DNA of 34,154 nt from Planctomycetota bacterium (lineage in GTDB: Bacteria > Planctomycetota > Planctomycetia > Pirellulales > Thermoguttaceae): contig JAKPGL010000027.1 in NCBI GenBank assembly GCA_029550925.1, positions 1 through 34,154 on the forward strand, read 5' to 3'. Position 1 is the first letter of the stretch. Each line of letters starts with the position of its first letter. The position numbers were made by a program, and so were the translations under genes. The notes beneath the pieces are model-generated. The model ran no database searches, was not told the origin of the DNA, and saw nothing but the letters and a program-made list of their open reading frames with translations. Of this stretch, positions 1 to 34,154 are shown piece after piece.

Positions 1-899
1 AGTTTTTTGATCGGCAGAATCCGTTCTTCGGGCAAACGAATGTTGAGAATCCGCAAGCCGAACTTCTCGCCTACCTTGACCGCTTCCCCCAAAGCAATCG
101 GATACCCGGCGGCTTCCAACTCCAACAGCTCTTCGCACGATTTATCAAAATGGATGATCGAACCGGGACCTAAATCCAAGATTTTGCCCAAAGGATGCTT
201 TTTCCGAGCCAGGGTGACGGAAACCGGAATTTTCACCCGTAAAAGGCTTTTGGAATAAGGAGGCAAATCCCGGAGAGAAACCTTTCCGCCTAGAGCAGAA
301 GCCCCCCCAATACTTGCTGGACCTAAAGAAATTTTGGGGAGCTTCCCAGCGGAAACCGATTGCACGGCCTTTGGAGTGGGGGATTTCGATTCGGCCAGCG
401 TTTGATCGGGTTGGCCGGCAGGCCAAACTAGAAGCGCCATTCCCTGCGCCGTTTTCGCCCCAGAAACCGCCAAGGAAATGGATGTCCCCCCCTCCGTCAA
501 CCCCGCCCGAACTATGGCCTCCCTCAAATTGCCCACCCGACCGGCCCGAAAATCTTCCACCGGAAAGGTTTCCGGAATCACCAGCATTCCCAACTCTTGG
601 GCCAGTGTGGTCAGTTTGGATTGCCCTGTCGGATCAGGACTGGCATACCAAGAGGGAAGAAAGCCGCAACTTTCGGGCAATAAAAATAAGGCCCCTTCGT
701 CGCCTACTTTAAGCACGACCACCAATCCAGGACCATCAAAACCCTCTGGTAGGCTGCTCAGGTCGAGGGCGCCTGCTCGGCCCACATTCACCTGCAAAGA
801 AGTGTCTAAAGCCCGGCCCAAGGCAGCGGCAATCTCGCTGATCCCTGCCTTGCACAACGCTAGGACATCTGCCACTAGTTCTGGGCTTAACTTGGCCAT
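1..899 (-). CDS. FliN/FliM-family (SpoA domain) flagellar motor switch-like protein, 3' end cut by window edge
   Basis: The minus frame is open from ATG at 899 to the left edge: 299 complete codons and no stop, so the C-terminus is missing. Residues about 218-290 read as a SpoA domain. They begin RVKIPVSVTLARKKHPLGKI, continue with a glycine-rich LGPGSII turn and end in GEKFGLRILNI, the layout of FliN and the FliM/FliY C-terminus. In FliN this domain builds the cytoplasmic C-ring of the flagellar rotor. The first 200 residues hold an alpha/beta region (VVVLKVGDEGALFLLPE) and a Ser/Ala-rich linker, so the protein is longer than plain FliN (about 100-140 residues) and closer in size to FliY-like proteins. 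The start follows TTAGGAGT, and an in-frame TGA lies eight codons upstream. SpoA domains also occur in type III secretion rings, so the flagellar role is inferred. No other flagellar gene is in the window. Confidence 0.82.
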   Translation of the reverse strand, partial: MAKLSPELVADVLALCKAGISEIAAALGRALDTSLQVNVGRAGALDLSSLPEGFDGPGLVVVLKVGDEGALFLLPESCGFLPSWYASPDPTGQSKLTTLAQELGMLVIPETFPVEDFRAGRVGNLREAIVRAGLTEGGTSISLAVSGAKTAQGMALLVWPAGQPDQTLAESKSPTPKAVQSVSAGKLPKISLGPASIGGASALGGKVSLRDLPPYSKSLLRVKIPVSVTLARKKHPLGKILDLGPGSIIHFDKSCEELLELEAAGYPIALGEAVKVGEKFGLRILNIRLPEERILPIKK

Positions 900-1253
900 A
901 CTCCTAACCTCTGGGTTCCCCTTTCATATCGGGTTCTATGCCCATAAACTTTGCCCAGAACTTACAAATTGACCCCAAAACCTACTTTCTTGTCCATATT
1001 TTTACCAAAGTACTCAATTTCTCCTATTCTTTTTGTCTTTCTTAATTTCTATAAAATCTTTATCTTAAAATTCCCGACGGGGCCACCCAAAAAAACTCCG
1101 TAGAAAAGCCCGCTTGCTCTCCGGGGCGTGTTCCCCAAAGTCGATCCACCCTACCGGAGTATCTGCCCCCCCTCAATCAAGACTATAGAAAAATCGCAAG
1201 AAGAACAACCCGATCCTCTCTAACAACCCCCCGTCGCTCACCAATAAAGCCGT
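900..1253. other. AT-rich upstream region of the FliN-like gene
   Basis: No convincing reading frame is present. Bases about 965-1080 are strikingly AT-rich compared with the GC-rich coding sequence around them, as expected for a leader or promoter region of the minus-strand gene starting at 899. No clear -35/-10 pair with good spacing stood out. The block lies just downstream of the terminator at 1254-1296, so the FliN-like gene probably has its own promoter here. Confidence 0.4.
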
Positions 1254-1296
1254 AAATAAAAAAGTCGTCAGCACCTCTGGCCGAAGCGCTGACGAC
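1254..1296 (-). terminator. Strong intrinsic terminator, minus strand
   Basis: On the minus strand GTCGTCAGC (1296-1288) pairs perfectly with GCTGACGAC (1272-1264) around a 15-nt loop. The second arm is followed at once by TTTTTTATTT (1263-1254), a classic rho-independent terminator. The nearest minus-strand gene ending upstream is the DUF1080 gene, more than 600 bases away, so the terminator more likely ends a separate RNA or a very long 3' untranslated region. Confidence 0.8.
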
Positions 1297-1440
1297 CATC
1301 TGCAAACCTCCCGAAAGATTGCGACCGGATGCGTCGCTGCGAGACGTGCGGGGGTCAGGCGTGCAACCAGGCACCGCCGGCCAGGGACCCCGGCACACGC
1401 GTATGGGTTGGCACCTCCGTCGGAATCTTTGGGCGGGAGG
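1258..1440 (-). ncRNA. Candidate structured RNA with long-range closing helix and 3' terminator
   Basis: Seen directly: plus bases 1307-1320 (CCTCCCGAAAGATT) are fully complementary to 1424-1430 plus 1434-1440, with only a 3-nt bulge (1431-1433). The helix continues inward with 1322-1325/1419-1422 and 1327-1329/1416-1418, giving about 21 base pairs. The enclosed part can form further helices, including GTGC(C)AACC with GGTTGCAC and a CGTC/GACG hairpin. The terminator at 1254-1296 follows the closing helix by about 10 bases on the minus strand. A codon-like reading frame overlaps, but its product resembles no family. The 5' end is unknown and could lie upstream of 1440. I could not match it to 6S, SRP, tmRNA, RNase P RNA or a riboswitch class. 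Confidence 0.5.
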
Positions 1441-1918
1441 CTTGGTCTCTCCTTTTGAAGTAACCTTCGATCAAATACTTTCTTGGACCGACCTAGGGCG
1501 AGTTCCGAAGCTCCTTCCGGCAAAAGCCTCAACAATATCGGCAAATCCCCGAAAGGACTTGCACGGAAGTTTTCGGAAAATTCTCCCTTTGTCCGGCCGG
1601 GAAACAATCGTCTCTCTATCTCTATTCTACTCTTTTTGGCAAGAACACCAAGAGATATTCAACGGGACCAAAACCGGTTATGTTGTGGGACTTCACCCCG
1701 TATAGGCAGGAAGCTAGCATCCCGATGCTATCACAAGCGGTTGTAGGCCGGAGGCGAGCACGCAACCGGCTCAACGTGGCCCTTTGGCAACCTTTTCTTT
1801 TTTCAGGGGAAGGAACCGAGGCAATCCCGAGATACCCCGCTCCCCCCCGATCCGGCGATCCTCCAAAGCACCCCATCCGGGTCGGAAAGAAAGTTCTATG
1901 GTTCTCTACGACTTCAGG
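1441..1918. other. Gene-free stretch downstream of the DUF1080 gene
   Basis: Open frames here give compositionally biased products without recognisable motifs, and none has a convincing ribosome site. The stretch contains repeat copy A (1671-1771). No other structure was identified. Confidence 0.4.
1671..1771. repeat. Structured intergenic repeat, copy A
   Basis: The element matches copy B (6202-6300) over about 100 bp with many substitutions. The best conserved part is 1714-1742, containing CTAGCAT, GATGCTATC and CAAGCGGTT. TAGCAT/ATGCTA forms a perfect 6-bp hairpin in both copies, with loop CCCG here and TCTTG in copy B. Flanking CCGGTT and AACCGG blocks can pair across the element. A second imperfect pairing, GCGGTTG with CAACCGGC, fits the 3' half. 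Which strand is functional, if either, is unknown. Confidence 0.6.
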
Positions 1919-2953
1919 CTATTTCTCTTTCTTTTCCAGGACCCAGATGTTGCGGTATTGGACTTTATTACCGTGGCCTTGGAAATGGATGGGTCGAGGA
2001 CCGGGGCCTTCGGGTTTTCGGCCAGGAGTGCCTTTGTCCAGTTCGATATTGTCATGGATGACCACGCCGTTATGGCGGATGGTCAACCGGGCGTTGGCCG
2101 TCTTATTGCCCTGGGCGTCATACCGAGGGGCGGTAAACTCAATGTCATAGGTCTGCCATTGCATAGGCGGCAAACACATATTCACCTCAGGCCGACGGAT
2201 GCTGTAAATCCCGCCGCATTCATTATGTTCGCCTTCCAGGCCGAACGAGTCCAGGACCTGCACTTCGTAACAATCGTGCAGATAGACGCCGCTATTGGAT
2301 CGGGCCTGTCCCCGGGCCTCCGGCATCCACGAGAGCCGAAACTCCGCATGGAGGGTATAGTCCTGAAACTGATCTTTCGTCGTAAAACCGCCCAACAGGG
2401 TTTGCATCGGGGTCAAATGCCCCTTTTCTTCGACCCGTTCGTCGCTCGAACCATCAAAGACGACCACCGCCCCGGCAGGCGGTTTTTGTCCGAGGGTGGG
2501 GCTTTTTCGTTCGATCCGCTCCAGGACCATTTTCCCGGTACCGTCAGATGACTGGATCGTCAGTTTCCCGTCGGCGATGGCGCCTTGCATCTTTCGACCT
2601 TCCAACCGGACGGTGTTTTCCTGACGCTGGCCGTCCATGGTGAATCGGTCATCGCCTCGTTTCCATCCATCCCCCGGCAGCCCCCCTCGATACACCACCA
2701 CCTGAAACTTTCCGCCGCCGAGAGCAATCACCTGGGCGCCCACTTTTTCTGGTTTCCCTTTAGCGGGTTTGCCTTCGCCCAGATATTCCCCCTGAAAAGC
2801 AAAATCGGGGTCTTTGGCCGCCTCCTCCGGGTCGATCACCTCCCGATGCGCCCCCAGAGCAGTCAGCCCACCTCCTGCCCATAGAAACAACCCCATCACC
2901 ATGAACACCGCCCCGGCAAACCGACTCTCTCCCAAAGAAAAATACCTTTGCAT
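1919..2953 (-). CDS. Secreted DUF1080 (3-keto-disaccharide hydrolase-like) protein
   Basis: The product has 344 residues. A signal peptide (residues 1 to about 34, hydrophobic GAVFMVMGLFLWAGGG, cleavage near LGA) exports it. The C-terminal half, from about residue 160, is a DUF1080 laminin-G/concanavalin-like beta sandwich: VVVFDGSSDER at its start, FQDYTLHAEFRLSW, a SNSGVYLHDCYEVQVLDSFG core and a final IHFQGHGNKVQYRNIWV strand. Characterised relatives hydrolyse 3-keto-glycosides, and planctomycetes carry many copies. ATG 2953 is preceded by GGAAAGGAGGAATAAGGTG, which decides it over a longer frame. The isomerase/epimerase gene lies 137 bases upstream on the same strand, probably in one operon, which suggests keto-sugar processing. 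The exact substrate cannot be read from the sequence. Confidence 0.88.
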   Translation of the reverse strand: MQRYFSLGESRFAGAVFMVMGLFLWAGGGLTALGAHREVIDPEEAAKDPDFAFQGEYLGEGKPAKGKPEKVGAQVIALGGGKFQVVVYRGGLPGDGWKRGDDRFTMDGQRQENTVRLEGRKMQGAIADGKLTIQSSDGTGKMVLERIERKSPTLGQKPPAGAVVVFDGSSDERVEEKGHLTPMQTLLGGFTTKDQFQDYTLHAEFRLSWMPEARGQARSNSGVYLHDCYEVQVLDSFGLEGEHNECGGIYSIRRPEVNMCLPPMQWQTYDIEFTAPRYDAQGNKTANARLTIRHNGVVIHDNIELDKGTPGRKPEGPGPRPIHFQGHGNKVQYRNIWVLEKKEK

Positions 2954-3090
2954 CACCTTATTCCTCCTTTCCTGAAAAATTAGGGAAGACCTTTGGGTAG
3001 GTAAACGTGGAACAAACAAAACCCCATCGTGGGAAAAACTTCCCCACCGCCGAGGTTGCCGAAACACACTTTCCTTTAATTATCCTTTCA

Positions 3091-3936
3091 TTATGCCACC
3101 AGGGGCCGCAGGAATTCCACACTTTTCCGGATGTTTTCGTCCGTACCGTAGCATTCGATCGACACAGCGCCGCTCCAGTTGGTCTGTTTGAGGTATTGGA
3201 GGCATTTTTTGATGTTTTCCGCATTGACGCCCCCGCCCACAGGGACAAAACTCATGCCGATCCCAGTCTCTTCGCCCCGGCATGCGGCGGCCAGTTCAGG
3301 GCTGACATCCTTGATATGCGCATGGGTCAGGTATTTGCGGAAGTGCGTGAGATATTCCAACGGATTTAAACCGGAGATGAACGTATTGCCCGTATCCATG
3401 TTGAACCGCAGATATTCCGATTCGAAATAGCGGAACAAGCGATCCATGAAGTCGGCGTCGGTCGTGTAGGGGCCGTGCGGTTCGACATTGATGATCACGC
3501 CATAGTCCTCGGCCCACGAGAGGCACTGCCGGTAGTTGTCGCAGGTAATGCGGAACACTTCCTCCCGGCTAAGACCCTCGATCTCGAACGGTCCGTCCAC
3601 GGTATCCACCATGGGACAGCCGATCTCGGCGGCAAAACGGATGGATTGCTGGACGTATTGAATGCCGTAGGCCGAGCCGTCCGGCCCCATCAGCGGATAG
3701 GAACCATCTATCTGGCTTACCTGCAACCCGAGTTTATCCAGGTATTTCCGGAGCTGACGTGGGTTCGACTGTAACGAGATGCCAGGATCATACCCCATGG
3801 CCTGGATGAAGTTCTGCCCATTGATCACGGCGAATTCGATGTGTTTTATGCCGTGTTTGACCGCCGACTGACAGGCCTGTTCAAAACCAGCCGACAGACA
3901 CCGCCAATTATCCGTATGCACCCCTATCTCGATCAT
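3091..3936 (-). CDS. Sugar phosphate isomerase/epimerase, AP-endonuclease-2-like TIM barrel
   Basis: This 281-residue protein has the size and motif order of the xylose isomerase-like TIM-barrel family: IGVHTDNW at the first strand, INVEPHG with a metal-ligand Glu, FNMDTGNTF with the Asp/His-type site, THAHIKD, and SIECYG near the C-terminus. These residues bind a divalent metal in relatives that interconvert keto sugars or their phosphates. No signal peptide is seen, so it should be cytoplasmic. ATG 3936 follows AAAAGGAGAACGGT, and a longer in-frame start lacks such a site. It lies upstream of the DUF1080 gene in the same direction. Family members act on very different substrates, so the reaction is not assigned. 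Confidence 0.85.
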   Translation of the reverse strand: MIEIGVHTDNWRCLSAGFEQACQSAVKHGIKHIEFAVINGQNFIQAMGYDPGISLQSNPRQLRKYLDKLGLQVSQIDGSYPLMGPDGSAYGIQYVQQSIRFAAEIGCPMVDTVDGPFEIEGLSREEVFRITCDNYRQCLSWAEDYGVIINVEPHGPYTTDADFMDRLFRYFESEYLRFNMDTGNTFISGLNPLEYLTHFRKYLTHAHIKDVSPELAAACRGEETGIGMSFVPVGGGVNAENIKKCLQYLKQTNWSGAVSIECYGTDENIRKSVEFLRPLVA

Positions 3937-4287
3937 ACCGTTCTCCTTTTGTAGAGGCAGGGAAAGACACATCGCCTAAATACAGGAAGTTTTTCTATCT
4001 CACGGCAAACCCAAATGGCGCAAAGCCTCCGTCTCGAGGGATCGAGGAATATAGGAAAGGAATATAGGAGGCGTCGGCTCTCCGGTTTAGAGGCGGCCCT
4101 GCCGCCCAGACCCGTGTAATCCTTGTCAAAATACGCTGGCCGTCCTTCAGATTCAAGCGGCCCTGCTGCTTTTGGGAGGGAATTTTCTGCGGGGAGTGCT
4201 TTCCCGAAGCTTCTGAGCATTTATAATATACCAACAAGGTTTGCCCCGGTAGGTGGTTTTGAATGTCCTTATCAAAGGAGGTGTCCT
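3937..4287. other. Divergent intergenic region between isomerase and bacterioferritin genes
   Basis: This 351-base gap separates two outward-facing genes and should hold both promoters. A perfect -10-like TATAAT sits at 4222-4227, about 60 bases before the bacterioferritin start, but the matching -35 position (about 4199-4204) is poor. No iron-box-like palindrome (Fur) was recognised by eye. No small gene is supported. Confidence 0.45.
4222..4227 (+). promoter_or_regulatory. -10-like box upstream of bacterioferritin gene
   Basis: TATAAT lies in the AT-rich context ATTTATAATATACC, 60 bases upstream of GTG 4288. The -35 region is weak, so the promoter may need an activator or may use a different sigma factor. 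Confidence 0.35.
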
Positions 4288-4791
4288 GTGCACGAAAAAA
4301 GTATTGCCCTACTGAATCAGGCGGTGTCCGAGGAATTGGCCGCCGTGCATCAGTATATGTATTTTCATTTCCATTGCGACGACCAGGGCTACGATCCCTT
4401 GTCCGCTCTGTTCCGGGCCATCGCCATCCAAGAGATGCTCCATGTAGAACGGCTGGCCGAACGAATTCTTTTCCTCAAAGGCGAAGTGGAAATGGTCCTG
4501 GCTGCCCCGGTCGAAAAAATCCACGATGTTCCGAAAATGCTGGAAATGGCCCGACGGTTGGAACAGGAAGCCATCGAACATTACAACCAATTCGCCAACC
4601 AGTGCGCCGCCCACGGCGACGCCGTTTCTAAGCGACTGTTCGAAGACCTTCTGGTTCAAGAAGAACAACACTACGATCAATTCGATCAGGAGATCGACAA
4701 CCTGGCCCGCTTCGGCCAAAATTACCTGGCCTTGCAGTCGATCGAACGGGCCAAGGCCCAAGCGTCCGGCGCCCCGCCGGAGTCGGCCTGA
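4288..4791 (+). CDS. bfr: Bacterioferritin
   Basis: The product has 167 residues, close to the family's usual length of about 158, and forms a four-helix ferritin fold. Ferroxidase residues are visible: E16 (EELAAVHQY), E49 and H52 (QEMLHVERL), E92 or E94, and E125 with H128 (QEEQHYDQF). M50, between E49 and H52, matches the haem-ligand methionine of bacterioferritins, which favours Bfr over plain ferritin. The C-terminal FGQNYLALQSIERA matches the Bfr C-terminal helix. The protein oxidises Fe(II) and stores it as ferric mineral in a 24-mer shell in the cytoplasm. The start is GTG 4288, six bases after AAAGGAGG; there is no equally good ATG. The cytochrome gene follows after 71 bases, probably co-transcribed. 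Confidence 0.93.
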   Translation: MHEKSIALLNQAVSEELAAVHQYMYFHFHCDDQGYDPLSALFRAIAIQEMLHVERLAERILFLKGEVEMVLAAPVEKIHDVPKMLEMARRLEQEAIEHYNQFANQCAAHGDAVSKRLFEDLLVQEEQHYDQFDQEIDNLARFGQNYLALQSIERAKAQASGAPPESA

Positions 4792-4862
4792 GTATAACCC
4801 GACGTTTTGGGAATGGTTTTTCACAAATGTTTCTTTCCACAGAAAGGAGAAAGGGCTTTCCG

Positions 4863-5978
4863 ATGAAGTCTGCCTGTGTCTCGCGTACTGTATTGACGCT
4901 TGTTTTGGTGGGAATGTTCGGAGGCGTTTGGTTGTTGGGCGGCTGCGGTTCAGAGACGGCCAAACCGAAACCAGGTCCTCAACCCTCTGCTCCGTCTTCC
5001 GAAGGGCCTGCCTCTGCCAAACCCATCGCCCCGGAACCGCCGCCCCCCCAACCAACTCCCGGTCCCGAAAAACCGGCTGCCGAACCGAAACCTTCGACGC
5101 CGGCGGAAAAAGAAAAACCGGAGGAAAAGGCGCCTCCTGGGAAGGAGGAAAAACCCGCTCCTGCTCCTGAAGAAAAAGAAAAACCGTCGGCCCCGCCGAG
5201 CACCCCCACCCAACCCAAGCAGGAACCCAGCCCGGCGACTCCGCCTGCGGAAAAGCCTGCGGCGGCTGGCGCGGAGGATCGTTCTCCTACTGCTAAGGTT
5301 TCCAGTTACGCCCCCGCCGAAGATTTAGAGGCCCAGATGGAGCAATATCTCAAAGACTTCCAGGACGCGGTCGCCAGTGAAGATGCTTTCAAAGAAGCCG
5401 AAGGGAAAATCTCCAAGGACGCCAATACGCTGATTGTCATGGCGTTGGCCCTGGGGCTGCACGACCAACAGAACAAGTATCAGAAGGCGGCGCCGGCCCT
5501 GATCGCGGCGGCCAAGCAACTGACCTCGGTCAAGGACTTGAACTCGGCCAAAAAAGCCATTGAAGCCCTAACCACAGCGGCCAGCAGTCAGGGTGATCCC
5601 AGCAGCCTCAAGTGGGAAAAAGCGGCGAAGCTCGAAGAACTGATGAAGGCCGTCCCCTTGATCAGCAATAAGATCAAGGATTCCTCTCTGACCGCCGCCC
5701 GGCTGGAAAAACGGGGCAAAGACTATGCGGGCTATGCGGCCGTTTTGGCCGTCATCGCTCAAGGTTCCTTGCCCAATGCCGACGAAACGGAAAAACCTAC
5801 CGAAGTGGCAAAGTGGCAGCAGTTTTGTCTCCAGATGCGGAGTGCGGCGGCTGAGTTGAATGCAGCCATCCGGGCCAAAAACGCCGAGGCGGCCTTAAAA
5901 GCCAATGCCAAACTACGTCAAAGCTGCGATGACTGCCATGCGGTCTTCCATACCAAGCAGGAGGCCAGTAAGCAGTAA
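4863..5978 (+). CDS. Lipoprotein class II (c'-like) cytochrome c with long Pro/Glu/Lys linker
   Basis: The product has 371 residues. The N-terminus is a lipoprotein signal ending in LLGGC (lipidated C28). Residues about 30-150 are a low-complexity Pro/Ala/Glu/Lys spacer. Residues about 155-371 are helical and end with C355-D-D-C358-H359, the single haem c site close to the C-terminus as in four-helix class II cytochromes. The haem domain is therefore tethered outside the cytoplasmic membrane on a flexible arm. ATG 4863 follows AGAAAGGAGAAAGGG. The bacterioferritin gene is 71 bases upstream and the terminator at 6092 lies downstream, so the two genes likely form one transcript. An electron-transfer role is inferred from the haem site; the partner is unknown. 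Confidence 0.85.
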   Translation: MKSACVSRTVLTLVLVGMFGGVWLLGGCGSETAKPKPGPQPSAPSSEGPASAKPIAPEPPPPQPTPGPEKPAAEPKPSTPAEKEKPEEKAPPGKEEKPAPAPEEKEKPSAPPSTPTQPKQEPSPATPPAEKPAAAGAEDRSPTAKVSSYAPAEDLEAQMEQYLKDFQDAVASEDAFKEAEGKISKDANTLIVMALALGLHDQQNKYQKAAPALIAAAKQLTSVKDLNSAKKAIEALTTAASSQGDPSSLKWEKAAKLEELMKAVPLISNKIKDSSLTAARLEKRGKDYAGYAAVLAVIAQGSLPNADETEKPTEVAKWQQFCLQMRSAAAELNAAIRAKNAEAALKANAKLRQSCDDCHAVFHTKQEASKQ

Positions 5979-6091
5979 CCAAAACCTATCGGCCCACTAC
6001 CAGAAGCCCCCCTACTTTACGGGGGAATCTAGATGCCTGGTTAGGTTGCCTTACCTCATTTCCAAAAGTTAGGGAAATTACCCCTAGGGAG

Positions 6092-6127
6092 TAAGGGCGG
6101 TCTTTTTGAGGCCGCCCTTATTTTTTT
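6092..6127 (+). terminator. Intrinsic terminator of the bfr-cytochrome operon
   Basis: TAAGGGCGG (6092-6100) pairs with CCGCCCTTA (6112-6120) across an 11-nt loop and is followed by a run of T to 6127. It lies 114 bases after the cytochrome stop. The opposite strand has no T tract, so it acts on plus-strand transcription only. Confidence 0.85.
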
Positions 6128-6201
6128 GCCTTTGAGCCGGGGGGAGTCTGGTAGCCCATTGAATGCGAGTTTCCAAAGGTTCGGTGATTCCAGTACCTAC
6201 C

Positions 6202-6300
6202 GAGCCGGTTACGTGGGGGACTTTAACCACTGGAGCTTGAACTAGCATTCTTGATGCTATCGCAAGCGGTTACAGATCGGAGGCAATAACGCACCGGTTC
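6202..6300. repeat. Structured intergenic repeat, copy B
   Basis: This is the diverged partner of 1671-1771. The conserved core is 6242-6271 with the TAGCAT/ATGCTA hairpin, then CGGAGGC near 6279. Outer GAGCCGGT (6202-6209) can pair with ACCGGTTC (6293-6300) through eight pairs including one G-T. The stems persist while loops and linkers have drifted, which suggests the folded form matters or did so recently. Confidence 0.6.
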
Positions 6301-6429
6301 GTACCTACCTATGTTCTCCGAGAGGAGAGACAGACAACATCAAATAGTGGATATGACACCCCCCGCAAGAAGCAAAAGAAATGGCGGAATGTAGCAAAAC
6401 AAGCCTTCCCCCCAAATGAGTTATGTGTT

Positions 6430-6459
6430 ATTTTGCAACATATGTTTCATTTTGCAACA
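6430..6459. repeat. Pair of 11-bp direct repeats
   Basis: ATTTTGCAACA occurs at 6430-6440 and again at 6449-6459, a 19-base period of roughly two helical turns. This spacing would suit a dimeric DNA-binding protein, but no gene starts nearby, so the role is open and chance is possible. Confidence 0.4.
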
Positions 6460-6545
6460 CTCTGACAATACCCTGGCATCCTCTAAAGGTCCAAAAATAG
6501 GTGGGGTATAAAGCAGTTAATTCGAGGTACAAAAACTACCCCTTG

Positions 6546-6600
6546 CAAGAAAAAGAAAGGCGAGCTGGGGTTAGTTCGGGCGGCTAACCTCCAGCTCGCC
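6546..6600 (-). terminator. Strong intrinsic terminator, minus strand
   Basis: GGCGAGCTGGGGTTAG (6559-6574) pairs with CTAACCTCCAGCTCGCC (6584-6600), about 16 pairs with one bulged base and a 9-nt loop. On the minus strand the stem is followed by TTTCTTTTTCTT (6558-6547). It faces the methyltransferase gene ending at 7050, some 450 bases upstream in transcript order. It would end that transcript or a separate RNA from the gap. Confidence 0.75.
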
Positions 6601-6611
6601 TAACTAGAATG

Positions 6612-6631
6612 TCGGAAGCTAATGCTTCCGA
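6612..6631. repeat. REP-like perfect palindrome
   Basis: TCGGAAGC and GCTTCCGA form a perfect 8-bp stem with loop TAAT. The palindrome stands alone, 11 bases beyond the terminator stem, and resembles short extragenic palindromes. No T tract follows on either strand. Confidence 0.5.
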
Positions 6632-7049
6632 TCCGTCGGGGGGGTGCCTCTTCTGCTCCGGGAAGGGGGTATGCGGGGGAAAGCAAACTTTTTAGCTAAG
6701 AATTGACTCCCCACCGACTTCTGATGCTCGCTTTTATTCTCCTGCTATTCGCTTGTTTGGCTCCTTGTTTTCAATTTCTGTGTTTTTATATTGCAATCAG
6801 CGTGCCAAATATTTTCTTTTTTTGGAAATTACAATCGCTATGGGAACCAACCTGGAGCACCGCCTGAATAGAGAGGAGGAAGGCCAGTTCCACGCAGTCA
6901 TGCCGCTCTGAGCAGACCAGAGAGTCGGAACACCTAGACCGAAAGTCTTTGGCTGCTTTCCCAGGGCGTCAAAACACCCCCTACTGGGAGTTCAAAGAAC
7001 CTCTTTTCGGGCAAGCCTTTGGACAGGCCTAGCGGTTTGACCTCGGCGG
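6632..7049. other. Gene-free stretch with several potential hairpins
   Basis: No coding frame is supported. Bases 6715-6840 are AT-rich. In 6841-6990 several pairings are possible: TGGGAA(6842-6847)CCAA with TTGG...TTCCCA (6958-6963), GTTCC with GGAAC around a CTCTG/CAGAG hairpin (about 6888-6931), and CCCAGGGCGT with ACCCCCTACTGGG (about 6960-6986). This could be the 3' untranslated part of the methyltransferase transcript or a separate folded RNA. Confidence 0.35.
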
Positions 7050-8096
7050 TTAGCGTTTCTTCAACGTGATGCTCATGCCGCCGCCGGCGGTGTAAAAGAA
7101 CGTCTCCAGGTTGCCGTCGGTGGTGATCGCCTTAAAGAAAGGCGAATCTGCCCACCGAGCATTGACGTTATGGGCGCAGATGACGCCGCCCGGTCGGACC
7201 AACGGCAAAAGTTTCTGGAGATAATCCGGGTAGCCTTCTTTGTCCGCGTCGATAAAGACCAAATCGATGGGGCCTTTCAATTGAGTGATGGTCTTATGGG
7301 CGTCGCCCTCGACCACAGTAATGATCTCGCTGAGTCCCGCTCGTTCAAAATTCTTTCGTGCGATGGCGGCGGTTTGTGGGTCGATTTCATGGGTAATGAG
7401 TTTGCCGCCGGTCTTTCGCAAGGCCAACCCCATCCACATGGCGGAAACGCCGTTGGAGGTCCCGATCTCTACGATGGTTTTGGCGTCCAGCACCTCGGCC
7501 AAAAATCGAAGCATTCGCCCATCCACGGGCGGCACGTTCATTCGTCGGCCCTGTTCGCGGGGAATTTCCTCCAGAATGAGCGAAAGGAGCTTCTTTTCTT
7601 CTTCGTCCTTCGCTTGCGGAGGAGTGATTAAAGAACCTTGTCCTGCTAGTTGGCCAGCCGCCATGGGAGGCGGGCCGCCTGGGCCGCCAGGAGGGCCTTG
7701 AAGTGGAGGAAAGAGTTCTTCTCGGGTCAATTGGCCGTCGCTGTTTTTATCGAGCTTTTTGAGCGTCTCTGGGGCCTGGGCGATTTCCTGGGCCGAGAGG
7801 ATGCCGTCGCCGTCCGTATCTAAAGTGGTCATGAGCGGGATGCGGGGCGGTCCAAAGGGCGCTCGCCCGAAGGGGCCTCCTCGACCTTCTCGACCCGGCG
7901 GGCCTCCGGGAGCTTCCCGGCCTGGGGCCCCCCCTGGTGGTGGACCGGGAGGAATGGCTTCTTCGGCCAAAGCCCCTATTCCCCCTATGCCGGCCCCCAG
8001 ACCTGCCCAACTTTGGGAATAGTTCACCAGACGCACAAGCGCCGCTCCCACCACGACAATCCCTACCACCAGACAGATACGATCTAAGACTTTCAT
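7050..8096 (-). CDS. Membrane-anchored EF-hand / class I O-methyltransferase fusion
   Basis: The product has 348 residues. Residues 7-28 form a signal anchor or signal peptide, followed by a Gly/Pro-rich stretch (50-90). Two EF-hand calcium loops follow at 93-104 (DTDGDGILSAQE) and 116-127 (DKNSDGQLTREE). After a second Gly/Pro linker, residues about 165-348 are an O-methyltransferase of the COMT/CCoAOMT type: SAM motif VEIGTSNGVS (209-218), acidic THEIDP (235-240) and FIDADKEGY (281-289). The usual metal-binding ADN reads AHN (308-310), so one metal-ligand Asp is replaced by His. ATG 8096 follows AAAAGGAG. The N-terminal segment implies location at or outside the membrane, odd for a SAM-dependent enzyme. 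The methyl acceptor is unknown. Confidence 0.85.
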   Translation of the reverse strand: MKVLDRICLVVGIVVVGAALVRLVNYSQSWAGLGAGIGGIGALAEEAIPPGPPPGGAPGREAPGGPPGREGRGGPFGRAPFGPPRIPLMTTLDTDGDGILSAQEIAQAPETLKKLDKNSDGQLTREELFPPLQGPPGGPGGPPPMAAGQLAGQGSLITPPQAKDEEEKKLLSLILEEIPREQGRRMNVPPVDGRMLRFLAEVLDAKTIVEIGTSNGVSAMWMGLALRKTGGKLITHEIDPQTAAIARKNFERAGLSEIITVVEGDAHKTITQLKGPIDLVFIDADKEGYPDYLQKLLPLVRPGGVICAHNVNARWADSPFFKAITTDGNLETFFYTAGGGMSITLKKR

Positions 8097-8438
8097 CGGC
8101 TTTGCTCCTTTTATGTAGATGGTCCTTAAAAAGCAATGTTTCCTGTTTCCAAGGCTTTAACCCAGAAGGTTCTCGAAGGTTCCGGTCGAAAGTTTCGAGA
8201 AAGCCGGTCAATTTTTCATCACCCCTAGGCAGGTGTGCGAACAACAAAAAATCATCTCTGGGGCATCCCCGGCTTCCTGTTTAACGTCTCGCCAGAGGGG
8301 GTTATTGCAGAAGAGCAAATTCTATTCCGACTGGACTGCCGCTACAGCGGGAATGACCAAAGAGGTCCAAATGACACATCCGACCAGGTTGGCGTCCTCT
8401 TCCGACTCCCTTATCCGGGTTTTTTCGGAAGAATTTCC
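8097..8438. other. Intergenic stretch with a decayed inverted-repeat element
   Basis: No gene is supported. Bases about 8331-8357 (ACTGGACTGCCGCTACAGCG then GGAATGAC) resemble one end of the widespread GTCATTCCCGC...GCGGGAATGAC extragenic repeats. CTTCCGA (about 8401) and TCGGAAG (about 8425) form another inverted pair just downstream of the trmL stop, but no T tract makes it a clear terminator. Confidence 0.4.
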
Positions 8439-8912
8439 CTATCCAAGGCGTTGAACGCCGAATTGGCGTAACGCCTCATAGACGGCCACCCCCACACTGA
8501 CTGTCAGGTTCAGGCTCCGGACTCGGGAGCTGATGGGAATCTGAAGTGCTCGATCCGGCTGCTTTTCCAGGAACGAGGACGGCAATCCTCGAGTCTCGCT
8601 CCCAAAGACCAAGGCATCGCCCGGTCGGAAAGTTGCTTCTGTATAAGGCCGGACGGCCCGTTTGGAGAAAAACCACATGGGCCGAGGCCCCAACCGATCT
8701 AAAAGCATCTGGTAATTATCCACAATCTCCCAGACCAGATGCTTCCAATAGTCTAACCCAGCCCGTTTCAGCCGACGGTCGTCGATCTGGAATCCCAATG
8801 GCCGAACCAACCACAGTTTGGCGCCAATGGCCACACAGGTTCGCCCCACACTACCGGTATTGAACGGAATCTCCGGTTCATACAACACCACATGAAGGAT
8901 CGGATCGTACAT
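8439..8912 (-). CDS. trmL: tRNA (cytidine/uridine-34 2'-O)-methyltransferase, SPOUT family
   Basis: The product has 157 residues, the size of TrmL. It opens with HVVLYEPEIPFNTGSVGRTC, the family N-terminal signature. It continues with RLKRAGLDYW, FGSETRGLP (the knot that binds S-adenosylmethionine) and IPISSRVRSLNLTVSVGVAVYEALRQ at the C-terminus. In bacteria TrmL 2'-O-methylates the wobble base of leucine tRNAs as a dimer. ATG 8912 has no strong ribosome site upstream, but it leaves the same short N-terminus as known members. The bshB1-like gene ends 139 bases upstream on the same strand. Confidence 0.93.
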   Translation of the reverse strand: MYDPILHVVLYEPEIPFNTGSVGRTCVAIGAKLWLVRPLGFQIDDRRLKRAGLDYWKHLVWEIVDNYQMLLDRLGPRPMWFFSKRAVRPYTEATFRPGDALVFGSETRGLPSSFLEKQPDRALQIPISSRVRSLNLTVSVGVAVYEALRQFGVQRLG

Positions 8913-9051
8913 GCGTTCGGCTCGATCGTTCGAAACAAGACCGTTCTGGGACGCACTTTTGCCTGAAATCGTACTGGGCAGAATCGTTGGGGAAAAGGGG
9001 TGGGATTATGCTGACTCGGTCGCTTTGGCCCCTTGGGCGGTAAGGATGCGT

Positions 9052-9744
9052 CTAACGGAGTCCTTGGAAGCTGGCCAGCCCGATCGGTTCTCGACAGGCG
9101 AAGGGTTCGCCGTATCGGGCGCCAATACTCCAGCCCCAGACCGAGGCGTAGTCCCGCACTCGCTCAATCAGTGTCGGAGGTTCGGCGGCTGGACCGACTA
9201 AAAATTGGCTTCGGTAGCAGGCCAAAAGAGCTGCTTTGCGTTCCCAGTAGGGGCTAATATCTACCACGAAGGCCGGCTGTACCGCCTGGTGGAGATGGAA
9301 GCAATAGTAGTAAAAAATTCGTTCCGGCCAATGGGGCTGACCGGGCAGATCGGATTTGGTCAGTTTGGCCCAGAAGCGGGCCGCTTCTGTCAGCGCGGCG
9401 GCGGCAACATGGTCTGGATGGGCGTCTTCCCAATACGGAGCGAAAATCCACCGTGGTCGGGTCTGACGGATCACCCCTGCCAGGGCGGCCCGATTGACCA
9501 GGTCTGCCTCCAGCCGACGGTTGGCTAGCCCCAGGTTCTCCCGCCACCCCAGGCCCAAAAGCTTAGTGGCATCGGCAGTCTCCTGGCTTCGGATGGTGGG
9601 GTTGCCGTACGGCGTGGGTTCCCCGTCGGTAAGGTCCAAAATCCCCACCCGCAAACCCTCTTCGATCATTCTCAGGATGGTCCCCCCCATCCCCAACTCC
9701 GCATCATCGGGATGCGGCGCAACCACCAAAACGTCTAGTTCCAT
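9052..9744 (-). CDS. bshB1: BshB1-type N-acetylglucosaminyl-malate deacetylase (PIG-L/LmbE family)
   Basis: The product has 230 residues. The PIG-L zinc site is clear: H11-P-D13-D14 at the N-terminus and H109-P-D-H112 in the middle. Other stretches follow BshB1: GILDLTDGEPTPYGNP, RENLGLANR, FAPYWEDAHPDH, FVVDISPYWERK and a C-terminal YGEPFACREPIGL. BshB1 removes the acetyl group from GlcNAc-malate, the second step of bacillithiol synthesis. bshA and bshC are not in the window, so the pathway is inferred from this gene alone. ATG 9744 follows GAAGGGTGAAATGGG. A related PIG-L deacetylase with another substrate remains possible. Confidence 0.85.
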   Translation of the reverse strand: MELDVLVVAPHPDDAELGMGGTILRMIEEGLRVGILDLTDGEPTPYGNPTIRSQETADATKLLGLGWRENLGLANRRLEADLVNRAALAGVIRQTRPRWIFAPYWEDAHPDHVAAAALTEAARFWAKLTKSDLPGQPHWPERIFYYYCFHLHQAVQPAFVVDISPYWERKAALLACYRSQFLVGPAAEPPTLIERVRDYASVWGWSIGARYGEPFACREPIGLASFQGLR

Positions 9745-9879
9745 CCCATTTCACCCTTCGCGTCCACAAGACCGCATCCACCGTCCTCTCTTTACGGAAA
9801 AGGTAACCGTTCACAGCCCGGGGACAGGCCCCTTTTCGGCCCATTTTCCGCTCTGCGTAGCATCCAACACTGCTATCCC

Positions 9880-9899
9880 CTCAGGCTGGACAGCCTGAG
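9880..9899. repeat. REP-like palindrome, copy 1
   Basis: CTCAGGCTG and CAGCCTGAG pair perfectly (9 bp) around GA. The same palindrome, with TC in the centre, recurs in the cluster at 34021-34106. A half of the companion CGCCCTCT/AGAGGGCG hairpin follows at about 9913, as it does at the right end of the window. Confidence 0.6.
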
Positions 9900-10005
9900 T
9901 TACAATCCAAGCCGCCCTCTGAACGGCTACCGGAAAAACTATTCTCTATTTTCCCGCTTTTTGTTCGATCGCTCAACGCCCAATCGTTCCTGACATTTCC
10001 TCTGG

Positions 10006-10106
10006 CCCGGGTTATCCGAACCTGAAGTGCTCCTGTCGGAACAACCGGCGCTGGTCGAAGTGGTGAAAATCGCCTACAATTGCCTAGACATTTAGTGTAA
10101 CCCGGG
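10006..10106. repeat. 101-bp segment bounded by a 9-bp inverted repeat
   Basis: CCCGGGTTA (10006-10014) is the exact reverse complement of TAACCCGGG (10098-10106). Between them one frame stays open to TAG at about 10093, ending LVEVVKIAYNCLDI, which looks protein-like but has no start. It may be a gene remnant, a small non-autonomous element or a folded RNA. Confidence 0.4.
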
Positions 10107-10213
10107 GCTATTTCAGTCAAGAGAGTTCAGCAGCCCCGACGACTCGGTAATCGCACTGTTTCTTTGTTGAAAAAATGGGAATTAGGTGAAAGCAATCTAG
10201 GCAAAAAGTCTCT

Positions 10214-10948
10214 ATGAAAACCCTACTCATTGTAAAACTCGGTAGTACCTGTCCGGAACTGGCCGACCAGCGGGGCGATTTTGAAGATTGGATCGCCGAG
10301 GGGTTGGGGCCGACGCCTACGCCGGTGCAAACGATCGACCCGGTCCGCGGCGATCCGCTGCCGGCCTATGACGCATTGGCTGGGGTTGTGGTAACCGGTT
10401 CTCATGCCATGGTTACCGACCGGCATCCCTGGAGCGAGCAGACAGGCCAGTGGCTGCTGGGCCTTTTATCGAGGGACATCCCTCTTCTGGGCATCTGTTA
10501 TGGGCACCAGCTTTTGGCCCATGTCCTGGGCTGTCCGGTGGATGATAACCCCCGTGGACTGGAAGTAGGAACCGTTCCGCTGTATCTGACGGCGGAGGCG
10601 CACGAGGACCCGCTGTTTGCCGGCTTACCGAATCCTTTTTTGGCCCATGTCTCTCACCGTCAATCGGTGTTAGAGCTTCCGGCCGGAGCGGTGCCGTTGG
10701 TCTGGAGTGAACAAGAACCGCATCATGCATTTCGGGTGGGGCGGTGCGCCTGGGGTGTGCAATTCCATCCGGAGTTTGATCTCCCGATTCAGTTGGCCTA
10801 TATTCGCTGCAACACGGAGGAACTTCGAGCCGCCGGTTACGACCCTGACCATCTGGCCCAGCAGGTCAAGCCGACGCCGGAGGCCGCCGGCCTCCTCGCC
10901 CGTTTCGGTCAACTGTGCCTGACCTCTTTCGATCGCCTATCCCGATGA
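10214..10948 (+). CDS. Class I glutamine amidotransferase
   Basis: The product has 244 residues, a single GATase-1 domain as in standalone GMP synthase-like amidotransferases. C95 lies in the nucleophile elbow LLGICYGHQLLA, and H185 and E187 lie in GVQFHPEF, completing the Cys-His-Glu triad. VVVTGSHAMVTD (58-69) forms the oxyanion region. The enzyme should release ammonia from glutamine or hydrolyse a gamma-glutamyl amide. Members of this group include enzymes that cleave gamma-glutamyl conjugates, so the substrate is open. No synthetase domain is fused. ATG 10214 lacks a strong ribosome site, but homologous starts (MKTLLIVKLG) support it. The CYTH gene begins 28 bases later. Confidence 0.85.
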   Translation: MKTLLIVKLGSTCPELADQRGDFEDWIAEGLGPTPTPVQTIDPVRGDPLPAYDALAGVVVTGSHAMVTDRHPWSEQTGQWLLGLLSRDIPLLGICYGHQLLAHVLGCPVDDNPRGLEVGTVPLYLTAEAHEDPLFAGLPNPFLAHVSHRQSVLELPAGAVPLVWSEQEPHHAFRVGRCAWGVQFHPEFDLPIQLAYIRCNTEELRAAGYDPDHLAQQVKPTPEAAGLLARFGQLCLTSFDRLSR

Positions 10949-10976
10949 ATTGGAATGATCAAGGAGTTGCATCCAA

Positions 10977-11525
10977 GTGGTCTCTGACAATGGTCTTTCG
11001 CCCATGATGGGTAGGAACGTGGAGTTGAAGGCCCGGCTGCGGGACCTAGCCGAGGCCCGAAAGATCGCTGCTGCTTTGGGCGCCCGGTACATGGGCCTGC
11101 AAGAACAGGTGGATACCTATTTCCCTGTCGCTACTGGCCGATTGAAACTTCGGCAAATCAACGGCCTCCGGGCAGAATTGATTTGGTATGCCCGGCCCAA
11201 CGAGCCTACGGCCCGCACCAGCCGTTATCATCGGGCGCCGCTGTCCAATCCAGAAACCCTGAAAACCGTGCTGACTGCCGCCCTGGGCGTCCAAACGAAA
11301 GTGCAGAAACGCCGGGAGATTTTCCTCTGGCAAAATGTGCGGATCCATTTGGACGAGGTGGTCGGCCTGGGGGCGTTCCTGGAGTTTGAGGCGGTGCTTC
11401 GGCCTGATCAAGACGAAACGGACGGGCAGGCCCAATTGGCCCAACTTGTCCAGATGTTCCATATCCAGCCGGAAGACTTGGTGCCTGTCTCCTATGGGGA
11501 GATGATCCACGAAAGTGCGTCGTAA
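10977..11525 (+). CDS. CYTH-domain protein (class IV adenylate cyclase / triphosphatase-like)
   Basis: The 182-residue product begins its domain with RNVELKARL, the short form of the CYTH ExExK signature seen in CyaB-like proteins. QVDTYFPV, GRLKLRQI, ELIWYARP, FLEFEAVL and a C-terminal SYGEMI follow, lining the eight-stranded tunnel. CYTH enzymes act on triphosphates with two metal ions, as adenylate cyclases, thiamine-triphosphatases or tripolyphosphatases; the sequence alone does not choose. GTG 10977 lies 10 bases after AAGGAG. ATG 11004 or 11007, just before RNVELK, is an alternative start. It is close behind the amidotransferase gene and likely co-transcribed. Confidence 0.85.
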   Translation: MVSDNGLSPMMGRNVELKARLRDLAEARKIAAALGARYMGLQEQVDTYFPVATGRLKLRQINGLRAELIWYARPNEPTARTSRYHRAPLSNPETLKTVLTAALGVQTKVQKRREIFLWQNVRIHLDEVVGLGAFLEFEAVLRPDQDETDGQAQLAQLVQMFHIQPEDLVPVSYGEMIHESAS

Positions 11526-11599
11526 CCTTCGGCCGAAACCATATATCCCCGCTCACTGCCTAAACAGTTTCCTCCATCGCTTCGGGCAAAGGAAATACT

Positions 11600-12712
11600 A
11601 TGCGGGATCAGCGGATTGACTTTTGGCGCGGTTTATGTGTGGTGGGGATGGCCTTGTGGCACATGCTATCCCATCCGAGTTTTCCTCGATGGTTTTCCTT
11701 TCCGTTGATTCAGGGGTTGAACTTTGTGGCCGAAGGGTTTGTTCTGGTCTCAGGGCTCTGCGTCGGCATGGCGTTTAGCCGGCATTCGGTCGGCAGTCTT
11801 CGCATCGGCCATTATCTGCGCCGGGCGTTGGTGATTCTTGTGATCCACTATTTGGTGGTCATGGTGCTATTGGCTGGGGCCTGGGCCAAGGTGATCCAGA
11901 TTCCGTATGTGGCGGCAGACTTTTTGCAGAAAAGCCTTGGTGAGCATCTGTGGGCGGTTGCCACGTTGAACGAACAATTCTACCTGGCCGACATCCTGTC
12001 GGTGTTTTTCTTTTTGTTCCTGACCACGCCGATTTGGCTTTTTCTGCTCCAGAAGGCGGGGCCAGGCGGCCTGTGGGGAATAAGTCTCCTGCTCTATCTA
12101 GGGACGATCAGCCTGGCCTGGTTCTCGCCCGATTGGCACCGGCGATTAGAGATCAATAGTGCCGGGGCGTTCGACTGGAATAGCTGGCAATTTGTTTATG
12201 TAACCGGAATAATTCTCGGTGCATGGTATGCCAGTTGGGATCGGGTTCTCTCGGCCCGAATAGCCCAAAAAGTCGTCGGGGGGGCCGTTTTGGCTTGGCT
12301 GCTGATGGCCGGGCTGTATCTCGCCTTAAAACTTCGCTTCGATCCGTCGCACCCGGTGCAGAAACTGCTTTTGGATCGGCGCCCGCTGGGGCCGGTTCGG
12401 CTCGGATATGTGGGACTTCAGTTGGCAGTGATCGGGCTGGCCGTTTTGGCCTGGTGGGAACGCATGGCCCAGCATCGGCTAATCGAAATCGTAGCCCTGT
12501 TTGGCCGATACAGTCTAATAGTATTCGTTAGTTCTATATTCCTGGACTATCTTTTCAAACAGGCAATCGACTCCTGGCGGATAGGATTTCCCAGCAATGT
12601 GGTTTTCCCGGCGGTAGATCTGGTGTTGCTATATGCAGGGGCCTGGGGCCTCTACCAATGGCGCTATCGGTCGAAAAGAAGTAGCTCCGGCGCCAATATC
12701 TCCGCCGGTTGA
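11600..12712 (+). CDS. OpgC-like multi-pass membrane acyltransferase
   Basis: The product has 370 residues and roughly ten hydrophobic segments. The N-terminus RDQRIDFWRGLCVVGMALWH is the characteristic start of OpgC-family proteins (R-x-D-x-x-R-G, with His in helix 1). GLNFVAEGFVLVSGLCVGMAF and the later LNEQFYLADILSVFF fit the same family. OpgC in proteobacteria transfers succinyl groups to periplasmic glucans; in planctomycetes the acceptor is unknown. ATG 11600 follows AAAGGAAATACT. It lies 74 bases after the CYTH gene, so read-through from that pair is possible. The C-terminus ends in a basic, Ser-rich cytoplasmic tail. Confidence 0.85.
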   Translation: MRDQRIDFWRGLCVVGMALWHMLSHPSFPRWFSFPLIQGLNFVAEGFVLVSGLCVGMAFSRHSVGSLRIGHYLRRALVILVIHYLVVMVLLAGAWAKVIQIPYVAADFLQKSLGEHLWAVATLNEQFYLADILSVFFFLFLTTPIWLFLLQKAGPGGLWGISLLLYLGTISLAWFSPDWHRRLEINSAGAFDWNSWQFVYVTGIILGAWYASWDRVLSARIAQKVVGGAVLAWLLMAGLYLALKLRFDPSHPVQKLLLDRRPLGPVRLGYVGLQLAVIGLAVLAWWERMAQHRLIEIVALFGRYSLIVFVSSIFLDYLFKQAIDSWRIGFPSNVVFPAVDLVLLYAGAWGLYQWRYRSKRSSSGANISAG

Positions 12713-12753
12713 ACCAGGCAACATTTCAGCCGAATCGAGGAAACCCTCTTCGC

Positions 12754-12871
12754 GTCATCCCTGTGAAAGTTCCCAATCCAGCAGTTTTGCCTCTTCGCTG
12801 GTGGAAGAGGCCGGTCAGCCCGGGGCTAGCCGGATAAGGGCGAACTGGTTTCTCGCTTGTGCGGGAATGAC
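12754..12871. repeat. Inverted-repeat-bounded intergenic element, 118 bp
   Basis: It opens with GTCATCCC (12754-12761) and closes with GGGAATGAC (12863-12871), the ends of the widespread GTCATTCCC...GGGAATGAC extragenic repeats. Inside are a perfect CCTCTTC/GAAGAGG hairpin (12790-12796/12804-12810) and an imperfect CCGGTCAGCCC/GGGGCTAGCCGG hairpin (12811-12834). It fills the gap between two convergent genes and has no open frame of its own. Confidence 0.5.
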
Positions 12872-12935
12872 AACTGATGGATCTTCTTTAAATCTCCTTC
12901 CTTCGTTATTCAGTCTTTCTGAGTGTTTCCCTGAT

Positions 12936-14657
12936 TCATTTCGGTTCGAGGACGACTTCCGTTTTCGGTTCCAGTACATCCAGGCTGACATAGACCAGAG
13001 CAAATTTCCCACAATCCGATTGGACCGTTTGGACGATTTGGCCGCCTCGGCATTGGTACTGGCCCTTGGGCATCACAAATCGAAGCCGCGCCTGGCGGAT
13101 TTCCGGCATGCCTTCCCACCGGGGCGGCAATTGGCAGAAGCCGGCGATCACCTCCGGCGGGGTCCAGAGCTGTTGGCCCACTCGACGGACGGCGGCAGTT
13201 AACCGGTTTTGGACGCCGTTGTTCGGCCCGCTCCATGCCACCGCCGGCAGAGCCAGTTGCGGCAGAAGTTCCGCTCGACGCCACTGGTCGATCCGAACAA
13301 TCCGGCCTGTGTAATTCAGCCCGCCCCAGCCGTGCATACTCCGCACGCTTAATGCGTCCATAAACAGGCGGCGAAACTCCACGGTTACCCCATCGTCTCG
13401 TCCGCCCGAAAGCCAGGTCCGGCTTTGCGGCGTAAACGGCAACGGGAAGAAAGGTTCCTGTTTCTCTGGCGGAAACGGACTTCGATGACCGGCCAGGAAG
13501 ATGAGGCGATTTTGCGGGTCGGCTTCCAAACGGGCTAGCAGCTCGGCCACCCAACGCCGCTGCTCGGCGGGCATTTCGTACTTGGCCTGGTAAAGATCAT
13601 AGCTGATCACCACGGCCACGTGAGGGCCGATATGACGCAATTGCCAACGGGGACCAAAATAAAACTCATGGCCTTCCGCGGTCAGGGCCGCATCGTGGTT
13701 GCCGAAGGCTAAATACACTGGCACATCCAGATATTCCCGGACAAAATAGTACAGCATGGCCACTGCGTCGTCGGGTGGAGCGTGCTGGTTTTTTTCAAAG
13801 CCCACGTCATCCCCCAGGCTTACAAACAAAGGATTCAGTAGCGAAGCGGCCCGAAAATAATCGGCCTGCACCTCGCCTGCCGGTCCGGACTTATCTACAA
13901 ACCAATTCAAATGAAAATCCTGATAGGGCATCAGCAGAAAACTATCGGGATACTCCATCCGAATGCACACGGCCTTGGCCTGCCGACTGAACCGGCGTTG
14001 GCCCTGGCCGTCCTGAAACTCCACCAGCAAATCGTACATCTCGGCCGGTGTATTGGGCGGTGTCCGAACGGTCAACTGCCAACCGGGTTTTGTACCGTTC
14101 CAAACGGCCCTCGGCCCATACTCGGCCTTCAGCAGGTCCAAAGGGCGCGAGAAATAATCGGTCGCCAACCGTACTTTCCATTGGCTGGCCGACTCGGGGG
14201 CCTGGCATTCCACCGTAAATTGATCTCCGGGAATGGAAGTCTCGGCGACCCCCAGCCGAGGCCGCACAATCAGCCCATAATCCGGATCCGGCTCCAAATG
14301 CACCGAAACCGAAACGGTTTGCCCCGGCTGCACCTGGAGCTTTTGGCGGAACTCTTTAAAACCGGGCCGGAAAACCTCTAGTTCTACCTCCCCTATCGGA
14401 ATCCCTTGAAGATAAAACCGGCCAATGCCAGTTTCGCTTCGGGTTACTGCACAGAGGGCGCCCTCTTTCCACACCCGGACCCGCGCCCAGCCGAGCTCTT
14501 TTTTGCCCGCCCGCCACGGCATGGCCGACACATCGCCGGTAACCGTGCCTTGAATGGCCGCCGGCTGCCGATCCGCCGCCAGAGCTGCCAGGGAAATCAC
14601 CCATGCGCCCATCAATACGGCTGAGGTCCACCACGGATTCTTTGTTGCCAGTTTCAT
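12936..14657 (-). CDS. Exported calcineurin-like metallophosphoesterase with N-terminal regulatory-like domain
   Basis: The product has 573 residues. A signal peptide (1-28, cut near LAA) precedes a beta-rich domain (about 33-122) like carboxypeptidase regulatory-like repeats (GIGRFYLQGIPIGEVELEVFRPGF). A second beta-rich region lies at about 130-230. The phosphoesterase motifs follow: D247-x-H249, GD (282-283), GNHD (319-322) and AGH (389-391), the metal ligands of a dinuclear centre. The class hydrolyses phosphomonoesters or diesters; here the enzyme should act outside the cytoplasmic membrane. ATG 14657 follows AAAAGGAGCTTCTT. A beta-rich C-terminal region completes it. The substrate cannot be assigned. 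It is separated by 319 bases from the protease gene upstream, so it probably has its own promoter. Confidence 0.85.
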   Translation of the reverse strand: MKLATKNPWWTSAVLMGAWVISLAALAADRQPAAIQGTVTGDVSAMPWRAGKKELGWARVRVWKEGALCAVTRSETGIGRFYLQGIPIGEVELEVFRPGFKEFRQKLQVQPGQTVSVSVHLEPDPDYGLIVRPRLGVAETSIPGDQFTVECQAPESASQWKVRLATDYFSRPLDLLKAEYGPRAVWNGTKPGWQLTVRTPPNTPAEMYDLLVEFQDGQGQRRFSRQAKAVCIRMEYPDSFLLMPYQDFHLNWFVDKSGPAGEVQADYFRAASLLNPLFVSLGDDVGFEKNQHAPPDDAVAMLYYFVREYLDVPVYLAFGNHDAALTAEGHEFYFGPRWQLRHIGPHVAVVISYDLYQAKYEMPAEQRRWVAELLARLEADPQNRLIFLAGHRSPFPPEKQEPFFPLPFTPQSRTWLSGGRDDGVTVEFRRLFMDALSVRSMHGWGGLNYTGRIVRIDQWRRAELLPQLALPAVAWSGPNNGVQNRLTAAVRRVGQQLWTPPEVIAGFCQLPPRWEGMPEIRQARLRFVMPKGQYQCRGGQIVQTVQSDCGKFALVYVSLDVLEPKTEVVLEPK

Positions 14658-14976
14658 AAGAAGCTCCTTTTAGGACAACTAGGAAAAAACAATGGGGCCT
14701 TGCGATAAGAACTGGTCATTAGGAGAAAGGGAAGGATTAAGTAAACTTCAGTTCATTTTCTGGATAGAACGAAGTTTTCGTGGAGTGGTGAAAACGATCC
14801 TGGAATAATCACTGCGGTAACACTTCGGACGAATACAGTACCTTGTCGCTGCCGCCCAAGCAGGAATACGGTGGTTCCAAGAGTTTCTGTTTCTAGACTG
14901 CCGCACACGCGGCATGGAGACGGTATAGTTCCCGAAAAACAGAGGGATTCTTCCCTCGGCCGAAGTGTTACCCAAA
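14658..14976. other. Intergenic stretch between metallophosphoesterase and HtrA-like genes
   Basis: No gene is supported. TGCCGC/GCGGCA (14899-14904/14909-14914) forms a 6-bp hairpin with loop ACAC. Its neighbourhood, CTAGACTGCCGC...GCGGCATGG, looks like a worn copy of the same repeat ends seen near 8331-8357. Promoter elements for the minus-strand phosphoesterase are expected here but none was clear. Confidence 0.35.
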
Positions 14977-16221
14977 TTAGAACCGGAGGTCCGTGGGGCG
15001 CTGGCCCACCTGGACCCGCAACTTTATGGGTTTCCCTTCTCGGAGTATCTTCACGACGGCGGTTTGCCCAATGGAGGTCCGGGCAATAGCCAGGCTCAGG
15101 TCGCTGGGGTCTCGGATTTTTTCGTCGTTCCATTGGACGACCACATCGCCCGGTTCCAGGCCGGCCCTTTGCGCCGGCGACCCCGGAAAGACCCTCGCAA
15201 TCAGAGCACCTTCTGTATTGGGCAGGCCGAGCCGACCGGCCAACGTCTCGTCCAACGGTTGCATCTCCACCCCCAGCCAACCCCGCTCTACTCGTCCGGT
15301 CGCTTTGAGCCGGTCATAGACATCCTTGGCAATTCGGCTTGGAATGGCAAAGCCGATCCCTTGATATCGTTCCCCTAGAATGGCCGTGTTGATCCCGACG
15401 ACCTCGCCCTTCATATTCACCAGCGGCCCACCGCTATTGCCCGGATTGATGGCCGCATCCGTTTGGAGGAAATCTTCGTAACGGATTTCCCGGATAATGC
15501 CCCGTCGGCCTTTGGCGCTGATGATCCCGGCGGTAACCGTATGGGCCAATCGAAACGGATTGCCGATCGCCAGCACCGAATCTCCTACTTCCAGAGCGTC
15601 GCTATCCCCCCAACGAGCAGGAATTATATTGGATTCGTCAATTTTCAGCACCGCCAAGTCCGAAAGCGGATCCACGCCGATGATCCGTACGTTGGAGATG
15701 GTCCGTCCGTCGGCCAATTTCACCCGCACCTGATCCGCTTGGCCGATGACGTGATAATTCGTAATGATGTAGCCTTCTTTGTCCATGATCACACCGGACC
15801 CTTCGCCCTCGGCCCGGAAAGGAATCGGCCGACCGAACAGGAACCCCCATTCATCCCGCGGTGCGGCGGCTACTACAATCCGTTCCGTCTCCACGCCTAC
15901 GACCGAGGGGGCCACGGCCTTCGCTACCGCGGCGAATCGGTTTTGAGGTTCTGGCAATTGGTCCAGCATTTCTAAAGCTGCCTCCGCTTGGGCGCGCTGT
16001 CGGCCTCGGGTGATCGCATATTGGATCTGCTCAATCCAATAAGGCAGAATCAGCCCCAGAAGCAGCAAAAACAAAATCCCCAACAGCCAACCTAGATACG
16101 CCCTCCTCTCGGGATGGTGGGCCACTTCGGCAGCCACAATCAGCGGGGGCGGCTCAGAGGAAGAAATGGGCCTCTGCTTCGACTCTTCCCTGTCGTCCCA
16201 CAAAGGAAAACCTTCTGCCAT
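14977..16221 (-). CDS. Membrane-anchored HtrA/DegP-like serine protease with one PDZ domain
   Basis: The product has 414 residues. A cytoplasmic N-terminus of about 40 residues leads to one transmembrane helix (42-62), placing the protease outside the membrane. The trypsin-like domain carries H157 (TNYHVIG), D188 (DPLSDLAVLK) and S263 (NPGNSGGPL). A single PDZ domain spans about 310-405 (GWLGVEMQPL, GSPAQRAGLEPGDVVVQWN). The architecture is that of DegS or HtrA-like anchored proteases, which degrade or sense misfolded envelope proteins. ATG 16221 follows AGAAAGGGGAAT. The aminotransferase gene ends only 34 bases upstream, so the two are probably co-transcribed although functionally unrelated. 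Confidence 0.93.
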   Translation of the reverse strand: MAEGFPLWDDREESKQRPISSSEPPPLIVAAEVAHHPERRAYLGWLLGILFLLLLGLILPYWIEQIQYAITRGRQRAQAEAALEMLDQLPEPQNRFAAVAKAVAPSVVGVETERIVVAAAPRDEWGFLFGRPIPFRAEGEGSGVIMDKEGYIITNYHVIGQADQVRVKLADGRTISNVRIIGVDPLSDLAVLKIDESNIIPARWGDSDALEVGDSVLAIGNPFRLAHTVTAGIISAKGRRGIIREIRYEDFLQTDAAINPGNSGGPLVNMKGEVVGINTAILGERYQGIGFAIPSRIAKDVYDRLKATGRVERGWLGVEMQPLDETLAGRLGLPNTEGALIARVFPGSPAQRAGLEPGDVVVQWNDEKIRDPSDLSLAIARTSIGQTAVVKILREGKPIKLRVQVGQRPTDLRF

Positions 16222-16255
16222 AGGGGATTCCCCTTTCTGGAGGATTTCCGGCGGC

Positions 16256-17116
16256 TCAGCGGGTTTCCTGTTGGGTCAGTTCGTGAAACCGAGCTATCAA
16301 ACGCCGAGTGATGGGGCCGGGTTTGCCGTCGCCGATCTGTCGGCTATCCACCTTGACCACCGGGACTACTTCGGCGGCGGTGCCGGTGAGGAAACATTCG
16401 TCGGCAATATACACGTCGTGTTTGGTCAGCGGAGATTCGAAGACCTCGTAGCCGTCGGCTCGGGCCAGTTGGATGACCGCCGCCCGGGTGATCCCCTCTA
16501 AAATGCCGGCGTCGTTCGGAGGGGTAAAAAGTCGGCCCTGCCGAACCAGGAAGATATTGTCCCCGGTACACTCAGCCACTTCGCCTTTATGATTGAGCAT
16601 CAGGGCTTCGATACAGCCGGCCTGGAGACCTTCGATCTTGGCCAGGATGTTATTGAGATAATTGAGCGATTTGATCCGAGGGCTCAATGCGGCCGGATGG
16701 TTCCGCAACGTGCTCACGGTAACGATCTCCAAGCCGTTCTCGTAGTATTCCTTGGGGTACAAAGAGATTTTATCGGCGATAATGATTACCTGCGGGCTGC
16801 TACAACGGTTCGGGTCCAAGCCCAGCGTGCCCACCCCTCGGGTAACCACCACCCGGATGTAACCGTCCCGCACGCCGTTGAGCTGAAGGGCCTCCTGGAT
16901 CGCCTCGGCCATTTCCTGTTTGCTCATCGGGATTTGCAACCAGATCGCCTTGGCCGAGTTCCACAGCCGATCCAAGTGCTCCTGCAATCGAAACGCTTTT
17001 CCGTTATAACTGCGGATCCCTTCAAAAACTCCGTCCCCATACAACAGCCCATGATCAAAGACGCTGATCTTGGCTTCTTCCTGCGGGACAAACTGCCCGT
17101 TGATAAAGACTTTCAT
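16256..17116 (-). CDS. ilvE: Branched-chain amino acid aminotransferase (class IV)
   Basis: The product has 286 residues, typical for the short bacterial IlvE form. FDHGLLYGDGVFEGIRSY (20-37) is the family N-terminal motif. K149 in SPRIKSLNYLNNILAK forms the Schiff base with pyridoxal phosphate. EALMLNHKGEVAECTGDNIF, GILEGITRAAV and FLTGTAAEVVPV follow as in IlvE. It makes or breaks down leucine, isoleucine and valine with 2-oxoglutarate as amino acceptor. ATG 17116 follows GAAGGGACGGTT. D-amino acid transaminase is a close relative, but the length and the GTAAEV pattern favour IlvE. It leads a probable two-gene transcript with the HtrA-like gene. Confidence 0.92.
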   Translation of the reverse strand: MKVFINGQFVPQEEAKISVFDHGLLYGDGVFEGIRSYNGKAFRLQEHLDRLWNSAKAIWLQIPMSKQEMAEAIQEALQLNGVRDGYIRVVVTRGVGTLGLDPNRCSSPQVIIIADKISLYPKEYYENGLEIVTVSTLRNHPAALSPRIKSLNYLNNILAKIEGLQAGCIEALMLNHKGEVAECTGDNIFLVRQGRLFTPPNDAGILEGITRAAVIQLARADGYEVFESPLTKHDVYIADECFLTGTAAEVVPVVKVDSRQIGDGKPGPITRRLIARFHELTQQETR

Positions 17117-17225
17117 AACCGTCCCTTCGACCTTTCAGGCAAGGAGTGAGCAAAATAGGCCTTTTGCCTTGGCAGAAACCGTCCAGAAAGAACCATTTTA
17201 ATTTCTCATCGGAAAAGAGGCAAAC

Positions 17226-17246
17226 CCCGGCAAAATTTTGGCCGGG
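17226..17246 (-). terminator. Possible terminator after the Lol-like operon
   Basis: CCCGGC (17226-17231) pairs with GCCGGG (17241-17246) around a 9-nt AT-rich loop, about 135 bases beyond the ABC ATPase stop. The minus strand after the stem (GGTTTGCCTCTTTT) is only moderately T-rich, so the call is tentative. Confidence 0.35.
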
Positions 17247-17379
17247 ATTTCTTCAGACGCGGATACGGTCCGAAGGAAAGACCTTTAGCGCCCGCCCGGA
17301 GGGCCAAGACCAGACAGGGAAACCTTTTCCAAACAGTCCCATGATCTGCGAAAAACGACGTTCGGAAGGCGCCGGGGCC

Positions 17380-18414
17380 TCAGGCGGGTTGAATACATCC
17401 GTCCACCAGTCGGACCACTCGATCCGCCTGGGCTGCTATCTCCAGATCATGGGTTACCATGACAATCGTCAGATGCTCCTGTTGGTTGAATGAGCGGAGC
17501 AGATGAAGGATTTCCTGGCCGGTTTGACGGTCGAGGTTGCCGGTGGGTTCGTCGGCCAAGAGCAACTTTGGCTGGGCCACTAGCGCCCGAGCAATGGCGG
17601 CCCGCTGCATCTCGCCGCCGGAAAGCTCCGACGGTTTGTGGTGCAGCCGATCCCCCAGGCCCACTTGCTGGAGAATTTTTACGGCGGCTTCCCGATAGGT
17701 GCGCCGACGCCGCCAGTATCGCCACCAAGAAGCCGATATCATCACCGGCGTCAGAACATTTTCCAACGTATCTAATTCCGGCAGCAGATGATAAAACTGG
17801 AAAATGACGCCCACCATACTGTTTCGGAATCGGTCCCGCCAGCGAGGAGGAAGGTTATCGATCCGTCGGCCTTCAAAAAGAATCTGTCCCGCCGTGGCCG
17901 TGTCTAAACTGCCTATCAAATGCAGCAGGGTGCTCTTCCCGGAACCGCTCTGGCCCACGATGGCTAAGAATTCTCCGGTTTGGACCGTGAGGTTGACCCC
18001 TCGGAGGACCGGGATTTTCAACGGACCTTTCTGATAGACCTTATGCAGCTCTTCGACCGAAACCAGGGGGCCTGTTTTCTTCTGCCCGTCCGCTTCTAAA
18101 AAGGGCCGGGCGCGACGTTCTAATGGGGAACGAATGTCCCTTACCCGGGCAATGCCTGCCGGAGGCGTCCCTACGGCGGCGACGGCAGCTATTTTCTGTT
18201 CCGAGGTTGTCGGGCTGGTGCTGGATACGCCGGTACTTTTGGAACTTGCCCCCCCGCGACCGGAGATGGGGATTCCTAAAGAGTCCAGCGTTGGCGCCCC
18301 ATCCAAACAGGGCCCGCCTTGGACGCGCGGCGCGGCCACCAATCGAGGCGTCGGGCCGGTCGGCTTCGTCTGGGGTGGTTGAAATTCCAACATCGTTTTT
18401 AGAGGGTCATCCAT
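17380..18414 (-). CDS. LolD/MacB-like ABC transporter ATPase with N-terminal extension
   Basis: The product has 344 residues against about 230 in the family. Residues about 115-344 are the ATPase: Walker A GQSGSGKS (154-161), a [17 protein letters not shown]-loop region, signature [11 protein letters not shown], Walker [13 protein letters not shown] and the switch His in VMVTHD. This pattern belongs to the LolD/FtsE/MacB group that drives lipoprotein release or mechanotransmission rather than solute import. The first 110 residues are Pro/Ser/Thr/Gly-rich without a recognisable fold. The start looks real because ATG 18414 follows GGAGG at 9 bases. The permease gene lies 94 bases upstream, so the two probably form one transporter. 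Confidence 0.9.
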
Positions 18415-18508
18415 GACATCTGCCTCCGCCCGGCTTTTGCTCCAGAATGGTCTTCGGACTATCCCAAAAGGAAATAATACACGACCAGGCCGCGTACTCT
18501 CTCCTGGT

Positions 18509-20386
18509 TCATTCGTATCGTAACGCCTCTACCGGCCGGAGCATGGCGGCCCGGAGAGCGGGCAATACGCTGGCCAACACCGCAATCGACACCGCCCCCA
18601 GCACAACCCAACCCACCATGGCCGGCTGCACAATCGTCGGAATCTTATAAAAATAGTAAATCTGCGGATCGAAAAGCGGTCGTCCGGTCAGTTTGCCCAG
18701 CAAGTCGGCGATCTGATTGATATACCGCACAAACAGCAGTCCCAGAACCAAACCCGCCGCCGAACCGCTCAGCCCCAACAGCAACCCATAGCTCAGGAAA
18801 ATGCCCATCACTCCCTGGCTCGAAGCCCCCAACGATTTCAAAATGCCAATGTCCCGCGTCTTTTCGACCACGATCATAAAGAAGATCGCCAAAATCCCGA
18901 AGCCCGACACGCAGATAATCAAAAACAGCAGCACGTTCAAGATTGCGGTTTCCATTCGCACTGCATTCAAGAGCGGCCCTTGTTTGTCTTGCCAGGTAAA
19001 CACCGCATACAATTCCGGTCGAAATTTCGTCCGCAATACGTCCCGCACCATGTTGCCATCTACGCCGGGTTTCAGCTTGATCTGAATGGAACTGACCAGC
19101 CTGGCCCCAGTGGCCGGGTCGATCATCCCCCGCAATTCCTGCAATTTCTCAATCGGGACAAAAACAAACTGCGAGTCGTATTCGCTCATTTTGCTTTCAT
19201 AGAGATCGACGATGGTGAACGTATCGCTGATGGCCTTCGGCGGCGTGCCGGCCGTCGGGAAGGTGAGTTTCACATCGTCGCCGGGCAGAAGCACAAACCG
19301 ATCGTCGCCCTCAGCGTCCCGAAAGCTGATCAGTCCCATGCCCAACACGGCCCCGGTATGCTGCTGGCGGGAAGGATCGAAAGTCTCCGTCTGCACACGG
19401 CCGGCAAAGGGGTCTTCCAGTTCCGCCGAACGGGTCGATTCGGCCGAATGGGTCGAGCCCGAATGCCCCAACGCCGCACCTTGTTCCTGGGACGAACGAT
19501 CCGGCGACTCCGTGTTCCTACGGCGGACGGCAACCTCCTCGGAGTCTGCGGTTTGCCGAGATCGTAAAGGCGAGGGCAACTTCAAACCGGACGCCCCGCC
19601 CTGCGACTCTCTGCCTGAAGGTTCCGATTCCTCCGAAGGACTCTGGAACCTCGTCGGCTCGGAATCAGACAGGTTCTTCTCGTGCAAAAGCCGGATGGGA
19701 TTCAGATGGGACTGCTCCGGGGCCGATGCCGACCGGTTTGTTCCGGCGGGTGCTGGGGCCGGTCGCTGCTCCGAAGAGTTGGGTTCCGTCTGCGAAGAGC
19801 TGGCGACAGGAGGATTTTTCTTGGGCCGAAGCATTTCTTCGTAGCGAGCCCGTCGTATCCGATGCAACCAGCCGGCCGCCGCCATCTGGGGCCGCTCCCG
19901 GGCCTCCGAACCGCCTTGGTGGTCCCGAATGTCGTACCCTTCCTGCCGAAGGTCCCAACTAAGTTGTTTCCTATTGTCCGGATGTTGGAGATATTTGCTG
20001 AAATCGCTGACCCGCCCCTGTGTGGCTGCGTCAATGCCGATCAAATGCACCGGACGGGTGATCCATTTGCCGCCTCCGTACGGCGTCTGAAAGCTCAGCA
20101 TCGCCGGGACCACCACCGTAGGCGTCATCGCTTCGATCCACTCGCCGGCGGCGGCCTGAATCTGCTCCATGTGCCACTCGGCGTCCGGCATCCCCTCCAG
20201 CGTAGTCGATTCCAGCACCACATCCGAAAGGATTCCGTGGATGCGGTTTTCCATTTCTGTGGTAAACCCGGCCATCACACTGTTGACCACAATCATCGTC
20301 GCCACCCCCAAAGTGACGCTAATGACCGAGGCCAACGCAATATACCGGGTCCGCAGATACCGCCAACAAAGCAACAGCTTGTACAT
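18509..20386 (-). CDS. LolC/E-like (FtsX/MacB-type) ABC permease with large low-complexity periplasmic insert
   Basis: The product has 625 residues. The N-terminal helix (about 16-40, YIALASVISVTLGVATMIVV) is followed by a periplasmic domain, and three helices sit in the C-terminal 150 residues (for example ILNVLLFLIICVSGFGILAIFF), the FtsX layout. EKTRDIGILKSLGAS before helix 3 is the coupling motif of LolC/E-type permeases, and the protein ends PVEALRYE. Residues about 150-342 are an insert rich in Ser, Glu, Arg, Pro and Gln in the periplasmic part; LolC/E proteins of about 400 residues lack it. The likely role, with the ATPase downstream, is moving lipoproteins from the inner membrane. lysS ends 82 bases upstream. 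Confidence 0.88.
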   Translation of the reverse strand: MYKLLLCWRYLRTRYIALASVISVTLGVATMIVVNSVMAGFTTEMENRIHGILSDVVLESTTLEGMPDAEWHMEQIQAAAGEWIEAMTPTVVVPAMLSFQTPYGGGKWITRPVHLIGIDAATQGRVSDFSKYLQHPDNRKQLSWDLRQEGYDIRDHQGGSEARERPQMAAAGWLHRIRRARYEEMLRPKKNPPVASSSQTEPNSSEQRPAPAPAGTNRSASAPEQSHLNPIRLLHEKNLSDSEPTRFQSPSEESEPSGRESQGGASGLKLPSPLRSRQTADSEEVAVRRRNTESPDRSSQEQGAALGHSGSTHSAESTRSAELEDPFAGRVQTETFDPSRQQHTGAVLGMGLISFRDAEGDDRFVLLPGDDVKLTFPTAGTPPKAISDTFTIVDLYESKMSEYDSQFVFVPIEKLQELRGMIDPATGARLVSSIQIKLKPGVDGNMVRDVLRTKFRPELYAVFTWQDKQGPLLNAVRMETAILNVLLFLIICVSGFGILAIFFMIVVEKTRDIGILKSLGASSQGVMGIFLSYGLLLGLSGSAAGLVLGLLFVRYINQIADLLGKLTGRPLFDPQIYYFYKIPTIVQPAMVGWVVLGAVSIAVLASVLPALRAAMLRPVEALRYE

Positions 20387-20468
20387 CGTTGAGGCTTCCT
20401 TACCTCAAACCTTTTCTCACTCTCCCAAGTCCATGCACTCGCTTCTCTGCTCCCAAACCCGAAGGGGC

Positions 20469-21992
20469 TTATTCCTGTTCCGGCCTGAGCAGGGGGAAAA
20501 GGATCACTTCCCGAATCGTCTGCGCATTGGTCAGTAACATCACCAACCGGTCGATCCCAATGCCCAATCCTCCCGCCGGCGGCATCCCATGGCGCAACGC
20601 CCGGATGAAATCCCGGTCCATCCTCGCCATCGACTCTTCTTCCGGCAGGCCGGCCAATTGGGTTCGGAAAAGTTCTTCCTGTAAGTCTGGATCGTTGAGT
20701 TCCGTGTAGGCGTTGGCTACTTCCATGCCTTGGATAAACAGTTCAAACCGTTCGGCGATGTGCGGGGCGTCGGTCTTTCGCTTGGTCAACGGACAAATCG
20801 CCGCCGGATAATCCATCACAAACACCGGCCCGGCCAACTGATCCGTAACCACCGTCTCAAACAGTTCGTTTTTCACGACATCCGGGTGTTTGCCGGCGGT
20901 TTCCAGCCCGGCCCGCCGCGCGCCTTCCACCACCGAGGCCGGCTCAGCCGGATCGACCTTGGCATACTCGGCCAAAAGCTCATCATACGTGCGCCGGGCA
21001 AACGGCGGCGTAAAATCAATCTCCCCTTCCCCCCAGGGAAGCCGAAGGGATTGCCCGGTGGCCTGGATCGCCTCCACAATCAGCTTCTCAGCCAAATCCA
21101 TCATCGTGCGATAATCGCCGTACGCCTGGTAGGCTTCCAACATGGTGAACTCCGGGTTGTGGCGGGGACTGATCCCTTCGTTCCGATAGACCCGTCCCAG
21201 CTCATACACCCGTTCCATGCCGCCCACCAAGAGCCGCTTCAGGTGCAATTCCAAAGCGATTCGCAAATACAGGTCGATGTCCAGAGCGTTATGGTGGGTA
21301 ATAAAGGGCCGGGCCGCCGCCCCGCCGGCAATCGCATGGAGCGTCGGCCCTTCGACTTCCACAAACCCTTCACCGGCCAAGGTCCGGCGGATGGACTCGA
21401 CGATCTTTGTCCGGCGTAAAAACCGCTCTAAAACGCCCTCGTTGTAGGCCAAGTCCAAATAGCGCATCCGTTGCCGAAGCTCCGGGTCCCGAAGCCCCTT
21501 GAACTTGGCCGGCGGCGGCTCCAAGGATTTGCACAAAAAGTGCAGGGCGTCGGCGAAGATGCTCAATTCGCCTGTTTTCGTATGTTTCAGCTCTCCATCG
21601 ACGCCCACGAGATCGCCCAGATCAAGGCATTTGGCCACGGCCCAGTTCTTTTCACCCACCTGACGCTGGCCGATCAACACCTGAATCTGCCCGGTCCAAT
21701 CCCGGATGTTCAAAAACAGGAGTTTTCCGGTAGGACGTTGGAGAACAATCCGGCCAGCAGCCCGAACATGGGGCCCCTGCTCCTGCGGCGGATGACCAAT
21801 TTGGCAATCTCCCGGAGCAACCATACGGATTTCTTTTTCCCGCTGCCGGATTCGGGCGATCGGCTCATGGCCGTCGAAACGCCCACCCCAAGGGTCCAAG
21901 CCCAATTGCCGAATTTTTTGGAGTTTTTCACGCCGGGCCGCCTCTAGGGCCTCACCGCCCACCGGACCGCTATCTATCGGTTGCGAATCCAT
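20469..21992 (-). CDS. lysS: Lysyl-tRNA synthetase, class II
   Basis: The product has 507 residues, the usual size. The N-terminal OB-fold anticodon-binding domain (about 75-180, AAGRIVLQRPTGKLLFLNIRD) precedes the catalytic core. Motif 2 is seen as YELGRVYRNEGISPRHNPEFTMLE and motif 3 as GGLGIGIDRLVMLLT near the C-terminus, with PLTKRK and FELFIQGMEVANAYTELND between them. It charges tRNA-Lys in the cytoplasm. ATG 21992 lies five bases after GGTGG and is preferred over TTG 22004. It stands first in a probable transcript with the two Lol-like genes, an association more of position than of function. Confidence 0.96.
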   Translation of the reverse strand: MDSQPIDSGPVGGEALEAARREKLQKIRQLGLDPWGGRFDGHEPIARIRQREKEIRMVAPGDCQIGHPPQEQGPHVRAAGRIVLQRPTGKLLFLNIRDWTGQIQVLIGQRQVGEKNWAVAKCLDLGDLVGVDGELKHTKTGELSIFADALHFLCKSLEPPPAKFKGLRDPELRQRMRYLDLAYNEGVLERFLRRTKIVESIRRTLAGEGFVEVEGPTLHAIAGGAAARPFITHHNALDIDLYLRIALELHLKRLLVGGMERVYELGRVYRNEGISPRHNPEFTMLEAYQAYGDYRTMMDLAEKLIVEAIQATGQSLRLPWGEGEIDFTPPFARRTYDELLAEYAKVDPAEPASVVEGARRAGLETAGKHPDVVKNELFETVVTDQLAGPVFVMDYPAAICPLTKRKTDAPHIAERFELFIQGMEVANAYTELNDPDLQEELFRTQLAGLPEEESMARMDRDFIRALRHGMPPAGGLGIGIDRLVMLLTNAQTIREVILFPLLRPEQE

Positions 21993-22492
21993 AGACCACC
22001 GCAAGCTATAATCTACTCAAGACTATTCAAAAGGGATTCTCGAATCAGGGTATCCCCCTCTAGGGTACCACTGGTAGCCCCGGCCCTCAGCCGGTTTCCA
22101 TAGTCCCAACCTTAAGCCGGTGTTATAAAGAAATTCCAGAATCTGGGCATTTTAGCTCTGGGGAAAATTGGGTCAATGGCAGTGCTCCTGTGTCCCTCCC
22201 TTATCCGGTCTTAAAAAGCAAAGAACAGTTCTTCTAGGTACAGAATCGCCAGTCTAAAGGGGGGTAGGCAAAGCTCTTATGGTCCTCAATTTCCACAAAA
22301 CCGGCCAAAAAGGGGGGCTTGGAAGAAGAAATTCGATTCGAGAGTTTCATTTTTCTAATCCATGATTACAGAAAAACAAAGATTAAAAATACTGAGAAGA
22401 AAGAGTGGGAGTTTATAATCTTTTGGAGGGTAGCTTAAGAGTTACTATTTAGATAACTTTTGTAATCATTCTTGGCCTATTTAGGAAGCCCC
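21993..22492. other. Divergent intergenic region between lysS and nucleoside hydrolase genes
   Basis: No gene is supported in these 500 bases. The right half (about 22330-22470) is AT-rich, as expected for a promoter of the plus-strand hydrolase gene. CAGCCGGT and AAGCCGGT recur within 40 bases near 22089 and 22115, but no convincing hairpin with a T tract was found. Confidence 0.4.
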
Positions 22493-23440
22493 ATGCCCAG
22501 GAAGTTGATATTAGATGTTGATCCTGGCATTGACGATGCAGTAGCGATCTGCATGTCGCTATTCGACCCCAATTTAGAGGTAGTTGCCGTAACTTCGGTT
22601 GGGGGAAATGTGCCTCCCCAGCAGGCGGCACGAAACGTCCAGGTCATCCTCAGTCAAATGGATCCCCCCCGTTGGCCCAGGATCGGAGCGGCTACGGCAC
22701 CCGAGCATGGTCTTCCTACCGAAGGCCGTCGGATATTTGGCCCCGATGGTTTAGGAGGGGTACCTTTCGAGGCGGCGGTGCGGCGGGATCTCCATCCCTC
22801 GGAAAAAGTCATCTGCGACGAAGTTCGAGCCGCTCCTGAAGCGGTAACCATTTTGGCCCTTGGTCCCCTGACCAATATCGCCAGGGCCTTCCTGCGCGAC
22901 CCTCAACTTCCTTCGGTACTGGGCCAATTGGTCATTGTTGGGGGTACGGTGAGCGGACCGGGCAATATCACTCCAGCGGCGGAGTTCAATATCTACTGTG
23001 ATCCCCAAGCGGCCAGGGCTGTTTTTCGTGCCCCTTGCACCAAAACGCTGATCCCGCTGGATGTTACCAACCGCGTGGAATTGACCTTGGACATTCTGCA
23101 TCGATTGCCGGACGAAAACAGCCGGGTTGGCCGATTCTTGCGGAAAATCTTACCGGCTACTTTTCGGGCCTATCGGCAAGAGCTTGGGTTGGAGTCGATT
23201 CGGATTCACGATGTGGTGGGGTTAGTGGCCCTCACCCATCCAGAGTTATTTAGCTTTGTGGAAATGGCTGGGGACGTGGAAACCATGGGGGAATTGACCC
23301 TGGGGGCAACCGTGTTTGATCGGCGTCGGGTACCGGCGTGGCGGCATAATATCGCGGTCGCTACCGAAGTGGACAAACAAGGGGTCATCGAGGAGATTCT
23401 CCGTTCTTTACATGCGGCTGCTGCCGCTTCCGAACTATAA
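22493..23440 (+). CDS. Inosine/uridine-preferring nucleoside hydrolase family protein
   Basis: The product has 315 residues, the family's usual length. It opens with the calcium-site motif LDVDPGIDDAVAI (D8, D10, D14, D15). TSVGGNV, LALGPLTNIARAF and LVIVGGTV follow, then EFNIYCDPQAA with the Glu/Asn substrate site, and IHDVVGLVALTHPELF with the late Asp ligand. It should hydrolyse the N-glycosidic bond of ribonucleosides for base salvage; base preference is not readable. ATG 22493 lies five bases after AGGAAG and fits the family N-terminus (MPRKLILDVDPG) better than TTG 22472. It appears to be a single-gene unit flanked by gene-free stretches. Confidence 0.92.
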   Translation: MPRKLILDVDPGIDDAVAICMSLFDPNLEVVAVTSVGGNVPPQQAARNVQVILSQMDPPRWPRIGAATAPEHGLPTEGRRIFGPDGLGGVPFEAAVRRDLHPSEKVICDEVRAAPEAVTILALGPLTNIARAFLRDPQLPSVLGQLVIVGGTVSGPGNITPAAEFNIYCDPQAARAVFRAPCTKTLIPLDVTNRVELTLDILHRLPDENSRVGRFLRKILPATFRAYRQELGLESIRIHDVVGLVALTHPELFSFVEMAGDVETMGELTLGATVFDRRRVPAWRHNIAVATEVDKQGVIEEILRSLHAAAAASEL

Positions 23441-23938
23441 CCCCCCCTATAATGGGACATTCTCTTTCGCAGTACCTACTCCGCTTGGCTGATCGTCTTC
23501 TTCTTGCAACATTTCCGCCCCCCTGCTGAAAAGGCACCTTTTTTTCTTCGGATTTTCTTCTTTCGTTCGCATTTACCGCTCAAAGAGGGGATGCCCTCCA
23601 ATAGAAGGGTAGGCAAACCGTCCTCGTGGGGGGCGGACGGATCAGAAAGAGAAATGTCTCGCCTCTTTTTCAGTTCGTCTAAGCCCCGTTTTTAGGAATC
23701 CGAACCGAAAAAGAACCTTCTATCGTATGGATAAAATATATTCCATGAGGTAAGATAGCGTTTTCTCCCTGGTGGTACTGGGCGAGGTTGTGTTGCCGTC
23801 GCTCGACTCTCCCCCTTAAAAAGACTCAGAGAGAGGTTTGGCTCAGCACCAGAAGGGAACACTCTGGGTAGGTTTTTTCGGCTCAGGGTGGTATCTTAAG
23901 TGTTCTCCAACAAGAGCGAGTTTCTGTGTGGGAGTATT
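23441..23938. other. Intergenic region upstream of the ABC-GldFG-DUF4340 operon
   Basis: No gene is supported. Pyrimidine-rich runs occupy 23495-23580. An AT-rich block, GATAAAATATATTCC (about 23730-23744), could contain a -10 element for the operon, about 200 bases upstream of its first start. No clear -35 accompanies it. Confidence 0.4.
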
Positions 23939-24712
23939 ATGTCGATGAACGAAGCACAACGTGGATCGGCCGCCTCTGCCCCCACCTCGGTTCCCATGAT
24001 CGAGGCGGAGGGACTGACCAAATACTTCGGCGACTTTGCGGCGATACGAGACGTGAGCTTTAAGGTGTATCAGGGCGAGGTGGTGGCTTTCTTGGGGCCG
24101 AACGGCGCCGGGAAGAGCACCACGATGAAAATACTGACCGGCTATTTGGCGCCGTCGGCAGGTGTGGCGCGGATTGCCGGGCATGACATGTCGGTGGATC
24201 GGTTGGCCGGGTCGGCCCATCTGGGTTACCTGCCGGAAAATGGGCCTTTATATCTCGACATGTCGCCCCGGGCCTTATTGAACTTTTTTGCCGAGGCCCG
24301 TGGATTGACCGGCATCCGGAAAAGGCAACGGATCGAGATGGTCGTGGACCTATGCGACCTTCGTGCCGTGATTGGCAAACCGATCGGCAAACTTTCTCGC
24401 GGCTACAGGCAGCGGGTCGGCATGGCCCAGGTGCTGTTGCACGAGCCGGATGTTTTGATTCTGGACGAACCCACCGCCGGACTGGACCCCAATCAAATCC
24501 ATGAAGTGCGGGAAACCATCCGAAAACTAGGCCAGACGAAAACCATCCTGCTTTCGACCCACATCTTGCAGGAGGTGGAGGCGATGGCCCGACGGGTGCT
24601 TTTTATCGACGAAGGTCGATTGATCTATGACGGCCCGATCGACCGACTGACCAGCGACGGTCGCGGTCTGGACGTGCATTTCCGAGAACTGACCGGCGCC
24701 GGTGCGAAATAA
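23939..24712 (+). CDS. ABC-2 type transporter ATPase (GldA/CcmA-like)
   Basis: The product has 257 residues. It contains a complete nucleotide-binding domain: Walker A GPNGAGKST, Q-loop LGYLPENGPLY, signature LSRGYRQRVGMAQ, Walker B VLILDEPTAGLDP and switch LLSTHIL. The pattern is that of ATPases serving ABC-2 exporters, including GldA of Bacteroidetes gliding loci. ATG 23939 follows GGGAGTATT. Further in-frame ATGs at 23945 and 23996 are possible, since the first 30 residues (Ala/Ser-rich) lie outside the domain. The GldFG fusion gene follows after 126 bases and supplies the membrane part. Confidence 0.92.
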   Translation: MSMNEAQRGSAASAPTSVPMIEAEGLTKYFGDFAAIRDVSFKVYQGEVVAFLGPNGAGKSTTMKILTGYLAPSAGVARIAGHDMSVDRLAGSAHLGYLPENGPLYLDMSPRALLNFFAEARGLTGIRKRQRIEMVVDLCDLRAVIGKPIGKLSRGYRQRVGMAQVLLHEPDVLILDEPTAGLDPNQIHEVRETIRKLGQTKTILLSTHILQEVEAMARRVLFIDEGRLIYDGPIDRLTSDGRGLDVHFRELTGAGAK

Positions 24713-24838
24713 GTTGTTTCCGGCGGTTGCAGCGGCGACGTCGCCCGCACAAAGCTCTTGATTTTCCAGGCCGAAAGGGAAGCGCGATCAACCGATTGGT
24801 TTTGCAACCCGAAGAGAGGAATCGGATAGGGTGGAGCC

Positions 24839-27800
24839 ATGAGCAACATCATCAACAAAAACGTACTTTGGGCGGTGTTTAAGCGGAACTTTGTCAGCTA
24901 TTTTTCCAGCCCCACAGGGTATCTATTTATCTGCGTGTTTGTCTGGCTGAGTGTGATGGCCGCCTTTTGGCCGGACGAGTTCTTCAACACCAACCTGGCC
25001 AACCTGGCCCAACTGAATAAAGTCTTTCCCTGGATCATGCTGGTATTCATCCCGGCGATCACGATGTCGATCTGGGCGGAAGAGCGGCGGCAGGGGACCG
25101 ATGAGCTGCTGCTAACGATCCCGGCCACGGACTGGGACATTGTGGTGGGCAAATACCTGGCGGCAGTGGCCATTTATAGCGTGGCGCTGCTGTTTTCTAT
25201 GCTGTGTACCTATACGGTCCTGGAAAACCTGGGCGACCCGGATGTGGGACTGTTTATCGGGACGTATTTCGGCTACTGGTTGGTGGGGTTGGCGATGTTG
25301 GCCGTCGGGATGGTGGCCTCGTTTTTGACGGCCAATGTAACGGTGGCCTACATCCTGGGCGCACTGTTCAACGGGATATTGGTGATCCTGGGCACGGTTC
25401 CGGTGCTTTCGACCATTTTGCGGAACCCGCAATGGGCCGTGTATGTGCAGCGGTGGGGGATCAGCGGCCAATTGGCCGATTTCGGACGAGGCGTGGTGAG
25501 CCTGGCCGGGGTCGTCTATTTTCTGTCGATTACGGCAATCATGCTTTACTTGAGCATGGTGCTGATCGGTCGGCGTCATTGGCGTCTGGGGCCGATCGTA
25601 GGATCGGTGGCGGTGTTTTATGGCCTATTGCACTTGGCCACCTTGGTTGTGTTCGTCCTAGTTGGGTTAGGACTTTCTTCCGTCCTGGCGCCGATCACCG
25701 TTATGCTGCTTATCTTGTCGGGCTATTTGGTGGTTCACACGGCGCTTTTATACTTATGGCCTTCGGTCCAGTTTCAGACGGCCGATTTGCCGGGCCACTA
25801 TATTACCCGTACTTTGGCGATGGGTGTGGCGGCGGTAGGTTTGATCCTATTTTTCCATTCGCATAACCTTCGGTTGGATGTAACCAGCGAACGTCTCAAT
25901 TCGCTTTCGCCGGAGACGGTCCGGCTGGTCAAAGAGCTTCAGGTGGATCGGCCTATTGTGATCGAAGCCTTTATCAGTCCAGCGTCCGAAACGCCGGAAT
26001 CTTATGTGCAAACCCGTCTGAACCTTCTGAACCACCTGTATGAGTTGGCGGCGCTGGGCGGCGAGAAAATCCGTTTGATCATCAACGAAACCAGCCAACT
26101 CAGCGAGGAAGCGGCCCGCGCCGAACAACGTTACCGAATCCAAGCCAAAGAAGTCCGCAGCATCGACCGCGGGACGCTGCGGACCGACAACATCTTCCTG
26201 GGCGTGGCCTTTACCTGTGGAACAGCGCAAAAGGTGGTCGTGCCGTTCATCGACCGGGGTATTCCGGTCGAATATGAATTGGTCCGATCGTTGGCCACCG
26301 TAGGAGGCCAAGAGCGAAAAAAGATCGGCGTAGTGGACACGGATGCGGGATTACAGGGCAACTTCATGATGGGCGTGCAACAATGGCCCATCATCGACGA
26401 ACTGGAAAAACAATATCGAGTCGAGCGGGTGGATCTGAACAGCCCGGTCAAAAAAGAAGAGTTCGATGTGCTCTTGGCGGTGCAACCATCGACGCTTACC
26501 CCGGAACAGATGAGGCATTTCTTGGAAGCGGTTCGCTCCGGGATACCTACGGCGATTTTTGAAGACCCGTGTCCGCGATTTGCTCCCTGGGTACCGGCCA
26601 CCAGCGAACCCCGCCGACCGCCCAGCAGTCCGTTCATGATGATGCCTCGCGAGTTGCCCAAAGGCGATATCCAAGAACTCTGGAACCTTCTAGGCATCGA
26701 TTTTCCCAAGGACCAGATCATTTGGCAGGATTACAACCCCTATCGGAAGATCGATCTTTTCCGCGAGCAGAAGCAGTTCGTGTTCATCGGCAAGGGATCG
26801 GGGGCTGCGGAGCCGTTCAATGAGCAACATGTTATCAGCGCCGGATTGCAGAACATGCTGCTTCCGTTCCCCGGGGCGATGTTCAAGTGGCGGACCTCGG
26901 AGTTGGAGTTTGTCGAATTGTTGCGCACCGGTCCCCGCACGGGCACAGTGCGATACGGCGATCTGTTCCGGATGAATCCCAATGCGTTTCTCAGGCCGAC
27001 CAATGAAAGCTATGTGTTGGCCGCCCGCATCCGGGGCAAACTCAAACCACAGGCCTCGGGAGGGGATTTACCGACGCCGACGGGGGCGAGCAGCCTTTGG
27101 CCGGCCGGGGCCTGGCTAGCAGCGGCGTTGCCCGGTCAACCGGCCTCTGAACCAGCCGGTTCACCGCCGCCATCCCGTACGGAGTCCCCGGCCTCCCCGT
27201 CGCCATCCTTGCCTTCGACGACGCCGGATGCGCCTGCTGCTTCTGGAGATACTCCGACGCAGTCTGGAGAAAAGCCAGGTGTGAAAGAGACGCCCGCTCC
27301 GGACGAAACGCCGGTGGCCAAGGAGTCGGCCCCTGCCGCGCCAGAAAAACCGAAACCTCAGGAAGTGAACGTGGTCGTAGTGGCCGACATCGACATGCTC
27401 ACCCCCACCTTCTTCGCCCTGCGGGAACAAGGCGAAATCGAAGAGTTGGGCATTACGTTCGACTTCGACAATGTAACTTTTGTGCTCAATGCGGTGGACG
27501 AGTTGGCCGGGGAAACCCGCTTCATTGAGCTTCGGAAACGTCGGCCGAAACACCGCACGCTCACCCGGATCGAAGAGGCCACCCGGCAGGCTCGAGAAGA
27601 AACCGCTAAAATTCGAGAAGCCGCCTATAAAAAAGCAGAAACAGTCCGTAAGGAAGAACAAAATAAACTAGACAAACGCGTCGAGGAAATCCAGAAAAAC
27701 AAGGAAATGTCGGAGATGGAAAAGGCCATCCAGATGCTGATGCTGGAGCGGGACGGGCAGCGACGCCTCGACGCCAAGGTCAAAGAGGCCGAAGCCGAAC

Positions 27801-27985
27801 GCGATCGCGAAATCAAACGAGTCGAAACCCAACTGGCAAGCGCGACTCGGCGGGTCCAAGACGCCTACAAAATGTGGGCCGTGGTACTGCCGCCCATTCC
27901 GCCCCTGGTGGTGGCCATTGTGGTCTTCGCAGTCCGACGGGCCAGAGAACGCGAAGGCGTGCTCAAAACTCGTTTACGCGAATAA
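24839..27985 (+). CDS. GldF-GldG fusion: ABC-2 permease joined to an extracytoplasmic auxiliary domain
   Basis: The product has 1048 residues. Residues about 1-330 hold an ABC-2 permease (several helices, AEERRQGTDELLLTIPATDWDIVVGKYLAA typical of GldF) plus extra membrane segments. After a helix near 335 (RTLAMGVAAVGLILFF) comes the GldG-like domain: LDVTSERLNSLSPETVRLVKEL, VVPFIDRGIPVEYELVRSL, then a Rossmann-like region to about 730. A Pro/Ala/Ser/Glu-rich spacer lies at about 735-845. VVVVADIDMLTPTFFALRE and FVLNAVDEL resume the domain. A charged coiled coil (about 905-1000) leads to a last helix (about 1012-1030). Most genomes split GldF and GldG into two genes. ATG 24839 follows GGATAGGGTGGAGCC. 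The protein exports or assembles something at the membrane together with the upstream ATPase; the cargo is unknown. Confidence 0.88.
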   Translation: MSNIINKNVLWAVFKRNFVSYFSSPTGYLFICVFVWLSVMAAFWPDEFFNTNLANLAQLNKVFPWIMLVFIPAITMSIWAEERRQGTDELLLTIPATDWDIVVGKYLAAVAIYSVALLFSMLCTYTVLENLGDPDVGLFIGTYFGYWLVGLAMLAVGMVASFLTANVTVAYILGALFNGILVILGTVPVLSTILRNPQWAVYVQRWGISGQLADFGRGVVSLAGVVYFLSITAIMLYLSMVLIGRRHWRLGPIVGSVAVFYGLLHLATLVVFVLVGLGLSSVLAPITVMLLILSGYLVVHTALLYLWPSVQFQTADLPGHYITRTLAMGVAAVGLILFFHSHNLRLDVTSERLNSLSPETVRLVKELQVDRPIVIEAFISPASETPESYVQTRLNLLNHLYELAALGGEKIRLIINETSQLSEEAARAEQRYRIQAKEVRSIDRGTLRTDNIFLGVAFTCGTAQKVVVPFIDRGIPVEYELVRSLATVGGQERKKIGVVDTDAGLQGNFMMGVQQWPIIDELEKQYRVERVDLNSPVKKEEFDVLLAVQPSTLTPEQMRHFLEAVRSGIPTAIFEDPCPRFAPWVPATSEPRRPPSSPFMMMPRELPKGDIQELWNLLGIDFPKDQIIWQDYNPYRKIDLFREQKQFVFIGKGSGAAEPFNEQHVISAGLQNMLLPFPGAMFKWRTSELEFVELLRTGPRTGTVRYGDLFRMNPNAFLRPTNESYVLAARIRGKLKPQASGGDLPTPTGASSLWPAGAWLAAALPGQPASEPAGSPPPSRTESPASPSPSLPSTTPDAPAASGDTPTQSGEKPGVKETPAPDETPVAKESAPAAPEKPKPQEVNVVVVADIDMLTPTFFALREQGEIEELGITFDFDNVTFVLNAVDELAGETRFIELRKRRPKHRTLTRIEEATRQAREETAKIREAAYKKAETVRKEEQNKLDKRVEEIQKNKEMSEMEKAIQMLMLERDGQRRLDAKVKEAEAERDREIKRVETQLASATRRVQDAYKMWAVVLPPIPPLVVAIVVFAVRRAREREGVLKTRLRE

Positions 27986-28096
27986 TCATCCGGAATGGTC
28001 CTGAGACCGGTTTCGTTGGGTATCGTTCTGCGATGCGTGAGCTTCCCCAACGCAAGCTATGAAATCGCTGGATAAAATCGGAGAGGAGCAGAAGCG

Positions 28097-30025
28097 ATGA
28101 ATGAAAATACAAAAACGCTTATTTTTGTACTTGCGGCGGTAGGGATTTTGTTGGTGGCGTGGGCCGTCCAGCCCCGATTGCCTGAAGAACGTCCTCAGGA
28201 GGAGGTGGGCCAACTGTTGGTCCCGGAATTTGATCCCCGATCCACTGCCAGCTTAGAAATCGTTAAATACGACGAAAAAGAAGCCCGGATCGAAACCTTC
28301 GAGGTAACCCATAACAAACAAAAAGGCGGTTGGTCCATCCCTTCCCACGACAACTACCCGGCCGACGCCAAAGAACATCTGGCCGAAGCCGCCATAACCT
28401 TCACGAATGTCAAAATCCTCGATGTCGCCGCCGAAGACCCCGGCGATCATAAGCAGTACGGCGTCCTGGACCCAGACCCCCGCGATCCGCGCGAAGGCAT
28501 GGGAACCAAAGTCATTATGAAAGACAAGGAAGGTAAGGAACTGGTGGCGCTGATCATCGGAAAGCAAGCCTCTCCGCCATCCTCCGGTCAGTCCTCCGGA
28601 CCTTCGGAACTTCGTTATGTCCGCCGGGTGGGGGACGACCGAGTTTTCGTCGCAGCGGTCAATATCGATCGGCTTTCGACCAAATTCGAAGATTGGATCG
28701 AAAAAGACCTCCTGAAACTCAATCCCTGGGACATCAAAGAAGTCGAAATCCAGGACTACTCCGTGGATATCGTGCGCGGTATGATCATCCAACGCGGTCA
28801 AATGACCCTCGAATATAACGACACTGGCGATCCGCGATGGAAACTGGTCCAAGACCTCCAGGCCGCCGAAAAAGGTCTCCAACAGCTCGGCCTTGGCCCA
28901 GAGGAAGAACTGAACACCGCAAAATTGGACGACATGAAATTCGCCCTCGACGACTTAAAAATCGTCGATGTGAACCCCAAACCCGCCGGATTGAGCGCCG
29001 ACCTGAAAGCCGAAGAAACCCTCATTACCAACCGAGAAGCGGTTACCAATCTGGCCGCCCGCGGTTTCTATCCCGCCCAGGTGGAAGGCCGTTACGAAAT
29101 CGTCTCTAACGAGGGCCAGATTCGGGTCCTGATGAAGGACGGCGTGGAATATCTGCTTCGTTTCGGCGGACCGGCCGGCACGGGAAAGGCCGAAGAAAAA
29201 CAAGCCCCTAAATCTGAATCAAAGCCCAAGGAAAAATCGGAAGACCAAAAAACCTCCCCGGGCATGAACCGATTTATCATGGTAACGGCTCGGTTCAACG
29301 AGTCGGCCATCCCCAAACCCCAGCTCGAACCGCTGCCCGAAGATACCTCGGAAAAACCGTCCGCCGAAGCAAAATCTGAATCCAAACCCGCTTCTGCTTC
29401 GCCGAAAGAGAAACCGGAGTCGAAACCCGAATCCAAACCCTCCGAAAAGACCGATCCCGCCAAACAAGAAAAGACCGAACCCAAAAAAGACCCCGAACAG
29501 ACCAAAAAAGAATTAGAACAACGCCGTCAGGAGATTCAAAAAGAAAACGAACGCAAACAAAAAGAATATCAAGAAAAACTCGAACAGGGCCGCAAAAGGG
29601 CCAAAGAACTCAACGACCGCTTCGCCGACTGGTATTACATCATCTCGGAAGAAACCTATAAAAAAATCCGCCTGACCCGTTCCGACATCGTTAAGAAAAA
29701 AGAGGAGAAAAAGGAAGAACCCAAAGAAGCGGAGCACAAACACGAACACGAAGCTCAACCTAAAGAAGGCGAAAAAACGCCTCTCCCAGCCTCCACAAAA
29801 CAAGAACCCAAATCCGAAGAACCTAAACCGTCGATGGAAGCCAAACCGGGTGTTTCCCAACCTTCGCCAGAATCGAAACCCTCAGAATCCAAACCGGCCC
29901 CTGCCCCTGCCGACAAACCGGCCCCCGCTCCCGCAGCTTCTAAACCTACGCCTGCCGGTACAGAGGCTTCCAAACCGCCCGCCGCGGAACCGGCAACTCC
30001 AAAACCGACTCCTTCTAATCCCTAA
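28097..30025 (+). CDS. DUF4340 protein with long charged low-complexity tail
   Basis: The product has 642 residues. One N-terminal helix (6-24, TLIFVLAAVGILLVAWAV) anchors it. Residues about 35-345 fit the DUF4340 repeat pattern: FDPRSTASLEIVKYD, KQKGGWSIPS, a TNVKILDVAAED segment, KQYGVLDPDP, then LALIIGK-like strands and RVFVAAVNIDRLSTKFEDWIEKDLL. From about 355 onward, Lys/Glu/Pro/Ser repeats dominate (ESKPESKPSEKTDP), broken by a short block around RFADWYYIISEETYKKIRL. DUF4340 genes regularly follow GldG-type genes, and this one starts 111 bases after the fusion. ATG 28097 follows GGAGAGGAGCAGAAGCG. It is probably an extracytoplasmic partner of that transporter; its biochemical role is unknown. 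Confidence 0.88.
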   Translation: MNENTKTLIFVLAAVGILLVAWAVQPRLPEERPQEEVGQLLVPEFDPRSTASLEIVKYDEKEARIETFEVTHNKQKGGWSIPSHDNYPADAKEHLAEAAITFTNVKILDVAAEDPGDHKQYGVLDPDPRDPREGMGTKVIMKDKEGKELVALIIGKQASPPSSGQSSGPSELRYVRRVGDDRVFVAAVNIDRLSTKFEDWIEKDLLKLNPWDIKEVEIQDYSVDIVRGMIIQRGQMTLEYNDTGDPRWKLVQDLQAAEKGLQQLGLGPEEELNTAKLDDMKFALDDLKIVDVNPKPAGLSADLKAEETLITNREAVTNLAARGFYPAQVEGRYEIVSNEGQIRVLMKDGVEYLLRFGGPAGTGKAEEKQAPKSESKPKEKSEDQKTSPGMNRFIMVTARFNESAIPKPQLEPLPEDTSEKPSAEAKSESKPASASPKEKPESKPESKPSEKTDPAKQEKTEPKKDPEQTKKELEQRRQEIQKENERKQKEYQEKLEQGRKRAKELNDRFADWYYIISEETYKKIRLTRSDIVKKKEEKKEEPKEAEHKHEHEAQPKEGEKTPLPASTKQEPKSEEPKPSMEAKPGVSQPSPESKPSESKPAPAPADKPAPAPAASKPTPAGTEASKPPAAEPATPKPTPSNP

Positions 30026-30103
30026 ATATCCAAGTTCCGCCGAAGAAGGGTCCCGGAAGCGAAAGAGTATTCAGGCTCAGGTGCAGAAATCACGGGAAAG
30101 GAT

Positions 30104-31360
30104 TCAGTCCTCCGGCCATACCGCGATAGCTTCCGGGTGATCGGCGAACCACTGTTTGGCCCGTTGAATGGCTTGGTCCCACTCCTGTCGGCCCACCCGG
30201 CCGCGTCGGCCCATGAAATCCACCTGCACAATGGCTGCCGTTCGGGCTACGGCCGTATCGGCATAACAGGCCCCGGCTGCCTCCGGTTCTGGCCTGGGAC
30301 GATGATCCTCCAGCAAAAGCTTTAGATAGGGAAGCCGGGTTGGGCGATACCGGTTCGTCAGCCCGGCTACGAGGGCTTGGTATCGGGGGGTTGGTCCCGG
30401 CCGCTGCATTTCCTCTTTCAAGGCAAGCCAAAGCCGGGCCTGAACGTGCCGCGGTGCATGATCGGCCAAAATTCCCGCTGCCGAGGCCAATTCTTCAGGA
30501 CTTCCCCGACCATCGTTTGGGCTGTCCGTTTGGGTAGAGAAGACAATTTTTTCGGCCTGCTGGAGGGCTGCTGGCAACCAAGGTTCTGCCGGCCCTCGAA
30601 GGAGCCGATCCGCCAGACAAACGCCAAACGGTCTGCCCTGTCGTAGATACTCTTCTAACCGGGCGGCTATCGCCGGGTTGGCCGACTCCGCCTGAACACG
30701 CCGAATCAACTCCTCATAATCAGCCGGCGCACGGTCCGACCATAGCGAAAACGCCTCTTGCAGGGACTGCCACTGCTTGGCCGACGGTCGAGGCCGACGC
30801 ACATACGTCCGCAGATTGTGTTCTTGCAGGCAAGCGGGAGTTCCAAATTGAAATGCATACATCTCAGCCAAGGCTCTCTCCACCGGCCAACCGTCATACT
30901 CCAGACGAAACAAGGCCGCCAACGTGCCGGTGCGATGTTTACCCGCCCAGCAGTGGATAAGCACCGGCCAATGTCCCGGCTCGTCCATGAGGTGGAAAAA
31001 TTCTTCCAGGTATTCCGGCGGCGGCCAGGGCCAAGCGCCCTGATCCCCGATCGGCCAATGCAGAAAACGGACGCCTAACTGCTGGGCCAACTGGCTTTCC
31101 GCCGGGCCAGAAGCTTCGCCCAGATCAAAAAACCACCCAGCTTTCACCCTGGGAACCGCCCCTTCATGCAGGCAGACGACCGTTCGGATGCCGTATTGCC
31201 GAACGATCTGCCCAAAGCCCTCTTCACTCGGAATGCCCATCCGATAGAGTACCCCCGGCCGAACTTCCTGAAACCGGCGGTAGTTATGCCGTTGCCACCG
31301 ATAAACGCCCAGAAGGGCTAATCCCCCAATCAAAACGGCCGCCCCCACCAGCCGCCACAT
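30104..31360 (-). CDS. Membrane-anchored Cys-dependent (tyrosine/dual-specificity-like) phosphatase
   Basis: The product has 418 residues from ATG 31360. A membrane helix (4-20, LVGAAVLIGGLALLGVY) is followed by a phosphatase domain: VRPGVLYRMGIPSEEGF, IRTVVCLHE, D106 as possible general acid in WPIGDQG, and the signature H136-C137-W-A-G-K-H-R143-T-G (HCx5R). The C-terminal 230 residues are mostly helical, Ala/Arg/Leu-rich and unassigned. An alternative start, GTG 31501, has a good GGGAGAAGGG site and would add 47 basic residues. I prefer 31360 because it puts the anchor at the N-terminus, but this is undecided. The protein converges with the DUF4340 gene, leaving 78 bases between stops. Confidence 0.82.
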   Translation of the reverse strand: MWRLVGAAVLIGGLALLGVYRWQRHNYRRFQEVRPGVLYRMGIPSEEGFGQIVRQYGIRTVVCLHEGAVPRVKAGWFFDLGEASGPAESQLAQQLGVRFLHWPIGDQGAWPWPPPEYLEEFFHLMDEPGHWPVLIHCWAGKHRTGTLAALFRLEYDGWPVERALAEMYAFQFGTPACLQEHNLRTYVRRPRPSAKQWQSLQEAFSLWSDRAPADYEELIRRVQAESANPAIAARLEEYLRQGRPFGVCLADRLLRGPAEPWLPAALQQAEKIVFSTQTDSPNDGRGSPEELASAAGILADHAPRHVQARLWLALKEEMQRPGPTPRYQALVAGLTNRYRPTRLPYLKLLLEDHRPRPEPEAAGACYADTAVARTAAIVQVDFMGRRGRVGRQEWDQAIQRAKQWFADHPEAIAVWPED

Positions 31361-31589
31361 TCGGCCTTTGATCTTAAAAACCCCCCGAATAGATGGAGCA
31401 GAAAAGTCCTGGCCTAGCGAAGCATAGCAGGATGGAAGATTAGGCAGTTTGGGCAATTTCAATAAAATCCCTTTCTTCAAACCGGGGTTTTTCTGAACCA
31501 CCCCTTCTCCCAGCAGGAAAGTTTTTCTATTTGGGCCTTCTTATATCAAACAGGACAACTGCCCCACAACCACAGTTCAAAATTCTCTC

Positions 31590-31618
31590 TTGACTCCCAA
31601 CCGACACGTGTCTAATTT
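31590..31618 (+). promoter_or_regulatory. Sigma-70-like promoter of the lipoprotein hydrolase gene
   Basis: TTGACT (31590-31595) and TAATTT (31613-31618) are 17 bases apart, the ideal spacing, about 100 bases before the hydrolase start. This is the clearest promoter-like pair seen in the window. Confidence 0.55.
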
Positions 31619-31633
31619 TTCCCCGCCTCGCAT

Positions 31634-31660
31634 TAGGCAAGTTCTCGGACTGCCTATTTT
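31634..31660 (+). promoter_or_regulatory. Leader hairpin with short T tract, possible attenuator
   Basis: TAGGCA (31634-31639) pairs with TGCCTA (31651-31656), followed by TTTT. It sits between the promoter-like pair and the hydrolase start, where it could reduce read-through. The stem is only 6 bp with an 11-nt loop, so the effect may be weak or absent. Confidence 0.35.
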
Positions 31661-31719
31661 GTCCATATTTCCCATTTTCCTTCTAGTTTCTTTTCAATTC
31701 TGTGAACCACACGGTTAGG

Positions 31720-33774
31720 ATGCAATTGGGCCGGGGGGCAAAGTCGGCCGCCAGGAAACGCTGGTTTCTGCTGGCGGTTGGGGTGCTGGCCGTCGGGTTG
31801 ACCGGATGTGCTACCACCTCGATGGTCACCATGCGTCCGATCCCGAAAAATCCCCTGGCCGACACCCTCCATCTTACGAGCCGAAAAGGCCCCCAACCGA
31901 GCCAGCGGGTCATGCAGTTTTTGCGGGTCTATGATCTGACAGGCGATCTGGAGGGCGATCCGCAAATCCTGCTCCAAAAGGCCCAGGCGATTTTAGACGC
32001 CCAGCCGTCGGCTGAATATGCCTACATCTGCGCCGAACTGGCCTATCTAGGGGCCAAACGGGTTGAAGATCGGGACATGGCCAAGGCCCTGAGTCTTTAT
32101 AGTGCAACGGTTTTGTATGCCTATCGTTATTTGTTCGACGACGATTTTACATATTTGCGCAATCCGTATGATCCGCAATTTCGGGGGGCGTGCGATTTAT
32201 ACAACACCGCGTTGGAGTCGGCCCTTCGGCTTGCCAGTCGCGAAGAGGGGATTCGGCCCGGCCAGAGCCGACGGATTGTTACCGCTGCCGGAGAGTACGA
32301 AATTACCTGTGTGGTCCGCGGCAGCCACTGGCGGCCTGAAGATTTCGGCCCGGTGGAATTCGTCTCCGACTACGAAATGCGCGGCCTGAAGAACCACTAT
32401 CTGACCTATGGCCTGGGAGTGCCGCTCATTGTTACCCGCCGAAGTTACCAGGGGGAACCGCCCGCCGCCCGATATTATCCGGAAGGTCTGAGTTTTGCGG
32501 CCACCGCGTTTCTCCGGCCGTTGCCCGAACGCACCTTCCGCAAAGAAATCCTTCAGGAACTCCTCCGGGAACCCGCCGAGGGAAAACCAACAAGAACCGG
32601 TCGGCTTCGGGCGATGCTGGAACTTTACGATCCGCTGGTAACCCAGGATATTTACGTGGCCGGTATTCGCGTGCCGTTGGAGAGCGATCTGACCACGCCG
32701 CTAGCGTATTTTCTGTCGAACCCGGCGTTAGGGACGCTAGCCACCACGGGGCTTTTACGACCTGATGCCCTTCAGAAACTGATGCCCGGCCAGAAAAAAC
32801 CCTATAAAGGTCTCTGGCTGGTCCAGCCGTATGAGCGGGGCAAAATTCCGGTCATCTTCGTCCACGGCCTTTGGTCCAGCCCGATGACGTGGATGGAGAT
32901 GTTCAACGATCTGCGCAGCCAGCCGGACATCCGCGCCCATTACCAATTTTGGTTCTACCTGTATCCGACGGGCCAGCCGTTCTGGATTTCGGCGGCCCAG
33001 ATGCGGGAGGATCTGGCGGAAATGCGTCAGATATTGGACCCCGAAGGCCGAGAATCCGCCCTGGATCAGATGGTGCTGATCGGCCATAGCATGGGCGGCC
33101 TGGTCAGCCGACTGCAAACCCTCGAAAGCGGCGACGATTTCTGGCGTCTGATCAGCGACCATCCTTTCGACGAAGTCCAGGCCGATCCGGAAACCAAAGA
33201 CCGGATCGCCAAGGTGCTGTTTTTCCATCCGAATCCTTCGGTTCGCCGGGTCATTACCATTGCCACCCCGCATCGAGGCAGCAAGTTTTCCAACGACGCC
33301 ACCCAATGGATCCTGCGCAAGCTGATCGAACTGCCCACCTTAGTGTTGCAGAGCCAGGAGGCGTTTTACCGGAATAATAAACATTTGTTCAAAGACGACC
33401 GCGTCCTGAAAATCAAAACCAGCGTGGATTCTCTCTCTCCCAGTTCGCCGGTCTTTACGGCCATGATCCAGGCGCAGCGGGCACCCTGGGTCAAATATCA
33501 TGGAATTATCGGGTTGGTGCCGGAAAAGGGTCTTTACGGCCATTTGGCCAAGGGGACCGACGGCGTGGTCGCCGCCGAAAGCGCCCACATGGACGACGTC
33601 GAATCGGAGATCACCGTACCGGCGGATCATTCGGGGGTACATAGTCATCCGCGGGCGGTATTGGAAGTCCGCCGTATCTTGCAGGAACATCTCGACGAGG
33701 TCCAAGGTCGCATCGCCTACACGCCGCCGGTCCATGTGCGGATGGCTTCCCGCCAACAAAAACGTTCCCAATAG
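31720..33774 (+). CDS. Lipoprotein alpha/beta hydrolase (lipase/esterase-like)
   Basis: The product has 684 residues from ATG 31720; GTG 31702 would add six, and neither start has a good ribosome site. The N-terminus is a lipoprotein signal with GLTGC (lipidated C30). Residues about 35-360 form an unassigned, partly helical region. The hydrolase fold begins at IPVIFVHGLWSSPMTW (oxyanion region). S457 lies in the elbow IGHSMGGLVSR, ITIATPHRGSKF follows, and GTDGVVAAESAHMDD and ADHSGVHSHP probably carry the Asp and His of the triad. The pattern resembles PGAP1- or lipase-like esterases acting on acyl esters at the cell surface. It has its own promoter-like pair upstream and a terminator-like hairpin after the stop. 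Confidence 0.86.
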   Translation: MQLGRGAKSAARKRWFLLAVGVLAVGLTGCATTSMVTMRPIPKNPLADTLHLTSRKGPQPSQRVMQFLRVYDLTGDLEGDPQILLQKAQAILDAQPSAEYAYICAELAYLGAKRVEDRDMAKALSLYSATVLYAYRYLFDDDFTYLRNPYDPQFRGACDLYNTALESALRLASREEGIRPGQSRRIVTAAGEYEITCVVRGSHWRPEDFGPVEFVSDYEMRGLKNHYLTYGLGVPLIVTRRSYQGEPPAARYYPEGLSFAATAFLRPLPERTFRKEILQELLREPAEGKPTRTGRLRAMLELYDPLVTQDIYVAGIRVPLESDLTTPLAYFLSNPALGTLATTGLLRPDALQKLMPGQKKPYKGLWLVQPYERGKIPVIFVHGLWSSPMTWMEMFNDLRSQPDIRAHYQFWFYLYPTGQPFWISAAQMREDLAEMRQILDPEGRESALDQMVLIGHSMGGLVSRLQTLESGDDFWRLISDHPFDEVQADPETKDRIAKVLFFHPNPSVRRVITIATPHRGSKFSNDATQWILRKLIELPTLVLQSQEAFYRNNKHLFKDDRVLKIKTSVDSLSPSSPVFTAMIQAQRAPWVKYHGIIGLVPEKGLYGHLAKGTDGVVAAESAHMDDVESEITVPADHSGVHSHPRAVLEVRRILQEHLDEVQGRIAYTPPVHVRMASRQQKRSQ

Positions 33775-33836
33775 GAATGCGGCGATTTCGGCTTGCCAGA
33801 CGGCCTCTGGGGGCTACCCCCCCTGTCGGCAGCTCT

Positions 33837-33869
33837 CTTTTCTCTTTCCGTGGGAGAAAGCCGTTTTTT
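33837..33869 (+). terminator. Probable intrinsic terminator of the hydrolase gene
   Basis: CTTTTCTC (33837-33844) pairs with GAGAAAG (33854-33860) with one bulged T, followed after CCG by six T and further T-rich sequence. It lies 63 bases after the stop codon. The stem is AT-rich, so its strength is moderate. Confidence 0.5.
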
Positions 33870-34020
33870 CTTTCTTCATGGACACTATATTTTGTGTTCG
33901 CTTTTTGTCTTGTGCCACATCTTGTGTCCCATCTAGGGGGTTTTGTCGATTGAACTTCGTTTTTGGATTGCCCTGAAAGAAAAGAATCTGTACAATCCCC
34001 CCTGGAAAACTGGACTATTG

Positions 34021-34128
34021 GTAGCTTAGCCAGCCGGCTGTCCAGCCTGAGCCAGTCCGTAGCTTAGGCTGTCCAGTCCGTAGCTTAGGCTGTCCAGCCT
34101 GAGCTAATCGCCCTCTAAACAGAGGGCG
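34021..34128. repeat. Cluster of REP-like palindromes with 21-bp tandem units
   Basis: A 21-base unit, CCAGTCCGTAGCTTAGGCTG plus T, repeats exactly at 34052-34072 and 34073-34093. At 34081-34106 TAGCTTAGGCTG and CAGCCTGAGCTA form an 11-of-12 palindrome around TC, the same core as 9880-9899. Another partial copy spans 34021-34051. A perfect CGCCCTCT/AGAGGGCG hairpin (34109-34116/34121-34128) follows. The cluster may extend past the window edge. Confidence 0.65.
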
Positions 34129-34154
34129 GCACATCGTCGCCGGCTAACAGCCGA

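Follow-up and report, generated by a model that had tools for sequence, protein, structure and literature searches.

A new family of structured small RNAs predicted in Pirellulales and a sister family within Planctomycetia

The minus strand of a planctomycete contig very probably encodes an independent structured RNA of no known class, as an earlier note on this DNA had proposed. This reading is supported by the homologues found, by their covariation, by the terminator-like sites conserved among them, and by the fact that no Rfam family matches at its cut-off. The contig (GenBank assembly GCA_029550925.1, JAKPGL010000027.1) was analyzed over positions 1 to 34,154, hereafter the window (34,154 nucleotides), and the genus that it comes from lies within the Thermoguttaceae, a family of the order Pirellulales in the class Planctomycetia. 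By comparing genomes at the sequence level, we found that the RNA has homologues, is nearly always present in one copy, covaries in structure, is followed by a terminator-like site, lacks a general open reading frame, and is distinct from the 6S RNA gene. We further infer a discrete transcript that works in trans. Taken as a whole, the explanation that we favor and regard as reasonably likely is a stand-alone small RNA gene of about 200 nt, representing a new family, whose trans-acting product binds a protein at its junction. The novelty lies in the family and not in the kind of molecule, as small structured RNAs are well known in general.

A conserved block in a gene-poor interval

As the earlier note had claimed, the surroundings of the RNA are free of genes on the minus strand, with the upstream gene ending at 1919 and the downstream gene starting at 899. 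The former encodes a 3-keto-disaccharide hydrolase-like protein (Pfam PF06439). The latter, on the same strand and about 360 nt downstream of the RNA, encodes a FliN-like protein (FliMN_C). Within this interval, the block and its predicted transcript are located as follows:

1255-1449, minus strand: conserved RNA block, core plus terminator (93% identity in two genus mates; query positions 22-216)
about 1462 to 1258, minus strand: predicted transcript, with a putative start

In the two genus mates, similarity is confined to 1255-1449, and the flanks right outside are not conserved. The match of covariance model R1, built from 33 sequences, spans 1302-1451 of the window.

The note had named translation as a possible refutation, and we looked for it in 95 homologues. 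Each of the six frames is open across the core in merely 19 to 37 of them, and the two overlapping open reading frames of the RNA region have no Pfam match. On both counts, a protein-coding region was rejected. On the plus strand, the window also contains a ferritin-like gene (4123-4791, PF00210) and an open reading frame (4827-5978) whose product has a long stretch rich in proline, lysine, and glutamate and carries CxxCH (CDDCH) at its C-terminal side; by eye it looks like a c-type cytochrome.

Covariation supports a three-way junction

Folding of the minus strand of 1240-1460 yielded -96.2 kcal/mol, compared with -80.3 ± 4.6 kcal/mol in shuffled sequences (z = -3.43; 0 of 200 shuffles). For the window sequence alone, and with the pseudoknot left out of the count, a rod fold (-96.2 kcal/mol) and a junction fold (-93.6 kcal/mol) are close. 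The fold predicted for the family is a three-way junction of a closing helix (P1), an arm (P2), and a hairpin (P3), with the following elements:

1434-1444, minus strand: P1 closing helix, 5' strand, pairs with 1303-1313
1303-1313, minus strand: P1 closing helix, 3' strand, pairs with 1434-1444
1424-1430, minus strand: P1 inner extension AAAGAUU, 5' strand, pairs with 1314-1320
1314-1320, minus strand: P1 inner extension, 3' strand, pairs with 1424-1430
1411-1418, minus strand: J1/2 strand GGAGGUGC, probable 5' pseudoknot partner (permutation test)
1386-1400, minus strand: P2 arm, 5' side GCG, GUGC, GGGGUC (helices 4 and 5)
1357-1385, minus strand: apical part of P2 with hairpin GUGC/GCAC (helices 6 and 7), apical loop of three columns and poorly conserved
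1339-1356, minus strand: P2 arm, 3' side GACCCC, GCAC, CGC (helices 4 and 5)
1321-1337, minus strand: P3 hairpin GCGAC-GCAUCCG-GUCGC (helix 8), the most conserved helix, 96.4% of cells paired
1327-1332, minus strand: P3 loop GCAUCC, probable 3' pseudoknot partner (permutation test)

We examined this structure in two alignments. The first, A1, was made with MAFFT and is model-free; it comprises 33 loci, the window's own included, chosen from the matches of a 231-base query, with the weak loci L035 and L036 judged by their core. In A1, 24 of the 44 pairs vary on both sides, a number reached in 0 of 500 shuffles. The second, A2, holds 95 sequences chosen for diversity from the query and R1 matches, a non-random set in which every member had matched beforehand, and it was fitted to the covariance model and thus leans toward the model's structure. 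With this leaning, 41 of its 44 pairs vary on both sides (a count reached by none of 500 shuffles), its covariation score is 0.491 (0.186 in shuffles and at most 0.104 with the partners slid), and 92.2% of cells are paired (75.3% in shuffles and at most 45.0% with the partners slid). So much covariation implies that selection keeps the fold, and a function is therefore to be expected.

The helices differ in how they vary among the 95 homologues. For its long-range helix, the earlier note had proposed a comparison with relatives; we ran it, and in the outer modelled helix of P1 all 11 pairs vary on both sides. The inner extension of P1 is family-wide only in its AUU/AAU part (helix 3, 89.5% of cells paired). 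Helices 4 and 5 of P2 are paired in 98.9% and 96.5% of cells, and 13/13 of their pairs vary on both sides. P3, in which 1337-1333 pairs with 1325-1321, is near-invariant; two of its five pairs vary on both sides, chiefly through replacement of GCGAC/GTCGC by GCGGC/GCCGC. The long-range helix as first described joined 1307-1329 to 1416-1440 through about 21 pairs. Its outer part stands, and its inner CGAC/GTCG pairs compete with P3: they are complete in 44 of the 92 comparable rows (of 95), compared with 82 of 92 for P3. From the alignment, the local hairpin P3 probably replaces these inner few pairs.

Conservation of the letters themselves is highest in the P3 stem and J2/3 (mean majority frequencies of 0.95 and 0.90). 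It is lower in P2 (0.76), J1/2 (0.75), P1 (0.70), and the P3 loop (0.68), and lowest in the P2 apical loop (0.48 over three columns). J1/2 overall is not more conserved than the helices. When duplexes between J1/2 and the P3 loop were computed, the natural combinations had a mean of -5.9 kcal/mol, compared with -5.2 kcal/mol for permuted ones (0 of 300 permutations, kinship ignored). The same test on the 51 distinct combinations, again ignoring kinship, found 0 of 500 permutations as stable, and most of the 51 set a C/U-rich loop against a purine-rich J1/2. J1/2 thus probably pairs with the P3 loop as a pseudoknot, a grade that we keep at probable because the permutation statistic ignores kinship.

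A terminator follows the RNA

The following terminator and promoter-like elements flank the core:

1258-1297, minus strand: intrinsic terminator, 15-pair stem (1297-1263) and U run, tail TTTTTATTTA
1469-1475, minus strand: possible -10-like element TTTGATC, weak, in the alignment opposite TGCCGATA-type elements of homologues
1492-1498, minus strand: possible -35-like element CCCTAGG, 16 nt before the -10-like element, in the alignment opposite CCGTAGG/CCGCAAG of homologues
1536-1562, minus strand: alternative promoter-like GCAAG (1562-1558), 14 nt, and TGCCGATA (1543-1536), lacking in the two genus mates

The RNA was said to have its own intrinsic terminator, and the 15-pair stem with its U-run tail confirms this. 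Of the 13 terminator-like sites in 1-4000 (mean of 6.0 in shuffled sequences), no other is as long. By a crude scan, a terminator-like site lies within 100 bases 3' of the RNA in 83 of the 95 homologues, compared with 93 of 758 control windows from the same loci.

At the 5' end, a consensus promoter scan of 1-4000 found none. GCCGAT occurs in the window 91 bases before the model start. Near the RNA (1498-1492, 1475-1469), the window's version of the promoter-like pattern is loose, and a better one lies at 1562-1536. The motif GCCGA[TC] occurs in the 150 nt preceding the RNA at 60 of the 95 loci, compared with 209 of 774 and 716 of 3235 control windows, and in several relatives TGCCGATA follows GCAAG after about 14-15 bases. 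We take the upstream GCCGATA to resemble the -10 element of a FliA-type sigma factor. The -10-like TGCCGATA (e.g., upstream of loci L012, L005, and L044) presumably resembles both the FliA-type -10 and the 6S bubble GAGCCGATA, a likeness that may reflect a shared form of the polymerase.

Two wider ideas about these upstream elements were rejected. With one mismatch allowed, the exact promoter pattern had 86 matches in 10 genomes and its reversed control 93; being no commoner than the control, it does not define a promoter regulon. A flagellar link through FliA was likewise dropped: all 40 genomes examined have FliA_WhiG matches (E ≤ 1e-10), 38 of them over the cut-off, and since these include genomes with and without the RNA, presence of the factor does not discriminate.

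Distribution within Planctomycetia

Besides its own genome, the 231-base query hit 30 of 59 relatives at E < 1e-4, with the two genus mates 93% identical. Model R1 matched 170 of 196 Pirellulales genomes, with one match each except for G076, which has two. In a sample of the phylum, R1 matched 24 of 244 genomes, namely all five Pirellulales and 19 of the 20 members of one sister family (f21), and had no match in the other 219. Model R2, built from the 95 sequences, matched 95 of 198 genomes in a sample of the class; among the non-matching genomes listed are at least G053 and 19 genomes of families f93-f96, with 83 further genomes also non-matching. In single-contig genome G026 (4,810,751 bp), taken as Thermogutta terrifontis R1, the RNA lies on the plus strand at 2,927,736-2,927,886. 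As sampled, the family is known so far only from Pirellulales and one sister family of Planctomycetia.

R1 had no match in 26 of the 196 Pirellulales genomes (including G041, G031, G019, and G010), although weak matches may escape the stricter filters that we used in searches over more than 40 genomes. When R2 was run with looser filters on 24 genomes that had no match or for which none was known, nine gave anything at E ≤ 5, and only G011 (85 bits) and G027 (43 bits) were clear. G027 is one of the 26 that R1 had not matched. The negatives, among them the one-contig genome G041, suggest loss or strong divergence, so that the RNA would be dispensable in some lineages or diverged there. Of the 20 R1-negative Pirellulales listed (of 26), 13 belong to the window's family. 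Plasmids searched had no match. In viral contigs, 46 stretches carry a short conserved motif, with no convincing model match among them (best 16.9 bits, E 0.11).

Gene context and possible function

The position of the RNA about 360 nt upstream of the FliN-like gene, on the same strand, raises the possibility of a cis-acting leader or riboswitch of the downstream gene, and a long leader of this gene had indeed been suggested. We compared neighbors at the 95 loci using a simple open reading frame heuristic that reached at most about 1.5 kb to either side. Relatives of the window's FliN-like gene, as judged by clustering, turned up at three of the 95 loci, all in the window's genus, and the suggestion is not supported. 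The downstream gene varies so much that the largest downstream cluster covers five loci, and the FliN leader was rejected. In addition, the 15-pair terminator stands between the RNA and the FliN-like gene, and its stem does not overlap P1. A cis-acting role is therefore extremely unlikely. The commonest shared neighbor overall is instead the upstream hydrolase-like gene, and genes clustering with the PF06439 gene lie upstream on the same strand at 16 of the 95 loci, the window included. This arrangement would suit an RNA processed from the 3' end of the hydrolase-like messenger. However, the same heuristic did not find that neighbor at the other 79 loci, and the excess of GCCGA[TC] upstream of the RNA relative to control windows also counts against it, leaving this origin very improbable.

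For the stand-alone RNA that we prefer, transcription would begin shortly before P1, the RNA would fold into the P1/P2/P3 three-way junction, with J1/2 and the P3 loop probably locking it as a pseudoknot, and the transcript would end at its own terminator. Our best guess is that the junction would then be a platform for a protein, and that the resulting ribonucleoprotein (RNP) would serve a general cell function in trans. Given an independent structured RNA, we put such a trans-acting, protein-bound mechanism at slightly better than even. It is favored because conservation peaks in P3, J2/3, and parts of J1/2, away from the loops that could act as a seed, and because the one seed-capable loop varies together with its intramolecular partner. 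The main rival remains a regulator that base-pairs in trans, its C-rich P3 loop binding the ribosome-binding sites of targets and being masked by the GGAGG-like J1/2 until release. The C/U-rich loop opposite a purine-rich J1/2 in most combinations and the terminator-like site with its U run are what such a regulator would have. Nevertheless, conservation of the P3 loop is moderate, and the loop covaries with J1/2 as in a structural pseudoknot, unlike a seed held fixed by its target. We therefore consider base-pairing with targets unlikely.

RNase P, SRP, and tmRNA are housekeeping RNAs. A tentative extension of the protein-bound reading, to which we give somewhat less than an even chance, is that the new RNA is an uncatalogued housekeeping RNA of Planctomycetia, predating the split between Pirellulales and the sister family and forming a dedicated RNP that acts beside 6S, RNase P, SRP, and tmRNA in general gene expression. 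Should the new RNA itself be confirmed, most members of a large bacterial order would have one copy of a so far uncatalogued RNA. The covariance model and the position in cultured Thermogutta terrifontis make the RNA directly testable.

Comparison with 6S RNA and other known RNAs

The absence of a known class was checked with cmscan, and no Rfam family reached its cut-off: at gathering thresholds, the whole window had 0 matches, including to RNase P, SRP, and tmRNA. A relaxed scan of 900-1925 (E up to 10) gave a single weak match, at 1788-1876 and thus off the RNA. Across 20 divergent homologue loci, relaxed cmscan gave nine weak sub-cut-off matches, one of which touches the RNA; at locus L110, RF02837 scored 24.7 bits (cut-off 49.5; E 0.15), on the same strand, touching the 3' edge and the terminator.

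The known RNA that comes closest is 6S. 6S RNA binds RNA polymerase and templates product RNA, and some bacteria have two 6S RNAs. Its layout consists of a closing stem, an open middle with a small hairpin on the 3' side, and a long terminal arm. A 6S-type, polymerase-binding RNA, be it the planctomycete 6S so far missing or an additional one, would account for the similar layout and length of the new RNA. It would also fit the published annotation of T. terrifontis, which reports no 6S there and refers to two other Pirellulales as lacking it (PMC5673643).

Several results weigh against such an RNA. RF00013 was unmatched in the window, in 900-1925, and in the 20 divergent loci at E up to 10. 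In the phylum sample, RF00013 matched 115 of 244 genomes at E ≤ 0.05 (64 over the cut-off), including 16 of the 20 in the sister family and none of the five Pirellulales. Fifteen of the 20 sister-family genomes have an RF00013 match as well as the new RNA, each at its own place, and in 11 of these the 6S match is over the cut-off; the idea that the new RNA is the genome's 6S gene was rejected on this ground. With looser filters, divergent sub-cut-off RF00013 matches of 209-223 nt, mutually similar, appeared in Pirellulales genomes (G012, G028, G037, G054, and G089), and in the first four of these the new RNA lies at another place. A blastn search with the 6S-like sequence of G012 matched 28 of 60 genomes (itself included, some partially), with no match in the window's genus or G026, and no 6S was found in the window's own genome. 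To our knowledge, a pseudoknot with the P3 loop and a conserved junction are not features of 6S. Because the two RNAs lie at separate places and the new one has no RF00013 match, a missing 6S is excluded and a second 6S is made less likely; overall, a 6S-type identity is very unlikely. The sub-cut-off RF00013 matches align with one another, and four share GAGCCGATA, with L190 differing by one base; we take GAGCCGATA to be the sequence found in Escherichia coli 6S.

In sum, 6S (RF00013) and the new RNA are alike in being stand-alone RNAs of about 200 nt with a closing stem, an open middle with a small 3' hairpin, and a terminal arm; the new RNA differs in its three-way junction, probable pseudoknot, and other conserved sequences. 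Titles and abstract openings from part of the literature on planctomycete small RNAs and RNA motifs describe no such RNA. The Rhodopirellula-1 motif is also a structured RNA candidate found in Planctomycetes among others, given in a row without an Rfam number in the part of Weinberg et al. (2010; PMC2864571) that lists it. That listing calls its status as an RNA ambiguous, gives it a probable cis-regulatory role, and includes Proteobacteria among its carriers; it is by this description only that the new RNA is set apart from it. RNase P, SRP, and tmRNA differ in that they were separately identified by Infernal in T. terrifontis, according to its annotation (PMC5673643), and this organism also has the new RNA.
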